A stretch of 64,000 nucleotides of DNA from Firmicutes bacterium HGW-Firmicutes-14 (GTDB taxonomy: Bacteria; Bacillota; Thermincolia; Thermincolales; UBA2595), in contig PHAB01000004.1 in assembly GCA_002840275.1 (NCBI GenBank), positions 124,001 through 188,000 of the forward strand. The letters run 5' to 3'. This document shows, in pieces, positions 1 to 64,000 of this stretch. Positions within the stretch are counted from its first letter, which is position 1; the number at the start of each line of letters is the position of its first letter. Below the pieces are notes generated by a model. It saw nothing but the letters and a program-made list of their open reading frames with translations, made no database searches and was not told the DNA's origin. Made by a program: the position numbers and the translations under genes.

Positions 1-1140
1 CTTGATTATCTTATCATTGTCCTGGGAAACAGTAATGGTGGTTGTACCGGCCTTTAGCAGGTTAAAAGTAATCCCGTTGATTTCAAAACTGTTGCTGTCC
101 CTGTTCATATCAACACCGTTGAGGTTGAATGCAGACGAGGTGCCTAAAGTCTGAACAGCGCCGGATATATTGGTAACCGTCAGGAAATTGGAAGTATCAG
201 TTGCCTTGCCCAGGGTAATTGCATCAGACCCGGTTGTCTTCGAAGTTATGGAAATAGTATCACTTTCACTGTCATAAAAAGCTGTAACCCCTGCTGACGA
301 ATTGTTTATCTTGCTGATAATATCGTTCAGGGACTCTGTCGCCGTATCTACTGAAAAAGTATAATCATTTATTGTGAAATAACCGCTGGTAAAACCCAGG
401 CCCGTATCCGCCAGGTTTCTGAATTCACCGGATTCGGTCCCGTCCACAACCACTGCCGCATCTAGTTTGGCCGCAGCCAGGAACCCGCTGGTATCCTCAC
501 CAACAGTGATGGTGGCCTCCGAGCCGGTAGTCTTCTGGGTCAGAACAATCCTGTCTCCGGAAAGGACAGCCTTTACGCCGGCAGTTGAGTCGTTTATCTT
601 GTTCAAAACTGTGTTAATTGTATCATCCGCATCCACTGTAATAGTAACATCATTGACCTTGAATGCTCCTGCCGTAACCTCGGATTCCAGGCGGGTAGCC
701 GCAGTCCCTCCGCTAAAGGCGGCATTCGGGTCGGCATCCACCCCGGCCCCGGAATTCAATTCAGCAGTGCCTGTAAGTGTGGCATAGGTCCCGTCAGGGA
801 TACCTATAGCGCCAGTACTGCTTACCTTTGTAGCGGTTGCCAGGCTGGTAACCTCCAGGGTATAGGTACCGTTGACGGCAGTCGCGCCTGTTGTTACAGT
901 GGCTACTTCAGAGTCAGACGAAGCGCTTTTCTTTAAATCAAATGAAGTGGACAAGGTCAGTGCCGATGCTTTTTTCTGCAGATTCAGCAGCATGTTCCGG
1001 AAATCCAGGAGAGCGCTCTTGCGCCATTCCAGGACGTTTTTCTTATCCTCAAGCCTGGTCAAAGGCATTCGTTCCAGAGCCATCAACTGCTTGACCAAAC
1101 CCTCTGTATCTAATCCGCTGGCAATTCCTCCTAATCGCAA
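1..1140 (-). CDS. fliD: Flagellar hook-associated protein 2 (filament cap), 3'-truncated by window edge
   Basis: FliD caps the growing filament and helps insert flagellin subunits outside the cell. The N-terminus reads RLGGIASGLDTEGLVKQLM, the FliD_N signature, followed by a region predicted to be helical and then Ser/Thr/Ala-rich repeats with several 'GxFTIND'-like blocks, as in FliD and flagellin hook-IN segments. The start is taken as the TTG at 1140 because AGGAGGTG lies 6 nt upstream; an in-frame GTG at 1149 overlaps that site and is too close. About 380 codons are visible with no stop before base 1, so the C-terminal coiled coil is outside the window. It is the last gene seen of the flagellin, flaG, fliD series. 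Confidence 0.92.
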   Translation of the reverse strand, partial: MRLGGIASGLDTEGLVKQLMALERMPLTRLEDKKNVLEWRKSALLDFRNMLLNLQKKASALTLSTSFDLKKSASSDSEVATVTTGATAVNGTYTLEVTSLATATKVSSTGAIGIPDGTYATLTGTAELNSGAGVDADPNAAFSGGTAATRLESEVTAGAFKVNDVTITVDADDTINTVLNKINDSTAGVKAVLSGDRIVLTQKTTGSEATITVGEDTSGFLAAAKLDAAVVVDGTESGEFRNLADTGLGFTSGYFTINDYTFSVDTATESLNDIISKINNSSAGVTAFYDSESDTISITSKTTGSDAITLGKATDTSNFLTVTNISGAVQTLGTSSAFNLNGVDMNRDSNSFEINGITFNLLKAGTTTITVSQDNDKIIK

Positions 1141-1212
1141 GGTACTCACCTCCTCCTGTCCGGTATCGTCTAATATAGATGGACAGACACCAGCTAAAGT
1201 TTTAACCTGCAT

Positions 1213-1602
1213 TTATACGTGCTTATCCAGGAATAAACCCGTCAGGACAACACCGGCCATGTCCTTAAACCTGGCCACCAGGTCAAGAATTTCTTCCGGA
1301 GGAATGGTCCTGATAACCTTTTCAGTCTCAGTATCAATGACTTTAAGCTCATATCTCTGGGTTTCCTCATGTACGGAAACTTTAAACTTGTTATCCAGCA
1401 TTTTGGCCAAAGAGTTGAGGTCTTCAACGGCCTTTCTGATATCCTCGCCTTTAATACCGGCACTTTTTTCGTCTGGACGTGATGCGCTCTCGGAAAGGGC
1501 GGAATCAACCCTTTTGGCCCCGGATACCTGAGAAATCTGAGAAGCCTGAGATACCTGAGGCACCGGTTCGCCGGCAGCAGGTATTCTGTTAACGGCATCC
1601 AT
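1213..1602 (-). CDS. flaG: FlaG family flagellar protein
   Basis: A protein of about 129 residues. The N-terminal half is a low-complexity linker rich in Q, S and V; the C-terminal half carries the FlaG core, with 'LDNKFKVSVHEETQ' followed by 'VKVID..TEKVIRTIPPEEILDLV'-like sequence. FlaG proteins influence filament length in several bacteria; the mechanism is unclear. The start is taken as the ATG at 1602, with GGTGA 5 nt upstream; an ATG at 1614 is in frame but has a poorer site. It lies between flagellin and fliD, the usual FlaG position. A flagellin terminator lies upstream, so it may depend on readthrough or a promoter I could not identify. Confidence 0.83.
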   Translation of the reverse strand: MDAVNRIPAAGEPVPQVSQASQISQVSGAKRVDSALSESASRPDEKSAGIKGEDIRKAVEDLNSLAKMLDNKFKVSVHEETQRYELKVIDTETEKVIRTIPPEEILDLVARFKDMAGVVLTGLFLDKHV

Positions 1603-1630
1603 AAAAATCACCATCCCGCAAAAGGATTAC

Positions 1631-1656
1631 AGCCGGTCGACCCAGGTCGACCGGCT
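1631..1656 (-). terminator. Hairpin after flagellin, probable intrinsic terminator
   Basis: AGCCGGTCGACC and GGTCGACCGGCT form a perfect 12-bp inverted repeat separated by only 2 nt, starting 14 nt after the flagellin stop. On the minus strand it is followed by a short T-rich stretch (CCTTTT) rather than a long U-run, so termination may be partial. That would allow some readthrough into flaG and fliD, a common way to make much more flagellin than cap. Confidence 0.65.
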
Positions 1657-1670
1657 TGATTCCTTTGAGA

Positions 1671-2480
1671 TTATCCTAAGAGCTGTAAAATCGACTGAGG
1701 CTTGGCATTTGCCTGGGCAAGCATTGCAGTACCGGCCTGCATCAGGATCTGGGTCTTGGTGAAGTTCATCATCTCTGCTGCCATGTCTACGTCTCTGATC
1801 CGTGATTCGGAAGCCGTCAGGTTCTCAACAGCTACGCCGAGGTTCTGGATGGTATGCTCAAGACGGTTCTGCATAGCACCGAGATTGGCCCGGGAAACAG
1901 ATACACTTTCAATGGCAGTGTCGATGAGCCCGATGGCTGAAGAAGCATTGGCGATGTCAGTAACAGCCACACCATTTACACCAAGGTCACTTGAGCTGGC
2001 GCTGGAAATAGCTACAGTCAGTGTCTGAGCCGCATTGGACCCGATATGGAGAGTGCCGCTGAAACTGCCGTCCAACAACTTCAGGGTGTTGAACTCGGTG
2101 TTGCTGGCAATCCTGTCCATCTCGGACTTCAGGGCTGTTACCTCATCATTCAGCTTACTGCGGTCTTCCGTTGTCAGGGTACTGTTGGAAGCCTGAACAG
2201 CCAGCTCACGCATCCTCTGAAGGATTGAATGGGTTTCATTCAGGGCGCCTTCAGCGGTTTGCAATAAGGAAATACCGTCCTGGGCATTCTGGATAGCCCT
2301 GTTCAGACCCTTGATCTGGGAACGCATCTTTTCGGAGATGGCCAAACCTGCAGCATCATCGGCAGCCCGGTTGATCCGGAAACCGGATGACAGTTTCTCC
2401 AGGGATTTGCCCAGATTGGTGTTACTGGTATACAGGTTTCTCCAGGCATTTAGAGCCTCAATGTTGTTTTGGATTCTCAT
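1671..2480 (-). CDS. hag: Flagellin
   Basis: A flagellin of 269 residues, the main filament subunit exported by the flagellar type III system. The N-terminal D0/D1 region (MRIQNNIEALNAWRNL, then 'SSGFRINRAADDAAGLAISEKMR') and the C-terminal region ('ESRIRDVDMAAEMMNFTKTQ', ending in SILQLLG) are canonical. The middle is short, so this is a minimal flagellin lacking the variable D2/D3 domains. The start is the ATG at 2480, behind AAGGAGGATGATATT; a longer in-frame reading to 2522 has no site and would run through the leader hairpin. It has its own sigma-D promoter, a long leader and a downstream hairpin, and sits directly after fliW-csrA. Confidence 0.97.
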   Translation of the reverse strand: MRIQNNIEALNAWRNLYTSNTNLGKSLEKLSSGFRINRAADDAAGLAISEKMRSQIKGLNRAIQNAQDGISLLQTAEGALNETHSILQRMRELAVQASNSTLTTEDRSKLNDEVTALKSEMDRIASNTEFNTLKLLDGSFSGTLHIGSNAAQTLTVAISSASSSDLGVNGVAVTDIANASSAIGLIDTAIESVSVSRANLGAMQNRLEHTIQNLGVAVENLTASESRIRDVDMAAEMMNFTKTQILMQAGTAMLAQANAKPQSILQLLG

Positions 2481-2504
2481 AATATCATCCTCCTTGAATT
2501 TTTT

Positions 2505-2526
2505 CTTTTTGCATCCATGCAAAAAG
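2505..2526 (-). promoter_or_regulatory. Leader hairpin with loop GGA, candidate CsrA site on flagellin mRNA
   Basis: CTTTTTGCAT and ATGCAAAAAG form a 10-bp inverted repeat around GG, so the transcript exposes GCAUGGAUGC with GGA at the apex. That resembles the CsrA consensus (A/C-GGA in a hairpin loop). A second GGA-rich site overlaps the Shine-Dalgarno (AAGGAGGATG), and further GGA motifs lie near 2553-2564. In Bacillus subtilis CsrA represses hag translation from two such leader sites. The assignment here is inference from sequence and the neighbouring csrA and fliW. Confidence 0.58.
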
Positions 2527-2636
2527 CTTTAAGCAAAAAAGCAACTCTGAACCTCTACTCCTTCCCTCCAATCTAACGGCCGGCCGTACCGTATAATTGT
2601 TAAAAATTTTCAAGTTCAGATACTTTTTCATAAAGT

Positions 2637-2663
2637 ATATCGACAAAAAAAAACAAAACTTTA
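2637..2663 (-). promoter_or_regulatory. Sigma-D (sigma-28) promoter of flagellin
   Basis: On the minus strand TAAA is followed by exactly 15 nt and then GTCGATAT, one mismatch from the Bacillus sigma-D consensus TAAA-N15-GCCGATAT. Transcription would begin near 2630, giving a leader of about 150 nt before the ATG at 2480. FlgM, the anti-sigma factor for this sigma, is encoded upstream at 7009-7314. The spacer is an almost pure T run because it doubles as the U-tract of the csrA terminator. Confidence 0.87.
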
Positions 2664-2677
2664 CACCGCGGTAAAGT
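2645..2677 (-). terminator. Intrinsic terminator of the fliW-csrA transcript
   Basis: On the minus strand ACTTTAC-CGCGGT-GTAAAGT forms a 7-bp stem followed by TTTGTTTTTTTTT, a strong U-tract. It lies 45 nt after the csrA stop. The stem's 3' arm contains the TAAA (-35) element of the flagellin promoter and the U-tract is that promoter's spacer, so the two signals are superimposed. Confidence 0.75.
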
Positions 2678-2721
2678 CTGTCTTTGGCATTATTGGCATA
2701 TTTTCTCTCTATTGCTCTATA

Positions 2722-2976
2722 TTACTCGTTATTTTGGCTGATATTATCTTTTTTAATTAATTGTAGTAATTCGTCAAAATCAGTCAGCTGAGCGGAGGCC
2801 GCTGCCTTGATATTTTCGGCCTGAATCTCCTCGTAAACCTCTTTCCGGTGTACCGAAACATTTTTCGGAGCCCTGATACCTATTTTAACTACATCCCCCT
2901 TGATATCCAGGACCACTATTTCTATATTTTCTCCTATCATGATTACTTCTTCTTTCTTCCTGCTCAATACCAGCAT
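2722..2976 (-). CDS. csrA: Carbon storage regulator, translational repressor
   Basis: An RNA-binding dimer of 84 residues that binds GGA motifs in mRNA leaders and blocks ribosome access. It opens [20 protein letters not shown] and contains the '[19 protein letters not shown]' segment with the conserved RNA-contacting Arg. It is slightly longer than the usual 60-75 residues because of a C-terminal tail ending in a charged/Asn stretch. GGGAGGG precedes the ATG. It lies 41 nt after fliW and immediately before flagellin; FliW normally sequesters CsrA until flagellin titrates FliW away, and all three partners are adjacent here. Confidence 0.97.
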
Positions 2977-3017
2977 ATTGCGCCCTCCCTGGCTTTATAT
3001 TCCGATCAGCGGGTCTG

Positions 3018-3539
3018 TTATTTTGCCTTTTGCTTCTGTACCGCCTCCTGTTTAGCCTTTATTTTCTGCAGTTCCGTATATTGAAGTTCTGCCAGGATAT
3101 AATGGCGGGTGGTAAAATCCCTGCTGTTGCTGAGCACCAGCTGTTTTCCCCTTCCCGTCCCCTTATTTATGACTACCGGCCCCCTGAGGTTGGCTGTCAT
3201 CTGGATGGGGTCCGGCGGTATGGTAACAACAGCATATACGGCCACTTCGTCCCGTTCACCCAGGGCTTCCTTCTCAGGTTCACCCCATGGTATTTCATAT
3301 TCCGCCCTGAAGGACAGCGGGTCGATAAGGACGAAGGCCAGTTCCGAATCATCCAGGGACTGCAGCCAGACGAAGCCCAAAGGGGAATCTTTCTGTCCCT
3401 CCTGTTGTTTGACCTCCTGGGGTATCAGGATGAAATTATGTTTGGCTTCAAACCCCAGTAGTCCGTCAGGAAACCTGAGAACGTCATTGTCCTCATAGTT
3501 TACCAATCCAAACCTGGAGGTTTTAATCTTGAGGGTCAT
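3018..3539 (-). CDS. fliW: Flagellar assembly factor FliW, CsrA antagonist
   Basis: A protein of about 173 residues. It has the FliW pattern 'LRFPDGLLGFE' near residue 25, 'SLDDSELAFVLIDP' in the middle and 'ANLRGPVVIN' toward the end. FliW binds either flagellin or CsrA and couples flagellin secretion to its translation. The start is taken as the ATG at 3539, just past the end of the upstream gene; an in-frame extension to 3596 would overlap that gene's coding region. A Lys/Gln-rich tail (KAKQEAVQKQKAK) follows the conserved domain and is likely disordered. Confidence 0.95.
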   Translation of the reverse strand: MTLKIKTSRFGLVNYEDNDVLRFPDGLLGFEAKHNFILIPQEVKQQEGQKDSPLGFVWLQSLDDSELAFVLIDPLSFRAEYEIPWGEPEKEALGERDEVAVYAVVTIPPDPIQMTANLRGPVVINKGTGRGKQLVLSNSRDFTTRHYILAELQYTELQKIKAKQEAVQKQKAK

Positions 3540-3561
3540 AAAAAGGCACCGTCCTTTTGGC

Positions 3562-4125
3562 TTATTTAATCCATTTACCGGAAACAGTGATATCAATCTC
3601 CGGGGTTTTTTTCATATAAATGTCAACATAACCCTTCTGTACTGCTATCTTCGGATTTCCCGGAACATACTTTATCTTTGGCAGGTCTGCCCTGTTATTT
3701 ACCTTAACCATACCGGGAAGGACTTCAACCTGGGGCCGGGAACGGGGTACCAGTCCCACATTGGTTTCAACCTCTCCTTCTGCCCGGTAGTTTTCAGCGG
3801 CAATGACGGGTATCACTCCTGATCCTTCTTCAATAGCAGCCATCCGGTTACCTTCTTTGACAATCCTGGCAATCCCCGCCAGGGCTGCCTCCTGCCCCCT
3901 GGCAGCATCAGCCTTCATCGATTCCAGGTAACCTTTCAGCCCTATTTCCGAATAAATTTTAGACATATCAATCCTAATCCCGGGAAATGAAACATCCATA
4001 TCAATCATTATAGGCGGATGCTGTACTTCCAGGTCCCCCGGGCGGGAATCAATCTGCACCGCAGGATATTTCTGCCTGATCCCGATCTGTCCGGGTGACT
4101 GGTTCACCTGTATCCTGATACTCAT
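3562..4125 (-). CDS. DUF6470 (YviE-like) flagellar-locus protein
   Basis: About 187 residues, no signal peptide. The sequence alternates short beta-rich segments ('IRIQVNQSPGQIGI', 'PGDLEVQHPPIMIDMD') and a central helical part with 'AALAGIARIVKEGNRMAAIE'. This pattern and the position between flgL and fliW match the DUF6470/YviE family found in Bacillus and Clostridia flagellar loci; its biochemical role is not known to me. ATG at 4125 is chosen because AAAGGGTG lies 5-6 nt upstream; a GTG at 4134 is in frame but overlaps that site. It follows flgL with about 20 nt between, so it is co-transcribed. Confidence 0.75.
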   Translation of the reverse strand: MSIRIQVNQSPGQIGIRQKYPAVQIDSRPGDLEVQHPPIMIDMDVSFPGIRIDMSKIYSEIGLKGYLESMKADAARGQEAALAGIARIVKEGNRMAAIEEGSGVIPVIAAENYRAEGEVETNVGLVPRSRPQVEVLPGMVKVNNRADLPKIKYVPGNPKIAVQKGYVDIYMKKTPEIDITVSGKWIK

Positions 4126-4146
4126 GGCAATCACCCTTTACCTTGG

Positions 4147-5043
4147 TTATCTCAGGAAGTCCACCAGGGTCGGCTGGATTATCCTGGCGCCGGTGGACAG
4201 GGAGGCCCGGTAGACATTTTCCTGTATCTGCAGGTTCATTATAACCTCGGCCATATCGGCATCTTCATTGGCGCTCAGGAGCTTGGTAAAGTTCACCCTC
4301 ATATCTCCCAGCCGTTCCTTGTGGAGTTCCAGCCTGTTTATCTTGGCGCCGATTTCCGCCCGGTAAGCCAGGACATTGTCGATTGACCGGTCAAGGTTGT
4401 TTATATCACCCGTTGATATCGCGGCAGTGTTACCTGCAATAAGATTATCCCTGAGCATAATCAAGGAATCAAATATATTTGATGCGCCGCTGAACACCTG
4501 GGCTCCGGTGACATTTATGGACAAGGTGATACCCACACCTATTTCCCTGTTCAGAATTCCGCTGTCCCCGCTGTAAATAACTGCTGTTGCAGGAGACCCC
4601 ACAGCAGTAAAGGGGGCAGAAGTAGTCTGGTACCCGCCGAAAATATACCTGCCGTCATGGACCGAATTTGCCATATCCACCAGCTGTTCCAGCAGCTGGT
4701 TTACCTCTTTGGCTACGGCATCCCTGGATTGCTGGGACATGCTCTCCGTGGCGCCCCTGACCGCCAGCTCCCTTGCCTTCTGCAGGATCAGGGTCACATT
4801 GCCCAGGGCGGTATCACTGGCTTCCAGCCATGAATTGGCCTCATCAGCATTTTCATCATACTTGGCGGTCTCCATGAGGTTGGATCTCAACCTGAGGGAA
4901 GAAACAACCCCCACCGGGTCATCGGAAGGCCTGCTTATTCTCCTTCCAGTAGCCATCTGCTGTTCCAACCGTTCCATGTGCCTCAGGTTGTTTGTTATAT
5001 TGGCCAGGAAATTGTCCACCAGCATCCTGTTAGTTACCCGCAC
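4147..5043 (-). CDS. flgL: Flagellar hook-associated protein 3
   Basis: FlgL joins the hook to the filament together with FlgK. The 298-residue sequence opens RVTNRMLVDNFLANITNNL and continues 'GRRISRPSDDPVGVVSSLRLRS', the flagellin/HAP3 N-terminal pattern, and closes with a flagellin-like C-terminus ending 'ASLSTGARIIQPTLVDFL'. The start codon is GTG at 5043 behind AAGGTGATATAA. It follows flgK by about 10 nt. Confidence 0.95.
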   Translation of the reverse strand: MRVTNRMLVDNFLANITNNLRHMERLEQQMATGRRISRPSDDPVGVVSSLRLRSNLMETAKYDENADEANSWLEASDTALGNVTLILQKARELAVRGATESMSQQSRDAVAKEVNQLLEQLVDMANSVHDGRYIFGGYQTTSAPFTAVGSPATAVIYSGDSGILNREIGVGITLSINVTGAQVFSGASNIFDSLIMLRDNLIAGNTAAISTGDINNLDRSIDNVLAYRAEIGAKINRLELHKERLGDMRVNFTKLLSANEDADMAEVIMNLQIQENVYRASLSTGARIIQPTLVDFLR

Positions 5044-5053
5044 TTATATCACC

Positions 5054-6469
5054 TTACCTTCCCACTATTCCCAACCGGTTTATGATAGTATCCAGCATCT
5101 GATCCATTGCTGTTACAATCCTTGCCGCAGCGTCGTAAGCATGCTGAAACTGGATCATATTTGTCATCTCTTCATCCAGGGAAACACCTGATATCTCCTG
5201 CCACCTGCTCTTCAGCTGGTTCTGCAGAAGGGTCTGATTCTCCACCATCCTGATGGCTTCCTGGGAATCTATCCCCAGCTGGGATGCGAGGCTGCGGTAA
5301 AAATCATCCATGGTCCCAGAAAGGGCCGGTATATTGGTATGTTTCAGCTGAGCCAGGGTAAGGGCGTTTGACCCGTCCCCCGGGGCATCGGGATTGGCAG
5401 CAGCGGCAATGTTATCATAACTTGTGAGGATTGCCGCATCAAGAGATATGGATTTGGCCGTTATCCCGGCGGGGTCAAAGAAACTCTGACCTGTGGTCAC
5501 ACCGTCAAGGGCATACCCCCCCTGGTGGATAGCATTAAACTCATTGACCAAATTCTCAGCTATCTGGTCCAGCTTCGTCCGGTAAGCGGGTATGATGCTG
5601 TCCCGTATATCAAGCATCCCTCTTACCGAGCCGCTGTCCAGCCTGACCATCGTATTGTCTGATGACCACTGGATATCAACATATCCGCTGTTGAGCGGAT
5701 TCGGTACAGCTGTGAGGGGTTCCACTATCGCATTGGCCACAATTGACCTGCCCCCGATGGTGACCGTGACAGCTCCGACGTTGTCTTCCCGCACATCCAC
5801 GGGAACCAGCGTTGATAACTGGTCGATAAGGGTATCCCGCTTGTCCCTCAGGTCATTGGCATTATCCCCGGAAACCTCTATCTTAACAATCTGCTCATTA
5901 AGGTCCCTGATCTGAGTAGCCATATAATTGATTTCCTGGATCTTAATTTCAATAGAATCATCCAGATCGCTCTGCAGTTCTGTAAGCTGCCTGTCCATAT
6001 GCTGAAATGTATCTGTTACGGCAGAGGCGCGCTGTCTGACAACAGACCTGGCAGAACCGTCTTCAGGTTTTTGGCTTAACAACTGCAGGGATTCCCAGAA
6101 CTGGTCGATAACACCCCGCAGGCCGGAATCTGAAGGTTCGTTGAAGATGACTTCCAGTTTGGACAGGGCATCCCTCTTAGATGTCCAGTACCCTGTAGTC
6201 TTATTTTCATGCCTTATCTGGGTATCAATATAAGAATCGCGGACCCGCTTGACCTCTTCAACCGAAACTCCTGTACCCAGCTGCCCTGCCCCGATAAGCC
6301 GGTTAGCGCTGGGATATGCGAAGGGGGTCGTAGTCTGCATCACCGCTCTCTGCCTGGTATAGCCCTCTGTGTTGGCATTGGCAATGTTGTGGGCAGTGAC
6401 ATCCAGGGATACCCGCTGAGCCTGAAGCGCCTTCCTTCCGATATCAAGCCCGAAAAAAGTTGATCTCAT
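5054..6469 (-). CDS. flgK: Flagellar hook-associated protein 1
   Basis: FlgK forms the junction between hook and filament. The 471-residue protein starts MRSTFFGLDIGRKALQAQ and has the rod/hook N-terminal motif 'TAHNIANANTEGYTRQR'; the C-terminus has 'SLDEEMTNMIQFQHAYDAAARIVTAMDQMLDTII' as overlapping pieces of the Flg_bbr_C domain. The ATG at 6469 has GGAGGG 7 nt upstream. An in-frame extension to 6580 would run through flgN and has no start signal, so it is rejected. Position after flgN and before flgL is standard. Confidence 0.97.
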   Translation of the reverse strand: MRSTFFGLDIGRKALQAQRVSLDVTAHNIANANTEGYTRQRAVMQTTTPFAYPSANRLIGAGQLGTGVSVEEVKRVRDSYIDTQIRHENKTTGYWTSKRDALSKLEVIFNEPSDSGLRGVIDQFWESLQLLSQKPEDGSARSVVRQRASAVTDTFQHMDRQLTELQSDLDDSIEIKIQEINYMATQIRDLNEQIVKIEVSGDNANDLRDKRDTLIDQLSTLVPVDVREDNVGAVTVTIGGRSIVANAIVEPLTAVPNPLNSGYVDIQWSSDNTMVRLDSGSVRGMLDIRDSIIPAYRTKLDQIAENLVNEFNAIHQGGYALDGVTTGQSFFDPAGITAKSISLDAAILTSYDNIAAAANPDAPGDGSNALTLAQLKHTNIPALSGTMDDFYRSLASQLGIDSQEAIRMVENQTLLQNQLKSRWQEISGVSLDEEMTNMIQFQHAYDAAARIVTAMDQMLDTIINRLGIVGR

Positions 6470-6485
6470 GTATCTTCCCTCCGCT

Positions 6486-6980
6486 CTAAACCTTGCGGTC
6501 AAATATTTTTGACGGTTTATCTTTCTCTTTTTCTTCTTTCCCGTTGTATGATGAGGCAGTATTATCCGAAGTAATGACATTCAGGGAAAAATCCAGGTAA
6601 TCAAGGGACTTTTCTATTAAATAAGAATTAGACCTGTTGATTGTTTCCAGTTTCTGCAGTGTCCCGACCATTTTTTCACACAGTAATTTTAGTTTTGCTG
6701 CCATTTCTTCCCCGGCCAGTGTCTCCAGTTCGGATACTGTCAAATCACCCGGAGAAAGCGCAAAATGGCTGGCCAGGGACCGGTGCAGAACCTGTCTCTT
6801 TTCTTCCAACCTGCCAATCTGCAAGATCAGTATCTCTTCTGCCTTGGTTATCTTTTCAAGTTCAGGGATATTACCCTTAACCAAAACAGGCTGCTTTTCG
6901 TTAGCCAGGGAAAGCAGTCTTTCATAAACGTCAGATTGCTTTTCCATAGTTTCCAGCAGCCCGGTAAAGTCTTTTTCCAC
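6486..6980 (-). CDS. flgN: FlgN-family flagellar export chaperone
   Basis: A predicted all-helical, charged protein of about 164 residues with heptad-like Leu spacing ('LETMEKQSDVYERLLSLA', 'LEEKRQVLHRSLASHF'). FlgN chaperones FlgK and FlgL in the cytosol and delivers them to the flagellar export gate. Sequence similarity alone is weak for this family; the call rests on helix pattern, size and the place directly between flgM and flgK. The start is the GTG at 6980 with GGAGGA 6 nt upstream; a TTG at 7004 is in frame but lacks a site. Confidence 0.8.
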   Translation of the reverse strand: MEKDFTGLLETMEKQSDVYERLLSLANEKQPVLVKGNIPELEKITKAEEILILQIGRLEEKRQVLHRSLASHFALSPGDLTVSELETLAGEEMAAKLKLLCEKMVGTLQKLETINRSNSYLIEKSLDYLDFSLNVITSDNTASSYNGKEEKEKDKPSKIFDRKV

Positions 6981-7008
6981 ACCTATTCCTCCATTAAAGG
7001 TCAAAAGC

Positions 7009-7314
7009 TCAGACCAGTTTATCCACCAGGGATCTGCCGATCATCTTTTCGGCGACCTCTTCATCAGTAATCTCATAGGTTCCTGATTTGACCTTCTGTT
7101 CAATAGATGCCAGCCTGTCTTCCCTTATTTCAGGCAAGCCCCTGATCACTTCCCTGGCATTGGTATATGCTTCAGCATCCTGGGAAACAGCGTTTTTATA
7201 TAATTCTTCATTAAAAATTTTACTAAGTTCCTTTTTCGATGCCTGGGGACTTTTGGCCTCCTGCTGTGAATAAAGGGCCAGAAGGCTTCGAATCTGGTTG
7301 TTGGAAATAATCAT
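7009..7314 (-). CDS. flgM: Anti-sigma-D factor FlgM
   Basis: FlgM holds sigma-28/sigma-D inactive until the hook is finished. About 101 residues: a loose N-terminus, then 'ASKKELSKIFNEELY' and the conserved C-terminal binding helices 'REDRLASIEQKVKSGTYEI' and 'EEVAEKMIGRSLVDKLV'. The ATG at 7314 has AGAGGTGG 5 nt upstream; a GTG at 7323 overlaps that site. Its main target here is likely the flagellin promoter at 2637-2663. About 223 nt separate it from the YvyF-like gene; I see no convincing promoter or structure in that gap. Confidence 0.92.
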   Translation of the reverse strand: MIISNNQIRSLLALYSQQEAKSPQASKKELSKIFNEELYKNAVSQDAEAYTNAREVIRGLPEIREDRLASIEQKVKSGTYEITDEEVAEKMIGRSLVDKLV

Positions 7315-7537
7315 ACCGGCCACCTCTTTTTTTGATCAAACTATTCTGTCGATGATAAAATAAAATTTACTTGCAATGTCGGTTGATTGAGGCTTTTTGT
7401 TTAGGCCGGAATTTTGATAATATCTTTATTAATTGCATAATTGCTCTTTATTCCTGCGAATATCTGGTTAACAAAACTAACGGATGCTTTTTTCTGAAAA
7501 TTTGGTTATTTTGTTCACAATTGACCCTAAATTTTTT

Positions 7538-7954
7538 TCAGTCTTTTCTGATCCTGTCAGCAATAAACATACCTTGCTGTTTAGATTTGCTGTCTGTCTT
7601 TTCATCTGCCGGTACGGGTTTTGAGACACCCCTTAACTTATCCGACATCTCCCTCGCACACCTGGCACAATAGTTTCCGGAAATGATTGAAGCGCCGCAG
7701 CTCTTGCAGGTCAGACTCCCTCCTTCGGTAAAACTCACCTCTAAGCGTCCTTCCCGCATCCACCTTAGGATCTTTTTCTCATCTGCTCCGGTAACTCCCG
7801 AAATCTCCTCCACGGAAGCCCCGGGGTTGTCCTTGAGATATGCCCTCACTTCCTCAAATTCCTTTTCTTCTTGATCGATACAGTCAGGACACAAATTCTT
7901 GCTCATTCTTACGAAGACCTTTCCGCATTCGGGACAATTACTCAGGTTAGCCAT
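7538..7954 (-). CDS. YvyF-like (TIGR03826) flagellar-operon zinc-finger protein
   Basis: A protein of 138 residues with an N-terminal CPECGKVF...CPDC finger, a central helix-turn-helix-like part ('GASVEEISGVTGADEKKILRWMREGRLE') and a second cysteine set, CKSCGA...YCARC. This architecture matches the TIGR03826/YvyF family encoded between comF and flgM in many Bacilli and Clostridia. In B. subtilis YvyF has been linked to flagellar regulation; the precise role is not established. GGGAGGAG precedes the ATG. The position between comFC and flgM is the conserved one. Confidence 0.83.
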   Translation of the reverse strand: MANLSNCPECGKVFVRMSKNLCPDCIDQEEKEFEEVRAYLKDNPGASVEEISGVTGADEKKILRWMREGRLEVSFTEGGSLTCKSCGASIISGNYCARCAREMSDKLRGVSKPVPADEKTDSKSKQQGMFIADRIRKD

Positions 7955-8050
7955 AATATCTCCTCCCAGACATCCGAAGACTGTTCAAGTTACTTATTTA
8001 TCTGTTTTTCGACATAATTCCTTCTTTTCCCTTCTTCGTAAGCAAGATTG

Positions 8051-8812
8051 TTATTTTTTTTCTTGCAGCCCTGAAGCAAAGGTCATCACCCCTACCCTGT
8101 CCGCTCCCTGTTCCAGCAGAACCCCCGTACATTCCCCCACAGTAGCTCCCGTAGTGAAAATATCGTCAATCAGCAGTATATCTTTACCGGATAGCTTTGT
8201 CCCGGGAATACCGGTTAAACTCCGTCCGTCGAAGGCAAACGCCCCCCTGACATTTTGCGCCCTTGCCCCCCGGTCAAGTTTTGACTGGCTGGTCGTTTCT
8301 TTAGTCCTTAACAGGCAGTGGCTGACCGGCAGGCCCAGGACCCTGCCCATTGCTGCGGCAGCCAGCTCTGACTGGTTAAATCCCCTCAATTTCATCTTCT
8401 CCCTGCTCAGGGGTACCGGCACCAATAAAGCTGCATTGGCAAATACCCGCTCTGCCAGAAACAGTTCCGCCATCAGCAGCCCGAAAAAACCGGCCAGTGA
8501 ACGGCGTCCCCGGTACTTAAACAGGTAAATGGCCTCTTTAAGAACTCCTTTGTACGGCCCCACCGACCGGGCAGCATAGAAGGCAGGACGCAGGGAATGG
8601 CACTCGTCACAGGAGAATCCGGTGTTCTTGAAACTATAACGCCCGCAAACAGGGCAAAAAAAATAACCCTCCCGCCGGACAACCCTTTCCAGGCACCCGC
8701 GGCATACCCCGCTGTCCAGTCTCCCCTGGGAACCGCATATAATACATTCCGGGGTTCCCGGGAAAAAAAGGTCCAGTATTTTCTCCAAGATTTCCAAGGC
8801 ATCATCTCCCAA
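8051..8812 (-). CDS. comFC: ComF family phosphoribosyltransferase-like competence protein
   Basis: About 253 residues. The N-terminus holds zinc-binding pairs (CIICG, CRGC, CPVCG, CDEC), followed by a type I phosphoribosyltransferase domain with the PRPP loop 'ILLIDDIFTTGATVGEC' near residue 215. ComFC supports DNA uptake with ComFA; its enzyme activity is unknown. The start is uncertain: TTG at 8812 with AAGGG upstream overlaps the comFA stop by 11 nt, whereas TTG at 8848 would overlap by 47 nt with no site. I prefer 8812. Confidence 0.9.
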   Translation of the reverse strand: MGDDALEILEKILDLFFPGTPECIICGSQGRLDSGVCRGCLERVVRREGYFFCPVCGRYSFKNTGFSCDECHSLRPAFYAARSVGPYKGVLKEAIYLFKYRGRRSLAGFFGLLMAELFLAERVFANAALLVPVPLSREKMKLRGFNQSELAAAAMGRVLGLPVSHCLLRTKETTSQSKLDRGARAQNVRGAFAFDGRSLTGIPGTKLSGKDILLIDDIFTTGATVGECTGVLLEQGADRVGVMTFASGLQEKK

Positions 8813-10985
8813 CCCATAATCCCTTAAGGTAACCTTCCTTCGCGGCAACTCTGTTTAGGTACATTATCTGTTCCCGGGCCTTTTTCATGGCTGTACCGGC
8901 CCTCTTACCTGAGAAAACCACTTCCCCGTCCGGGTATTCTGCCGACCGTCCTGCCCGGCCGGCCATTTGGACAAGGGTTCCCTCATCAAAAACCTGTTCA
9001 TAATCGGCTTCAAGCACCAGGACATTGGCTTTTTTTACTGTAATTCCCCTTTCCATTATGGTGGTAGTAAGAAAAAAGGGGAATTCACCTGCCTTGAAGC
9101 CTTCCCTCTTCCGGTCACGCAGAGGATCCCGGGCATGACTGTAATACAATAGGTCATTGCCCGCAGTTCTTCCGCTCAGGCCGTTTTCAACGGACTCTTT
9201 CAGGACCGGGCCGAAATTTTCTACCATTCGTACGGTGGGAAGAAAAATAAACACCTGTCTTCCTTCATCCGCCAGCCAATTTTCCAGCAGTTTCATGATG
9301 ATCGGTTCAACGGTCCAGCGTCCGGCCCTGTTCTTGTTGAAGGCAGAAACCGTCATAATCCGCGGTTCAGGCACCGGATGTCCGTGGTACCTGGCAGGTA
9401 TGGTGATCAGCCTGCCCTGCCCGGACTTTGCCTTGGCCAGGGTTTTTTTATCCGGGGTTGCTGTCAGGTATATGGTTTTCCCACCCGTCTTCACCGCCCG
9501 CCTGACAGCCATATGCAACATCCGGCTCCCCTTATACGGGTAAGCATCTACCTCATCCAAAACGATCAGGTCAAAACACCTGTAAAACCTGATACACTGG
9601 TGGGTTGTGGCAATCACAACCGGGGCGGACCGGAATTTCTCAGGGCTGCCCCCAAAGGCGGCCAGGACTTCGACTCCCCTGAAGGCTGACTGCAGCCTGG
9701 GCGCCAGTTCCCTTACCACATCCCGGCGGGGGATGGCATACAGAACCCGGCCCCCTGAATTCAGAACAGCGGCAATAGCATCAAACACCACCTCGGTTTT
9801 TCCGGCCCCGCACACGGCCCACACCAGGCTCTCAACCTGGTCCCCCTTTGTCACGAAGTCCGCCAGTTCCGCAGATGCCCTCCCCTGAGCAGGGCTTAGA
9901 GGGGGGACCCCTGCCGGCTCAATTTTTACTGAAAGGGCGATGTTGGAGTGAGGGATTCCGGAATTGCCAATACTGCTCCCATTTCCCGGTTCACCTGCCG
10001 CTCCTGCGGCAAACAGGCCCCGGCACAGCCTGGATTCCCCAAAGGCGCTGCACTGTTCACAGTAAAACGAGGGGAAACCACAGGCTGGGCATGCTGCCCC
10101 GTTTATTTTATCCGCGGTTCCTGATGAGTTTAGAAATGTTCTGTTTAAATGAGACCTGTTGCCACACCGTAAACAGGTCAGTTCCCCCGGGGCGGTAAAT
10201 CCCAGGGAAGGCATTATTTCGGTTTCCCCTCGCAGAGCCAGGACCTGAAGCAAGTCCAAGATCCGGTCAGGGTTAATTTCTGCACTTAGGTTATTCTCCC
10301 TTAAACTTCTGCTGATTTCCTCCAAAAACAGGACCCTTCCCCTGACAGCCCCAAGGATCTGTCCTATGTCTCCCGGGACCGGTTCCCCCGGATACCTTGC
10401 CCCCAGGTCCCCTATGTCCGAAACCCGCCCATGATATTTAACCGGATACCGGTCCATTACCGGAACCCGCATCCCTTTCCCCAGAGCTTCTTCCATCCGG
10501 GCGATAAGCATCTTCACCTGACCGGACCTCTCCCGGACCACTTCCTCATAACCCCTGCCTTCATTTCCCCCGTTCCCGGTTAGCCGCCCGGTCAGCCATC
10601 CGGTTCGTCCGTTGAGCCATCCGGCCAGTTTTCCTGCCAGCGCCACGGTGAATGTTTCCACAGGTTCTCCCAATAAAGTTCCGGCAAGTGCCCCGGTACA
10701 TGTGCCGCCAAGCTTCTCGGAAGATCTGTATCCATATATCTCTCCCGGTGTGAACACATGGTGAAATATGTAATGGGCAATTCCTATGGGGATAAACGGA
10801 GTGAGCAGGTCCAGTGAATAATATGCTCCCGGAGCGCCAACATGTCCCTGTTGACAGGAACAGGGGGACCCTGCCCACTGCCCGCCAAACAGGAAACCGG
10901 CATCAATGTCCGGGTTATGAGTCAAAAATGCACGAAATCCGTTGCCGGTATTGGTCATATATATGCAAACAAGAAGGTCCTTCAT
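8802..10985 (-). CDS. comFA: ComFA-type DNA-uptake helicase with long N-terminal extension
   Basis: ComFA is a cytosolic DEAD-like ATPase that helps pull single-stranded DNA into competent cells. At 727 residues it is far longer than the roughly 460 of B. subtilis ComFA. Residues from about 275 have the zinc module CLRCGN...CPACG...CEQC; Walker A 'VCGAGKTEV' is near residue 393; the DEAD-box position reads LDEVDAYPY; 'YLTATPDK' is motif III; the C-terminal helicase half ends with 'QMAGRAGRSAEYPDGEV'. The first 270 residues have a Gly/Leu-rich repeat-like stretch ('AGKLAGWLNGRTGWLTGRL'). The ATG at 10985 lies almost at the predicted transcription start, so a later start is possible. Confidence 0.93.
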   Translation of the reverse strand: MKDLLVCIYMTNTGNGFRAFLTHNPDIDAGFLFGGQWAGSPCSCQQGHVGAPGAYYSLDLLTPFIPIGIAHYIFHHVFTPGEIYGYRSSEKLGGTCTGALAGTLLGEPVETFTVALAGKLAGWLNGRTGWLTGRLTGNGGNEGRGYEEVVRERSGQVKMLIARMEEALGKGMRVPVMDRYPVKYHGRVSDIGDLGARYPGEPVPGDIGQILGAVRGRVLFLEEISRSLRENNLSAEINPDRILDLLQVLALRGETEIMPSLGFTAPGELTCLRCGNRSHLNRTFLNSSGTADKINGAACPACGFPSFYCEQCSAFGESRLCRGLFAAGAAGEPGNGSSIGNSGIPHSNIALSVKIEPAGVPPLSPAQGRASAELADFVTKGDQVESLVWAVCGAGKTEVVFDAIAAVLNSGGRVLYAIPRRDVVRELAPRLQSAFRGVEVLAAFGGSPEKFRSAPVVIATTHQCIRFYRCFDLIVLDEVDAYPYKGSRMLHMAVRRAVKTGGKTIYLTATPDKKTLAKAKSGQGRLITIPARYHGHPVPEPRIMTVSAFNKNRAGRWTVEPIIMKLLENWLADEGRQVFIFLPTVRMVENFGPVLKESVENGLSGRTAGNDLLYYSHARDPLRDRKREGFKAGEFPFFLTTTIMERGITVKKANVLVLEADYEQVFDEGTLVQMAGRAGRSAEYPDGEVVFSGKRAGTAMKKAREQIMYLNRVAAKEGYLKGLWVGR

Positions 10986-10994
10986 AATAATCTA

Positions 10995-11023
10995 ATTATA
11001 CCAAAATTTGTCTGTATTGTTAA
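10995..11023 (-). promoter_or_regulatory. Sigma-A promoter of comFA
   Basis: Minus-strand TTAACA, 17 nt, then TATAAT preceded by TGG. Transcription would start near 10988, only a few bases before the ATG at 10985, so the mRNA would be leaderless or nearly so unless translation starts downstream. Confidence 0.7.
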
Positions 11024-11054
11024 TAAAAACATGTAATCAGACTTATACCAAGAC

Positions 11055-11080
11055 AAAAAAAACTGCCCCCCTTGAGGAGC
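11055..11080 (-). terminator. Probable terminator after the diguanylate cyclase
   Basis: Minus-strand GCTCC-TCAAGG-GGGGC forms a short stem with one wobble pair, followed by AGTTTTTTTT. It lies about 145 nt after the cyclase stop and upstream of the comFA promoter, so it would separate the two units. Confidence 0.55.
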
Positions 11081-11224
11081 TTGTTGATAAAACCGGTTAT
11101 TGGCAGCAGGAACGGGCCGGTATTAAGTATTATTAATAAACAGGACACTTGAGTATATTTCTATAAAGAACAATAATTTCCTTCTATCAACTAAATTTTC
11201 CATACTCACCGTTTATCTGCTTTT

Positions 11225-12949
11225 TCAGCTTTTTTCAATTAAAGCGGAAACCGGTATTTCAGACCACAGGGAAACCTTGTTTTTTCCGCTCTCTTTCGAA
11301 AAATACAGGGCCCTGTCAGCCAGTTCTATAATTTCGTTAATATCCTGGGCATCCTGCGGACAGGTTGCCACACCTATGCTGACAGTAACATGGACAGGCG
11401 GCTGTTCATCGGAAACTGGGAAAAAAGCATCCTGTACCGCCCGGCGCATCCTTTCTGCCACCAGTCTGGCAGCGCCGGAATCCGTTTCCGGAAGGATGAC
11501 GGCAAATTCCTCTCCCCCGTAACGGCTCACCATATCCACCGTCCGGGTGCTTGATTTCAAAACCTGGGCTACGTTATAAAGGGCATTGTCTCCGGCCCGG
11601 TGTCCATATTTATCGTTAAACCTCTTGAAATAATCCAAATCCAGCATTATCAGGGAAAAGACCGATCCGTACCGGCGGAACCTCTCGATTTCCTCCTCCA
11701 TTTTCTTATAAAAATACCTGTGGTTGTATACCTTTGTCAAACCATCGGTAATAGCCAGTTTTTCGATCTTTTTGTATAACATGGCATTGGCCATAGCCAC
11801 AGCTGCCTGCCCGCCCAGGCTGGTCAGAATCTGTGCCTGTTTTGGACCGAAAGCATAAGGCTCCTTTTTGCCTATAGTAATCACACCTATCAATTTGTTT
11901 TCCATCAAGAGGGGGATAACCATGAGAGACCGCAAAAACTGGTTTATACCAGGATGGTTACGCAATTCAGGGTCTCTTCTGGAGTCATATACTATTTCAG
12001 GCTGCTGGGTTTTGGCCACCATCCCCACCAACCCTTCACCCAGGGGATAAGTAATACCCTTGAGCTGCTCTGCAAACGGACTCCTAATGGCGGTAGGAAC
12101 CAGCTCATTATCCTCTTCCTCGAAAAGGTATATTATCCCGGTATGGTAATTCACTACCCGTTTGGTCTCCGTCAGGATCAGGCCAAGGGTCCTGGAAAGC
12201 TCCAGGTTTGCCCCCAGGTTTTTGGCCACCTCATAAAGAGCCGAAAGTTCCTTATTGGCCGTATCCAGGTTAATGTACAGGCGGAACAGGTATTTCAGTG
12301 TCAGCAGGGGAATAAACAGCAGGATTGCCCCCAGGGTCCCCGTTTTTTCGTAAATAAGGGTCATCAGGATCCCTACAGGGGCGGCAAACATGTAAGTAAA
12401 GCAGTCCCATTTGAGGGCTGAACGCCAGAAACTGATAGTTTGGTGACGGAGGGACGGCCACAGGAACATGGTGACAAGAAGATGGTTGACAAAAAAATAG
12501 CTAAGCACGAATACTAACAGGGGAATTATATTGGGAGCCGATATCTTGTCCGCGGACAGTCCCCCGGCATAATAATAAGCCGTTGAAGCTGCAACGGCCG
12601 AAATGGTATACTGGGCACCGTTAAACAGGGTTGAACGCAGCAGGCCGTCCTTACTAAAAATACTGTTGGCAATAAATGCACTGAGTACACTTACAACAAC
12701 TGTGGTGGTGGGATCAAAACGGATAAAGGAAACAAATACAATAGCAAACCCCAGAGAAAGACTCCCCTGGGGAACTGAAACCACAAACCATTCGGCTAAG
12801 ACCCCAAGGACGACCAGTACCGCATACTCTCTCCACAAGTCGATAATAAGGGGCTTTTTATTAAGCAGGGTGACCATCATGCCATATCCGGTAAAAACTA
12901 TCAGCCATACATAAAGTCCATGCAGAAACCCTCTTCTGGCCCTAGCCAT
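11225..12949 (-). CDS. Membrane GAF-GGDEF diguanylate cyclase
   Basis: Makes cyclic di-GMP from two GTP. The 574-residue protein has an N-terminal membrane part of about six or seven segments (residues 1-215), a GAF domain ('LGEGLVGMVAKT' and 'SLMVIPLLMENKLIGVI') at about 250-400, and a GGDEF domain with the active motif GGEEF near residue 479. An RTVD inhibitory I-site lies exactly five residues before it, so product feedback is expected. ATG at 12949 is preferred (GGGGGTG upstream) over a longer reading to 13036. It follows the DUF192 gene by 86 nt with no visible terminator or convincing promoter, so it likely ends the Tad pilus operon. Confidence 0.95.
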   Translation of the reverse strand: MARARRGFLHGLYVWLIVFTGYGMMVTLLNKKPLIIDLWREYAVLVVLGVLAEWFVVSVPQGSLSLGFAIVFVSFIRFDPTTTVVVSVLSAFIANSIFSKDGLLRSTLFNGAQYTISAVAASTAYYYAGGLSADKISAPNIIPLLVFVLSYFFVNHLLVTMFLWPSLRHQTISFWRSALKWDCFTYMFAAPVGILMTLIYEKTGTLGAILLFIPLLTLKYLFRLYINLDTANKELSALYEVAKNLGANLELSRTLGLILTETKRVVNYHTGIIYLFEEEDNELVPTAIRSPFAEQLKGITYPLGEGLVGMVAKTQQPEIVYDSRRDPELRNHPGINQFLRSLMVIPLLMENKLIGVITIGKKEPYAFGPKQAQILTSLGGQAAVAMANAMLYKKIEKLAITDGLTKVYNHRYFYKKMEEEIERFRRYGSVFSLIMLDLDYFKRFNDKYGHRAGDNALYNVAQVLKSSTRTVDMVSRYGGEEFAVILPETDSGAARLVAERMRRAVQDAFFPVSDEQPPVHVTVSIGVATCPQDAQDINEIIELADRALYFSKESGKNKVSLWSEIPVSALIEKS

Positions 12950-13035
12950 ATGGTAACACCCCCTGTGCCTACCATATTCGACACAGAAATAACTATTCCC
13001 TGCAAAAATGCCAGATAAAGACAAACATTTTGTCA

Positions 13036-13389
13036 CTAAAGCATGTCAGCGGTAAGATTCAGGCGGTCATTGAGGCACGTCCCGGTTAAACGTATGGTTC
13101 CTGATGGAAGTTCGACAATAAACCCTGCCTCCCGTATCAAAGGGGAAAACCTGAAGGGAGGCATATCCTCTGTCAGGTATACCACCGTCCCTGCCCTGTC
13201 CACAAAAAGAAGGTCAATATTGAACCTCATAAAACACGAATGCACCGAGGAACACGGTACCAGGACAAGGGAGTGTCCATCTGCCAGTCCTTTTCGAAAC
13301 ATCAGCCCCTTCAGGCGCGAAAACCAGGTCCCGGCCACTTCCGCCGTATCCGCCAAAACCGTGTTCCGGGTAAGGTTAACCAGTTTCAA
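13036..13389 (-). CDS. DUF192 family protein
   Basis: A small protein of about 117 residues with the DUF192 pattern: 'TWFSRLKGLMFRKGL', 'SVHSCFMRFNIDLLFVD' and 'ILELP.G' (here VELPSGTI). The family is a compact beta fold of unknown function often found next to Tad pilus genes in Clostridia; the family fold has been compared with surface or secreted proteins, but this one has no signal peptide. I place the start at TTG 13389, with AGAGGTG 6 nt upstream; TTG 13410 and GTG 13398 are in-frame alternatives. It follows tadC directly, within the operon. Confidence 0.83.
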   Translation of the reverse strand: MKLVNLTRNTVLADTAEVAGTWFSRLKGLMFRKGLADGHSLVLVPCSSVHSCFMRFNIDLLFVDRAGTVVYLTEDMPPFRFSPLIREAGFIVELPSGTIRLTGTCLNDRLNLTADML

Positions 13390-13415
13390 ACCCTTCACCT
13401 CTGCTGCCAAATCAT

Positions 13416-14336
13416 TTACTGGAAGGTATCCATAATCTGAATTGCTGCCGGACCCAGGACCACTATGAATATAGTCGGGAAAATGAACAAAATAAGCGGT
13501 ATAAGCATTTTAATCGGGGCTTTCATCGCTTTTTCCTCTGCCCTCTGTCTCCTCTTCTGGCGCATTTGTTCCGCCTGGAGCCGGAGCACATTACCGATAC
13601 TTACACCCAGCTGGTCAGCCTGAATTACCGCCCCCACAAAGGAAATCAGGTCATCAACCCCCGACCTGCTTCCCAGGTCTCTCAGGGCATCCCTCCGGGG
13701 TTTTCCCATCTTGATTTCCTGCAACACCCTGGAGAACTCCTGGGATACGGTACCCCTTGTCTTTTCCACCACTTTTACCAGGGCTGCATCAAACCCCAGT
13801 CCGGCCTCAACACTTACTGTCAGCAGATCCAGGACATCAGGGAGGTTATCCTGGATTTCCTCCCTTCTGTTGGTTGCCTTAAGTTTAAGGTAATAATCAG
13901 GTAAAACAAAACCAACTGCGGCCCACACACCCATGCCAAGTATCACCACAGTCAGATCCCAGTTGAGGGGCAGGGAAAACAGGAGAAAACAGATGGGCAG
14001 TCCCAGGGTACACCCGTATTGAATTACCAGAAATTCGTTGGGTGTCAGATTTAGAGGGTTTCCGGCCATGGAAATTTTTTTGTGAAGGTCAACCTTTTTC
14101 TTGGCAGGCTGGGCTTTCCCCAGGTTTTTGCCCAGTTTATCCAAAACAGGCCGGATTATCCGGTCAAAGAACGGCTTGCTCAGTTCATCATTCAGGTCCT
14201 TTTTCCGCCGCAGGTTAGCCGCTATCTCCTGCATCCTCTGGGTTACAGCGAAACGTTCCTGGTTAAGGGCAAGGTATATACCATATATGACCAGGGCAAC
14301 TGTTAAAAAACTTAAAATCAGGACAGCGAAATACAT
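13416..14336 (-). CDS. tadC: Tad pilus inner-membrane platform protein TadC
   Basis: One of two type II secretion F-domain proteins forming the membrane platform from which Flp pilins are assembled. 306 residues: an N-terminal segment, a cytosolic linker, then the F domain with 'DNLPDVLDLLTVSVEAGLGFDAAL' near the centre and 'LGVSIGNVLRLQAEQMRQKRRQRAEEKA' before two C-terminal membrane segments. It follows tadB by about 14 nt and has the same domain order, so the two are ancient paralogues working as a pair. Confidence 0.93.
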   Translation of the reverse strand: MYFAVLILSFLTVALVIYGIYLALNQERFAVTQRMQEIAANLRRKKDLNDELSKPFFDRIIRPVLDKLGKNLGKAQPAKKKVDLHKKISMAGNPLNLTPNEFLVIQYGCTLGLPICFLLFSLPLNWDLTVVILGMGVWAAVGFVLPDYYLKLKATNRREEIQDNLPDVLDLLTVSVEAGLGFDAALVKVVEKTRGTVSQEFSRVLQEIKMGKPRRDALRDLGSRSGVDDLISFVGAVIQADQLGVSIGNVLRLQAEQMRQKRRQRAEEKAMKAPIKMLIPLILFIFPTIFIVVLGPAAIQIMDTFQ

Positions 14337-14350
14337 AAGGGGAACCCCCT

Positions 14351-15322
14351 TTATACTTTAATGTCGACCGTCTTTTTGATCAGGGCGATACCGATAGTCT
14401 GGGAAATGATGCCGGCAACCAGCAGGCCCCAGCCAAGCGGGGTTTTAAAAAGTGCACCGATATACTCAGGGTTGATTACTGCCAGCACCAGACCTATGAC
14501 AATCGGCAGAATCCCGACTATAATGCCGGAGACCCGCCCCTGGGCAGTGAGAGTTTTTATCTCCCCCTTTATTCTGATTCGTTCCCTGATGGTATGGGAA
14601 ATGCTGTCCAGTATTTCCGACAGGTTACCCCCAACCTGTCTCTGGATCATTACTGCGGTCATAACCAGATCCAGGTCTTCACTCTCTATCCGGTGGGTCA
14701 GGTTCATCAGCGCATCCTCGGTGGGGGTCCCCAGGTTCATCTCCCTAAGGGTCCGGTTGAATTCATCACTGATAGGGGCAGGCATTTCCCTGGAAACCAT
14801 CTCCATGGCCTGCAGAAAGCTGAAACCGGCTCTTAAGGAGTTTGACATTACTGTTAAGGAATCCCCGATCTGGGAATTAAATTTCTGTACCCTTTTAATC
14901 TTTGTCCTTTTTACGATAAACCTGGGCACAATAAAGCCGATTACCACACCGAACCATGCAACAATGGGGTTACGGGTAATCAGAAGCAAAACAAGCCCAA
15001 GGCCAACCATGAGGAGGAAATTCATCATGATGAATTCTTCCCCTCTCAGGGGTATATCGGCCTTCATCAGCTCGATCTCCGCCTTCTTGGTAAAGCTCTT
15101 GGCCGCAAATATTTTACTCGCATCCTGGAATGACGATTTCCAGTTGAAGTTTTTTAATGATTCGGCAAGACCGGACTCCCGGTTCAGTTCACCCAGTCTG
15201 GCAGTATAGGTCTTCATCCGCTCATCCAGCTCCCTTTTGCCGGTGGTTGTGGTTAGAAATATACCGTATATTAAAAGCGAAACAAACAAGAAAACCAGTA
15301 CCAGGGTTAATGACAGGTACAT
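14351..15322 (-). CDS. tadB: Tad pilus inner-membrane platform protein TadB
   Basis: 323 residues with a membrane segment at the N-terminus, a central pair, and two at the C-terminus. The F domain shows 'SLTVMSNSLRAGFSFLQAMEMV' and 'QVGGNLSEILDSISHTIRERIRIK', typical of TadB/TadC. AGGAGGG precedes the ATG. It comes between the ATPase cpaF and tadC, the standard Tad order. It is expected to contact the CpaF hexamer on the cytoplasmic side. Confidence 0.93.
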   Translation of the reverse strand: MYLSLTLVLVFLFVSLLIYGIFLTTTTGKRELDERMKTYTARLGELNRESGLAESLKNFNWKSSFQDASKIFAAKSFTKKAEIELMKADIPLRGEEFIMMNFLLMVGLGLVLLLITRNPIVAWFGVVIGFIVPRFIVKRTKIKRVQKFNSQIGDSLTVMSNSLRAGFSFLQAMEMVSREMPAPISDEFNRTLREMNLGTPTEDALMNLTHRIESEDLDLVMTAVMIQRQVGGNLSEILDSISHTIRERIRIKGEIKTLTAQGRVSGIIVGILPIVIGLVLAVINPEYIGALFKTPLGWGLLVAGIISQTIGIALIKKTVDIKV

Positions 15323-15345
15323 TTGTTTCCCTCCTGTCTATAAGT

Positions 15346-16719
15346 TTAGAAGGCCGGGGAAGAAAAAATGTCATCAGGCAGCCTGATGCCTGAGGTTTCC
15401 AGTTTGTGGAGGAACTTTGGCCTGATACCCGTAGGTTTAAACCTTCCTACCAGCTTACCGTGTTCATCCACACCTTTCTGCTCATAAACGAATATGTCCT
15501 GAAGTACTATAGTATCACCTTCCAGACCGAGAACTTCTGTTATATGGGTGATTTTCCTTGTTCCGTCCTTAAGACGGCTCTGCTGGACAATAAGGTCGAC
15601 CGCAGAAGCCATCTGTTCCCTGATTGCCCTTACCGGAAGGTCCATACCTGCCATCAGCACCATCGTTTCAAGCCTGGCCAGCATATCCCGCGGGGAGTTG
15701 GCGTGACCGGTGGTCAGGGAACCGTCATGGCCCGTATTCATTGCCTGGAGCATGTCAAGGGCTTCACCGCTCCGGACCTCACCTACAACTATCCGGTCAG
15801 GGCGCATCCGCAGGCAGTTCTTTACCAGGTCCCTTATACTAACCGCACCTTTCCCCTCGATGTTGGGCGGCCTGCTCTCCAGGGTAACAACGTGATCCTG
15901 TCTCAGCTGTATTTCTGCAGCATCTTCACATGTGACAATCCGTTCGTCATTGGGAATAAAAGATGACAGGACATTAAGGGTGGTAGTCTTCCCGGAACCG
16001 GTCCCTCCGGAAACAACAATATTTAACCTCGCCTTTACACAGGCCTCCAGAAACTTTGCCATCTCCGGAGTCAAAGAACCAAACCTGATCAGGTCCTCAA
16101 TCTGGAGCGGGTCTTTGGAGAATTTCCTGATGGTGATACACGGTCCTTTTAAAGCCAGAGGCGGGATAATGGCATTGACCCGGGAACCGTCCGGAAGGCG
16201 GGCATCCACCATAGGGGAACTCTCATCAACACGTCTACCGAGAGGTGCAACAATTTTTTCGATGATGTGCATTACATGTTCGTTATCCCGAAAAGCCACT
16301 TCTGAAAGGGTGAGTCTCCCCTTCCGTTCAATATAGACCTGGTCAGGGCTGTTGACCATGACCTCAGATACGGTGGGGTCATTCAGAAGCTGGGTAATCG
16401 GCCCAAGACCGATAACCTCATCAATAATCTCCTGGATTATCTTGGTCCGGTCAGCCCGCGGAATATAGCTTGCTTCCTTATCAAGCATGTCATTGACGAG
16501 GTTTTCTATTGTGTCATTGATTTTTTCGGTGAGGGCATCATCCCTGTCATCATCCCTCATCATTTCATCATCGAGTTCTTCAATAACCTGTTTGTGGATC
16601 TTAAGCTTCAGTTCTCTGTACGGGTCCTGTTTATGTACCGCTGCCTGCTTCTTTTCAGCCTTTTCCGCCCCTTCCGGAGTTACGGATTTTTCTTTTTCAA
16701 GCCTTTTCAGCAATGACAT
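15346..16719 (-). CDS. cpaF: Tad pilus assembly ATPase (CpaF/TadA)
   Basis: Hexameric secretion ATPase that powers Flp pilus extension. About 457 residues: a charged N-terminal helical region (residues 1-120), then the T2SSE fold with '[19 protein letters not shown]', Walker A '[15 protein letters not shown]' at roughly residue 240, the Asp/His-box segment '[21 protein letters not shown]' and '[17 protein letters not shown]'. The start is ATG 16719, with AGAGGTGG 8 nt upstream; GTG 16731 overlaps that site. It follows cpaE by about 27 nt. Confidence 0.96.
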
Positions 16720-16746
16720 GTTATCAGCCACCTCTTACCCGCAAAT

Positions 16747-17961
16747 CTATTTAAAGAGTTTTCCAAACAGGCCCTTTTTAACTTCAGCCCTGGGCTCAGG
16801 CTGGGATTTAGCCTCACCCTGCATTATCATGTGGGCCAGTTCCCTTATACTTTCGGTAATCCTTGTATTAGGGCTGGCCGTCACAAAAGGATTTCCCTTG
16901 TTTACTGATGAAATAACCGTCCTGCCGTCACTGGGGATGTGGGAAACCACCTTAAGTCCCAGGCTTTCTTCCATGTCTTCCACCTTAATGCCGATATCAC
17001 TGGAAGACCTGTTCAGCACCAGTTTAACTTTACCTTTCAGGTGCAGCGAATCAAGGACTTCCAGCCCAAGCTTTACATTCTTTATAGTTGGCAGGTCCAG
17101 AGACACGATCAGCAGGATCTGGTGACACAGGTCCAGGGCAGTAAGAGTGGTCTCATGGAACAAGGGCGGAGTATCAATGATTATGTAATCATAGCTCTGT
17201 TTAAGTATTCCCAGTATTTTTTCCACATGAGCCCCGGTAATGAGTTCAGCATATTCGGGCCTGGTCGGGCACGGCAGGACCTTTACCCCTGTGGGGTGAG
17301 TAATAAGATAACTTTCCATCAGTTCGGGATCCATCTGGTTAATATCCTGGATCAGCTCAGTGATGGTCCGTTTGGGAACCACATTGAGCAGGACCGCCAC
17401 ATCTCCGAACTGAAGGTCCAGGTCGATTATCACTACTCTCTGCCGGGTTTCTTCAGCCAGGCTCACAGCCAGGTTGGTGGCTATCGTTGTCCTGCCGACC
17501 CCTCCCTTGGTGCTGAAAATAGCCACAACCTGGGGGTCCCTCTGCAGTTCCCTTACAATCGAAGGCTCAGATAACTGCACCCGGCGCTTCTGCTCAAAGT
17601 CATAAACCTTTCTGATAGTGTCAACAAGTTCATCAGTGCTGAAGGGTTTGACCATGTATTCCCTGGCCCCGGCAACCATTGCTTTTTTCAGGTATTCCTG
17701 TTCCCCCTGGACAGACATGATAATAATAGCTGATTTAGGGCATTTGAGGGATATCTGTTCTGTTGCCGCAATACCATCCATCCCGGGCATATTGATATCC
17801 ATCAGGATAACATCGGGACTCAGCTTATCGGTCTGCCGCACAGCCGCTTCGCCGTCTGCAGCTTCTCCAATAATCATCATATCCTTCTCAAAGTAAAGCA
17901 GCCGCTTGATGTTTTCTCTTGTCTCAGTCACATCATCCACGATCAAAATTTTTATTGCCAT
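16747..17961 (-). CDS. cpaE: Receiver domain fused to CpaE/TadZ-type ATPase
   Basis: CpaE/TadZ proteins are MinD-like ATPases that place the Tad machine in the cell. This 404-residue protein begins with a receiver domain that keeps every catalytic residue: D9/D10, phospho-acceptor D55, S83 and K105. Many CpaE N-termini are degenerate receivers, so an intact one is notable. The ATPase half starts near residue 145 with 'FSTKGGVGRTTIATNLAV'; the usual second Lys of the deviant Walker A is Arg, as in many CpaE proteins. Switch II is 'IIIDTPP'. ATG 17961 is chosen (GGGAGG 7 nt upstream). No cognate kinase is adjacent except DegS at 24028. Confidence 0.93.
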   Translation of the reverse strand: MAIKILIVDDVTETRENIKRLLYFEKDMMIIGEAADGEAAVRQTDKLSPDVILMDINMPGMDGIAATEQISLKCPKSAIIIMSVQGEQEYLKKAMVAGAREYMVKPFSTDELVDTIRKVYDFEQKRRVQLSEPSIVRELQRDPQVVAIFSTKGGVGRTTIATNLAVSLAEETRQRVVIIDLDLQFGDVAVLLNVVPKRTITELIQDINQMDPELMESYLITHPTGVKVLPCPTRPEYAELITGAHVEKILGILKQSYDYIIIDTPPLFHETTLTALDLCHQILLIVSLDLPTIKNVKLGLEVLDSLHLKGKVKLVLNRSSSDIGIKVEDMEESLGLKVVSHIPSDGRTVISSVNKGNPFVTASPNTRITESIRELAHMIMQGEAKSQPEPRAEVKKGLFGKLFK

Positions 17962-17976
17962 CAATATCCCTCCCGG

Positions 17977-18723
17977 TTATCTGAGAAGCTGCAATGAATC
18001 AATAGGCGGCCTGTCCTCTTCACTCTTGTCGGCCGGAGCCCTCAGGGCTAAGTAAAGTTTTCCCCTGGAAGCCATGTGTGCCACCAACTGCATTTTTTCC
18101 GGCGGTACCGCAATGGTAACAGTGCTTCCGCCTTCCTGGGCTTTGCCCTCGCCCTCTCCTTCCGTCACACCCGGGGCAGTATAATTCTTCCCGACAGCCA
18201 GGACTTCTATATTCTGGAGAACAACATGGGTCTTGGTTTCTTTTACTGTATTAACCGTGGGGTCAGGGCTGAAGATTTCTATGTCGACAGTACCCAGCAC
18301 ATCTACCCTGTCCCCGGGGGTTAACATTCCCGAAACCCCGGTCTGTTCATTAACATCGATAGAAATAGCCCTCATACCCAGGGGCACGGTGTAAGCCAGG
18401 GTACTTCCTGAGCTCTCTTTGGGCACAAGTTTTGTCTGCAGAATCGGTTCACCGGCCTCGATTTCGGCTCTTGTGGTATAACCTATGACTTGGGACGGGT
18501 CAGTCACTGAGCTCCCGTGTACATATTCCATTGGTATATCTTTAAAGGCTACCTTCTCAGCGGTCACCAGGCTCCTGGCAGGAATTCTTACCGTAGCAAC
18601 AGCTACCTTTTTACTCTTAACATTTGTGATAGCATCCTTCACAGATTTGAGGTAAAAATTCAGCGTTACCGCTGTCAGGAGCCCACATATGAGAGCCAGC
18701 AGCAAGACCTTTTTGTTTGACAT
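17977..18723 (-). CDS. cpaB: Flp pilus assembly protein CpaB/RcpC
   Basis: 248 residues with one N-terminal membrane segment ('VLLLALICGLLTAVTLNFYL') and the extracytoplasmic SAF/RcpC fold: 'IPARSLVTAEKVAFKDIP', 'AEIEAGEPILQTKLVP', 'GMRAISIDVNEQTGVSGML' and 'PGDRVDVLGT'. In didermic systems CpaB partners the secretin; here no secretin gene is present, as expected for a monoderm Tad system, and CpaB probably acts at the peptidoglycan. AGGGGAAGG precedes the ATG. It lies between the TadG-like genes and cpaE. Confidence 0.92.
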   Translation of the reverse strand: MSNKKVLLLALICGLLTAVTLNFYLKSVKDAITNVKSKKVAVATVRIPARSLVTAEKVAFKDIPMEYVHGSSVTDPSQVIGYTTRAEIEAGEPILQTKLVPKESSGSTLAYTVPLGMRAISIDVNEQTGVSGMLTPGDRVDVLGTVDIEIFSPDPTVNTVKETKTHVVLQNIEVLAVGKNYTAPGVTEGEGEGKAQEGGSTVTIAVPPEKMQLVAHMASRGKLYLALRAPADKSEEDRPPIDSLQLLR

Positions 18724-18753
18724 TACCTTCCCCTCTTTCTGTTCAACCGGTTA

Positions 18754-19695
18754 TTATTCCGATAATCTAACACTGCTCAGATTCATATAATCAGGGTCTG
18801 TTACTGAATCATCCGTTTCCCCGGATACCGTCATGGGAACATACCTGGCCCAGACCCTGCTTTCATTGCCGTTCCCGTCAACCCGGTCCAGGAATACAGC
18901 CGCAAATCCCACAACCTCCAAAGTGTTATCCCCCGTCTCGTCATCCGGATTTAAATCCCTGTATACCGGGACAATGACCACCCTGGGGCAGCCTGGTTCA
19001 AAGTCATCCCATGTGCACCCTTCACTGCATGCATTAATCCGGTCTTCGATCCCCTGCTCCGTGGGCCCTGACTTGTTCCCCGGCACCTTGCCCAGTGTGT
19101 CTCCTGTTTCAACCGTCCCGTCATAACCGTTCTGGGTCAGTTCCCTGTATTCATTACCGCCATTGCCCTGTCCGGGGTACTTGATAACTCCCCTCCAGGG
19201 CGCCCCGTCCTGGGACCCGCCTTTTATCAGGTATTGGTTTCCGGGTGTTAGAGGGAGATATGTTTCATTAATCCCCAGGGGGATAAGTCCGTTCATTTCC
19301 CTGACCGGAGACAGCCTGGCAACGGCCCTTCCGTCAATGTTCTTACTCTCGAAACCAAGGGCCCGGGCAAAATAGAAGTCAACTGTCTTATTTACCGTTA
19401 TGGTAATCTTCCTGTTGTTCTCAGCAAAGTTAATATCCAGGTTATTCGGGTCAATGCCATTGAGCTGAGCATATTCCCGGGCCACATTCTCTGCGGCATA
19501 AGCATCCGGAAGTTCCTGGGCCCCGGCCAGGGCGGCGGCATCTGCCGCCCTGGCGAGGCGGGTGTGTTCCAGATACAGGATTCCGGTGTCTACCGCCAGG
19601 GCGACAAACCCCAGCAGTACCGTAAAGGCAACGGCAATAATAATGATAACCTGCCCTTCTTCCTCCTTGGTAAACCTGGATAATATCTTTATCAT
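18754..19695 (-). CDS. TadG-like pseudopilin, copy 1
   Basis: 313 residues. After a short charged leader the sequence EEEGQVIIIIAVAFTVLLGF gives a pilin-type hydrophobic helix, followed by the Tad_G segment 'ARAADAAALAGAQELPDA' and an extracellular domain with an acidic, Cys-containing part ('RINACSEGCTWDDFEPGC'). Such minor pseudopilins are thought to cap or prime Flp pili. ATG 19695 has AGAGGTGG 5 nt upstream. It is clearly paralogous to the next gene upstream (19748-20659), sharing layout and phrases such as 'ALAGAQELPD', 'FARALG' and 'GRAVAR'. The cysteines are unique to this copy. Confidence 0.85.
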   Translation of the reverse strand: MIKILSRFTKEEEGQVIIIIAVAFTVLLGFVALAVDTGILYLEHTRLARAADAAALAGAQELPDAYAAENVAREYAQLNGIDPNNLDINFAENNRKITITVNKTVDFYFARALGFESKNIDGRAVARLSPVREMNGLIPLGINETYLPLTPGNQYLIKGGSQDGAPWRGVIKYPGQGNGGNEYRELTQNGYDGTVETGDTLGKVPGNKSGPTEQGIEDRINACSEGCTWDDFEPGCPRVVIVPVYRDLNPDDETGDNTLEVVGFAAVFLDRVDGNGNESRVWARYVPMTVSGETDDSVTDPDYMNLSSVRLSE

Positions 19696-19747
19696 GGAAA
19701 CCACCTCTTTCGGACCGCATAACCAATCAACTTGCTTAACCGGTCAG

Positions 19748-20659
19748 TTATTCAACCAGCCGGACTGTATTCAGGTAAGACCCGGTTATGGAATCATCGC
19801 CTTCATTGGAAACAGTATGGTGAACATATTTTACATATACCTCGTTGTCATTGCCGTGTCCAAGGACCTTTTCCACGAAAACACTCACAAACCCGGTAAT
19901 TTCCACCCCATCCGTAGGCAGTGACCCCTGCACACGGTATATGGGGACCAGGGCTATCCGCCGGCTGTCAGGTGAATAGTTATCCCAGGTCTCCCCGGGA
20001 GCGCTGTCGATTCGGGTCTGGATACCCTGGATAGTGGGTCCCGTAACATTTCCGGTTTCCTTTTCCTGCACATCCCCGATGGCCACAACTCCATCATAGC
20101 CGTTCAGCGCAGATTCCCTGTAATCGTCCGACCCGCTCTGTCCGGGATACGCGATAATCCCGGTCCACCCTGTTGCAGGGCTGCCCACTTTGATAATATA
20201 CTGGTGCCCTGCCTGCAGGGGCAGCAGGCTCTCATCAATACCTATCGGCAGAAGCCCGCTTGTTCTTGATACGGGATAAATCCTGGCCACAGCCCTGCCG
20301 TTTACCGTGGAAGTATTAATTCCCAGGGCCCTGGCAAAAAACAGGTTGACCTCTTTGCTGCAGGCAACTGTTATATCCCTTGAATCAGCAGAAAAGCTGA
20401 TATTCAGGTTACCTGAAGGCAGGTTATTTCTGGCCGCATAATCAAGGGCCATTGCCCGCGCCTCAGCAGTGTCCGGAAGTTCCTGAGCGCCGGCCAGGGC
20501 TGCGGCATCCACAGCTCTGGCAAGTTTTGTATGCTCAAGGTACAGCGCCCCTATGTCGGTTGCCAGAGCGACAAAACCCATTAATACAGTAAATGCAATG
20601 GCTGTGATTATAGCGGCACTGCCATTATCTTTTGTCAAGGTACCGGCCTGTCTCCGCAT
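19748..20659 (-). CDS. TadG-like pseudopilin, copy 2
   Basis: 303 residues with the same plan as copy 1: short leader, hydrophobic helix ('SAAIITAIAFTVLMGFVAL'), 'AVDAAALAGAQELPDT', and an extracellular beta-rich domain that includes 'FFARALGINTSTVNGRAVARI' and a matching 'YPGQSG..YRE..LNGYDG' block. It lacks the four cysteines of copy 1. GGAGGG precedes the ATG. The two adjacent copies look like an old tandem duplication whose products may form a heteromeric tip complex; that is inference. Confidence 0.85.
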   Translation of the reverse strand: MRRQAGTLTKDNGSAAIITAIAFTVLMGFVALATDIGALYLEHTKLARAVDAAALAGAQELPDTAEARAMALDYAARNNLPSGNLNISFSADSRDITVACSKEVNLFFARALGINTSTVNGRAVARIYPVSRTSGLLPIGIDESLLPLQAGHQYIIKVGSPATGWTGIIAYPGQSGSDDYRESALNGYDGVVAIGDVQEKETGNVTGPTIQGIQTRIDSAPGETWDNYSPDSRRIALVPIYRVQGSLPTDGVEITGFVSVFVEKVLGHGNDNEVYVKYVHHTVSNEGDDSITGSYLNTVRLVE

Positions 20660-20663
20660 CTTA

Positions 20664-21077
20664 TCATCCCTCCACTCTCATGGTCGTCTGGGAGGTAACT
20701 ACATACGGGTCCCCTATAATGTTTCCGATCACAGGGGCAATAATATCTACCGGATAAGATACCTCAACCCCGACAGAACTGCCCCTGGCCCGGGGTCCTG
20801 CTGCCGTGGGATCAATGGTTATCGTCAGGTTGCCGGCATTCAGCTGATTGGCATTAGTCCCCAACTGAACCGCACTGATAATCTCAGCATCCGTTCCGCC
20901 GACAGCCCCTTCCCGGGCCCCTTCCCTTGACAGGTTCGTGACAATCATATAAGTATTTAGTATCCGGCCAAACTCAACAATACCAAATATCAGCATTATT
21001 AAAATAGGCAGCACCAGGGCCATTTCGACAACAGCCTGTCCGTGCTGTTTTCTGCGGAAACTTTGAAACCAAATCAT
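20664..21077 (-). CDS. tadE: TadE-like pseudopilin
   Basis: 137 residues. The leader ends RRKQHG and the mature part begins QAVVEMALVLPILIMLIFGI, with Glu at +5, so TadV should cut after the Gly. TadE proteins are minor pseudopilins needed for Flp pilus formation. The TadE motif continues 'VEFGRILNTYMIVTNLSREGAREGA'. ATG 21077 has GGGGTG 6 nt upstream, where the site overlaps the stop of tadV; a GTG at 21086 is the in-frame alternative. Translation coupling with tadV is likely. Confidence 0.92.
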   Translation of the reverse strand: MIWFQSFRRKQHGQAVVEMALVLPILIMLIFGIVEFGRILNTYMIVTNLSREGAREGAVGGTDAEIISAVQLGTNANQLNAGNLTITIDPTAAGPRARGSSVGVEVSYPVDIIAPVIGNIIGDPYVVTSQTTMRVEG

Positions 21078-21082
21078 TTTAA

Positions 21083-21607
21083 TCACCCCACCAGGTACGC
21101 CAGTAATGTACCAATGCCAATTGCCAGACCATATGGCAGGGATTCATGAAATTCCGCTTTATCCAGGCTCTTGAGAGTGTTGACTTTGAACACACTCCCG
21201 AGAAAAAAACTGAGCCAAATCCGCTTCAAAGTGGCCAGTAACCGTCCTTGTTTTACCAACAACAGAATCGCAAGAATCCCCCCTGCAATCCCGGTAGCCA
21301 GAAACGCTTTGAATGCGAACAGCGCGCCTTTAAGAGCACCGATGGCCCCCATCAGTTTTACATCTCCCGCCCCAAATCCGCCCAGGACGAAGGGGATGAA
21401 AAGAAGTCCTATTCCCGCTCCCAGCCCTTTTAGACTGAAGATAAATCCATCCATCCCTGAGAACACTGAATTCACGGCCAACCCGGCAAGCGCCGCAGGC
21501 AGGACTACCGCGTTAAGAATTTTTCGTTCTTTTATATCCGTATACACCGAAATAATCACAACTGCAGCCACTATTATGTCGGCAATGTGCACAGCCAGTA
21601 TTTTCAT
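21083..21607 (-). CDS. tadV: Prepilin peptidase TadV/CpaA
   Basis: An inner-membrane aspartic protease of about 174 residues that removes the leader of Flp pilins and TadE/TadG pseudopilins. The two catalytic aspartates are visible: D in 'SVYTDIKERKILN' near residue 30 and the GxGD motif 'GGFGAGDVKLMGAIGA' near residue 80. There are five or six membrane segments and no methylase domain, as in the short A24 peptidases of Tad systems. ATG 21607 has AAGGGTGG 5 nt upstream. It follows Flp pilin 1 by about 60 nt. Confidence 0.93.
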   Translation of the reverse strand: MKILAVHIADIIVAAVVIISVYTDIKERKILNAVVLPAALAGLAVNSVFSGMDGFIFSLKGLGAGIGLLFIPFVLGGFGAGDVKLMGAIGALKGALFAFKAFLATGIAGGILAILLLVKQGRLLATLKRIWLSFFLGSVFKVNTLKSLDKAEFHESLPYGLAIGIGTLLAYLVG

Positions 21608-21668
21608 CTGTTCCACCCTTTTTGACAACGGACCCTACTTATTGGAAGTAGGGTCCGTCACTCACTCA

Positions 21669-21830
21669 TTACAGGTTGTCACTGACGTTCTTGAATTTCT
21701 GAGCCAGCTTAGGCCCCATTACAACTAATACCGCGATAACTCCAATTACCAAAAGTGCCAGGATCAAACCATATTCAGTCATGCCCTGACCTCTCTCTTC
21801 TACCGCCAGTTTCCTGAACATTTTCAACAC
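21669..21830 (-). CDS. Flp-type IVb pilin 1
   Basis: A prepilin of 53 residues, too short for routine gene finding. Its 14-residue leader ends EERG and the mature pilin begins QGMTEYGLILALLVIGVI, with the class III cleavage rule G|xxxxEY satisfied (Glu at +5, Tyr at +6). The mature 39 residues are one hydrophobic helix plus a short polar end (KFKNVSDNL). The start is GTG 21830 with GGGGGTG 6 nt upstream; ATG 21821 is an in-frame alternative. The mature protein differs from Flp pilin 2 at a single internal position. It lies under riboswitch R1 and heads the main Tad gene block. Confidence 0.93.
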   Translation of the reverse strand: MLKMFRKLAVEERGQGMTEYGLILALLVIGVIAVLVVMGPKLAQKFKNVSDNL

Positions 21831-21909
21831 TTTGTTCACCCCCATATCATTTGATATTTATCAATCTTGTTATTATTTATAAATCTAGTCCAATATTTTA
21901 TTTGCAGGA

Positions 21910-21950
21910 AAATATAAAACCCTTCTCAACTGCTCGCCAGAGAAGGGTTT
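21910..21950 (-). terminator. R1 riboswitch terminator
   Basis: Minus-strand AAACCCTTCTC and GAGAAGGGTTT form a perfect 11-bp stem around a 12-nt loop, followed by TATATTTTCC. It lies about 20 nt after aptamer R1 and 80 nt before the Flp pilin 1 start, so it is the expression platform. The 5' arm (CCCTTC) can alternatively pair with GAAGGG at the aptamer's 3' edge (21970-21975). Confidence 0.85.
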
Positions 21951-21969
21951 ATCGCTCTATCACCACTCC

Positions 21970-22072
21970 CCCTTCGGCAGCCTGGCGATCATGACCAGTC
22001 AGCAGTTGGCTGCTGGTTTTAGACCCATGGCTTTGCGACACCGCCTTTCGACGGTTTAGCCTTTTTCGTGAG
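21970..22072 (-). ncRNA. c-di-GMP-I (GEMM-I) riboswitch R1, upstream of Flp pilin 1
   Basis: The minus strand carries the GEMM-I core in order: AAAAAGGCTAAACC, a hairpin with the GAAA tetraloop (CGTCGAAAGGCGG), the invariant GTCGCAAAGCC, GGGTCTAAAACC serving as tetraloop receptor, a CAGCAG/CTGCTG hairpin, and the closing GATCGCCAGGCTGCCGAA. This class binds cyclic di-GMP. It is followed by an intrinsic terminator and then Flp pilin 1 and the Tad genes. It resembles R2 closely along its length, pointing to duplication. Whether ligand turns expression on or off cannot be told without folding. Confidence 0.95.
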
Positions 22073-22092
22073 GTATCATTTTGTCTGATTTA

Positions 22093-22101
22093 ATTGTAAC
22101 A
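22093..22101 (-). promoter_or_regulatory. Possible extended -10 promoter before R1
   Basis: Minus-strand TGTTACAAT fits an extended -10 (TGn-TACAAT), with no good -35 element. It lies between the end of the GT-like gene and aptamer R1 and would give an independent transcript for Flp pilin 1 and the Tad genes. Weak, sequence-only call. Confidence 0.35.
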
Positions 22102-22105
22102 CAAT

Positions 22106-22612
22106 TTAACTACGGGTACATCGACCCTTGGTCCCATTTTTATATAGGACTCTGGTCCTATATAGACTTGCCCTGGAACCGTTTAGGACAGATTCAACCG
22201 TCCTGGACATGAGGCCGTAGTTCACCGGAACCGTTAGATCAAAAAAGTAAATTATTTCTCCGTGACACAGGTTAGAAATCTTCTTGGGAACTCCCCCGTC
22301 CTTGCCCGTGTTAAGAAACCTCAACTCGGGAAAAATCCCCTTAAGATGTGTGATGATTTTGGCGGTCTGATCCACAGACCCGGCATCCACAATCATAACC
22401 TCCACCGGGTATTTGCCTGTAGCTGCAAATACGGTCCGGATAATGCCTTCGATGATGTCCTGCTGGTTTTTAACCAGGAACATCAGACTCAGGCCGGGAA
22501 CTTTACTGCTGAAATCCCTTGTTCTGTACGATTCAACTACATGATGCAGAAAGATGATGATACTATATATGGCAATCAGTAGTGCGGTTACCAATAACCA
22601 ATTGCGGTACAT
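22106..22612 (-). CDS. Short membrane-anchored GT2-like protein under riboswitch control
   Basis: 168 residues: one N-terminal membrane helix (residues 5-25), then a cytosolic part that matches the first half of a family 2 glycosyltransferase: 'LSLMFLVKNQQDIIEGIIR', 'VEVMIVDAGSVDQTAKII' (the position of the usual DDGSxDxT nucleotide-binding loop) and 'CHGEIIYFFDLTVPVNYGLM'. It ends soon after, without the usual catalytic and acceptor half, so activity is doubtful. ATG 22612 has GGGTGG upstream; the longer reading to 22822 would run through the riboswitch. It lies between two Flp pilins with its own c-di-GMP riboswitch. It could modify pilin or act as a regulatory relic; function is unknown. 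Confidence 0.75.
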   Translation of the reverse strand: MYRNWLLVTALLIAIYSIIIFLHHVVESYRTRDFSSKVPGLSLMFLVKNQQDIIEGIIRTVFAATGKYPVEVMIVDAGSVDQTAKIITHLKGIFPELRFLNTGKDGGVPKKISNLCHGEIIYFFDLTVPVNYGLMSRTVESVLNGSRASLYRTRVLYKNGTKGRCTRS

Positions 22613-22695
22613 TCTACCACCCCATAAGACACGTCTCTTATATCTTATGCAGGGAAACATACCGGCGCTAATTGAATTATAATATTCCGGACAAC

Positions 22696-22734
22696 AAAAA
22701 ACCCTCCTCCAAAAACCAACCAGCCAGAGAAGGG
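22696..22734 (-). terminator. R2 riboswitch terminator
   Basis: Minus-strand CCCTTCTC and GAGGAGGG pair (one G-U) around a 17-nt loop and are followed by TTTTTTG. It is the expression platform of R2 and lies about 80 nt before the GT-like start. The 5' arm can alternatively pair with GAGAACGGG at 22744-22752 with one bulged C. Confidence 0.82.
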
Positions 22735-22750
22735 CCTCTTGTTCCCGTTC

Positions 22751-22852
22751 TCCTGCGGCAGCCTGGCAATCATGACCAGCCAGCAGTTGGCTGCCGGTTT
22801 TAGACCCATGGCTTTGCGTCACCGTTTTTCAGCGGTTTTGCCTTTTTCCGGA
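22751..22852 (-). ncRNA. c-di-GMP-I (GEMM-I) riboswitch R2, upstream of the GT-like gene
   Basis: Minus strand: AAAAAGGCAAAACC, a hairpin (CGCTGAAAAACGG), GTGACGCAAAGCC, GGGTCTAAAACC, a GGCAGCCAACTGCTGGC hairpin and GATTGCCAGGCTGCCG. All conserved GEMM-I blocks are present. Its 5' end lies only about 14 nt after the Flp pilin 2 stop codon, leaving no room for a separate promoter outside coding sequence. It therefore most likely acts as a conditional terminator inside the transcript that starts upstream of R3. Confidence 0.94.
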
Positions 22853-22865
22853 GATTTATTCCCTT

Positions 22866-23030
22866 TTAGTTTAGGTTGTCACTTACGTTCTTGAATTTCT
22901 GAGCAATCTTCGGACCCATTACAACCAGTACAGCTATAACACCGATTACGAGAAGTGCAAGTATAAGGCCATATTCGGTCATACCTTGTCCTCTTTCTTC
23001 TTTCAGGAAGTTTTTCATTAATGCCAGCAT
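22866..23030 (-). CDS. Flp-type IVb pilin 2
   Basis: A prepilin of 54 residues with a 14-residue leader ending KEERG and mature sequence QGMTEYGLILALLVIGVI, satisfying the G|xxxxEY rule for TadV. The mature part matches Flp pilin 1 except Ile for Leu at position 28 and one extra C-terminal Asn, although the DNA has many synonymous changes. GGAGGTG lies 6 nt before the ATG, a much stronger ribosome site than that of pilin 1, so this may be the major pilin. It is the first gene after promoter and riboswitch R3. Confidence 0.95.
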   Translation of the reverse strand: MLALMKNFLKEERGQGMTEYGLILALLVIGVIAVLVVMGPKIAQKFKNVSDNLN

Positions 23031-23115
23031 GTTTTTCACCTCCTCCGATTTTTTAAAACCGCACTACAGAATAGCATAAAATCAACAGAGTTCTTGGTTA
23101 GCCATCGGATAAATG

Positions 23116-23150
23116 CAAAAAACCCTTCTCCCCAAGTGCAGAGAAAGGTT
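23116..23150 (-). terminator. R3 riboswitch terminator
   Basis: Minus-strand AACCTTTCTC and GAGAAGGGTT form a 10-bp stem with one U-G pair and a 10-nt loop, followed by TTTTTTGC. It lies between aptamer R3 and Flp pilin 2. The 5' arm ACCTTTC is also complementary to GAAAGGT at the aptamer's 3' edge (23165-23171). Confidence 0.85.
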
Positions 23151-23164
23151 CAAAACGGTATAAC

Positions 23165-23256
23165 ACCTTTCGGCAGCTTGGCGATCCTAGTGATTAATCA
23201 CCGTAGACCCATAGCTTTGCGCCACCGTCTTTCAACGGTTTAGCCTTTTTCGTCGA
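23165..23256 (-). ncRNA. c-di-GMP-I (GEMM-I) riboswitch R3, upstream of Flp pilin 2
   Basis: Minus strand: AAAAAGGCTAAACC, a GAAA-capped hairpin (CGTTGAAAGACGG), GTGGCGCAAAGC, GGGTCTACGG, a GTGATTAATCAC hairpin, and GATCGCCAAGCTGCCGAAAGG. The P3 hairpin is unrelated in sequence to those of R1 and R2 while the core is kept, as expected of a functional, older copy. It is preceded at the right distance by a sigma-A promoter, so it heads the entire pilus unit. Confidence 0.94.
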
Positions 23257-23279
23257 TTTTTGTAGATTTTCGCAAAATA

Positions 23280-23308
23280 ATCTTACCATATTTTACTATG
23301 GTTGTCTA
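23280..23308 (-). promoter_or_regulatory. Sigma-A promoter of the riboswitch/pilin/Tad unit, with internal inverted repeat
   Basis: Minus-strand TAGACA, 17 nt, TAAGAT. The spacer holds ACCATA-GTAAAA-TATGGT (23285-23302), a 6-bp inverted repeat ideally placed for a repressor or activator. The response regulator gene ends only 17 nt upstream of the -35. Transcription would begin near 23273, just before aptamer R3. Confidence 0.75.
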
Positions 23309-23324
23309 CATTTTTATGAGATTT

Positions 23325-24014
23325 TTATAAATTGACCAGTTTAAACTTAATCGCAGACAGGGCTGCCTGGGTCCGGTCCTTCACCTGAAGTTTCCTGAAA
23401 ATGCTGGAGATATGGTTTTTTACGGTTTTTTCACTGATATAAAGCATTGCGGCCATTTCCCGGTTATGGATACCCTGGGCAATATATCTTAAAATTTCTG
23501 TTTCCCTGGGAGTTAATTCAAATTGTTCAAGACTACTTCCCACCTCAACTGAATTATCTAAGCCAACCTCATCCAGCCTTTGGCCTGTAGCCTGGGCCAA
23601 TTCCTTAAAGAGCATGGAGGTTATTTTGGGGTGAATTACCATCTCACCGGCATGAACAGCCCGGATGGTTGATGACAGGGCCTCAGGCTCAATATCCTTA
23701 AGAATGTACCCGCTTACACCGGCCCTGATAACTTCAATAACCTTTTGTTCACTGTCCTCGACGGTCAGAGCGACAACCTTGATGCCTGGGTACTCTCTCT
23801 TTATTATTCCGGTAGCTTCCAAGCCGTCTTTTCTGGGCATATGTATATCCATGATTATAACATCAGGCTGTAATTCCATGGCCTTGGTGATTACATCCTC
23901 CCCATCACCCGCTTCCCCGATTACCCTTATCCCGGGATCAAGCTCTATAACCTTGATTAGTCCCTCCCGGATAAGGGGATGGTCATCGGCAATCAATACC
24001 TTCACCGGTTCCAA
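23325..24014 (-). CDS. NarL/DegU-type response regulator
   Basis: 229 residues: a receiver domain with 'VLIADDHPLIREGL', phospho-acceptor Asp in 'DVIIMDIHMPRKDG', and Lys in 'GYILKDIEPE', then a LuxR-type helix-turn-helix ('LTPRETEILRYIAQGIHNREMA' and 'SEKTVKNHISSIFRKL'). It should bind DNA when phosphorylated by the sensor encoded just upstream. TTG 24014 is the start (AGGGGGGG 7 nt upstream); a longer reading to 24113 overlaps the kinase gene. The DegU label is by domain and context only. The pilus promoter starts a few bases after its stop, making that promoter an obvious candidate target. Confidence 0.93.
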   Translation of the reverse strand: MEPVKVLIADDHPLIREGLIKVIELDPGIRVIGEAGDGEDVITKAMELQPDVIIMDIHMPRKDGLEATGIIKREYPGIKVVALTVEDSEQKVIEVIRAGVSGYILKDIEPEALSSTIRAVHAGEMVIHPKITSMLFKELAQATGQRLDEVGLDNSVEVGSSLEQFELTPRETEILRYIAQGIHNREMAAMLYISEKTVKNHISSIFRKLQVKDRTQAALSAIKFKLVNL

Positions 24015-24027
24015 ATCCGAACCCCCC

Positions 24028-25191
24028 CTAACCTGCCACCGGTACAGTAAAGGACACTGTTGTCCCTCCACCCGGTTTTGTATCGATATCCAGTTCTCCC
24101 CCCAAAAGGTCAATCCTTTCTCTCATACTGATCAATCCAAAGTGGTTTCCGGCCTTCATCGCCAGGTAATCTTCCAGGTCAAAACCGATTCCGTCATCTT
24201 TTATTGAAGCTTTAACCCATTCAGACTTCATTTGAAAATCAACCGTCACTTTAGCGGCCCGGGCATGTTTGATTACATTATTCAGAGCCTCCTGTACAAG
24301 TCTGAACAAGGCAATCTCCAGGGCCGGCTCAAGCCGGGTTTCTCTCCCGTAAAAATTCATTTCAATATCTATATCGTTTTTTTCGCGAAAATCTTCAATA
24401 TATCTTTTCAGTGCCGGTACCACTCCCAGGTCATCAAGGGCCATGGGCCGCAGGTCAAAAATAATTTTCCGCACATCCTGCAGGTTATTCCTGACAACCT
24501 CCTTAAGCAGTCTCAATTCTTCTCCCACTTTTGGAGGTTCAACTTCCAGCAGCTTTTCACAGAATTCCATCCTCAGGACCACATTGGCCATTGACTGGGC
24601 AGGCCCGTCATGTATCTCCCGGGCTACTCTCTTACGTTCTTCCTCCTGAGCCCTGATGATTTCCAGGCCCATCTGCTGCTTCTGCTGCAGACTTTCCAGT
24701 TTCACATTTATATCCCTGAGGTTCCCCCTGATAAAATCCATAACAACCCCTACCTGGGATACCATGTCTTCCGCCTTTTCAGCAGTCTCCCTCTGGTTAG
24801 CAAGGCTGCTGTCCAGTTCTCTGATCTTGTTTTTGAGATGTTCCCGTCTCTCTCTTAACAGGGTTAACTTGACATGCAGTTCCTTGGCTTCCTCGTATGC
24901 AGCTTTTATCTCCTTTTCAGTATATTTTTCGAACTGGTCTGTAATCAATGCCACCCGGGACTGGGCTTCTTTTTCCCTGTCCCCGGCAGTAGATAATTCC
25001 TGAGTAATTTTATTCAGCTGTTCATCTATATCAGTGAGGGCGCTCTTTAACCGTGAACATTCATTCCGGGCGTTTTCGGCAACCTTAAACAACTGTTCCC
25101 GTCCTTTTTCAAGGGTCTGAATAGTATTTTTTACGACCTGGTCAAGAGAAACCAGGTCCCTTTTGGCGTTATCTTTGTTCAGGTTGCCCAT
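24028..25191 (-). CDS. DegS-type cytoplasmic sensor histidine kinase
   Basis: 387 residues with no membrane segment. An N-terminal DegS-type coiled coil (residues 1-180) precedes the HisKA_3 motif 'EERKRVAREIHDGPAQSMAN', where His is the phosphorylation site, then a HATPase domain with 'LFRLVQEALNNVIKHARA', 'DDGIGFD' and 'GLISMRERIDLLGGELDI'. It pairs with the regulator 14 nt downstream. ATG 25191 follows GGAGGTGTGC; the extension to 25263 has no site. In Bacillus DegS-DegU links flagellar state and surface behaviour; its place next to a pilus unit suggests similar duties here. Confidence 0.95.
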   Translation of the reverse strand: MGNLNKDNAKRDLVSLDQVVKNTIQTLEKGREQLFKVAENARNECSRLKSALTDIDEQLNKITQELSTAGDREKEAQSRVALITDQFEKYTEKEIKAAYEEAKELHVKLTLLRERREHLKNKIRELDSSLANQRETAEKAEDMVSQVGVVMDFIRGNLRDINVKLESLQQKQQMGLEIIRAQEEERKRVAREIHDGPAQSMANVVLRMEFCEKLLEVEPPKVGEELRLLKEVVRNNLQDVRKIIFDLRPMALDDLGVVPALKRYIEDFREKNDIDIEMNFYGRETRLEPALEIALFRLVQEALNNVIKHARAAKVTVDFQMKSEWVKASIKDDGIGFDLEDYLAMKAGNHFGLISMRERIDLLGGELDIDTKPGGGTTVSFTVPVAG

Positions 25192-25261
25192 AGCACACCT
25201 CCTTTTGCATTTTTCGACACTTTTTGCTAAATTCCTGCAAATAGGAAGTATCGCCCAAGAC

Positions 25262-25312
25262 AAAAACTTTAGGCCGCCGGTAGTCGGTTTACCCCAACCT
25301 CTCCGGCGGCCT
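25262..25312 (-). terminator. Terminator after the phosphohexomutase gene
   Basis: AGGCCGCCGG and CCGGCGGCCT form a 10-bp GC stem; the 22-nt loop has a smaller GGTT/AACC hairpin inside it. On the minus strand AAAGTTTTTG follows. It closes the phosphohexomutase transcript 65 nt after its stop, before degS. Confidence 0.75.
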
Positions 25313-25377
25313 GTATGGCAAGTTTATTTAACCAGGAAGCCTCTCGTTCTTAGCGTCTGGCGTACCTGGAAATATAT

Positions 25378-26799
25378 TCAAAGCCCCAAAATTTCCTTCG
25401 TATCACCCTGGATTCTCTTCATCTTTTCCCTGTCATCAGATTCGACATATATCCTAAACAGCGGCTCAGTACCCGAAGCCCTGACCAGTACCCAGCTGCC
25501 GTCATTCAGGTAAAATTTTTTCCCATCGACGGCCAGGACCCTTTCAACACCCAGCCCGGCTATTTCCGGGGGTTGAATTTCTCTGAGGGCTGCCAATACC
25601 TCTTCCTTTTTCTCGGCTGTTGTATGGATATCAAGCCTTTCACTTACCAGGGCGCCAAATTTTTCATCAACCTTTTTCAGGACCTCACGGACAGACATCT
25701 TTTCCACTGCCACAAGTTCGGCTATCAGCGCAGCTGCAAGGATGCCGTCCTTTTCGGGAATATGCCCCGCCACAGAAAGCCCGCCGCTCTCCTCTCCACC
25801 CAGAATGCTCCCCCTGTTCATCATAGATTCTCCGATATATTTAAAACCTACCGGAGTCTCTTCAATTTCCAGGCCGTAATGGGCGGCAATCCTGTCCAGC
25901 ATGTGGGTCGTAGCCACTGACCTGGCGGCCGGTCCCCGCATGCCCCGGGTTGTAAGGAGGTGGTAATAAATAAGGTACAGCACCTGGTTTGGGATTATGT
26001 ATGTCCCGTCACTGTCTATGATCCCGAAACGGTCGGCATCCCCATCCATGGCCAGCCCAAGGTCGGCCTTTTCGGAGATGACCGTGTCCCTCAGTTCAGT
26101 CAGAACCCGGGCCGAGGGTTCAGGCATGGACCCGCCGAACAGAGGGTCCCGGTAACCGTGAATAACCCTGACATTACAGCCGGCTTCTTCGAGAATCCGG
26201 TCAAGATAACCTATCCCCGCCCCGAACATGGGGTCAACAATCACCCTGAGACCCGCCCGGGCAATAGATTCCGTATCAATGACAGTTTTCAGGTGGGCAA
26301 TATAGTCGTCAAAGGGGTCTATGTTTTCCACCAGCCCCTGTTCTGCGGCCCTGTCATACCGGAGGTCTTTGTATTTTCCCTGTTCAACCGTTTTCCTGAC
26401 GTTAACTTCCAGTTCATTTGTGATGTACGGCAGGGCAGGACCGGCATATTCAGGTATGAACTTGATTCCGTTGTATTCGGGAGGATTATGACTGGCTGTC
26501 AGCATAACAGCCCCGGCTGCCCCAAGGTGTTTTACGGCAAAGGCCGTAACCGGGGTAGGGGTGGCCCGCCCGGTCATAAATACTTTAATCCCATTGCCGC
26601 ATAAGACTTCGGCAACCGCTTCGGCAAATTTTTCGGACAGGAACCGGTTGTCAAACCCTATGACAATTCCCCGCCCGGCCATGTCTTTGCTGACCACATA
26701 ATCAGCAATCGCCTGGGTGACAAACTTCACGTTTTCAAAGGTAAATTGCCGGGCGATAACCTCTCTCCAGCCGTCTGTACCAAACTTAATATCAGGCAT
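25378..26799 (-). CDS. Phosphoglucomutase/phosphomannomutase family protein
   Basis: An alpha-D-phosphohexomutase of about 473 residues that moves phosphate between C6 and C1 of glucose or mannose, feeding nucleotide-sugar synthesis. The four family signatures are visible: 'LTASHNPPEYNG' with the phosphoserine, 'DGDADRFG' metal loop, 'GGEESGG' sugar-binding loop, and 'RASGTEPLFRIY' phosphate-binding loop. The opening 'IKFGTDGWR' is typical. ATG 26799 is chosen; TTG 26805 is in frame. If it accepts mannose-6-phosphate it would supply ManC (40046-41119), but substrate cannot be decided from sequence. Confidence 0.94.
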   Translation of the reverse strand: MPDIKFGTDGWREVIARQFTFENVKFVTQAIADYVVSKDMAGRGIVIGFDNRFLSEKFAEAVAEVLCGNGIKVFMTGRATPTPVTAFAVKHLGAAGAVMLTASHNPPEYNGIKFIPEYAGPALPYITNELEVNVRKTVEQGKYKDLRYDRAAEQGLVENIDPFDDYIAHLKTVIDTESIARAGLRVIVDPMFGAGIGYLDRILEEAGCNVRVIHGYRDPLFGGSMPEPSARVLTELRDTVISEKADLGLAMDGDADRFGIIDSDGTYIIPNQVLYLIYYHLLTTRGMRGPAARSVATTHMLDRIAAHYGLEIEETPVGFKYIGESMMNRGSILGGEESGGLSVAGHIPEKDGILAAALIAELVAVEKMSVREVLKKVDEKFGALVSERLDIHTTAEKKEEVLAALREIQPPEIAGLGVERVLAVDGKKFYLNDGSWVLVRASGTEPLFRIYVESDDREKMKRIQGDTKEILGL

Positions 26800-26897
26800 A
26801 TGCAAAATCCCCCTCCAAATTGGTATCCAAAAACAGTGTGTCTCTATTTTATTTCTACCGGGTGTATAATATTTCCTTTTATCTTTCCAAAAAACAA

Positions 26898-27353
26898 TCA
26901 GTCACTCCTGGACAAAACACTAAGCTGCCCGTCAGTCTCCAGGACGGCATATTCCACATCACCTATATTAAAATATCCCTTCTCCCTCATCTGGGTCATC
27001 AGGTCATCCTTGGAATATCTCATTTGGGCCATATTTCCCTCAAGGATTTTTCCGTTATGGACAACCACTACCGGTTCACCCCTGAGCAGTTTCCTCAAGG
27101 GCCTGCTTTCCAGAACCAGGTAACCGTTTAAAATAAGCAGGCCAACAAAGGTGACAAGGGCTGCAAAGGCCCCCCAGACATTGACAGACAGCCCGGCAGC
27201 CATAACCGCCCCGATACCCCCAATGGTAATTCCGGCCACAAAATCAAAAAAAGTCAGCTGAGAGTAGCTCTGTTTCCCCGTAATCCGTATCAGCACAAGG
27301 AGGACAACAAAAGCAAAGACCGAGCGCAGGACTGCTTCCATAATAATGGGCAT
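26898..27353 (-). CDS. DUF421 (YetF-like) membrane protein
   Basis: 151 residues with three N-terminal membrane segments and a C-terminal soluble alpha/beta domain ('VVVHNGKILEGNMAQMRYSKDDLMTQMREKGY') that defines DUF421. 'RITGKQSYSQLTFFDFVAGITIGGIGA' is the family's core motif. Family members such as YetF and YdfS have been reported as spore-membrane proteins in Bacillus; the general function is unknown. GGAGGG precedes the ATG. It stands alone between two transcription units, with about 70 nt to the next gene downstream. Confidence 0.88.
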   Translation of the reverse strand: MPIIMEAVLRSVFAFVVLLVLIRITGKQSYSQLTFFDFVAGITIGGIGAVMAAGLSVNVWGAFAALVTFVGLLILNGYLVLESRPLRKLLRGEPVVVVHNGKILEGNMAQMRYSKDDLMTQMREKGYFNIGDVEYAVLETDGQLSVLSRSD

Positions 27354-27500
27354 AACCGTTTCCCTCCGTTCAAAGATTGGTTAATTTACCCTTTTATTAT
27401 GTGCCCCTGCCCGGCGTATTATGCTCCTGAATCCGTGTCTCCGCCCTGCGGTTTCGCCTGCAGCGTGAATCCATTTCCTCCACTGTTAACGGGACATAAA

Positions 27501-27530
27501 AAGGGGCCGCCTCGCGGGAGACAGCCCCTT
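27501..27530 (-). terminator. Terminator of the TagO/WecA-like gene
   Basis: Minus-strand AAGGGGC and GCCCCTT form a 7-bp stem with a GC-rich loop that can extend it, followed directly by TTTATG. It starts six bases after the stop codon. Confidence 0.8.
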
Positions 27531-27535
27531 ATAAT

Positions 27536-28615
27536 TTACGCCCCAAAATTTGACCTGTTCCTTTGGACCTCGGGAGCAGGTGTTTTTTGCACTGCCCTGG
27601 TGCTTAACACACCGACCCTGTTGGCTGCTATAAACACACCCAGTGTAATACCAAGGAATACCAGGAATGCCTGAGCGGTGGTAAGGAATGTAAGCAGCAC
27701 CGCACTGGCCCCCAGCAGGCCGCTGATACCGTATATAATCAGTACCGACTGCCTGTGGGTAAGTCCTATAGCCAGCAGCCTGTGGTGCAGGTGTTCTTTA
27801 TCGGCTTCAAAAATGGGCTGGTTGTTGACATATCTTCTGATGATGGCAAAAAGCGTGTCAAATATGGGAATCCCCATTATCAGGACCGGGACAAATACCG
27901 ACATAACTGCCGCACCTTTTGTCAGGCCGATAACAGATATCCCTGCCAGCATATACCCGAGGAACTGGCTTCCCGAATCACCGAGGAAGATTTTGGCCGG
28001 GTGAAAGTTGTACTTGAGGAAACCAAGGGCGCTGGCACACAGGATCATTGCGGGGAATACTATCAGAAGCTGGTCATTGGCCCACCCGACAACCGCAAGG
28101 GTGACAGCGGCAATTGCCGAAAAACCTCCGGCCAGGCCGTCCAGCCCGTCAATAAGGTTAACTGCATTTGTCACTCCCACTACCCACAGAACGGTTAAGG
28201 GAATACCAAAGTTAACCCCGTGAAATTCGAGGGAAATAATCCCGCCGAAGGGGTTTGTAATACCTGTTACCTCTATTCCGAAAGCCACCAGGACAGAAGC
28301 AGAGATTATCTGCCCCAAAAGTTTAATCCTGGGGGAAATGTTTTTAATATCATCCGCCAATCCCAGCAGCATTATCAGAGACCCGCCTGTCAGCAGGGCA
28401 ATCATATCATTATTCAAAGGCCGGAAAAGGAGAATCGTCAGAGTAAATGCCAGGTATACCGCCAGACCGCCCAGACGCGGCATCAGACAGGAATGGACTT
28501 TTCGCGCATCAGGACAGTCAACCGCCCCAACCCGGAATGCCATTTTTCTTATTACAGGAGTAGCCGCCAGGGAAATCAAAAATGCTACGGTAAACCCTTG
28601 AATAAGCCCCGCCAT
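27536..28615 (-). CDS. Polyprenyl-phosphate N-acetylhexosamine-1-phosphate transferase (TagO/WecA type)
   Basis: An integral membrane enzyme that loads the first sugar phosphate onto undecaprenyl phosphate to start a wall polymer. 359 residues and about eleven membrane segments. Family motifs: 'DARKVHSCLMPRLGG', 'GLADDIKN' (the DD motif), 'NAVNLIDGLDGLAGG', 'IFLGDSGSQFLGY' and 'EADKEHLHHRLLAIG'. ATG 28615 has GAGGAGAG upstream; the longer reading to 28684 has none. With TagA/WecG (34235) and the LCP ligase (35049) it would give a start, a second step and an attachment enzyme for a teichoic-acid-like or S-layer-anchoring polymer. Confidence 0.95.
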   Translation of the reverse strand: MAGLIQGFTVAFLISLAATPVIRKMAFRVGAVDCPDARKVHSCLMPRLGGLAVYLAFTLTILLFRPLNNDMIALLTGGSLIMLLGLADDIKNISPRIKLLGQIISASVLVAFGIEVTGITNPFGGIISLEFHGVNFGIPLTVLWVVGVTNAVNLIDGLDGLAGGFSAIAAVTLAVVGWANDQLLIVFPAMILCASALGFLKYNFHPAKIFLGDSGSQFLGYMLAGISVIGLTKGAAVMSVFVPVLIMGIPIFDTLFAIIRRYVNNQPIFEADKEHLHHRLLAIGLTHRQSVLIIYGISGLLGASAVLLTFLTTAQAFLVFLGITLGVFIAANRVGVLSTRAVQKTPAPEVQRNRSNFGA

Positions 28616-28798
28616 TAATTTCTCTCCTCTCTGGTGAGATTTTTTATCAATAGGGAGAAAATCAACAAGGTCCAAATATCCCATCTATTTTTATGCGGGC
28701 TTTATAAATAAAATTAACAGACCTTGTCCCCTAATACATGATTTTATCACAAGTACCACCAATTGTCATCAAAAATCTTGCCTTTTCCCAGAATCTGT

Positions 28799-29224
28799 CT
28801 ATTCAGAGATAGCAAACATCAGCTCCGCCTCAGCAGCAACAGCGCCGTCAACCAAAGCCAACGCTTTGGCTTTACCTATCCTGCCGCGCAGTTTGAGGAC
28901 TTCCACCTCAATCCTTAGCTGGTCACCGGGGAATACCTGTTTCCTGAAACGCACTTTGTCTATACCGGCAAAAAGCGCTATTTTCCCCTCAAACTCGGGT
29001 TTACTTAGAATCCAGACAGCCCCGACCTGGGCCATTGCTTCCAGTATCAGCACCCCGGGCATTACAGGATATCCGGGAAAATGCCCTTGAAAATAATATT
29101 CGTTAGCACTTACATTTTTAAGTCCCACAATTTTATTTTCCTCTTCTGTGTCCAGTATCCTGTCCACCAGGAGGAAAGGATAACGGTGGGGCAAAATCTT
29201 TTGAATTTCGTTGATATCAAGCAT
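28799..29224 (-). CDS. fabZ: 3-hydroxyacyl-ACP dehydratase FabZ
   Basis: Removes water from 3-hydroxyacyl-ACP in fatty-acid synthesis. 141 residues, the usual size. '[14 protein letters not shown]' opens the hot-dog fold, and the active-site His and Glu are in '[20 protein letters not shown]'. AGGAGG precedes the ATG. No other fatty-acid or lipid A genes are adjacent, so its place between murJ and the TagO/WecA-like gene reflects gene order rather than a pathway. Confidence 0.97.
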
Positions 29225-29342
29225 AACTCAAACCTCCTAACTATAGGTATAACTTCGACGCCCAGGAAAAATTTCCTCTTTTACAGCTAACCGAGCCGAT
29301 GCCCGGCCGGGCCACGCGGTCTGCATCAGGTGGTCCTGACGC

Positions 29343-30914
29343 CTAAGCGGACCTGCCGGTGACTTTTTTAATCAAACCCTTCAGCATGCCCGCCGCCTCC
29401 CGCACCTCCTGAACCCTCAAAAGCAATACTGCCGCCACATATACCAGGAATCCTGCAGCCACGGATATGCCTACCTGAATTAATCTGCCTGTACTTCCCG
29501 TCAGGTCGATGCGGGCCCCTATTATACCCCCGGCAGAATAGGCCAGCACCCCCATGACGGCAGAGGCAGCAGTAATCTTCAGCAGCAAAACAACAAAGTG
29601 TTTCCCCGGCAGCCCGCCCAACCTGCCTTTCAAGAGCATGTACAGGGCTGCGGCCTCCGCAAGGGCGCTCAGGGCAGCTCCAAGGGCAAGGCCCCCGATA
29701 CCCATTATCCTTACCAGTGCCAGGTCCAGCCCAATATTAATTACGAGAGCGCCCGCTGTAACCGCTACCGGAGTCATGGTATCCTGAAGGGCATAAAAAC
29801 CCCTTTTAAATATATCCCTCACTGCCAGCGGCAGCAGAGCCACTGCATATACCGCCAGGGCGTATGCAGTGGGAACCGTATCTTCTGCCCTGAATGCTCC
29901 CCGTTCAAAGAGGAGTCTGACAATGGGTACATTCAGGGCTATAAGACCCGCGGATGCAGGAATCAGAATAACTGCCAGGACACTTATCCCCTTGATCAAG
30001 GTCTCCTTCAGCCGGGAAAACTCCTTCCTGGCAGCAAAGGAAGACAGGGCGGGAAAAAGCGGTACAGAAACAGCCATCAGAAACAGACCCAGGGGAAGCT
30101 GCATCAGCCGGTATGCGTAATTTAGGGCTGATATACTGCCTTCTCCAAGTTTTGAAGCCAGTCCTCTTTCAAAAAGCATCATAATGGGTGGAGCCATGGA
30201 AGCGGCCAGTACCGGGACCATCAGTTTAAAGACCCTGACCACTCCGGGGTGCATAACAGCAAAATCAGGCCTGTAGCGAAACCCCTTCCTGTACATGACC
30301 GGCACCTGGAACAGGAACTGGCAGGCAAAACCTGCCATTGTACCCACAGCAAGGCCCTTGATGCCCATGACAGGGCCAAGAACCAGGGCAGCGCCAATGA
30401 TTACTATACTCGTAATTGAAGGCCCTAAAGCCGGGAAAAGAAAGTGCTGGTGGGAATTTAGGAACCCGGAGGCCACTCCCATCAGGCTGACAAAAATTAC
30501 AGCCGGAAACATAATCCTGATCAGATCTGCCGCCAACACTGCCGTATCCCCCTCAAAGCCCGGGGCTAAAATACTTACCAGCACACGGGAATTCAGCATG
30601 GCAAGCACTGACAGCACCAGCATGGCAGCAGATATAACGTTAATAAGGATATTGGCGATCCTGTTGGCGTCCTCCCTTTCCCCTGACACAAAATAACTGT
30701 TGAGGACCGGTATAAAACCCGCGCTGACGGCACCGGCCACAGCCAGTGCCACAGTGCTGGGGACGGTAAAGGCCACCAGGTAAGCATCGGTATCCCCTGT
30801 CAGGCCGAACTTCCCGGCAATCACCATCTCTCTTAAAAAACCGAACAACCTGCTAAACAGGGTAGCTCCCATCACCACCAGGGCGCTCCTGGCAATCGAT
30901 TTTCCCGAAATCAT
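29343..30914 (-). CDS. murJ: MurJ/MviN-type lipid II flippase
   Basis: 523 residues, about 14 membrane segments, MOP superfamily. 'LFSRLFGFLREMVIAGKFG' at the start holds the conserved Arg cluster of MurJ, and 'DAYLVAFTVPS' follows; 'NYAYRLMQLPLGLFLMAVSV' is the TM7-8 signature. MurJ moves lipid-linked precursors outward across the membrane. In this neighbourhood it may serve the wall or surface glycan rather than be the main peptidoglycan flippase. ATG 30914 is chosen (AAGGA upstream); ATG 30923 is an alternative. Confidence 0.92.
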   Translation of the reverse strand: MISGKSIARSALVVMGATLFSRLFGFLREMVIAGKFGLTGDTDAYLVAFTVPSTVALAVAGAVSAGFIPVLNSYFVSGEREDANRIANILINVISAAMLVLSVLAMLNSRVLVSILAPGFEGDTAVLAADLIRIMFPAVIFVSLMGVASGFLNSHQHFLFPALGPSITSIVIIGAALVLGPVMGIKGLAVGTMAGFACQFLFQVPVMYRKGFRYRPDFAVMHPGVVRVFKLMVPVLAASMAPPIMMLFERGLASKLGEGSISALNYAYRLMQLPLGLFLMAVSVPLFPALSSFAARKEFSRLKETLIKGISVLAVILIPASAGLIALNVPIVRLLFERGAFRAEDTVPTAYALAVYAVALLPLAVRDIFKRGFYALQDTMTPVAVTAGALVINIGLDLALVRIMGIGGLALGAALSALAEAAALYMLLKGRLGGLPGKHFVVLLLKITAASAVMGVLAYSAGGIIGARIDLTGSTGRLIQVGISVAAGFLVYVAAVLLLRVQEVREAAGMLKGLIKKVTGRSA

Positions 30915-30929
30915 CTGTTCCATCCTTTT

Positions 30930-32063
30930 CTAGTGCCCTTTCAGACACAACAAATTCCGGTACAAACCGGCGGTCTTTTCCGCCATCAGCCCGGCAGTAA
31001 ACCTTTCCTCTATGGTCCTGCGGGCTTCCTCAGCCATCTTCCGGGCTGGTTCCGGGTCACTGACCACCCTGACAATCGCTTCGGCCAGGGCAGGCACATC
31101 GGCAGGGGGAACAAGCAGCCCGTCCTGCCCTGGGGTTATAATCTCAGGGGTTCCCCCCACAGCAGTTGCTATAACCGGTTTTTTCATGGCCATTCCTTCC
31201 ATGACCGTCAGGCTCAGCCCCTCCGAGAGGGAAGGGAGAACCAGACAATTGAGGGATGAGATAACTTCCGGGATATCTTTCCGAAAACCTGTAAATATAA
31301 TGTTCCTATTAATCCCAAGTCTTGATGCAGCCTCTTCAAGCCCTGGCCGGTCAGGACCCGTGCCCACAATCATCACCCTCAGCCCGGGAATTTTCCGGGC
31401 CGCCAGGGCAGCCGCCTCCAGCAGGTAAATGTGTCCCTTGACAGGATGCAGCCGGGCCACAATACCGGCCGCCGGTACATCCTGCCCTATTTCAAATTCC
31501 TGCCGGATGTGGGTGCCGTCGACTTCCGGGTCATATTTTTCCAGTTCCAGGCCGTTATGTATTGTCGTTATCCTGTCACCGGGGATTCCCTGGGAGCGCA
31601 GCTGCCCTGCCAGCATATCACATACAGTAATAAAATGGCCGGTAATCCTCCGGGTGGCAAATTCACTCAGCCTGTTAATCCACCTGTCGAGAGTTCTGTT
31701 GTAATCGAAGGCCAGGACACTGTGGACAGTTGTGACAACCCTGCCGGCCTCTGCCCTTCTGGCAGCCAGCCGGCCAATCAGGTTGGCCCGCACACCATGG
31801 GTGTGGATAATACAAAAGCCTTCCCTTTTTATCAGGGAGGCTATTCCTCCTATGGGTGACAGGTCTGCTTTATTCCTCATGGGAAACACATGAACCGGGA
31901 AACCCCCGTCCCGTATAAGGGGAGCTAAAGGCCCGGTAAACAGGCAGGCCGCATGAAGGTCAAATTCTGCCCGGTCTATGTGTCTCATGAGAGTCAGGAG
32001 ATGCTGTTCGGCCCCTCCGAATTCACCGCCGCCGATAATATGAAGTACTTTTATCCGCTCCAT
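30930..32063 (-). CDS. Family 4 glycosyltransferase
   Basis: 377 residues, GT-B fold. N-terminal 'VLHIIGGGEFGGAEQHLLTLM' and the C-terminal donor motif 'PSLSEGLSLTVMEGMAMKKPVIAT' with the EX7E pattern identify GT4. Its ATG overlaps the stop of the upstream epimerase (TGATG), so the two are translationally coupled and probably in one pathway. Donor and acceptor sugars cannot be told. Confidence 0.92.
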   Translation of the reverse strand: MERIKVLHIIGGGEFGGAEQHLLTLMRHIDRAEFDLHAACLFTGPLAPLIRDGGFPVHVFPMRNKADLSPIGGIASLIKREGFCIIHTHGVRANLIGRLAARRAEAGRVVTTVHSVLAFDYNRTLDRWINRLSEFATRRITGHFITVCDMLAGQLRSQGIPGDRITTIHNGLELEKYDPEVDGTHIRQEFEIGQDVPAAGIVARLHPVKGHIYLLEAAALAARKIPGLRVMIVGTGPDRPGLEEAASRLGINRNIIFTGFRKDIPEVISSLNCLVLPSLSEGLSLTVMEGMAMKKPVIATAVGGTPEIITPGQDGLLVPPADVPALAEAIVRVVSDPEPARKMAEEARRTIEERFTAGLMAEKTAGLYRNLLCLKGH

Positions 32064-32983
32064 CAGACTTTCCCCCGGTAATAATCCAAAGTCCTGACCA
32101 GTCCTTCCCGGACAGGAAATACCGGTTTCCACCCCAAGGCCGAAACAGCCTTCCGGACATCCATACAGCTGTGCATGATATCCCCTTCCCTGGGGTCAGA
32201 ATAAACAGGTTTCAGGTCATCTGCCCCGGTAATTCCCGACATCAACGACCACAGCCTGTTGACAGACAACCGGTCACCGGTCCCGATATTCATTACCATC
32301 CTGTCACCGCCGGACAGGGCACTGATATTGGCTTCTGCCACATCCTCAACATAAACAAAGTCCCTGGTCTGTTCCCCATCTCCGAAAATCACAGGACTTT
32401 GCCCGGTTAGGGCCCTGGAGGCAAAAATAGAAACAACCCCGCCTTCACCGGATGCATCCTGTCTGGGGCCATATACATTGGCATAGCGCAGTATTGTATA
32501 ATTAAGCCCATACAGGTTGTTAAACACCCGGAGGTAGTGTTCAGGTGTAAATTTGGAAACCCCGTAAAATGACAGGGGCGCTGTGGAATCTTCCTCAGAC
32601 AGGGTCGTCCCCGCCGGATTTCCATAAACCGCAGCCGATGAGGCATATACAACTTTACGCACACCATAACGGCGGCAGTTCTCAAGAAGGTTTACCGTGC
32701 CAAGGATATTGGTCGTACAGTCCCTGACCGGATTAATGACAGACCGGGGTACACTTACCTGTGCTGCCAGGTGAATGACAAATTGAGGCTGCTGGTCAGC
32801 GAAGACCTCTTCCAGCATTTCAGTGGAAATGTCCACTTTAACAAATTTTGCTGCCGGATTTATATTTTCTTTTTTCCCGGTTGACAGGTCATCGGCAACT
32901 ACTACCTCTGCACCACGGGCAGCAAGCCTGTCCACGGTATGGGAACCTATAAAACCGGCGCCGCCGGTGACAAGTACTTTCAA
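32063..32983 (-). CDS. NAD-dependent epimerase/dehydratase, UDP-glucose 4-epimerase-like
   Basis: A short-chain extended dehydrogenase of about 306 residues. The Rossmann glycine motif 'VLVTGGAGFIGSH' starts at residue 2, the catalytic pair is 'YGVSK', and 'ILRYANVYGPRQ' and 'RDFVYVEDVAEA' match GalE-like UDP-sugar 4-epimerases. The start is taken as TTG 32983 with GGGAGG upstream; an ATG at 32992 directly abuts that site. Coupled to the downstream GT4. A promoter lies at 33041-33069. Confidence 0.92.
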   Translation of the reverse strand: MKVLVTGGAGFIGSHTVDRLAARGAEVVVADDLSTGKKENINPAAKFVKVDISTEMLEEVFADQQPQFVIHLAAQVSVPRSVINPVRDCTTNILGTVNLLENCRRYGVRKVVYASSAAVYGNPAGTTLSEEDSTAPLSFYGVSKFTPEHYLRVFNNLYGLNYTILRYANVYGPRQDASGEGGVVSIFASRALTGQSPVIFGDGEQTRDFVYVEDVAEANISALSGGDRMVMNIGTGDRLSVNRLWSLMSGITGADDLKPVYSDPREGDIMHSCMDVRKAVSALGWKPVFPVREGLVRTLDYYRGKV

Positions 32984-33040
32984 ACCTGACATCCTCCCGC
33001 AAATCAAATATTACCACTATTGTATTTTATCAGCTATTAT

Positions 33041-33069
33041 ATTTTATCAGCTGCACAGCTTTTTAACAA
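33041..33069 (-). promoter_or_regulatory. Sigma-A promoter of the epimerase-GT4-murJ unit
   Basis: Minus-strand TTGTTA, 17 nt, TAAAAT. The -10 region lies in the first copy of a direct repeat AGCTGATAAAATA whose second copy sits 17 nt downstream (33024-33036). Confidence 0.55.
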
Positions 33070-33114
33070 GGCAGGTGTGTTCACCCCCGGATTATTGCGG
33101 GTCCAAATCTCATA

Positions 33115-34161
33115 CTATTCCGTCTCGTAATTCTCTTTGTATATGTACCATTCATCCCCGATTTTCATCAGGAAATAATGTATGGGCATTTCCACTTCCA
33201 GTTCAATTTCATCTATTCTTAATACAGCAGTACTGTCATAGGCAACCTCTGCCAGGCGGTCACTTTTCCTTACCACCCTCCCCGGGGAGGTAACCGAGTA
33301 GCCCAGGAATCCTTCTTCCTTTAATTCCCTGATGATTTCTCCGGCTTCACTGTCAGACATGATGACCTCCATTTCCCCTGTGAGGTATTGAAGAACTGAG
33401 GCTGAATCATAGTTATCATCACTTATAAAGGACTCCATGGCGTCTGAGACCTTGCCTGCCCTGGAGATAAGCGTCTTATCGGCAGGGGCCTGGGACCTGT
33501 CATTGAGCAGGTACTGGTAGAGCATTACCATCACTTCTGCCCGCTGGGCATTCCTGTCAGGATAAAACCTGCCGTTGGGGAAACCGTTTATAATACCCAT
33601 TGCCGATGCCTTACCGATACTGCCGGAAGCCCAATGCCCGGAAGAAACGTCAGGAAAGGACTTTCCTGTCTGTGAACTCCTGTCATTTAAGGCATTCACC
33701 AGCATAGCAGCAATCTCGGCCCGGGATATGTACCTGTCGGGCCTGAATGTGCCGTCCGGGTTGCCCCTGATTATTCCCTCTTTATACAGGGCATTTACCG
33801 CTTCCGCCGCCCAGGACGGGATTTTGTCACTAAAGGGCGCTTTATCACCATTGGACCCGTTAAGATTCAGGGCCTGGTAAAGGATTGCCGCAAATTCGGC
33901 CCTGGTTATTTTCTGATTTGGTTTGGCTGACTGTACCTGGACCCTTTCCCCATAAATGGTCTTCGTTTCTGAATACCCGGTGAGGATACCCATGGCTATC
34001 AGTTCGGTCATCTGGTCATAAGCCCAGTGCTGTTCCCCTTTATCATTGACCATGTCATAGAAATCCCCGCTAAGATAGCCGGTTTTGTTGGCAATTGCCG
34101 GAACATAAAGCATTGACATAAGGATAGTGACTGTCAGGACAATTGCTGCGAACCTTTTCAT
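33115..34161 (-). CDS. Secreted protein with three SLH domains
   Basis: 348 residues. A Sec signal peptide (MKRFAAIVLTVTILMSMLY...AIA) is followed by three S-layer homology domains with the 'ITRAEFAAIL', 'ISRAEIAAMLV' and 'AQRAEVMVMLY' motifs; they bind pyruvylated wall polymer and hold the protein on the surface. The C-terminal 120 residues are an alpha+beta domain with no family I recognise; it ends 'MKIGDEWYIYKENYETE', reminiscent of NTF2-like folds. GGGAGG precedes ATG 34161. Confidence 0.9.
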   Translation of the reverse strand: MKRFAAIVLTVTILMSMLYVPAIANKTGYLSGDFYDMVNDKGEQHWAYDQMTELIAMGILTGYSETKTIYGERVQVQSAKPNQKITRAEFAAILYQALNLNGSNGDKAPFSDKIPSWAAEAVNALYKEGIIRGNPDGTFRPDRYISRAEIAAMLVNALNDRSSQTGKSFPDVSSGHWASGSIGKASAMGIINGFPNGRFYPDRNAQRAEVMVMLYQYLLNDRSQAPADKTLISRAGKVSDAMESFISDDNYDSASVLQYLTGEMEVIMSDSEAGEIIRELKEEGFLGYSVTSPGRVVRKSDRLAEVAYDSTAVLRIDEIELEVEMPIHYFLMKIGDEWYIYKENYETE

Positions 34162-34234
34162 TTCTAATCCTCCCAAAATTTAAATAATGATAACTATTAT
34201 TCTACATATACTAGCACTATCCTTCTCTTGCAGT

Positions 34235-34969
34235 TTACTTCTTTTCTGGTAATTTCTGCCTGCATGCAAGTACTGCCCCCAGAAATTTTGGGAGTTCCAG
34301 CATACGCCCAAAACGGGCAGGCTGATTAATCAGCCGGTAAAACCATTCGAGGCCGGCTTTACGCATCCAGGCCGGGGCCCTTCTGGCCTCACCCGCCAGG
34401 ATATCAAAACTTCCCCCGACACCTATACTTACAGGCACCCCTGTTTTTATCACCCTGTCCATAATCCATTTTTCCTGCCGGCCCATACCCATAGCAGCCA
34501 ACAGGATATCAGGCTTTTTTTTCATAATATCATCAATTATATCCCTGTCATCCTGGAAATAGCCGTGATGGGTACCGGTAATTTTAATCCCGGGAAAGCC
34601 CTGCCGGACGTTTTCTGCCGCTTTTTCCGCAATACCTGGCCGGGCGCCCGCAAAATATAATGTATATCCCTTTCGGGCTGCCCTCCTGAAGAGCTCCGTC
34701 ACCAGGTCTATACCGGTAACCCTCTGTTTCAGGGGCATTCCCAGAAGCTTCGCAGCTACAACGACCCCGATTCCGTCAGCAGTTACCATCCCCGCCTGCC
34801 GGAAGCATTCCCTGAAGGTCCTGTCCTTCCCGGCAAGCATTATCATTTCGGGGTTTGCGGTGACAACCAGCCTGGGTTTGCCTTCCGCAATAAAACGGTC
34901 AATCCTGGCAAGGGCACCCTCTAAATCCAGGTTATCTATTTCTACTCCCAGTATATTAACCCTTTCCAT
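34235..34969 (-). CDS. WecG/TagA/CpsF family glycosyltransferase (GT26)
   Basis: 244 residues. Family motifs: 'VTANPEMIMLAG', 'MVTADGIGVVVAAKLLG', 'RVTGIDLV', 'GKKPDILLAAMGMGRQEKWI'-like sequence and the C-terminal 'RRAPAWMRKAGLEWFYRLINQPARF'. TagA adds N-acetylmannosamine to the lipid-linked GlcNAc made by TagO. This fits the TagO/WecA-like gene at 27536. It follows the LCP gene, separated by a hairpin. Confidence 0.93.
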   Translation of the reverse strand: MERVNILGVEIDNLDLEGALARIDRFIAEGKPRLVVTANPEMIMLAGKDRTFRECFRQAGMVTADGIGVVVAAKLLGMPLKQRVTGIDLVTELFRRAARKGYTLYFAGARPGIAEKAAENVRQGFPGIKITGTHHGYFQDDRDIIDDIMKKKPDILLAAMGMGRQEKWIMDRVIKTGVPVSIGVGGSFDILAGEARRAPAWMRKAGLEWFYRLINQPARFGRMLELPKFLGAVLACRQKLPEKK

Positions 34970-34993
34970 CCCAGTTTCATCTCCATATTATAA

Positions 34994-35016
34994 GAGGATA
35001 GGAATGACCTATCCTC
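34994..35016 (-). terminator. Hairpin after the LCP gene
   Basis: GAGGATAGG and CCTATCCTC form a perfect 9-bp stem with a 5-nt loop. On the minus strand TTATAATATGG follows, so termination would be weak; it could also influence entry to the tagA-like gene. Confidence 0.5.
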
Positions 35017-35048
35017 AAAATTCGTATAATTCTTAATCCGTATAATTA

Positions 35049-36368
35049 TTAACCCTGGGTTATTATCTCCACATCGGGGGTTGTTGTGCCGCCTGTTGTA
35101 GTACCTTCCGCCGGTTCGGCGGGACTATCCGGGTCTGCAGATGAATCAGGGGGGGCCTGGTCATCGGGCTCCTGGTCATCCGGCAGAGTCCCGGTTGACC
35201 CCCCGGGTTGTGTCTGGCCGGTGCCTGTGCTCCCGTCTGCCGGCGGTTTAACTGTTCCGCCTGACGGGGTTTGTGAACTGCCGCCCTGCGCAGAATCACC
35301 GGAAGGCGCCGTTGTACCCTGACCTGCAGTCCCGCCCGCCGGAAGGGTGTCATCTTCTCCCTGAACCCCGTCTTCCAGGGCCCGGTCCTCCTGAACAGTT
35401 TGTTCGGGTTCTTCATCTGCTTTAGGTTTCTCTGCCGGAATATTTATGTCAGGGCCTGTTACCGTTGCAACCTTAATACCCTCAAACAGTTTGCTCACAA
35501 TTGTGCCGGCCTCATCTTCATCAACCTTCCAGTAGCTGACCCCTTTGTCATTCAGGAATGTCCCCGGAAGAGTGGCAGTCATAATATTATCAGGGTCAAG
35601 GTTGGATGCCACCCTGGCCAGGAGAAGGGCATCCCCCGCCCCCAGGTTGGTTTCCACGGCATCCATTAACTGGGGTACCAGTTTGGGCAATTTGATGATG
35701 GTACGGGCCCGCAGAGTTTCTTTGGCCAGGGCGGACAGAAACTTCTGCTGCCTTTCAGCCCTGGATATATCACCAAGGGCATCATTTCTGTACCGGACAT
35801 AAGCCAGGGCATTTTCACCGTCCAGTTTCTGCAGGCCGGGCCGCAAGTTTATATTTTCGGCAGGGTAGTACATCCGTTTTTCAACATCTATCTCCACCCC
35901 GCCAAGGGTATCGACGATTTCCTGGAACCCGTCAAAATTTGTCTTGACATAATAGGGGATATCCAGGTCCAGCAGTTTTTCAACCGTTTCAGTGGCCATT
36001 TCGGCCCCTCCCAGGGCATTGGCGGCGTTTATCTTGTTCTTGCCATGGCCGGGTATCTGTACCATGGTATCCCTTGGGATAGACACCATGGCAATTTTCT
36101 TGGTTTCCCGGTCAATACTGACCAGTATCATTGTATCTGTCCGGGCATCCTCTTCCCCGGGCCGGGCATCTATTCCAAGCAGAAGGACATTCAGCCGGTT
36201 GACCGGAAGTTCAGCCTTATTATCCTCCCCTTCAGTATCGGCAATGGCCTGTGGACCGGCAAGCCCCCAATCGGCTATAAACCTGCCGGCGAAAAATGAA
36301 ACTGTGAAAATAATCATCAGGAACACCAGTCTCCATGGAGAAAACCTTTTTTTTCGCTTCGGCATCAT
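35049..36368 (-). CDS. LytR-CpsA-Psr family wall-polymer ligase with disordered tail
   Basis: LCP enzymes attach teichoic-acid or capsule-like polymers from lipid carriers to peptidoglycan. 439 residues: N-terminal membrane anchor (residues 12-32), LCP domain about 55-300 with 'LLLGIDARPGEEDARTDTMI', 'SIPRDTMVQIPG', 'YVRYRNDALGDISRAERQQ', which hold the conserved Arg and Asp residues. The last 120 residues are a Pro/Gly/Thr/Gln/Asp-rich tail with many PGG, TGG and PPADG-like units, likely unstructured and outside the membrane. It has its own promoter at 36431-36459. Confidence 0.95.
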   Translation of the reverse strand: MMPKRKKRFSPWRLVFLMIIFTVSFFAGRFIADWGLAGPQAIADTEGEDNKAELPVNRLNVLLLGIDARPGEEDARTDTMILVSIDRETKKIAMVSIPRDTMVQIPGHGKNKINAANALGGAEMATETVEKLLDLDIPYYVKTNFDGFQEIVDTLGGVEIDVEKRMYYPAENINLRPGLQKLDGENALAYVRYRNDALGDISRAERQQKFLSALAKETLRARTIIKLPKLVPQLMDAVETNLGAGDALLLARVASNLDPDNIMTATLPGTFLNDKGVSYWKVDEDEAGTIVSKLFEGIKVATVTGPDINIPAEKPKADEEPEQTVQEDRALEDGVQGEDDTLPAGGTAGQGTTAPSGDSAQGGSSQTPSGGTVKPPADGSTGTGQTQPGGSTGTLPDDQEPDDQAPPDSSADPDSPAEPAEGTTTGGTTTPDVEIITQG

Positions 36369-36430
36369 CCCACATTCACCCCTGTCTCCTAAACCATGCT
36401 AATCTTTAAAATATACTCTCTATTTAAATA

Positions 36431-36459
36431 ATTTTACCGTAATTCCCCAGCATAATCAA
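36431..36459 (-). promoter_or_regulatory. Sigma-A promoter of the LCP gene
   Basis: Minus-strand TTGATT, 17 nt, TAAAAT, about 65 nt before the LCP start and just after the SLH-subtilase stop. Confidence 0.6.
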
Positions 36460-36485
36460 TGATAAGAAAATGGAAGACTGCCCTA

Positions 36486-39400
36486 TTAACCTGAGGGCAT
36501 ACTAAAACTAAATTCCCACGACCGGTATACAGATGATCCGGGCACAGTCCGAACAGTGATATCTGCACCGTTTTCGTCAGCCGTGACAGGCAGGGTGACC
36601 CTGCCTCCCCGGCTGAAATATACCGAGCCGCCAATTTCGATAAAACCTTCGTAAGGCCTTTTGGTATATCTGTCCCGCGCCTGGACTGTAATATAATTCT
36701 TTTTACCCGCTGACAGAACCCTGGGGATAATACCAATAATTATATTGCGGTCCTTCTTCTGGTATTGTCCGATGTTTTTTCCTGACAGGGAAACATCTAA
36801 TGTATAATCCGACTTCTTCAGATTATATGAACTGAGCCCTGCTGAACTGTAGACCACAACTTCCCACACACCGGCCGATGGATAATTACCGGTGGCCGTG
36901 ACTTCTTCCCGGTATCCGTTCGGGTTTATCCCCGCAAATTCAGTCTCATTAACCATCCTTCCGGCCTGGTTATACAAGAAAACCCGTACCCTGCCTTTTC
37001 CCTCTGGAACATTAAGCCTGGCTTCGATTATTTCCGCCCCCGGAGGCACTTTAAAGAAATACCTCTGGAACCGGGCCGGTTTTGCGGTTCCTTCCAGGGA
37101 AATGCTGTACTTATTTTCAGCAGAGAGTTCATAGGGATTAATGACAGTGGAAAGAACCGTGGCATCATTACCATAGGTTGAGGGGTCATCTGCCGTGATA
37201 ACTGACGCAAATAACCCTTTTTGTTCCGGAACCCTAAGTTCCATATCCACCGCACGGGTTTTTCCGGCCGGCAGGAGGATTGTTTCCTGACCAGGTTTGG
37301 CCCACATGCCTCCATTTAGATTGAGTTCCAGATTTTTTACAGAATTATTAGTTAAATAAATAGTTGTTTTCCCGGGAGTATATTCTCTAAAATAAATACC
37401 TGATGCCGTTGAAACATCCGGATTATTTGTTTTAGCCTCTATTTCCCTTAATTCTGTGAGACTAAGGATTTCAGCCCATGCCATCGGAAGGTTTAGGACC
37501 CCATATCCCTGCTCCGCCGGAGAATATCCGGGAATTGGCCGGCCTCCGGATTCTATCGCTTTTCTTATCAATACAGGATGTACTTTTAAATTTTTTCTCT
37601 GTGCTACTTCCAACAGCAGCGCTATGGCTCCCGATACATGGGGTGCAGCCATACTTGTTCCTTCACTTAAAGAGTAATTGTCACCTTTTCGCAGTGGCAC
37701 TGTTGAAACGGCGTTCCCCGGCGCTACAATTGTCGGAGACATGGCGCCGTCTTTCCTGGGCCCGGCAGAACTAAAAAACCAGAGATTTTCTTCAGGAACG
37801 TCCCAGCCATAATCAGTTTCCCACATCTTGGGGGTAATAAATGCACCGACACTTAATGCTCCCGCAGCATCACCGGGGGAAGCCACAGTTGTTAATCCCG
37901 GTCCTTCATTGCCCGCTGCCACAACAAAAATGACTCCCAAATTTTCTGTCAGATTATTTAATAGTTTTGACGGCACACTTCCTCCGCTTTCATCAGTAAC
38001 AGGAAGACCCAGACTGAGATTCACAATTTTTGCTCCCTGGGCGGCAGCATATGACATTGCCTGGGTGATGGTGCTTAAATTACCATAGCCGTTTGCATCC
38101 AGGACCTTTAAAGCCATTATTTGCGCCCCGGGCGCGACACCTTTTATCTTTCCGTTGGCAGCAGCAATTCCAGCCACATGGGTACCATGGTCATTGCCGT
38201 CAAACCCCAGGTTTATGATTGAACCGTCCTGTTCAATTCTTGTGATCACGAAATTAAAGAGATCCTGTCCGCTGTTTCCCGAGAAACTCGCATAATCCGT
38301 ATACTGGGAAAATTCACGAAGGGGTTTTTCATCAGAAAAGTCTTTGTCCTTATCTGTATCCACATATACCGTATCATATATCCCTGTTGTTTTACTGTCT
38401 GCAACTAATATAGCAAATACATCATTCAGATTATTATTAAAGTTCAAATCCAGACCTCTGTCGCTCGCATTTTGAAGGTCAACTTCTCTTAAATAACCAT
38501 ATCTAAACTTATTGCCTTTTGAAATAATATCACCCAGATAATATGTTCCGTTAGCCAAATGAACATTCTTACCGTCCGGTTTAACTGTTGAACTGGTATC
38601 AACATCCCCTTCACCCGTAAAGTCCTGCCAGTCAACTATTTTTCGTTTATTATCCGATGTTGTCTGAAGGTCCGGGTGGCCCGGGTCTACTCCGGTATCT
38701 ATGACGGCTATGATCTGGTTTTTCCCGTCACAATTTGTAAGATTGACGTACTCCGGCGCCTTAATGGCCGTTTTAGTGACATTCAGGCTGCTTCCGGGGT
38801 TACTGCTATTATAATTAGTAGTTTCCTCATTTTCAAATTCATTGACAGACAGAGGTTCGACTTTTACCTGCCTGTCCCGCACTATTTCTTCCACCATGGG
38901 ATTATATCTAAGCTGCTCTAATAAAGAATCTGCAGCCTCCACTATTAAAAGGCCAAAATCTTCTTGGGTAAATTTGATTATACCACCTCTGTTCCGGACA
39001 ATTCCGGCCACTTCTCCAATAGTATTTTTTTGGGTCATAATAATAGCAATTATAAGCTCATCATCTGATATGCCGTTTAAATTTGTACCCCTGTAATCCT
39101 GTAAAACTGTGCCCCTGCCCCTGTAATCCTGTGAAACTGATTGCGGTGAAGGGGCACCCGAATTAACCACCTTTTCATTGACGGTCTGCAGGAAATTAAT
39201 ATATCCGTTTTCGTCCAAAATTACGAGAACGAAAGTACCTGCTTTTAGTTGGTCTGCCGGTCCGGACAAATCACCAATCCTGACCTCTGCTTTGGGGCTA
39301 AGGAAAAAGGATTCAACCTGCCCATGTATATCCAGGGTTATCAGCCCAGATGTTACATCAATATACTGAATGGCCCCATAAAAGGTGAACTGCTCCCCCA

Positions 39401-40034
39401 ACTGTTCAAGAACTCTTTCTATCAGAACAGCAGTTTCACCCCTGGTAGCGTTTTGGGCCGGATAAAATCTTTCATCCGGGAAACCGCTGATCAGTCTATA
39501 ATCATAAGCGGTCCTCACAGCATCCAATGCCCATGCGGGAATACTGTCCCCGTCTGCAAAAACCCCGACAGGATCGGCCATTGTGTCATCCGGAGTCAGG
39601 CCAAGCGCCCTCACCAGGACGCTGGTAATCTCATCCCTTCTAATCATCGCCGACGGTTTGAAAGTACCATCGGGATAACCCGAAATTATTCCCATCTCCC
39701 TGGCTATGATAATAAAGCCTGACGCCCAGTGCCCGGCATCCACATCCCTATAACCGGTGGCACTTCCCCGGGCCACAGACGCCTGGTCTGCCAATCCCAC
39801 GGCCCTGACAATCATGGCCGCAAATTCAGCCCTGGTGACCCCTGATTTGGGATTAAATTTTCCATTATACCCGGCGACTATCTGGTGGCTCGCCAACCGG
39901 GTAATGGAATCTTTGGCCCAGTAGCCGGATATATCTGAAAATGACATTCCATATGCTGGGATATAACTGTATGAAATTAAAATTATAACCAGTATTACAG
40001 CAATAAATGTTTTAAATCGGCGGGTTCTAAGCAT
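36486..40034 (-). CDS. SLH-anchored subtilisin-like serine protease
   Basis: 1182 residues. Signal peptide, then three SLH domains (about 25-215; 'VTRAEFAAMIVRAVGL', 'IRRDEITSVLVRALGL', 'ATRGETAVLIERVL'). An inhibitor/propeptide-like stretch follows, with 'GVLI..EAADSLLEQLRYNPMVEEI'-type sequence. The S8 catalytic domain has Asp in 'IIAVIDTGVDPGHPDL' (near 444), His in 'NDHGTHVAGIAAANG' (near 617) and Ser in 'EGTSMAAPHVSGAIALL' (near 791). A large insert between Asp and His holds Asp-rich loops likely to bind calcium. The C-terminal 300 residues are beta-rich modules. It begins 11 nt after manC. Expected to process surface or secreted proteins. Confidence 0.96.
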   Translation of the reverse strand: MLRTRRFKTFIAVILVIILISYSYIPAYGMSFSDISGYWAKDSITRLASHQIVAGYNGKFNPKSGVTRAEFAAMIVRAVGLADQASVARGSATGYRDVDAGHWASGFIIIAREMGIISGYPDGTFKPSAMIRRDEITSVLVRALGLTPDDTMADPVGVFADGDSIPAWALDAVRTAYDYRLISGFPDERFYPAQNATRGETAVLIERVLEQLGEQFTFYGAIQYIDVTSGLITLDIHGQVESFFLSPKAEVRIGDLSGPADQLKAGTFVLVILDENGYINFLQTVNEKVVNSGAPSPQSVSQDYRGRGTVLQDYRGTNLNGISDDELIIAIIMTQKNTIGEVAGIVRNRGGIIKFTQEDFGLLIVEAADSLLEQLRYNPMVEEIVRDRQVKVEPLSVNEFENEETTNYNSSNPGSSLNVTKTAIKAPEYVNLTNCDGKNQIIAVIDTGVDPGHPDLQTTSDNKRKIVDWQDFTGEGDVDTSSTVKPDGKNVHLANGTYYLGDIISKGNKFRYGYLREVDLQNASDRGLDLNFNNNLNDVFAILVADSKTTGIYDTVYVDTDKDKDFSDEKPLREFSQYTDYASFSGNSGQDLFNFVITRIEQDGSIINLGFDGNDHGTHVAGIAAANGKIKGVAPGAQIMALKVLDANGYGNLSTITQAMSYAAAQGAKIVNLSLGLPVTDESGGSVPSKLLNNLTENLGVIFVVAAGNEGPGLTTVASPGDAAGALSVGAFITPKMWETDYGWDVPEENLWFFSSAGPRKDGAMSPTIVAPGNAVSTVPLRKGDNYSLSEGTSMAAPHVSGAIALLLEVAQRKNLKVHPVLIRKAIESGGRPIPGYSPAEQGYGVLNLPMAWAEILSLTELREIEAKTNNPDVSTASGIYFREYTPGKTTIYLTNNSVKNLELNLNGGMWAKPGQETILLPAGKTRAVDMELRVPEQKGLFASVITADDPSTYGNDATVLSTVINPYELSAENKYSISLEGTAKPARFQRYFFKVPPGAEIIEARLNVPEGKGRVRVFLYNQAGRMVNETEFAGINPNGYREEVTATGNYPSAGVWEVVVYSSAGLSSYNLKKSDYTLDVSLSGKNIGQYQKKDRNIIIGIIPRVLSAGKKNYITVQARDRYTKRPYEGFIEIGGSVYFSRGGRVTLPVTADENGADITVRTVPGSSVYRSWEFSFSMPSG

Positions 40035-40045
40035 CCTGGTTCCTC

Positions 40046-41119
40046 CTATAGATACTCCTCCATCTTTTGACGACGGAGTTCGTTTAAAAGTTCCCTGACC
40101 ATGTCAGTTTCTTCCTTCCGGCATATAAAGGTGATATCATCAGTGTCCACAACCACCAGGTCTTCAACACCCACCAGGGCAATAAGCCTCCTGCCCGCAT
40201 CGGCAATGGTGTTCCTGGTATTCAGGGCTACAACCCTTCCCTGAAGCACATTTCCATCCCCGTCCCTGTCCAATATCCGTTCAAGGGCCTGCCATGTTCC
40301 TACATCGTCCCAGGAGAAATCTCCCGGCACCATGAAAACGGGGTCCGCTTTTTCCATAATACCGTAATCTATTGATACCTTATCGAAGCCCGGGTATAGC
40401 TTCTCTAAGACAAAGGGATATCTCTCTGTGCCCAGATGTTCTTTCAGTTCCATCAGGCCTTCGTAAATATCCGGGAGGTGAGTCTTAAAAGCCCCCAGGA
40501 TAACAGGGGTCCGCCAGATGAAAATACCGCTGTTCCAGAGGTAACCGCCCTCTTCCAGGAACTGCCGCGCCCTCTCTGGGTCGGGTTTTTCCACAAAGCG
40601 TTCCACCCTGTAAGCACCGGACAGGCCTCCTGCCTCCACCTGTTCACCGACCTTCAGGTACCCATACCCGGTTTCCGGCCTTGTTGGCCTGATTCCCATA
40701 GTTACCAGACCGTCAGTGGCCAGTGCGATTTCCACCCCTGTTTTCAGTATGGCTGTGAACTTATCCTCTTCCCCCACCAGGTGGTCGGCAGGAACCACAA
40801 CCATGACGTCGCCGGGGAACCTCTTCTCAAGTACCGCTGCGGCAAGGCCTATGCAGGGGGCTGTATTCCTGCCCTCCGGTTCAATAATGATATTTTCGGC
40901 CGGTAAACCCGGTATACTCTCTTTGGTTATCCCTTCATAGTCACTTCCGGTGACCACAAATATCCTTTCGGGAGGCACAAGCCCGGCCATTCTCCTGTAT
41001 GTAAGGTAAAGCATATTGCCCCGGCCGGTCAGGTCGGTAAACTGTTTGGGCCTGCCGGCCCGGCTCTTGGGCCAGAATCGTTCCCCCCGCCCGCCGGCCA
41101 TAATAACTGCACAGACCAT
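40046..41119 (-). CDS. manC: Mannose-1-phosphate guanylyltransferase
   Basis: Makes GDP-mannose from mannose-1-phosphate and GTP. 357 residues, the single-domain form. 'VIMAGGRGERFWPKSRAGRPKQF' pieces give the nucleotide-binding loop; 'EPEGRNTAPCIGLAA', 'VVPADHLV', 'FVEKPD' and 'YLWNSGIFIWR' are family motifs. AAGGAGAT precedes the ATG. GDP-mannose would feed the GDP-fucose route whose last enzyme is at 57725, and mannosyl steps of the exopolysaccharide. Confidence 0.95.
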   Translation of the reverse strand: MVCAVIMAGGRGERFWPKSRAGRPKQFTDLTGRGNMLYLTYRRMAGLVPPERIFVVTGSDYEGITKESIPGLPAENIIIEPEGRNTAPCIGLAAAVLEKRFPGDVMVVVPADHLVGEEDKFTAILKTGVEIALATDGLVTMGIRPTRPETGYGYLKVGEQVEAGGLSGAYRVERFVEKPDPERARQFLEEGGYLWNSGIFIWRTPVILGAFKTHLPDIYEGLMELKEHLGTERYPFVLEKLYPGFDKVSIDYGIMEKADPVFMVPGDFSWDDVGTWQALERILDRDGDGNVLQGRVVALNTRNTIADAGRRLIALVGVEDLVVVDTDDITFICRKEETDMVRELLNELRRQKMEEYL

Positions 41120-41218
41120 AAGTTATCTCCTTAATATTGGTAATTTTATTTTACATTTCGACAACGGCCCTGTTTTTTCCTGCGTGCCGGCCAATTTATC
41201 CAAATTTAACCAGAATAA

Positions 41219-41239
41219 AACCCCCTCTGTCTGGGGGTT
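41219..41239 (-). terminator. Terminator of the TetR/efflux unit
   Basis: Minus-strand AACCCCC and GGGGGTT form a 7-bp stem with a 7-nt loop, followed by TTATTCT. It starts 18 nt after the TetR-type stop. Confidence 0.75.
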
Positions 41240-41257
41240 ATTCGTAAAACGTCTGTC

Positions 41258-41851
41258 TCAGTCTCTGGTCAACAGGCCGTTAAAGACGATATCAAGGACC
41301 GGTTCAAGAATTTCTTTTGTATTGATCTTGGTTCCGGAAAATATGACAGGGGAAAACAGCGCACCCAAGGCCCCGGTAAGGGCAAGGGCTGCTGCATGGG
41401 AATTGGTTTCCCTGAACTCCCCATTCTTGATGCCTTCATCGATAATATCCCGCAGCATTTCAATTTTCCGGTTCCTGTTTTCCCATATCCACTTGCGAAA
41501 ATCCTCGTCAAAATAAGCGTTTTCCGTCATTGTAACCCTGGCCAGGTCCTTGTAACTGTTGACAAACCTCAGATGCAGCCTGGCTATGCGCGTGAGTTTT
41601 TCCCTGGAGGACAATCCCGGTTTCAGCTCATTGATCATATTGTCCAGATAAAACTGCATCCCGGTTTTGAACATCTCCTGAAAAAGTTCCGTCTTGCTGG
41701 AGAAGTATTCATAAACCGTTCCTTTTCCGACATCCGCAACCTGAGCAATCTCCTCAACCTTGGCGTCATGGAAACCCTTCCGGGAAAAAACCTTAACAGC
41801 GGCTCTGATTATTTGCCGTCTCTTATCCTTGTCAGCCAGGCGGTTCATCAT
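41258..41851 (-). CDS. TetR/AcrR family repressor
   Basis: 197 residues. The N-terminal helix-turn-helix is typical ('IIRAAVKVFSRKGFHDAKVEEIAQVADVGKGTVYEYF' as overlapping pieces), with a ligand-binding helical C-terminal domain. It is the last gene of a unit coding for a membrane-fusion protein and a TolC-like protein. An operator-like inverted repeat lies at 44180-44195 just after the unit's -10 element, so autorepression is likely. ATG 41851 is preferred; ATG 41848 and GTG 41857 are also possible. Confidence 0.92.
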   Translation of the reverse strand: MMNRLADKDKRRQIIRAAVKVFSRKGFHDAKVEEIAQVADVGKGTVYEYFSSKTELFQEMFKTGMQFYLDNMINELKPGLSSREKLTRIARLHLRFVNSYKDLARVTMTENAYFDEDFRKWIWENRNRKIEMLRDIIDEGIKNGEFRETNSHAAALALTGALGALFSPVIFSGTKINTKEILEPVLDIVFNGLLTRD

Positions 41852-41891
41852 TGTCACCCTCTTTCAGTTTACTCCCCCCGGGGGCGCCGGT

Positions 41892-43019
41892 TTAACCGGC
41901 AGCGCTGCTAAAATAGTTATACTTAAACCGGCTTTTCAGCAGGTTATAGTTATAAATGGTTTCAGAAAGGTTTTGCTCTGCTTCCTCAAGGTCGATGTTG
42001 GCCTTCTTTACATCCAGGCTTGTGGCAAGGCCGGCTCCGTACTTCAGGGCATATATCCGGGCATTTTCCCTGGCTTTTTCCACTTCTTTTTCCTGGTAAT
42101 CAATCATTTTTTCCAGGGTAAACAGGGTCAGATAACTCTGTTTAATAATCAGGGTTGTCACCTGTTCCTGTTTACGGACACTGGCTTCGGCAATTTTAGC
42201 GTCTATCTGTGCGGTATCGTAAACCGTTACACCCCTGACGTAGAACTTTTCAGCAGTTTCGTATTGCACCTGGGCCAGTTCAGCATTTTTCTTAACACTC
42301 AAAATTGATATGTCATCCTCAAGGGCTTCTTTTATTGTATCATCCAGGTCTACAGAACCACCGGTCTTTTCGACAGAGAAGGATGTGGTAAGCTTGAGGG
42401 GTATATCCAGTTCCAGCCCGGTCAGCCTGTTCAGTTCCATTACCGCTGTCCGGTAAGTGTTTTCCGCACTTGTCACATATGCCTGGTAGCCGGCTACCCC
42501 TGCCTCAATGGTTGTAACGTCCAGCTTAGACATTGTCCCCACTTTGTAAGAGGTCTGGGCTATTTTCAACTGGTCCTGCAGGTATTTCAGTCCCGCATTC
42601 TTAATTTGCAAATCCTTTTCAGCCTTTAATACATTATAATATGCATTCTCCACATTCAGCTTAAGAATGTTTTCGGCAATTTCCCGGTTCTTCTTTGCCA
42701 GGACATAGGCAACTTCCTTGGCCTTGGGGCTGACCCACTTCAACAACCCGGCTTCATAGGTATTAACATATTCCACTCCCACTTCATCGGCTCTGTCCTG
42801 TGCAGCATCATATTCAACCTTTGCCTTCTTCAGCGACAGTTCGGCAATCTCAATATCAGGGTTATTTTTCAGGGCCAGGTCTACAGCTTCTTCCAGGCTC
42901 AGTTCTCTCGTTTCCGGGCCGTCAACCCCGACGGCGTAATTAATGCCGGCCACGGTAACCATGACCAGGGCGGTCAGAATCCCAAATAAAACCTTTTTTC
43001 GAAACAGCCTTGTGAGCAT
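41892..43019 (-). CDS. TolC/OEP-like efflux protein
   Basis: 375 residues with a signal-like hydrophobic N-terminus and two related OEP repeats: 'LSLEEAVDLALKNNPDIEIAEL' opens the first and 'LDDTIKEALEDDISILSVKKNA' the second, each followed by long coiled-coil helices. This matches TolC-family outer-membrane channels, but it is shorter than E. coli TolC. No other outer-membrane marker occurs in the window, so its place in a presumed monoderm is puzzling; it may act as an envelope-spanning adaptor. It follows the membrane-fusion gene by 12 nt. Confidence 0.85.
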   Translation of the reverse strand: MLTRLFRKKVLFGILTALVMVTVAGINYAVGVDGPETRELSLEEAVDLALKNNPDIEIAELSLKKAKVEYDAAQDRADEVGVEYVNTYEAGLLKWVSPKAKEVAYVLAKKNREIAENILKLNVENAYYNVLKAEKDLQIKNAGLKYLQDQLKIAQTSYKVGTMSKLDVTTIEAGVAGYQAYVTSAENTYRTAVMELNRLTGLELDIPLKLTTSFSVEKTGGSVDLDDTIKEALEDDISILSVKKNAELAQVQYETAEKFYVRGVTVYDTAQIDAKIAEASVRKQEQVTTLIIKQSYLTLFTLEKMIDYQEKEVEKARENARIYALKYGAGLATSLDVKKANIDLEEAEQNLSETIYNYNLLKSRFKYNYFSSAAG

Positions 43020-43031
43020 AATATCTCCCCC

Positions 43032-44156
43032 TTAATTACCGCTCTTCACCGTAATCTCAGCTTTATCATAAAGGGAATGCTGGCCTTCAATAACAAACTT
43101 CTCTCCTGCTGCCAGGCCCTTAACTATCTCAATCCTGTCCTCGGCTTCGATCCCGGTTTCCACAATCCTCTCTTCCACCGCATTACCCTTAACAACATAG
43201 AGTATCTTGTCCGAGCCCCTGGTAACCAGCGCTTCCTTGCGGATAACAACAGTGTTTTCCTTTTGTTTCATAGTAAGCTGAATCTCGGCAAACATACCGG
43301 GTTTCAGTTTACGGTCCGGGTTGTTGACCTCCACCCTGACCGGATAACCCTTGGTGTTGGGATCAGCCACCGGGCTAAGGGTTTTGATAACCCCCTGAAA
43401 GACACCGCCTGCTGCATCCACCCGGACAGTCACTTCCTGCCCTTCTTCCACCAGGGCAATATCACTCTCGGCCACCGTACCCTCAATAAACACCTTATCA
43501 ATGTTGACTACACTCATTACCGGCACGGCACCGGCCATTTCCCCCGGATCGATGCTGCGGGTGGCCACTTCACCGTCAAAGGGTGAAGTTATGGTGGCAT
43601 CGGCAATCTTATTCCTGATATCCGCAATCTGGTCCTGGGCGCTGGCCACAACGGGCTGGTTCATGGCATCTTTGGCCAGGTTATACTGGAGTTCCGCCTG
43701 TTCCATCTGCTGCTGGGATACAGCCCCTTCAGCATAAAGGGACTTGATTCGTTCATAGTTAGCCTTGGCATTGTTATAGTTCAGGACAGCCTGGTTATGG
43801 GTCAGCTGGGCGTTTTGCATACCGTTAATGGCCTGGCTCAGGGCTATTTCCAGGTCAGTGGTATCGATCTTGATGAGCAGGTCACCTTTTTTCACCCTTG
43901 TTCCCACATCCACCGGTACCCGCTCCACCTTGCCGGGTATCTTGGGAACTATCTGCACTTCCGACTGGGCTGCCACCTTGCCGGTCACTACAGTATTAGA
44001 CGAAATACTTTCCGTTTTGGCTTCACTCACTGTCACCGGGACAGCCTTGGCGCCGTTTTCGTTGGTTTCTTCTTTGCTGCTGCAACCTGCAAAGATTATT
44101 ACAATAAGGGCTAAAATCGCTGCAGTAGTCATTTTTACTGCCCTTGTAGAAATCAT
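43032..44156 (-). CDS. Efflux membrane-fusion lipoprotein (RND/ABC periplasmic adaptor)
   Basis: 374 residues. A lipobox 'VIIFAGCS' near residue 25 indicates a lipid anchor. Then come the HlyD-type barrel-sandwich halves ('VVTGKVAAQSEVQIVPKIPGKV', 'VDVGTRVKKGDLLIKID' and 'ITSPFDGEVATRSIDPGE'), a coiled-coil hairpin between them, and the beta-barrel region ('RVEVNNPDRKLKPGMFAEIQL'). ATG 44156 has GGAGGG 6 nt upstream. The adaptor should link a pump to TolC, yet no RND or ABC pump gene follows or precedes it here. Confidence 0.92.
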   Translation of the reverse strand: MISTRAVKMTTAAILALIVIIFAGCSSKEETNENGAKAVPVTVSEAKTESISSNTVVTGKVAAQSEVQIVPKIPGKVERVPVDVGTRVKKGDLLIKIDTTDLEIALSQAINGMQNAQLTHNQAVLNYNNAKANYERIKSLYAEGAVSQQQMEQAELQYNLAKDAMNQPVVASAQDQIADIRNKIADATITSPFDGEVATRSIDPGEMAGAVPVMSVVNIDKVFIEGTVAESDIALVEEGQEVTVRVDAAGGVFQGVIKTLSPVADPNTKGYPVRVEVNNPDRKLKPGMFAEIQLTMKQKENTVVIRKEALVTRGSDKILYVVKGNAVEERIVETGIEAEDRIEIVKGLAAGEKFVIEGQHSLYDKAEITVKSGN

Positions 44157-44179
44157 ATTCTTCCCTCCAAACAATTTCC

Positions 44180-44195
44180 GACCGACGGGTCAGTC
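44180..44195 (-). promoter_or_regulatory. Candidate TetR-type operator
   Basis: GACCGA-CGGG-TCAGTC is an imperfect inverted repeat (5 of 6 paired positions) resembling GACYGAC/GTCRGTC operators of TetR proteins. It sits between the -10 element and the start of the membrane-fusion gene. Confidence 0.55.
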
Positions 44196-44202
44196 TAAAA
44201 TA

Positions 44203-44232
44203 AGTATAACTGCCCCATAGGTTTTTTGTCAA
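44203..44232 (-). promoter_or_regulatory. Sigma-A promoter of the efflux unit
   Basis: Minus-strand TTGACA, 18 nt, TATACT. The operator-like repeat at 44180-44195 begins 7 nt downstream of the -10. Confidence 0.75.
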
Positions 44233-44346
44233 TATGAGGTAGTGAAAGAAAACCCGTTGAGGTAAGAAAACATACATCAACGGCTTTCCTAAAAAAATTT
44301 TTAATTAACTAACCGTTGTACCGCCAATCGATATTTTCTATCTAAA

Positions 44347-44375
44347 TTGACATTTGGGTATTATTTTATTATAAT
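44347..44375 (+). promoter_or_regulatory. Perfect-consensus sigma-A promoter of the plus-strand ATPase
   Basis: TTGACA, exactly 17 nt, TATAAT, with no mismatch in either hexamer. Transcription would begin near 44382, about 27 nt before the ATG. Confidence 0.85.
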
Positions 44376-44408
44376 CAGGTTATAATAAGTGTGAGGTGAG
44401 AACACTTT

Positions 44409-45701
44409 ATGGAACGAAAAATGTCAGATAGATTGGTATTTTGGAAAACTTCAAGCAACAGAATGCCTCTCATATTATATGGGGCAAGACAGGTCGGCAA
44501 AACCCACACCGCTCTTTCTTTTGGTAAAGAATATTATAAAAACACCGTCTATGTCAATTTCGAGGACAGCGTTGAAATCGCCGGTATCTTTGAACGAGAC
44601 TTAAATCCGGAGCGAATTATAAAAGAATTGTCTGCCAAATATGGACAGACAATATTAAAGGGTGACACACTTATTATTTTTGATGAAATTCAGACTTGTG
44701 AGCGTGCTTTGACATCCCTTAAATATTTCTGTGAAAACGCGCCGGAGTACCATATTATAGCGGCCGGCAGCCTGTTGGGAGTTGCGGTCAACCGTGAAAA
44801 GCACTCTTTCCCTGTCGGTAAGGTGGATATGATGACCCTGTATCCTCTAGATTTTGAAGAGTTTTTATGGGCCTTGGGCAAGACGGAATTGGCAGACCTT
44901 ATCCACAGTTCTTTTGAAGCAAGTGAGCCATTAGCCCTGCATGACACAGCAATTGATTTATACAGGACCTATCTGGTAACCGGCGGTATGCCCAGGGCAG
45001 TACTGGAATATACAGAAAAGCAGGATTTTAACTTTGTTTTGGCCGCACAAAAGAATATCAACGATGCCTATATTGCAGATATGGCAAAATATACCACACC
45101 GGTGGAAACCACAAAAATAATGGCAGCATTTAACTCCATACCTGCACAGCTTGCCAAAGATAACCGTAAATTTCAGTATAAGGTTATTAAGAGCGGAGCC
45201 AGGGCTTATGAATACGAAACCCCGCTTGAATGGTTAAAGGCTTCCGGAGTTATTATAAAATGTCATAAAGTGAAAGAGGGCAAGCTGCCACTATCCGCTT
45301 ATGTGGAGGGTTCTTCCTTTAAGGTATATATGATAGATACGGGCTTGCTCTGCTCAAAATTTGATATACCGGCTAACGCGGTGCTTGTGGATGTGCCCGG
45401 TTTCAACAGTTTCAAAGGTGCCCTTGCAGAAAATCATGTCTGTGCGGCTTTGACCCGTCAGGGCTACAAACCTTTTTACTGGGAATCCCAGGGTAAAGCT
45501 GAGGTGGATTTCGTTATTCAGGACAAGGATGGAAGCATTATTCCTGTGGAGGTAAAATCCTCAGATAATATAAAATCAAAGAGTCTTGCCCAGTTCACAA
45601 AACGTTACCATCCGCCATATTCCATCCGCATATCAGCTAAGAACTTCGGGTTTGAAAACGGCATAAAATCTGTCCCGTTATATGCGGTGTTTTGCATATA
45701 G
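44409..45701 (+). CDS. AAA ATPase with DUF4143 domain
   Basis: 430 residues. N-terminal AAA_14 domain with Walker A 'LYGARQVGKTHTAL' near residue 25 and Walker B 'LIIFDEIQ', then 'AGSLLGVAV' sensor region; the C-terminal DUF4143 domain has 'GALAENHVCAALTR', 'YWESQGKAEVDFVI' and 'IIPVEVKSS', a PD-(D/E)xK-like nuclease signature (E...D...EVK). Such ATPases are widespread, patchily distributed, and of uncertain role; some are thought to be linked to mobile elements or defence. It is the only plus-strand gene, has a strong promoter of its own, and interrupts two minus-strand units. SD GAGGTGAG is 9-10 nt upstream. Confidence 0.93.
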   Translation: MERKMSDRLVFWKTSSNRMPLILYGARQVGKTHTALSFGKEYYKNTVYVNFEDSVEIAGIFERDLNPERIIKELSAKYGQTILKGDTLIIFDEIQTCERALTSLKYFCENAPEYHIIAAGSLLGVAVNREKHSFPVGKVDMMTLYPLDFEEFLWALGKTELADLIHSSFEASEPLALHDTAIDLYRTYLVTGGMPRAVLEYTEKQDFNFVLAAQKNINDAYIADMAKYTTPVETTKIMAAFNSIPAQLAKDNRKFQYKVIKSGARAYEYETPLEWLKASGVIIKCHKVKEGKLPLSAYVEGSSFKVYMIDTGLLCSKFDIPANAVLVDVPGFNSFKGALAENHVCAALTRQGYKPFYWESQGKAEVDFVIQDKDGSIIPVEVKSSDNIKSKSLAQFTKRYHPPYSIRISAKNFGFENGIKSVPLYAVFCI

Positions 45702-45706
45702 TACCC

Positions 45707-45728
45707 CATCCGGCAATGTTGCCGGATG
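45707..45728 (+). repeat. Perfect inverted repeat after the ATPase, possible terminator
   Basis: CATCCGGCAA-TG-TTGCCGGATG is a perfect 10-bp inverted repeat starting six bases after the stop codon. No U-tract follows on either strand, so it may be a processing or weak bidirectional stop signal between convergent genes. Confidence 0.5.
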
Positions 45729-45768
45729 AGACACTAGCATCTACAGGAGAAAAACAAAGCGCTTTTTA

Positions 45769-46434
45769 TCAATAGGCCCCTCTTCTCCCAAGCAGCTTCA
45801 GGGTCTTGGTCCCCACATGGACCAGCAGGCCGCTCTTCCTCAGGCTGCCTGTAAAGACCGGCGATACTGACTGCATGGCCTCTGTGAAGCTCCCGGCGCC
45901 CTCAAAAACGGGTATGTCCATATATGACCTGCCGATTTCCCAGGGCCAGTGGGCATCGGTCCCCACTGAAACCATTGCACCGCTGACAGCGGCATATTCC
46001 CTGGCCCTTTCATTGTCTTCGGCATATATGTTCCGGGCATTGAAAACCTCTATTATATCTATATACCCTTCTATCTCTTTAAAAGCATCCGGGTGAAGCC
46101 TTGACCTGCGCAGCCGGTCAAAGGGATGGGGAATACATACCAGGCCGCCCTGTTCCTTTATTTCCTCCACCGTCCTCAGGGGGGACATCCCCGGTTTTAT
46201 CCGGTCCTTCAGGAAATACCCGATTACCTCTCCCCGGTCTGTGTGGATTTCCTCCCCCACAATAACCTTAAAGGGCGCCTTTTCCTGCAGGACAAGGGCG
46301 CCTTTTATCTCATTATGGTCAGTCACGGCTATGCAATCCAGTCCCCGTTTGACACAGGCCTCTATAACCTGTCCGGGAGAAACCAGGCAGTCCCGGGAAT
46401 AACAGGTATGGACATGAAGGTCTGCCTTTAACAT
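45769..46434 (-). CDS. PHP-domain phosphoesterase
   Basis: 221 residues. Metal-binding motifs of the polymerase-and-histidinol-phosphatase family are present: 'DLHVHTCYSRD', 'AVTDHNE', 'GEEIHT', 'CIPHPFDR' and 'GTDAHWP'. Family members hydrolyse phosphate esters, including nucleoside and sugar phosphates; the substrate here is unknown. Its ATG overlaps the stop of the flippase-like gene (TGATG), so it is the coupled last gene of the UbiA to PHP series. Confidence 0.9.
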   Translation of the reverse strand: MLKADLHVHTCYSRDCLVSPGQVIEACVKRGLDCIAVTDHNEIKGALVLQEKAPFKVIVGEEIHTDRGEVIGYFLKDRIKPGMSPLRTVEEIKEQGGLVCIPHPFDRLRRSRLHPDAFKEIEGYIDIIEVFNARNIYAEDNERAREYAAVSGAMVSVGTDAHWPWEIGRSYMDIPVFEGAGSFTEAMQSVSPVFTGSLRKSGLLVHVGTKTLKLLGRRGAY

Positions 46435-47414
46435 CAGTTTACCGCCCCTTTCTCATCAGGGGTACCTTCCATATCACTCATGATACCAATAAACCGGCGG
46501 CTGGTCACCATAGCCGCCAGGCCCACAACCACCCCAAACCAAAGGGTGGAGAACCGGATGATGATGGTTGCTACAGCCGCAGTCCCGGCCGGGACTCCCA
46601 CCACCTTGACCAGCAGTCCCATGATGCTGCCTTCTGCAGCGCCCAGTCCCCCGGGAAGCATAGATACGGCACCCACAACAGAGGAGAAAGCCAGGGTGAA
46701 GGTCGCCGCCAGCAAAGGGACCTTGTAGCCAAGCCCCACAAAAACGTAATAAAACGCAATACATTCGAAAGACCAGGAAATAACACTTATGGCAACCGTG
46801 AATAACAGGGACCTGAAGGTGAGGAGCTCACCCGCACTCTCCAAGAGGGTCTCAAAAACGCGGGTAAACCGGTTGGCTGCCGGCATCCTTGAACACAACC
46901 CGATAAGGGGCCGGTAAAACCGCGGGGTCCTGATTACCAGCACCAGGAGCGCCATAACCAGGGCCACACCCAGCAGGACCTCTTTCCCATACCTGAACAT
47001 GGCCATCCCGGACAGGGAAAGAATAATCAGCCCGAACCCGTCGGACAGCCGCTCGGCAAAAATGACCGGGGCAGTACGGCTTACCGGTACCCCCTTCAGT
47101 TCCTTCAGGAGCACGGATTTCAGCAGTTCCCCCACCTTGCCGGGGGTTACCGCCATGGCCAGGCCGCTCAGGAATATCTTGAAACTGTCCTTCAGTTCCA
47201 GTTCAATATTTATTACTTTTAGGAAATACTGCCACTTGACAAACCTCAAAAGGTAATTGATAAAGGTCAGACCGACAATCAGGGGCAGGAAAACCAGCCT
47301 GAACTGTTTCAGGGCTTCAGCGGTTTCCCGGAAATCGGCGGCTAAGGATAGGATGGTAATTGTCGTCAATCCAAGCAGTATAGTCCAGATCAGCTTCTTA
47401 TTCAGGCGGGTCAA
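46434..47414 (-). CDS. Lysylphosphatidylglycerol-synthase-like (UPF0104) membrane protein
   Basis: 326 residues, about eight membrane segments. The family signature is 'SGLAMAVTPGKVGELLKSVLLK' near residue 85, 'APVIFAERLSDGFGL', and 'LPGGLGAAEGSIMGLL'. This is the flippase half of MprF-type proteins without the aminoacyl transfer domain, so it may move lipids across the membrane. TTG 47414 is the start, with GGGAGG 8 nt upstream; the upstream part of the longer reading lies inside the DUF362 gene. Coupled to the PHP gene. Confidence 0.9.
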   Translation of the reverse strand: MTRLNKKLIWTILLGLTTITILSLAADFRETAEALKQFRLVFLPLIVGLTFINYLLRFVKWQYFLKVINIELELKDSFKIFLSGLAMAVTPGKVGELLKSVLLKELKGVPVSRTAPVIFAERLSDGFGLIILSLSGMAMFRYGKEVLLGVALVMALLVLVIRTPRFYRPLIGLCSRMPAANRFTRVFETLLESAGELLTFRSLLFTVAISVISWSFECIAFYYVFVGLGYKVPLLAATFTLAFSSVVGAVSMLPGGLGAAEGSIMGLLVKVVGVPAGTAAVATIIIRFSTLWFGVVVGLAAMVTSRRFIGIMSDMEGTPDEKGAVN

Positions 47415-47436
47415 GGATCGTACCTCCCAAGTTCTC

Positions 47437-48519
47437 TTATTCACTGTAACTGTCAAAGAGTTTTCCCCAACGGTAGTTCTTTTTAAAGTATTCCATTTTC
47501 TTCTTACCCCTGGCCGGCCACCAGAAATAGTCATGGTAGAAAAATGAACCGAATATGAACAGGTTGACCAGGGGGGTGCGGAAGAACATGTTCTGCAGGG
47601 CCTTCAGCGGCCCGAACCAGAGCAGGTCGCCGACAGTGGAGGCCAGGTTATCACCGACACTGAACCTGAAATTTATTTTTTCCACGTCTTCCCCGATAAT
47701 CTCAATATGGCGGAAGTCGCCGGTACCCAGGCCTTTTTCATGGGCAATCCGGATATAGGGCAGGGACATGGGGTCAAACCCCATCATCTTGGCTGCCACG
47801 GCATCTATGGCCACCTGGTCGGCTCCGGCCAGGATATAGTCCTTTTCCACCGGTTCCATGGTGCGGGGCCCCGGGCCATTGCCGCAGACGGTACCGTCCA
47901 TCACTGCAAACATGCCGGGATGGATTTCCTTCTGGATGGTCAGGAGGTCCACCAGAGTCTCATGGATAACGCTGTGGGTGTAGTGCCTCTTGGTGTTCAG
48001 GAGCCCGCCAAAGGCATTTTTCATCGCCCCGGTGGTGGTGGTATAGATGTGGCACTTCATGGTTGGCAGGTGGACAACGTTTTTGCCGAAGAAATAATCA
48101 GGGATCCGGATCCCCTCGGGAAAAATTTTGTCCAGGACCAGGATTTCCCCTTTGGGTTCATAAGTCACCCACTTCATATCATCTTCCCGGAAGTTGTACA
48201 GGACCGGGATATCATACTTTTCAAAAATGGGGATATACTTGTTTAGTTTTTCCCCCTTGAAGGCATTGGTCACCACCGTCTTGTTCTGGACACACGTTAA
48301 ATCATTAAAGCCCAATTCCTTCAGGCCCCTGATGGTCCCCTCCAGCTGCCAGGGTGTGGTATTGGCGCTGAGGTAAGGGAAATGCCAGGAGATATTGTCC
48401 TTTAAAATGGTGGCCGTACCCGGGTCCAGGCACTTATCTGCCTCTGCCTGCCTGATAAGTCTTATATAGTCATCCACCACAGTTGCCGGATCAGTCTTCA
48501 ATACATAAACCTTGCTCAC
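47437..48519 (-). CDS. DUF362 family protein
   Basis: 360 residues without the ferredoxin-like cysteines found in many DUF362 proteins. 'VVHLPTMKCHIYTTTTGAMKN' and 'FGGLLNTKRHYTHSVIHETLVDL', followed by 'VMDGTVCGNGPGPRTMEP' and 'GADQVAIDAVAAKMMGFDP', are the DUF362 core. The function of the family is unknown. GTG 48519 (GGGGTGA upstream) starts 4 nt after the ABC1-kinase stop; the longer reading to 48561 would overlap it. It is part of a five-gene run. Confidence 0.88.
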   Translation of the reverse strand: MSKVYVLKTDPATVVDDYIRLIRQAEADKCLDPGTATILKDNISWHFPYLSANTTPWQLEGTIRGLKELGFNDLTCVQNKTVVTNAFKGEKLNKYIPIFEKYDIPVLYNFREDDMKWVTYEPKGEILVLDKIFPEGIRIPDYFFGKNVVHLPTMKCHIYTTTTGAMKNAFGGLLNTKRHYTHSVIHETLVDLLTIQKEIHPGMFAVMDGTVCGNGPGPRTMEPVEKDYILAGADQVAIDAVAAKMMGFDPMSLPYIRIAHEKGLGTGDFRHIEIIGEDVEKINFRFSVGDNLASTVGDLLWFGPLKALQNMFFRTPLVNLFIFGSFFYHDYFWWPARGKKKMEYFKKNYRWGKLFDSYSE

Positions 48520-48523
48520 ATTA

Positions 48524-49669
48524 TCACCCCAAGTAGTTTGATACTGCTTTGTGCCAGTCAAAGATAACAGAATTTTCCCGGGCGTAAAAATACAGGCCCT
48601 GGATTGTCCGGACCAGGAGGAGAAGTTTTGGTGACATCAGCAGCGGCTTCTCCCAAGCCCTGGAGGACATCAGGGTATTTATCCTGTACTGCATGCGCCA
48701 GTCACTGAAATCATACGGCCCGGGGCTGTAAAAGGGTTCCAGCAGAATAGAAACCAGATCCCCGATGATAGGGCGGTATATGTGCAGGGACTCTTCGTCT
48801 ATACCCAATATGCGGAGGTCGTCCAGGAGTTCCGCCTCATCCCCGTATTCCCCTGCCAGCAGCCGGACGGCGGCGCCGGCCTCCCGGGTATTAAACATAA
48901 CAGCGGAACCGTAATCCAGGACAGCCAGCTTCCTGCCGTTGGCACCGGTCAATATAAAATTCCCCGGGTGGGGGTCGGCATGGATCATGCCCAGTTCACG
49001 GAGGGATGTCAGGATAAATTTCAGGTATGTCTCAATAAACCACCCGTCAAGCCAGCCGGTGCATCCCACCAGGCCGGTCCCGTCCACCCACTTCGAGGCA
49101 ATAGCCCTCTCATTATATGTGATTATTTCCGGGACAGTAATATCAGGGTCATCCCCAAACAACTCCTGAAAAGCCTTCTGGACCTCTGCTTCCCTCCTGT
49201 AATCACACTCGGCCAGGACCAGGAGTTTCATTTGTTCCAGCAGGGGAAAAAGGCTGCTGTTTTTCAGCGGTAAAACCCGGACCGGCCACAGGACTGTTTT
49301 CAGAGTGCGGAAGTCACTCCTTATCCGTTCTTCAACTCCGGGGTATTTTACCTTAACGGCAAGAACCCCGGCACCGGCCTCCACCCGGTAGACCTGGCCG
49401 ATAGACGCCTGGGCGGATATCTCAAATTTTCCGGCCTCAATCTGCAGTTCCCCTAAAACCTCTGTAATATTAACATCTTCTGTCCGGCTGGCGGTACACA
49501 GGTCTTTAAAATACCGGTCAAAGGGGTCCCCCCGGTAAAGGGTCAGGTGCTGGCCGAGTTTTTGCGGGAAGCCGTGCATCTCACCCATCAGGCCGGACAC
49601 TTTCCGGTAATCACCTTTTATCATCTTATTTGCCAGGGACAGTAATTTGTAAGCCCTGATAAAATTCAC
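48524..49669 (-). CDS. ABC1/UbiB-type atypical kinase
   Basis: 381 residues. Family motifs: 'FPQKLGQHLTLY' (the KxGQ segment that occludes the ATP site), 'ISAQASIGQVYRVE' (Ala-rich nucleotide loop), 'VKVKYPGVEERI', 'MIHADPHPGNFIL' and 'LAVLDYGSA'. ABC1 proteins are linked to isoprenoid-lipid metabolism: UbiB acts in ubiquinone synthesis. Here it adjoins a UbiA-type prenyltransferase, yet no quinone genes are near. The GTG start at 49669 has only a distant AAAGGGG. No C-terminal membrane helix pair is evident. Confidence 0.92.
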   Translation of the reverse strand: MNFIRAYKLLSLANKMIKGDYRKVSGLMGEMHGFPQKLGQHLTLYRGDPFDRYFKDLCTASRTEDVNITEVLGELQIEAGKFEISAQASIGQVYRVEAGAGVLAVKVKYPGVEERIRSDFRTLKTVLWPVRVLPLKNSSLFPLLEQMKLLVLAECDYRREAEVQKAFQELFGDDPDITVPEIITYNERAIASKWVDGTGLVGCTGWLDGWFIETYLKFILTSLRELGMIHADPHPGNFILTGANGRKLAVLDYGSAVMFNTREAGAAVRLLAGEYGDEAELLDDLRILGIDEESLHIYRPIIGDLVSILLEPFYSPGPYDFSDWRMQYRINTLMSSRAWEKPLLMSPKLLLLVRTIQGLYFYARENSVIFDWHKAVSNYLG

Positions 49670-49691
49670 CCAAAATACAACCCCTTTACCG

Positions 49692-50618
49692 TCAGGTCAG
49701 GTACAGGATCAGGGCCGAAGTAATAACCCACAGAAGCACATTGACCAGCATGGGCGTGTCCTTCAGCAGGGCGGTTTCCGGGCTGCCGCCCACATCCTTC
49801 CGGTGAACCAGGTACTGGTACCGGAAAATCCCGTATACCACAAAAGGTATAGTGGCCATCAGGTAGATGGAATGCCCGGCGGTAAAGGTGTACAGGGAGT
49901 ATGCCATGACCGTGGATGAGGTAACAACAGATATCATCTGGTCCAGCATCTCCGGTTCATATTCTTCGAGGATCTTCCTGTGGGCCCTGGCGTTTTCGTC
50001 CAGCAGGACCAGTTCATGCCTGCGCTTGGTAAGGGCCAGGAAGAGAGCCAGGAGGAAGGTACATACCAGCAGCCAGGGAGATATATCCACACTAATGATG
50101 ACAACCCCGGCCATGGCCCGGAAAATAAATCCGAAAGCTATTGTAAGCACATCAATGATGACAATGTTTTTCAGCTTAAGACTATATAGAAATGTTAGCA
50201 GAAAATAAGCCAGGGCAACGGCGCCGAAATACCGGTTGACCAGGAATGCCCCTGCCAGGGAGCCAAGCCCCGTAAATGTCACAAATACAGCTGCCGGTAA
50301 TACACCCAGCTGCCCCGAAGCCAGGGGCCTGTTCCTTTTCACCGGATGGGCCCTGTCTTTATCGATATCAATAATGTCATTAATAATGTAAACACTGCCT
50401 GAAAGCAGGCAGAACAAAATAAAACCATAGAACGTCTTCAGCAGGTATGCATCCTGGAATATCTTCTGGGCAAAGATTACCCCGGCAAAGATAATCAGGT
50501 TTTTAGTCCACTGCTTGGGGCGCATGGTCGTAATCAGCAGGTACAGCGTGTTGGGCTTACCCGCTGCCATTCCGGTGGGGCTGTATGTTTTTTGTGAATC
50601 ACCTAATTGGGGCTGCAT
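49692..50618 (-). CDS. UbiA-family prenyltransferase, decaprenyl-phosphate phosphoribosyltransferase-like
   Basis: 308 residues, about nine membrane segments. 'TMRPKQWTKNLIIFAGVIFA' at the N-terminus and 'YIINDIIDIDKDRAHPVKRNRPLASG' (NDxxDxxxD motif) resemble the DPPR synthase branch (Rv3806c type), which joins PRPP to a polyprenyl phosphate. That product leads to lipid-linked arabinose in mycobacteria. A C-terminal 'YQYLVHRKDVGGSPE' is also typical of that branch. GGGAGAG precedes the ATG. No oxidase/reductase pair (DprE1/E2) is visible in this window. Confidence 0.9.
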   Translation of the reverse strand: MQPQLGDSQKTYSPTGMAAGKPNTLYLLITTMRPKQWTKNLIIFAGVIFAQKIFQDAYLLKTFYGFILFCLLSGSVYIINDIIDIDKDRAHPVKRNRPLASGQLGVLPAAVFVTFTGLGSLAGAFLVNRYFGAVALAYFLLTFLYSLKLKNIVIIDVLTIAFGFIFRAMAGVVIISVDISPWLLVCTFLLALFLALTKRRHELVLLDENARAHRKILEEYEPEMLDQMISVVTSSTVMAYSLYTFTAGHSIYLMATIPFVVYGIFRYQYLVHRKDVGGSPETALLKDTPMLVNVLLWVITSALILYLT

Positions 50619-50725
50619 AAGATTCTCTCCCAGTCCTTATAGAGATACAGGTCATCTATTATAGGTCTGCATATTGATCTACATCTATTAAGGATAGCAC
50701 TTCACCGGGCATTTGTAAAATGGAT

Positions 50726-52117
50726 TTAATAAGCATTTCTGTTGATAAGGCCTTTATATATGGTCATAAAAATGATTTTTATATCAAACAGGACATCCCA
50801 GTGCTCAATATAGTAAATGTCACACTCAATCCTCTTTTCTATGGAAGTGTCCCCGCGCCACCCGTTGACCTGGGCCCACCCGGTGATACCGGGCTTGACC
50901 TGGTGTTTGACCATGTATTTGGGAATCTTTTCTTTGAACTGCTCCACGAAATAAGGCCTTTCCGGCCGCGGTCCCACCACACTCATCTGTCCCGCCAGGA
51001 CGTTGAGGAATTGGGGCAGTTCATCCAGGCTGGTCTTCCGGATAAAGGAACCGAACCCTGTCTTCCTGGGGTCATCGGCCGTTGTCCAGACAGTATCGGC
51101 AGAGTCATCGGCCGCCACCCGCATGCTGCGGAACTTCAGCATGTTAAATGTCCTGTTGTTCATACCGACCCGCTCCTGTTTGAAGAAAACCGGGCCGGGG
51201 GAAGTCAGCTTGATCCCTATGGCGATAAGAATCATCAGGGGACCGGTAATAATGACGGCGGTCAATGAAACCGCTATATCCAGCACCCTCTTGATGAAAC
51301 GGTTAAAAGGGTCATCCAGGGGAACGTGGCGGACATTGAGCAAGGGGAATTCATCAAATTCCTCCACTTTGGGCTTGCCCGGCAGGTAGTCAAAATAATC
51401 GGGGATTATCCGGACCCTGATACCCGCCTTTTCACAGGTATCGATTATATCATGGTAAATATCGTAGGCGCTCAGGGGAAGGGCAACAATTACCTCATCC
51501 ACCGCGTTGGCTGCCAGCAGGTCCGGCAGGGCCCGGCAGCCGCCCAAAACCGGGCGGCCGGCGATTTCCGTACCGTGCTTGGCCGGGTTATCATCCAGGA
51601 AACCGGAAATATTATAACCCAGTTCTTTATGGGACATGACCCTCTCGGCAAACTGTTCCCCTAACCTGCCTGCCCCAATAATCAGCAGGTATTTCTGATT
51701 ATAGCCGATTTTTCTCATGTACCGGAGGAACCTGCGCATGGCGTAACGTTCCAGCAGGACCAGGATACCGCCCAGAATCCCAAAGGTGAAGAGGACTACC
51801 CGGGAATAGATGTACATCTTGGCCAGGTAGAGGACCCCGTAAATGATGACCATACCCACTGCGTGAGCCCGGAATATCCTCAGGAATTCCTTGCGCAGGA
51901 ACCTGCTGCGCATGGGAGTGTAGACTTCCATGAAGAAATATACCACCAATAAGAGGGGTACCATCCACAGAGGGGCTTTCAGGTAAAGGTAATCCATCTG
52001 GCTGATGGGATAAAAGCCCCATTTAAAGACATAAGCAGCGAAATAAGCTATTGTCAGGATTATTCCGTCCAGCAGGAACATAATCAAGTTAAAAAACCGC
52101 TGGTACTGTTTAATCAA
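50726..52117 (-). CDS. Undecaprenyl-phosphate sugar-1-phosphate transferase (WcaJ/EpsE type)
   Basis: 463 residues. Four N-terminal membrane segments and a CoA-binding/nucleotide-like domain ('LLIIGAGRLGEQFAERVM') precede the catalytic bacterial sugar transferase domain: 'FFKQERVGMNNRTFNMLKFRSMR', 'KTSLDELPQFLNVLAGQMSVVGPRPE', and 'HQVKPGITGWAQVNGWRG'. It starts exopolysaccharide repeat synthesis by loading the first sugar phosphate on the lipid. TTG start at 52117 behind GGGGGAG. It directly follows the GT4 gene. Confidence 0.95.
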   Translation of the reverse strand: MIKQYQRFFNLIMFLLDGIILTIAYFAAYVFKWGFYPISQMDYLYLKAPLWMVPLLLVVYFFMEVYTPMRSRFLRKEFLRIFRAHAVGMVIIYGVLYLAKMYIYSRVVLFTFGILGGILVLLERYAMRRFLRYMRKIGYNQKYLLIIGAGRLGEQFAERVMSHKELGYNISGFLDDNPAKHGTEIAGRPVLGGCRALPDLLAANAVDEVIVALPLSAYDIYHDIIDTCEKAGIRVRIIPDYFDYLPGKPKVEEFDEFPLLNVRHVPLDDPFNRFIKRVLDIAVSLTAVIITGPLMILIAIGIKLTSPGPVFFKQERVGMNNRTFNMLKFRSMRVAADDSADTVWTTADDPRKTGFGSFIRKTSLDELPQFLNVLAGQMSVVGPRPERPYFVEQFKEKIPKYMVKHQVKPGITGWAQVNGWRGDTSIEKRIECDIYYIEHWDVLFDIKIIFMTIYKGLINRNAY

Positions 52118-52131
52118 AGCTATCTCCCCCG

Positions 52132-53229
52132 TCAGACACGAAACTGGTTATACCTGGTATCGATAAAATCCAGAATCTTTTGTTTGAAAATCTCCCGGTC
52201 AAATTTCCGGGCATGGGCACATATCTCTTCAGGTTTGTATTTATCCGGCTCGAAGCGTCTGACCAGTTCCACCAGGGCCTCAGGGGTCTGGGGAGCAAAG
52301 AACTCCCCGGTCACCCCGGGAATCACGGTCTCCAGGCACCCGCCGGCTCCGTAAGCTATTACCGGACGGCCCGAAGCCTGGGCTTCCACGGGTGTGATGC
52401 CAAAGTCCTCTTCCCCGGGAAAAATGAACGCACGGCAAGAAGAATATAGTTTTTTCATTTCCTCATCAGTCACCCGTCCGAGGAATTCGATATTGCTCTT
52501 GGCCATGGCCTTAAGCCTTTCCCGCTCCGGCCCGTCCCCCGCTATCTTCAGCGGCAGGCCCAGCCGGTTGAAGGCTTCGACCGCCAGGTCTATCCTCTTA
52601 TATGGTATCAGGCGTGAAACAATGAAATAATAGTCTTCGATACTTGCTGAGGGCTGGAAGAAGGAGGTATCCACTGGTGGGTAAATTACCTCAGATTCCC
52701 TGCGGTAATGCTTCTTGACCCTCTGGGCCACATTGCCGGAATTGGCGATGAAAAAATCCACCCGGTCAGCTGACAGCCTGTCCCACATGCGGATGTAGTT
52801 CATCAGCCAGGGAATCAGTTTCTTTTTCAGCCGGCCCACACCCGGTCCGTTCAGGTACTCGAGATAGAAGTCCCACGCATACCTCATGGGGGTGTGGCAG
52901 TATGTGATGTGCAGGGTGGCTGAACCGGTCAGCACCCCTTTGGCCACGGCATGACTGCTGCTGATGACCACATCAAAGCCCGACAGGTCAAACTGTTCAA
53001 CCGCAGTAGGCATCAACGGCAGGTAAGACTGGTACCTGGACGGGCCGAAGGGCAGTTTCTGGATAAACGAGGTATGGATGTCCATACTGTGAAAAGCCGG
53101 GTCAACCCTGTCCGGAACATATACTGTCGTGTAAACCGGGGCATCGGGGAAAATTTCTTTTAAGGCCAGGACCACTTTTTCGGAACCGCCCATATTGGCC
53201 AGCCATTCGTGGATTATGGCGACTTTCAT
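52132..53229 (-). CDS. Family 4 glycosyltransferase (WcaJ-adjacent)
   Basis: 365 residues, GT-B fold. 'IIHEWLANMGGSEKVVLAL' is the glycine-rich acceptor loop; 'FIFPGEEDFGITPVEAQASGRPVIAYGAGG' carries the EX7E donor motif. It is a close relative of exopolysaccharide GT4 enzymes that use GDP-mannose, but substrate remains inference. GGAGG precedes the ATG; it overlaps no neighbour and lies 3 nt after the next GT4. Confidence 0.92.
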   Translation of the reverse strand: MKVAIIHEWLANMGGSEKVVLALKEIFPDAPVYTTVYVPDRVDPAFHSMDIHTSFIQKLPFGPSRYQSYLPLMPTAVEQFDLSGFDVVISSSHAVAKGVLTGSATLHITYCHTPMRYAWDFYLEYLNGPGVGRLKKKLIPWLMNYIRMWDRLSADRVDFFIANSGNVAQRVKKHYRRESEVIYPPVDTSFFQPSASIEDYYFIVSRLIPYKRIDLAVEAFNRLGLPLKIAGDGPERERLKAMAKSNIEFLGRVTDEEMKKLYSSCRAFIFPGEEDFGITPVEAQASGRPVIAYGAGGCLETVIPGVTGEFFAPQTPEALVELVRRFEPDKYKPEEICAHARKFDREIFKQKILDFIDTRYNQFRV

Positions 53230-53232
53230 TTT

Positions 53233-54348
53233 TTACCTCCTCTGATTCCCTGAATGTCCTCGTCCAACTTCCCGGTAAACCCGTAAAGTTTCCCGGGCAG
53301 TATTGTCCCATGTAAACTTTTGTGCCTGCCGGAAGCCTTTTTCCGTCATTTCGGCACGCAGGGGTTGATCCTTTAAGACTCTCCCGATAGCCTGGGCCAG
53401 TCCTTCCACATCCCGGGGTTCAACCATTATTCCGGCATCCCCGGCAACTTCCGGAAGAGAAGCGGCGGATGAAACAATAACTGGTGTACCGCAGGCCATG
53501 GCCTCCAAGGGCGGCAGCCCGAATCCCTCGTACAGTGAAGGGAAAACAAAAAGGCCGGCCAGGTTATAGAGCCCGGGCAGGTCACGGTCAGGAATATGAC
53601 CGGTAAACCTGACCCTGCCGGATATGCCCAGCTGTCCGGCCAGGGTATCCTCTTCGCCTTTAGGGTCCACCGATAATATAAGGGAATAATTTGTATCTGC
53701 TCTGGCAAAAGCCTGTAAAAGGGTCTTCAGGTTTTTATGGGGTTTGTTATTGCTTACACATAATATAAAATGTTCGGGCAGGCAGTATTTCTCCCGCACC
53801 CTGTCAAGATATGAGCGGTCTTTTATTAACCTGTACCCGGAATCAACCCCATTATAAGTAACCTCGATTTTATCCGGGGCCACACCAAGATATCTGGTAA
53901 TTTCCCCTTTGGAAAACTCAGAAACGGTTAACACCGTTTTAGCCTTATGGGCCGAGGGCCTGACTATATATTTGTAATAAACCTGATGGATTTTTGCATA
54001 ATACTGGGGGAAAACCATATGGTTAACATCGTGAACAGTCATTACCAGCCTGCAGGGACACCATGCCGGGGCAACAAAAGACGGTGTATGGAATAGGTCT
54101 GGACCCAGCTTTTTCAGTATAAATGGCAGTTCAACCTGTTCCGCTGTGGAAATAAAGGATGATTTGACCCTGTAGATTTCAAGGTTTGGTTTATCCTTGA
54201 CAAAACCCGCAAGATAATCATTGTTAACCAGCAGGATATAGTTATTCTCATTATCAATTTCACTAAAGCGCTCAGCCAGGTTATAAGTATACCTGGCTAT
54301 GCCGTGCATCTGTTCTGAAACCATACGGGCATCGATGACTATTTGCAT
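53233..54348 (-). CDS. Family 4 glycosyltransferase
   Basis: 371 residues. '[22 protein letters not shown]' at the N-terminus and '[26 protein letters not shown]' near residue 285 are typical of the mannosyltransferase-like GT4 group (MtfB/WbdB type). Its start overlaps the end of the O-antigen-ligase-like gene by 10 nt. One of several GT4 enzymes that should build the repeat unit. Confidence 0.93.
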
Positions 54349-55742
54349 AAGAAATCTCCATATCCCTGTGTTTTCTGCTGTCCCATAAGAGCGCGGGCCA
54401 GGCCCACAAGAAACCAGAAGACAAACCCCACCGGCAGGAAACTGATGCCGCCATCCACAAATCCCTGGGCCAGATATGCGGTCAGGCCGGCAAGGACGCC
54501 TCCCGCCACTCCGGAGACCGTGTCAGGAGGATGGCTCAGTACATAGCGGCCAAGGGGAATGACAGTGTTTGCGGCAACTGCCAGGAACAAAACTACCCCA
54601 AGTAAGCCGGTGAAGACGTATATTGTAAAATAAATATTCTCTGTATAATAATCGAAGAAATCCTTAACCTGCATGGATGAACGCTTGAAACCCAGGCCCA
54701 GTACCTTCTGGACCAGTCGCGGGGATTTTTTCACAGCCGGCCGCTCCGCAGGCCGGTCACCTGACTGGGCCACGAGATCTTCCCCGTGGCGGTCCACAGC
54801 CCCGGCCACAATTTTCATCCTTTCCACCCGTCCGTTCATGGAAAGATCAAAAAATGATAATAACATTCTATGGGTCATAAAAGGGCTGCATGTAATAATA
54901 AAAAATATCAGCATTACAAGAGAAACAACGGCAGTTTTCTTCCTCAAGCCTTTGAAAACAAAGAAAACGACCGTTACCCCGACCATAGTCCCAAACAAAG
55001 CGCTCCGGGCCAGGGTAAAGGGAATGATGGAAAAAGCCAGCAGTGAGGCAGTGCCGAACAGTATCCTGTCTTTTACTTCATGCACATGGAGAAATGCAGC
55101 CATTACTGGGAACATAAGCATCACTACAGTAATACCAAACAGATTCCCATTTTGATATGTGGAGGTTACTTTATACCATTTCTCCGCAGAACCCGCCACA
55201 TCGACCAGGTTTTTCTTCAGGTAGAAGATTTCCGGGGTGACCGCATCGGTGTATAACATGGTCAATCCGGGGATTATCGTCCGGTAATGTCCGAAAACCC
55301 TCTGGATATAACCGTAAATTACAATAATTATAATTCCTGCCGCTGCTGCCCTCAATACCTGGAGAAGCCTGGTCCTGTTATTGACCAAAGCTTGGGTAAC
55401 CGGATTAATCCAATAAAAAACAGCCAAAGGTACAAACAGGGGCAGGACTATTTTAAAATAAGTCCTGGTATCAGGGGAAATAAATACCCAGGGAACTGCC
55501 AGAACCAAGGTCATATACAAGAGATAAACTTTTTCTATGATCGGAAGCTTTATCTTTTTCAGCACAGGAACCGCGGAAAGAATCAGGGCGCCAAAAAGAA
55601 GGCTGGCAGCTGTTACCGGGATACCGGCCATCTTATCACCGGCCTTGGGGATGACAATAGTCAGGAACAGGACAGCCAGGTAGAACAAGTACAAGTTAGT
55701 ATAGTGTTTTTGTTCACTGGGGATGTTACCCCGAATATTCAT
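54339..55742 (-). CDS. O-antigen ligase/polymerase-like membrane protein
   Basis: 467 residues, about 11-12 membrane segments with one large extracytoplasmic loop before the C-terminal helices. 'FGITVVMLMFPVMAAFLH' and 'FTLARSALFGTMVGVTVVFF' resemble the Wzy_C/WaaL domain, where a conserved Arg follows a membrane helix. It would polymerise or transfer lipid-linked glycan outside. Overlaps flanking GT4 genes by 17 and 10 nt. Confidence 0.83.
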   Translation of the reverse strand: MNIRGNIPSEQKHYTNLYLFYLAVLFLTIVIPKAGDKMAGIPVTAASLLFGALILSAVPVLKKIKLPIIEKVYLLYMTLVLAVPWVFISPDTRTYFKIVLPLFVPLAVFYWINPVTQALVNNRTRLLQVLRAAAAGIIIIVIYGYIQRVFGHYRTIIPGLTMLYTDAVTPEIFYLKKNLVDVAGSAEKWYKVTSTYQNGNLFGITVVMLMFPVMAAFLHVHEVKDRILFGTASLLAFSIIPFTLARSALFGTMVGVTVVFFVFKGLRKKTAVVSLVMLIFFIITCSPFMTHRMLLSFFDLSMNGRVERMKIVAGAVDRHGEDLVAQSGDRPAERPAVKKSPRLVQKVLGLGFKRSSMQVKDFFDYYTENIYFTIYVFTGLLGVVLFLAVAANTVIPLGRYVLSHPPDTVSGVAGGVLAGLTAYLAQGFVDGGISFLPVGFVFWFLVGLARALMGQQKTQGYGDFLCK

Positions 55743-56850
55743 AAAGTATTTTCACCAGCTTTTCCGCAGCTTCACGGTAACTGAAACTCTTGACCCTTTC
55801 CAGGCCTTTTTGTCTTAGGGTGTCCTGAAGCTGTTTATCATTGGCCGTTTTAAAAATCCCGCCCGCAATACTGTCATTATCACAGGGGTCAACGTAAACG
55901 GCAGCTTCACCGCAAACCTCGGGAAGTGAAGCCACTTTCGATGCAATTACGGGACACCCGCAGGCCATCGCTTCGAGAGGAGGTATGCCAAACCCTTCAT
56001 AAAGAGATGGGAAAATGAAGGCCACGGCCCCGCTGTATAAGGCAGCGAGTTCTTCGTCCGGAACATAATCCAGGAAGGTGACTTTACCGGAAATCCCCAG
56101 TTCTCCCGGAAGTTCCAGCAAGGACCTGTCCAGCCGGTTTATCTTCCCTGCCAGGGCCAGCTTCAGGCCGGGTATAGGCACCCCGGCAAAGGCCCTGATC
56201 AATCTTCTTATATTCTTATATGGCCTGGTTTCACCGACAGATAAGATGTAACTGTCAAGTCTGTATTTAGCCTTAATCTCTTTGACCCGCCCGGGAGAAG
56301 CAGGAACAAACACGTCATCCCTGTAACCCTGGTAAACCACGTGAACAGGCCTGTCCGATAAATCATAATGGTTTTCGATGTCTTTCTTTGTTGATTCCGA
56401 AACAGCTATAACGGCTGACGATGCCCGCAAAAGGCGGGGCACTATAAACCTGAAATAATATTTAATCCTGGGATAGACATCGGGGAAAAGAAGCGGAAGT
56501 ATATCATGGACCGTGATAACCTGCGGGCAAACGGGAAACAGCATGCCCTCGGGCACGGGAGAGTAAAATACCGATACCCTTTCCTGTTTAAGGGAGGCCC
56601 GCAGGCCGGTCTGATGCCATATCAGGCGGTTTATATTCCCTTTGAAACCATACCTGTTCAGGGAAGGATCCGTCAGTTTCAGCCTCACTCCGTATTCCCG
56701 GCTCAATTCCGGCAGAGGAGCATAGGCAATTAAACCCGGGTCCCTGTCCAGCAGCTCTTTTAACATTTCCCCTGTATAGCGGTTCAACCCGTCCATACCG
56801 GTGGAGGTTAGATTTGCTGCACCAAAAGCAATCCTCTTAGAACCGGTCAT
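55726..56850 (-). CDS. Family 4 glycosyltransferase
   Basis: 374 residues with '[22 protein letters not shown]' at the N-terminus and '[26 protein letters not shown]' in the donor domain. It is similar in plan to 53233-54348 and probably a paralogue. Start overlaps the end of the GT2 gene upstream, indicating coupled translation within one exopolysaccharide transcript. Confidence 0.93.
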
Positions 56851-57673
56851 ATATCTTCCCTCTGTGAAACCGCTTTTTGAATTCTATTATAGAGTTAAGC
56901 CGGTATTTTTCCAGCGTTTTGTGTATCCTCCTCTTAGTCAGCTTAAAAAACATTTCGGAATATGCTTTAAGAGGCGAGAATCCATAATTAATGACAATAT
57001 CCTTATTTTCTATAATTGCGGTCCGGTCCCGGCTACAGCAGATCCCGCCGGTTCGCATATTGGTCAGGACCTTTTCAATATATTTGAACTTAACGCCACC
57101 GGTAAACAGGCGGACTGCGAATTCATAATCCCCGGCAACAAGATACCGTCCGGTGTATAACCCATATGTATCATATACTTTCTTCCTGATAAAACATGTT
57201 GGATGATGAACAATCATGTCATGCCATATATTGCTGAAATTTAAATCCGGTTTATACAGGTATAAATATTCACCCTCCGGAGACCTGACTGCCATATCCC
57301 CGTGAAACACGGAGTGTTCGGGGTGCTCCAGGGCTTCCCGGACAATGGTTTCCACAGTATAGGGTTCATACCAGTCGTCTGAGTTAATGATACCTATTAT
57401 TTCCCCTGAGCTCAAACGGATCCCCTTGTTCATGGCGTCATAAATACCGTTGTCTGGTTCACTCACCCACCGGGAGAGATAATTTTCATATTTTTTTATA
57501 ATGTCCAGGGTCCCGTCAGTGGAACCGCCGTCAATTAATATGTATTCTATATTAGGATAAGTCTGACCGGCAACACTCCTGAGGGTATCTTCCAAAAATT
57601 TTTCGCTGTTCAGGGTCACCGTAATTATAGAAACCAACGGTAGTTCATTTTTTGGGGCGGCCTGATTATACAT
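56837..57673 (-). CDS. Family 2 glycosyltransferase
   Basis: 278 residues, GT-A fold. 'PLVSIITVTLNSEKFLEDTL', 'EYILIDGGSTDGTLDIIKKY' (nucleotide-binding Asp), and 'WVSEPDNGIYDAMNKGIRLSSGEIIGIINSDDWY' pieces with the DxD-like SDD motif. This is the WcaA-like subgroup commonly found in exopolysaccharide loci. GGGAGATG precedes the ATG. Confidence 0.94.
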   Translation of the reverse strand: MYNQAAPKNELPLVSIITVTLNSEKFLEDTLRSVAGQTYPNIEYILIDGGSTDGTLDIIKKYENYLSRWVSEPDNGIYDAMNKGIRLSSGEIIGIINSDDWYEPYTVETIVREALEHPEHSVFHGDMAVRSPEGEYLYLYKPDLNFSNIWHDMIVHHPTCFIRKKVYDTYGLYTGRYLVAGDYEFAVRLFTGGVKFKYIEKVLTNMRTGGICCSRDRTAIIENKDIVINYGFSPLKAYSEMFFKLTKRRIHKTLEKYRLNSIIEFKKRFHRGKIYDRF

Positions 57674-57724
57674 TTTTTACATCTCCCTGTCAGACAGGAT
57701 TTATTTAAATTTCAGGTTAAAATA

Positions 57725-58666
57725 TCAGCACCCTGCTTCTGTTACATACCATTCATAAGTCTTCCGGATACCTTCCTCTAAACTTGTTGAAGCTTCCCAG
57801 CCAAGAGCCTTCATCCTGGATACGTCTAAGAGCTTACGTGGAGTCCCATCAGGTTTAGAAGGGTCGAACCTGAATTCTCCCCTGTATTGAACAACAGCCT
57901 TTATCGTTTCCGCTAACTCCCGGATGGTAACATCACTGCCGGTACCAATATTAACAAACTCACCAATATCGGCACAACCCTTCTCATTCATCAGGAAAAC
58001 ACAGGCAGCAGCCAAATCATCAACGTACAGAAATTCCCGCCGCGGAGAACCCGTACCCCATATTTCCACAATAGGCTGATTACTCAGTTTTGCTTCGTGA
58101 ATCCTTTTGATCAGGGCAGGGAGAACATGGGAATTCTCCGGGTGGTAGTTGTCATTGGGGCCAAAAAGGTTAGTGGGCATCACGGAAATAAAATTGGTAC
58201 CATACTGCCTGTTGTATGATTTACACATCTTTATGCCAGCAATTTTGGCAATGGCGTAAGGCTCATTGGTGGGTTCAAGTTCGCCGGTCAGGAGGTATTC
58301 CTCCTTCATGGGCTGGAGGGCAAACTTGGGATAGATGCAGGAACTTCCCAGGAACAGGAGTTTTTTGACCCCGTAAAGGTATGAAGCATGTATCACATTG
58401 GTCTGGATAGCCAGGTTGTCATAAATGAATTCCGCCGGATAAGTGTTGTTGGCATATATGCCCCCCACTTTGGCCGCGGCCAGAAAGACATAGTGGGGCC
58501 GCTCGGCCGCGAAGAACCGGTTGACAGCCTCCTGACTGCGCAAATCGAGTTCTGCCTGGGAACAACTAACGAGGCTGGTATAACCCTGCCGCTTTAGGCG
58601 CCTGTGTATCGCCGAGCCAACCAGGCCCTTGTGCCCGGCTATGTAGATTTTTGAGTTTTTGTCCAT
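57725..58666 (-). CDS. fcl: GDP-L-fucose synthase
   Basis: Converts GDP-4-keto-6-deoxymannose to GDP-L-fucose by epimerisation and NADPH reduction. 313 residues: '[18 protein letters not shown]', '[11 protein letters not shown]', the catalytic '[11 protein letters not shown]' Tyr/Lys, and '[21 protein letters not shown]' are the family signatures. TAGGAGG precedes the ATG. The preceding enzyme, GDP-mannose 4,6-dehydratase (Gmd), is not in this window; ManC at 40046 supplies the earlier step. Confidence 0.96.
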
Positions 58667-58698
58667 TAAGAGGACCTCCTAAATCCTGTTGGCAACAG

Positions 58699-59952
58699 TT
58701 ATAATAATGATTTCTGCTGTTTCAAGATGTCTGAATAAAGCCTAAGATACTGCTGTGCCACTTTTCCCAGCGCAAAGTCTTGTTCAACTTTTGCCCGAGC
58801 GGACCTGGCCAGTATATCCCACCGCATATCATCTGATAACACCCATGCGATCCCTGCCGCCAAATCAGAAGGTTCAAAGGGACGGGCCAGGTAGCCGTTT
58901 TGTTCATGCTTTATCAAATCAGGTATACCGCCGATATTGAAAGCCACACATGGGGTCCCGCAGGCAAGGGCCTCCATGACAGTGTTAGGTAAATTCTCCT
59001 GCATGGACGGGGCGACAAAGGCATCAGCGGCAGAGTAAAGGGTTACCAAGTCTGCTTCATCATATACAGTCCCAAAATAAACAGCCGGAAGACCCAGATC
59101 AGGTTTGTGGGACGGTTCCCGTCCTCCAAACACCAGGATACGGGCTTTTTCGCCCCACCCGCTTTTGCTGAGCCGGCGCAGGGCAGGCTCCAGGAACTGA
59201 AAACCCTTGTTGGGGTCACTGGTACTGTTTACCGCTCCAAAAAGGATAAGTTTTTTATCCCGGGGCAAGCCCAGAGTATCCCTGGCCTGCATCTTCTCAA
59301 CCGGTTTATAAATATTCAAATCAATCCCGTTAGGGATGACTTCCACGCGGTACCGGGAAAAGAGGGAACTGGCCCGGGCACAGCCGGCCAGCCAGCGGCT
59401 GGGTGTAACCACGGCCGGGTTTAAACCGTTCCAGGCCTTCTTCTTGCGGGCCATAACCCAGTTGGAAAGGTCACCCGGATTACTGCTTTTTAATACCGGG
59501 CACCGCCCGCAACTCTCACGGTAGCGCCGGCATTCCAGGGGGATGTGACATCCTCCGGTAAAGGCCCAGCTGTCGTGTAAAGTCCAGACCAGGGGCCTGT
59601 TCAGCTTGGCCAGGGACTCAATACGCAGAAAACCGCCGCAAATCCAATGAAGGTGTACCAATGAAGGATTCAAAGAAGATATTTTTGCCCGTACATCTTC
59701 ACCCACAACCGCTGTTGAAAAAGGATATACATCACGCCGCGGGTAGAGTTTCAAGGGCAGGTTATCAAATTTTTGCCGCAAAAGAGAAAGGTAAATTTCT
59801 TTCTGGGACGTCGGCTGCTGGACATGACTGTCTTGCACAGATACCCCACCGGTGAGGACTAACGAATCGCCCCCGAGGCTGCAAAGCCCATTGTGCAACC
59901 GGTAAGCTGCACTTTGTGCCAGCACGGTTGTTGATAAATGCAGAATCTTCAT
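58699..59952 (-). CDS. Family 4 glycosyltransferase
   Basis: 417 residues. 'ILHLSTTVLAQSAAYRLHNGL' and 'TLHDSWAFTGGCHIPLECRRYRESCGRCPVL' in the acceptor half include the Cys-rich insert characteristic of WcaC/WcaI-like GT4 proteins; the donor half has 'PSMQENLPNTVMEALACGTPCVAF'. Within the same exopolysaccharide transcript, 30 nt before fcl. Confidence 0.92.
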   Translation of the reverse strand: MKILHLSTTVLAQSAAYRLHNGLCSLGGDSLVLTGGVSVQDSHVQQPTSQKEIYLSLLRQKFDNLPLKLYPRRDVYPFSTAVVGEDVRAKISSLNPSLVHLHWICGGFLRIESLAKLNRPLVWTLHDSWAFTGGCHIPLECRRYRESCGRCPVLKSSNPGDLSNWVMARKKKAWNGLNPAVVTPSRWLAGCARASSLFSRYRVEVIPNGIDLNIYKPVEKMQARDTLGLPRDKKLILFGAVNSTSDPNKGFQFLEPALRRLSKSGWGEKARILVFGGREPSHKPDLGLPAVYFGTVYDEADLVTLYSAADAFVAPSMQENLPNTVMEALACGTPCVAFNIGGIPDLIKHEQNGYLARPFEPSDLAAGIAWVLSDDMRWDILARSARAKVEQDFALGKVAQQYLRLYSDILKQQKSLL

Positions 59953-59997
59953 GAATCCGCTCCTGCTCTTAACTTTCGTTATTTTAGCCCCGGACCT

Positions 59998-61179
59998 TTA
60001 GGAATCTGCCGGTTTAATATCCTGAAGAATACCCCTCAAAATCCGGGAAAATTGCTTAGAATACGCAGAAATATTGAAATGCTCCCTTGAATAATCAAAA
60101 ACCCTCCGGTGCTGGCGTTCGAGTTCGGCAATATCAAGCTCGGAACATAGTTTCACCTGTCTGGCAACAGTCTCAACCCTGAAGTCATCGAGGTAAAAAC
60201 CGAAATCTAAAAGGTCTATCCCCGTTTCCCTTGTAATTACCGGAATAAGCCCGTGGTTCATGCATGTAAGCAACGAAGTGGCCATCCCCTCAGAACAGGA
60301 AGGCAGGATAACAAAACTGCAGTCCTGGACCAGGTCAAGGAACTTATCGGAATTTACATTCACGAACCCCAGGTTTTTTATGTTGGTACCGGTAATTGAA
60401 AACAGCTTTTCCTCTTCGGGATAAAGGCCGCAGATGTACAGATTGTAGTCAGGCCATTGTCTGAATATATCAATCAGGATGTCGAGCCCCTTATGGATGG
60501 CCCCGTATGACCCGAACCAGACGTAGTTTTTCCTGGTCCTCGCGCAGTCCCTCTCTTTAAACACATACCTTTTGTTTATCAAGCCTGTCGGGGTAATCAC
60601 TGACAACCTGCCGGCCAGTCCTGGATATGTACCCGCCGTGAGTTCATTCCCCACCAGAACCGCATAATCTGCCATATCAATGTCTTCCTTCTTATAGTGG
60701 GTTTGAGAACGGTACAGTCCCACTTTTCTTCCGTGGCGCAGGTAGAAATATTGCGTCCTTTCCATTTCCTGTTTTACTGAAAAATCAGGATGTGCTTCTG
60801 TCAGGTACATAATTTTTAACGCACCGGGGTTCTTCAGCCCCGCATGATAAAACGGGAACCCCAAACCAAAAATTACGTCATATTCCTGTCGAAGAACTGC
60901 GGGCAGGTTCCTTTCATCCTGACAGTGGGCTAAATCGATACAAAAACCCATATCAATAAAAGTTTTTATTATTTGGGCACATTCTAATACATTAGTGTGT
61001 TTATCAAATGTTTCAAGGTTAGTTTCCAGGGGATCGGTAATGTAAGAAATCAGCGCCCTTTTCTGACCTTCGTTCGCAGGGTCAATGTTAATATTGCGAT
61101 AGAAAGTGTTTTTACGCCTTTGTTTTTTTATCAGTTCAACCACAGGCCGGGGCAGGTTTTTTTTGAGAAATTTTTTCAT
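59998..61179 (-). CDS. GT-B glycosyltransferase, unusual N-terminus
   Basis: About 393 residues. The C-terminal half is GT4/GT1-like ('NYVWFGSYGAIHKGLDILIDIF', 'VILPSCSEGMATSLLTCMNHGLIPVI', with the donor EX7E region altered to EGMATSLL). The N-terminus opens with a basic stretch (KKFLKKNLPRPVVELIKKQRRKN split) and then an acceptor domain with 'LGFPFYHAGLKN'. Start ATG 61179 with GGGTG upstream overlaps the stop of the GT2 gene. Function in repeat-unit synthesis is inferred only from context. Confidence 0.82.
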   Translation of the reverse strand: MKKFLKKNLPRPVVELIKKQRRKNTFYRNINIDPANEGQKRALISYITDPLETNLETFDKHTNVLECAQIIKTFIDMGFCIDLAHCQDERNLPAVLRQEYDVIFGLGFPFYHAGLKNPGALKIMYLTEAHPDFSVKQEMERTQYFYLRHGRKVGLYRSQTHYKKEDIDMADYAVLVGNELTAGTYPGLAGRLSVITPTGLINKRYVFKERDCARTRKNYVWFGSYGAIHKGLDILIDIFRQWPDYNLYICGLYPEEEKLFSITGTNIKNLGFVNVNSDKFLDLVQDCSFVILPSCSEGMATSLLTCMNHGLIPVITRETGIDLLDFGFYLDDFRVETVARQVKLCSELDIAELERQHRRVFDYSREHFNISAYSKQFSRILRGILQDIKPADS

Positions 61180-61190
61180 AGTGACACCCA

Positions 61191-62111
61191 TCATTTTATT
61201 TTCATATACCAACCATGCAAGAAATCAGAAAACTTTTTTCCCAATATTATGTCAGTCAGCAGTTTGCGCTCATAATTCAGAACATGGTTTATCACAAAAC
61301 CCCGGGAAGTTCTTAATGCTTTATAAAAGTCCTTTAGCGCTCCCTGCCTTCTGCCAAGCTCGTTGCAAATGCAGGCCAATCCCAGGTAACCCATTGACTT
61401 TGATTCAGGGCTGAGGTTAGCCGTATTCCGTATATTTTGTCTTAAAACTTTTTCTGTGGCCAAAAATATTTTTTCCCTTTGTTCCTGCTGCGTCAGAGAC
61501 TTTTTGTGTACCCTGTAAAGATATAAGTCTTTGTGCAAAGGGCTGAGCTTACACAAAACTGAAGCCCGGAGCCAGAAATCGTAGTCTTCGGCCAAAACAA
61601 GCCCTTCGACATATCCTCCCAAACGTTCCTGAACAGTCCTGCGATAAAGAAAACAGGGTCCGATGCAATTTCTTTTCCAGAGGATTTCAGGCTCCCCAAC
61701 CCGTATCTTTTCTATCTCCTTATCTTCCTCATCAATTAGGGTATAATCACAATAAACCAAATCAGTATTGAAATCAGATTCCAAAAAAGTTAACATTTCG
61801 GCAATCGCTTCAGGGCGATAGCAGTTATCATCTGATGTCCATGTCAGATATGACCCGGCAGCATGACTGAAACCGGTATTCAGGGCTGACGGAAGCTTAC
61901 GGTTCAACTCATGTCTGATGGCTTTAATCCTATTGTCCATAGCGGTGAATCCGGAAATTAGCCGGGGGGTATTGTCTGTGGATGCGTCATCAACAATAAT
62001 CAGTTCCCATTTCTGGTATGTCTGCATTAAGCAGCTGTCAACGGCTTTCTCCAGGTACCGGGCCCCGTTGAAGGTTGGTAATATGATTGAAACCAAGGGT
62101 TGACCGGTCAT
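61191..62111 (-). CDS. Family 2 glycosyltransferase
   Basis: 306 residues. 'PLVSIILPTFNGARYLEKAV', 'WELIIVDDASTDNTPRLI' and 'YLTWTSDDNCYRPEAI' give the GT-A fold with Asp motifs; 'VLAEDYDFWLRAS' is the ED(Y) catalytic region. ATG 62111 comes just after the upstream methyltransferase stop; the longer reading to 62141 would overlap it. Confidence 0.93.
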   Translation of the reverse strand: MTGQPLVSIILPTFNGARYLEKAVDSCLMQTYQKWELIIVDDASTDNTPRLISGFTAMDNRIKAIRHELNRKLPSALNTGFSHAAGSYLTWTSDDNCYRPEAIAEMLTFLESDFNTDLVYCDYTLIDEEDKEIEKIRVGEPEILWKRNCIGPCFLYRRTVQERLGGYVEGLVLAEDYDFWLRASVLCKLSPLHKDLYLYRVHKKSLTQQEQREKIFLATEKVLRQNIRNTANLSPESKSMGYLGLACICNELGRRQGALKDFYKALRTSRGFVINHVLNYERKLLTDIILGKKFSDFLHGWYMKIK

Positions 62112-62113
62112 AA

Positions 62114-63628
62114 TTATAAACCTGCCTTTTTGGCTACCCATGCCAAAAACAATCCATCTGTGCCATCTTTGTTATCATAGGGAACATTTCTATAGACTTC
62201 AACTTTAAATCCTTCATTTCTAAGCAGTTCAAGAATTTGTCCCTCGGAATACCATTGTTCCCAATCAGACAATTTTAATTTCCCATGTTTTTCCTTGTTT
62301 TTGTCGATTATGATAAGAGTGCCCGCGTCTTTAATCAGGCGGCACATTTCACGAATAGCCCCTGGAACATTAACCGCATGTTCTAAAGCCTCAACACAAT
62401 ACCCCAAATCAAAAGACTTGTCCTTAAAAGGCATGTTAAGAAGAGAACCCTGGATACCCATTATGTCTTCAGGTAAGTTTTTTAGCATTTGCTCAGAAAT
62501 ATCCACTCCATAAGCCTCAATCTGTGGTTTGCGCGATTTTAACTTCGTAATATATCGACCTTTACCACATCCTATATCAAGGATTTTCTTAAGACCTTCC
62601 CTGTCAACAATTTTAGCTATTAGCTGATATCGCCCGTCAGTCTCATCAATGCTCTCGGAAAAAGAAGCAACTTCATTATTAAAACTCGATTTAACCTTCC
62701 AGAAGAATGAATCGAGAAAATATTTCACTGCCCAACTGATTTCCTCTTTGGGAAAATAGTTTGCTCCAAATCCGTAACTTCCATAAAATCCTCCAGTCTT
62801 ATTTTGAAGCCTGCACGCATATTTAAAAGCGCGGTCTGCTCTGTCAGTATTTCCTAGTTTATACCAGATCAAAGCGTACTGAAAAAGCCCTGTAGAGCAG
62901 ACCCATTTAACATCAGGGTATGCAGGGACAGCTCCCCGTTTGTTCTGGTATTTTGCGATTATCTCCATAGAAGCTTCCGCTAATTCAGTACATCCTAAAT
63001 CAATTAATGCTTCAATTATGTAAGCATGAAAGTGTGAAAGTGTATTGAACTCTGTTAATTCTTCCATTTTTAAATAATAAGCCAGTGCTTTCTCTACAGC
63101 TTCACAATATTTATTATTTCCCCACCGAACACCGGCTTCTTTCAATGGTTGCAAAGAATAAAGGTGGATTGCTTCCGGCACTACCCGATTATTCGGAAGT
63201 ACCCAAGAGGAAGCATCAGGCGTTGTAACTCGCCCGTTTTCTTCTATCTGTGCCAGAATCCAATCACATCCGTGAATAATTGGTTCCTGAAATTCAGGAT
63301 GATCTTCGGCCAAAGCTAATAATCCTTTTAATATTTGACCGGTATCAAAAGTATAGGAGGTTTCGCCCGTTGGGTCAGACCAGGAACCATCCGGGTTTTG
63401 AATTGACAAAAGCCAGCGGCCGTTCTGAAGTGCCAGATCACGTTCTCCCCAATTAAGTAAACTCGGGATAAAATACCCTGTTACTTCCGGGTATAACTCG
63501 TTATTGGGCCGTTGGGAGGTTATTTTAATTCCTTTGCCCTTTACAGTGTTAGCTTTTATCCAATTTATGGCCAGATTAAATTTACCAGGTAAAGTCTCTC
63601 CACTAAATAAATCGAGATAAAATTTCAT
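62114..63628 (-). CDS. Alpha/alpha-toroid domain fused to SAM methyltransferase
   Basis: 504 residues. Residues 1-300 are helical repeats with 'SIQNPDGSWSDP', 'GCDWILAQIEENGRV', 'KYQNKRGAVPAYPDV', 'RLQNKTGGFYGSYGF', the Q-x-x-x-G-x-F/W pattern of the prenyltransferase/squalene-cyclase toroid. Residues 335-500 form a class I methyltransferase: 'ILDIGCGKGRYITKL' (motif I), 'GVDISEQML', 'FDLGYCVEALEHAVN'. The toroid lacks an obvious DxDD cyclase motif, so it more likely binds a lipid or polyprenyl substrate. It could methylate a lipid-linked sugar. A similar fusion occurs in some polysaccharide loci, as far as I recall. Confidence 0.85.
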   Translation of the reverse strand: MKFYLDLFSGETLPGKFNLAINWIKANTVKGKGIKITSQRPNNELYPEVTGYFIPSLLNWGERDLALQNGRWLLSIQNPDGSWSDPTGETSYTFDTGQILKGLLALAEDHPEFQEPIIHGCDWILAQIEENGRVTTPDASSWVLPNNRVVPEAIHLYSLQPLKEAGVRWGNNKYCEAVEKALAYYLKMEELTEFNTLSHFHAYIIEALIDLGCTELAEASMEIIAKYQNKRGAVPAYPDVKWVCSTGLFQYALIWYKLGNTDRADRAFKYACRLQNKTGGFYGSYGFGANYFPKEEISWAVKYFLDSFFWKVKSSFNNEVASFSESIDETDGRYQLIAKIVDREGLKKILDIGCGKGRYITKLKSRKPQIEAYGVDISEQMLKNLPEDIMGIQGSLLNMPFKDKSFDLGYCVEALEHAVNVPGAIREMCRLIKDAGTLIIIDKNKEKHGKLKLSDWEQWYSEGQILELLRNEGFKVEVYRNVPYDNKDGTDGLFLAWVAKKAGL

Positions 63629-63651
63629 TTAAAATGCATACTCCAATCAGA

Positions 63652-63990
63652 TTAAAACTTAGTTGATTTTTCCACTGCAAATAATATCATACGAGCAATA
63701 ACACTAACTCTCGAGTTAAGAATATGAATCACAAGACGATCAAAAGATGATATTGGGTTATTTGAAAAAAGTATAATTGGCCGGTGGTAGTCTTTTGATT
63801 TTGTGAGAAAATAACAATAATTAAAATTCATTTTCTCCTGGATATAATTAATTTCTTTCTCAAGAGACCCCCGCTCAACGTAATAACGTTCTTGTGTAGC
63901 AAATTCACCCAGTAAATACTCTGTATTAAGTTTCTTTAAATCGTCAATAAAATCATCCTTCGGTTCAATATGATGGTAAACTGATAACAT
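63652..63990 (-). CDS. Uncharacterised protein, possibly the 3' end of a longer gene
   Basis: 112 residues from the ATG at 63990; the frame stays open to the window edge, so this may be the C-terminal part of a larger protein. The sequence is AT-rich relative to neighbours, mixes charged helices ('DDFIDDLKKLNTEYLLGEF', 'RGSLEKEINYIQEKM') and a hydrophobic end ('RVSVIARMILFAVEKSTKF'). I recognise no family. It precedes the toroid-methyltransferase gene in the same direction. Confidence 0.6.
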   Translation of the reverse strand: MLSVYHHIEPKDDFIDDLKKLNTEYLLGEFATQERYYVERGSLEKEINYIQEKMNFNYCYFLTKSKDYHRPIILFSNNPISSFDRLVIHILNSRVSVIARMILFAVEKSTKF

Positions 63991-64000
63991 AGTAATAAAA

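Follow-up and report, generated by a model that had tools for sequence, protein, structure and literature searches.

Three gene-separated c-di-GMP-I riboswitch-terminators in a Tad pilus operon: a probable riboswitch version of pyr-type stepwise attenuation

Can a chain of riboswitch-terminators, each placed before another gene or gene group, gate a pilus operon step by step on a single transcript? This question is raised by a Tad locus in the window, which here means the whole analysed stretch of 64,000 nucleotides. A precedent for stepwise attenuation is the B. subtilis pyr operon, in which three PyrR attenuators (AR1-3) stand before pyrR, pyrP and pyrB (PMC7430163). Our results suggested that the locus is probably a riboswitch version of this arrangement, in which at least one inner switch probably has its own promoter.

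Three switches and the genes between them

Exactly three Rfam matches were found in the whole 64-kb window. All of them belong to the c-di-GMP-I clan and lie on the minus strand, with E-values from 6.6e-15 to 1.7e-13; the genome of the window holds 20 RF01051 matches in all. The three aptamers, named R3, R2 and R1 in the order of transcription, all scored above the RF01051 gathering cut-off of 35 bits, and each is followed by a terminator hairpin (Table 1). Rfam matching and folding together gave three complete aptamer-terminator units, which agrees with the first-pass annotation in its claim of three riboswitch-terminators, one per gene or gene group. It had also placed R2 about 14 nt past the stop of pilin 2, and this was confirmed (the stop ends at 22866 and the aptamer begins at 22851).

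The ligand-contact bases G20, A47 and C92 (Vc2 numbering) are present in R1, R2 and R3, and judging from these sequences c-di-GMP should be the ligand of all three. A47 has been listed among the ligand contacts, and the G20A and G20A/C92U mutants have a changed ligand (PMC7288161). When clan matches were ranked by E-value in cmscan, c-di-GMP-I-GGC (RF03167) was the best match for R1 and R2. A GGC-variant ligand was ruled out for these two switches, as their base 47 is A (GCAAAGCC) versus G in the RF03167 consensus (GCGAAGCC); we take the three letters of the GGC name to be positions 20, 47 and 92. The main difference of R1 and R2 from R3 is a longer aptamer P3.

Table 1. Features of the Tad locus in the window, in the order of transcription
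Feature	Position	Strand	Details
Promoter P3	23280..23308	(-)	-35 TAGACA, 17-nt spacer, extended -10 TGGTAAGAT (TGgTAAGAT)
R3 c-di-GMP-I aptamer	23255-23169	(-)	RF01051, 83.2 bits, E 6.6e-15; Vc2 positions 20/47/92 = G/A/C
R3 terminator	23113..23151	(-)	T arm GAACCUUUCUCU, H arm GGAGAAGGGUUU, then U-run; hairpin -17.1 kcal/mol
Flp pilin 2	22866..23039	(-)	PF04964, E 3e-7, slightly below cut-off; 78% identical to pilin 1
R2 c-di-GMP-I aptamer	22851-22753	(-)	RF01051, 76.1 bits; Vc2 positions 20/47/92 = G/A/C
R2 terminator	22696..22735	(-)	GCCCUUCUC / GGAGGAGGG, then U-run; about -16 kcal/mol
Small membrane-anchored GT2-like protein, 168 residues	22106..22612	(-)	PF00535, 22.2 bits, cut-off 23.3
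Probable internal promoter P1	22093..22101	(-)	Extended -10 TGTTACAAT; just upstream of R1
R1 c-di-GMP-I aptamer	22070-21972	(-)	RF01051, 77.8 bits; Vc2 positions 20/47/92 = G/A/C
R1 terminator	21910..21950	(-)	AAACCCUUCUC / GAGAAGGGUUU, then U-rich tail; -17.2 kcal/mol
Flp pilin 1	21669..21845	(-)	PF04964, E 5.9e-6, below cut-off
Strong hairpin between pilin 1 and tadV	21624..21659	(-)	Core ACCCUACUU...AAGUAGGGU; no U-run
Tad machine	13036..21604	(-)	tadV, tadE, two Tad-like, rcpC/cpaB, receiver-tadZ, tadA, tadB, tadC, DUF192
MASE9-GAF-GGDEF diguanylate cyclase	11225..12952	(-)	Last gene of the operon; GGEEF; I-site motif RTVD 5 residues before

In transcription order, the gene of a LuxR-type response regulator is followed by R3, Flp pilin 2, R2, the GT2-like gene, R1 and Flp pilin 1, and then by tadV, tadE, two Tad-like genes, rcpC, receiver-tadZ, tadA, tadB, tadC, a DUF192 gene and the MASE9-GAF-GGDEF gene. 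From tadV to the DUF192 gene the intergenic gaps are at most 43 nt. The GGDEF gene lies 83 nt further, and a terminator-like site (11080-11065) was found past it. The GGEEF and I-site motifs of its product are conserved between the window and four relatives (L066-L069). Beyond the operon, a promoter-like TTAACA-17-TATAAT with TG before the -10 (window 10995-11023) was noticed for a helicase-like gene downstream.

For the GT-like gene, a long ORF with a GTG start (22822) overlaps R2, and the ATG at 22612 was taken instead. The product is a truncated GT-A half-domain, in which no DXD motif was seen. This 168-residue protein is conserved and, as far as searched, occurs only beside Tad pilins in the family that contains Thermincola.

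The strong hairpin between pilin 1 and tadV has the same core in G000, G001, G002, G006, G007 and G008, and a close variant in G009, a genome of the sister family. Its role may be to stabilise the mRNA and so to hold pilin at a higher level than the machine. In SRPS operons, intergenic stem-loops set stoichiometry (PMC8219983), and the hairpin after the pilin could similarly keep pilin mRNA above machine mRNA. The SRPS stem-loops are not described as ligand-controlled (PMC8219983).

Promoters and the number of transcripts

Whether the three gates work in series depends on where transcription starts. Promoter P3, upstream of R3, had a promoter-like score of 11 (shuffle p 0.013), and close counterparts, TAGACA-17-TGGTAA(A/T)AT, are present in G001 and G002 (L065, L066). 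With a best score of 7 (shuffle p 0.75), no promoter-like sequence was found upstream of R2. This switch must therefore act on read-through from R3, as the first-pass annotation had argued from its position.

The situation upstream of R1 is different. The promoter-like score there was 10 with a modest shuffle p of 0.044, and the -35 is poor. The extended -10 motif TGnTAnAAT, however, is present in 7/7 orthologous sites, at R1 itself and at its orthologs of G001 and G004-G008 (six in all), and lies 29-31 nt upstream of the aptamer. Its seven specified bases are invariant in the seven sites, most of the neighbouring bases are variable, and its distance to the aptamer is nearly equal to that of the promoter of R3. 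In most orthologs the motif shares sequence with the final codons of the GT-like gene, and coding may account for some of its conservation. Coding is not a sufficient explanation, because in R1 and in G008 the motif lies past the stop. The motif was not seen in the sister family (G009). These sequence features suggested that a second transcript probably starts at a promoter of R1, P1, and has R1 as its leader; in that case the Tad machine could be reached through fewer than three gates. The earlier claim that the machine genes pass up to three gates thus holds for transcripts that read through from R3, but not for those that would start at the conserved extended -10 before R1.

The consequence can be illustrated by a toy calculation. 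If each gate allows a read-through of 0.1, three gates alone bring the machine genes to 0.001 of full output. Adding an R1 promoter with one tenth of the strength of P3 raises the machine output to 0.011.

Two other arrangements of transcripts were weighed. In a strict series, a single promoter before R3 would feed three multiplying gates, and the machine genes would see the cube of the single read-through. The promoter-free R2, the location of all genes on the same strand and the tight spacing from tadV onward are consistent with it. We nevertheless consider it unlikely, given the extended -10 before R1 in every orthologous site and the fact that the R1 ortholog is the sole switch found in G007 and G008, where it works without a series. 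In the other arrangement, R1, R2 and R3 would sit mainly on their own short transcripts, with terminators insulating the genes and no functional series. The promoter-like sequences before R3 and R1 would suit it, but we consider it very unlikely, since R2 has no such sequence and begins only 14 nt past the end of pilin 2. The mixed arrangement, with R3 and R2 in series and R1 probably also served by its own promoter, is the one carried forward below.

Direction of switching and the proposed mechanism

To read the direction of switching, 14 switches were folded, unconstrained, up to the start of the 3' arm of the terminator. The antiterminator was the minimum-energy fold in 12 of them, including R1, R2 and R3. 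At full length, the best fold contained the terminator for R1 and R3, and for R2 the state with aptamer plus terminator had the same energy as the best fold. In R3, the predicted antiterminator pairs GAAAGGU on the 3' side of the aptamer with ACCUUUC in the T arm. Where R1 pairs GAAGGG with CCCUUC, R3 pairs GAAAGG with CCUUUC; the 3' arm of the R3 terminator keeps GAAGGG, which leaves a G-U pair there. By sequence, the change in R3 suits the antiterminator better than the terminator. In comparison with shuffles, the antiterminator complementarity was mostly not beyond chance (p 0.02 for R3, 0.12 for R2 and 0.27 for R1), a test that is weak because the strands are purine-rich or pyrimidine-rich.

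Two switches of known direction were used for comparison. In the OFF switch Cd1 of C. difficile, the antiterminator overlaps the 3' strand of P1, whereas pilM, an ON switch, has the 3' strand of its aptamer built into the terminator (PMC9262584). The folds predicted for our locus are of the Cd1 type: an antiterminator is formed by the aptamer 3' strand and the switching strand, which is the 5' arm of the terminator, and the terminator is compatible with the aptamer. Cd1 differs in being a single switch without internal gates (PMC9262584). From this modelling, R1, R2 and R3 are likely OFF switches.

The opposite direction, in which c-di-GMP would raise Tad expression through ON switches, was also considered. 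The type IV pili of C. difficile, which are activated by c-di-GMP, would be a parallel. A competing hairpin in the R1-type switches, in which a strand of the aptamer P3 pairs with UGGUGAU and could be sequestered when the ligand is lacking, would suit this direction, and on its account R1 may conceivably be an ON switch. This hairpin was not seen in R2 or R3, however, and the overlap of the antiterminator with the 3' strand of P1 resembles Cd1 and not pilM (PMC9262584), which makes ON switching very unlikely overall.

On balance, we consider it probable that the locus carries three OFF switches of the Cd1 type, R3 and R2 in series and R1 also with its own promoter, with feedback through the cyclase. 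When no ligand is bound, the strand on the 3' side of the aptamer would pair with the 5' arm of the terminator, and RNA polymerase would continue. With c-di-GMP bound, the aptamer and its P1 stem would form and remove this strand, and the terminator would form. R3 would be the leader of the transcript from the conserved promoter P3 and would gate pilin 2. R2 would be the second gate on this transcript, so the GT-like gene would pass two gates. R1 would gate the read-through and probably its own second transcript from promoter P1, and pilin 1, the Tad machine and the diguanylate cyclase of the operon would have a single gate ahead of them on transcripts from P1 and three on transcripts from P3. 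The product of the last gene should be a source of c-di-GMP; with the switches taken as OFF, c-di-GMP would thus lower the transcription of the cyclase that makes it. We infer this negative feedback loop from the gene order only, and it applies if the switches are OFF. What the analysis shows directly is the sequence with its Rfam matches, the order of the genes, their conservation and the alternative folds as predicted; the ligand, the OFF direction, the use of the promoters and the read-through are, like the feedback, inferred from these.

Conservation in relatives and relation to known systems

The first-pass annotation had suggested looking for the same order in other Peptococcaceae. The family concerned is, however, the one that holds Thermincola, which is Thermincolaceae in NCBI and lies outside the present definition of Peptococcaceae; the relatives found include MAGs labelled Thermincola. 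Gene-separated serial gates proved to be conserved in this family, but the order R3, pilin 2, R2, GT-like gene, R1 was found only here. In 8/8 family genomes with the locus, a switch separates the GT-like gene from the gene that follows it (a pilin; tadV in G002). One or two switches at the head of the operon were found in 6/8 of them, and G007 and G008 have the inner switch only. The position of R2 between pilin 2 and the GT-like gene, and with it the layout of three gates, was found among these genomes in the genome of the window only. In G009, of the sister family, a switch lies between a divergent GT-like gene and a pilin. R1 and R2 have an unusual extension of the aptamer P3 in common; since it is absent from the G001 ortholog of R1, the sequences point to copying of R1 and R2 from one another in this lineage.

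When switches on the same strand at distances of 300-2500 nt were paired across nine family genomes, 11 pairs were counted, versus 0.76 expected by chance. One pair of hits in G001 (C55), spaced 2.3 kb, has unrelated genes around it and probably does not represent a serial arrangement. The distant GT-like hits (L079-L089) had no c-di-GMP switch. Among 20 loci around Flp pilins in the phylum, 4 had a single switch, and in none was another switch found in roughly 1.5 kb. Lone switches upstream of Flp pilin genes recurred across the phylum, so that part of the arrangement is ordinary.

The first switch carries A at Vc2 position 20 (AUAGCAAAACC) in the genus that includes G004, G005 and G006 (L067, L068, L069), and in the second switch of the operon this base is G. 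Riboswitches of the c-di-GMP-I class with G20A are known to bind cGAMP (PMC7288161, PMC6274999). The two gates of this genus may, as a lead from sequence, read different ligands. A further-reaching picture includes this lead: a riboswitch-only counterpart of pyr, with one long Tad transcript gated gene by gene and ending in its own diguanylate cyclase, and with a cGAMP-like first gate (A20) and a c-di-GMP second gate in that genus. We regard it as rather doubtful. If the single gated transcript were true, c-di-GMP would set both the level and the ratio of pilin to machine, and the late genes would respond steeply.

Like the pyr operon, the locus has three predicted attenuators, one before each of the first gene groups and perhaps on one transcript, a predicted choice between antiterminator and terminator, a likely OFF state with excess of the product, and, if the switches are OFF, feedback. 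The pyr-type serial anatomy is present, with attenuators before different gene groups and R1 probably with its own promoter. The sensor is different: PyrR protein with UMP in pyr, and here a predicted RNA aptamer for a second messenger. The pyr operon also has one constitutive promoter, whereas a second promoter before R1 is likely here. Gene-by-gene gating within an operon had been taken as not known before. The PyrR attenuators precede it (PMC7430163), but they use a protein and not a riboswitch; for serial attenuation gene by gene with riboswitches, no description was found in the literature searched, where most subscription journals are missing.

Several complete switches of the same RNA class in series are common as tandem c-di-GMP-I riboswitches, with 347 doublets and 12 triplets counted (PMC9481103) and Bc3-5 of B. 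thuringiensis as an example (PMC4759541); a later survey counts switches only within one intergenic region (PMC12452182). These tandems are grouped upstream of a single ORF, whereas here genes lie between the switches. The surveyed definition (at least two switches in one intergenic region before one ORF) does not cover the locus, which has a gene between each pair, and surveys of tandem riboswitches that share an intergenic region or ORF would miss gene-separated switches. The locus shows that gene-separated serial arrangements exist, are conserved across the family and have a parallel in another operon. With it, one could test whether a second messenger sets the stoichiometry within a pilus operon whose last gene is predicted to make that messenger.

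Two further observations were made in the relatives. The pilin-tadV gap of L067 (4575-4640) and L068 (4500-4560) contains the 3' half of an apparently decayed third c-di-GMP-I switch. The second operon of the family (L092-L095) consists of galU, two tandem switches, a surface-type gene, a third switch and another conserved gene.
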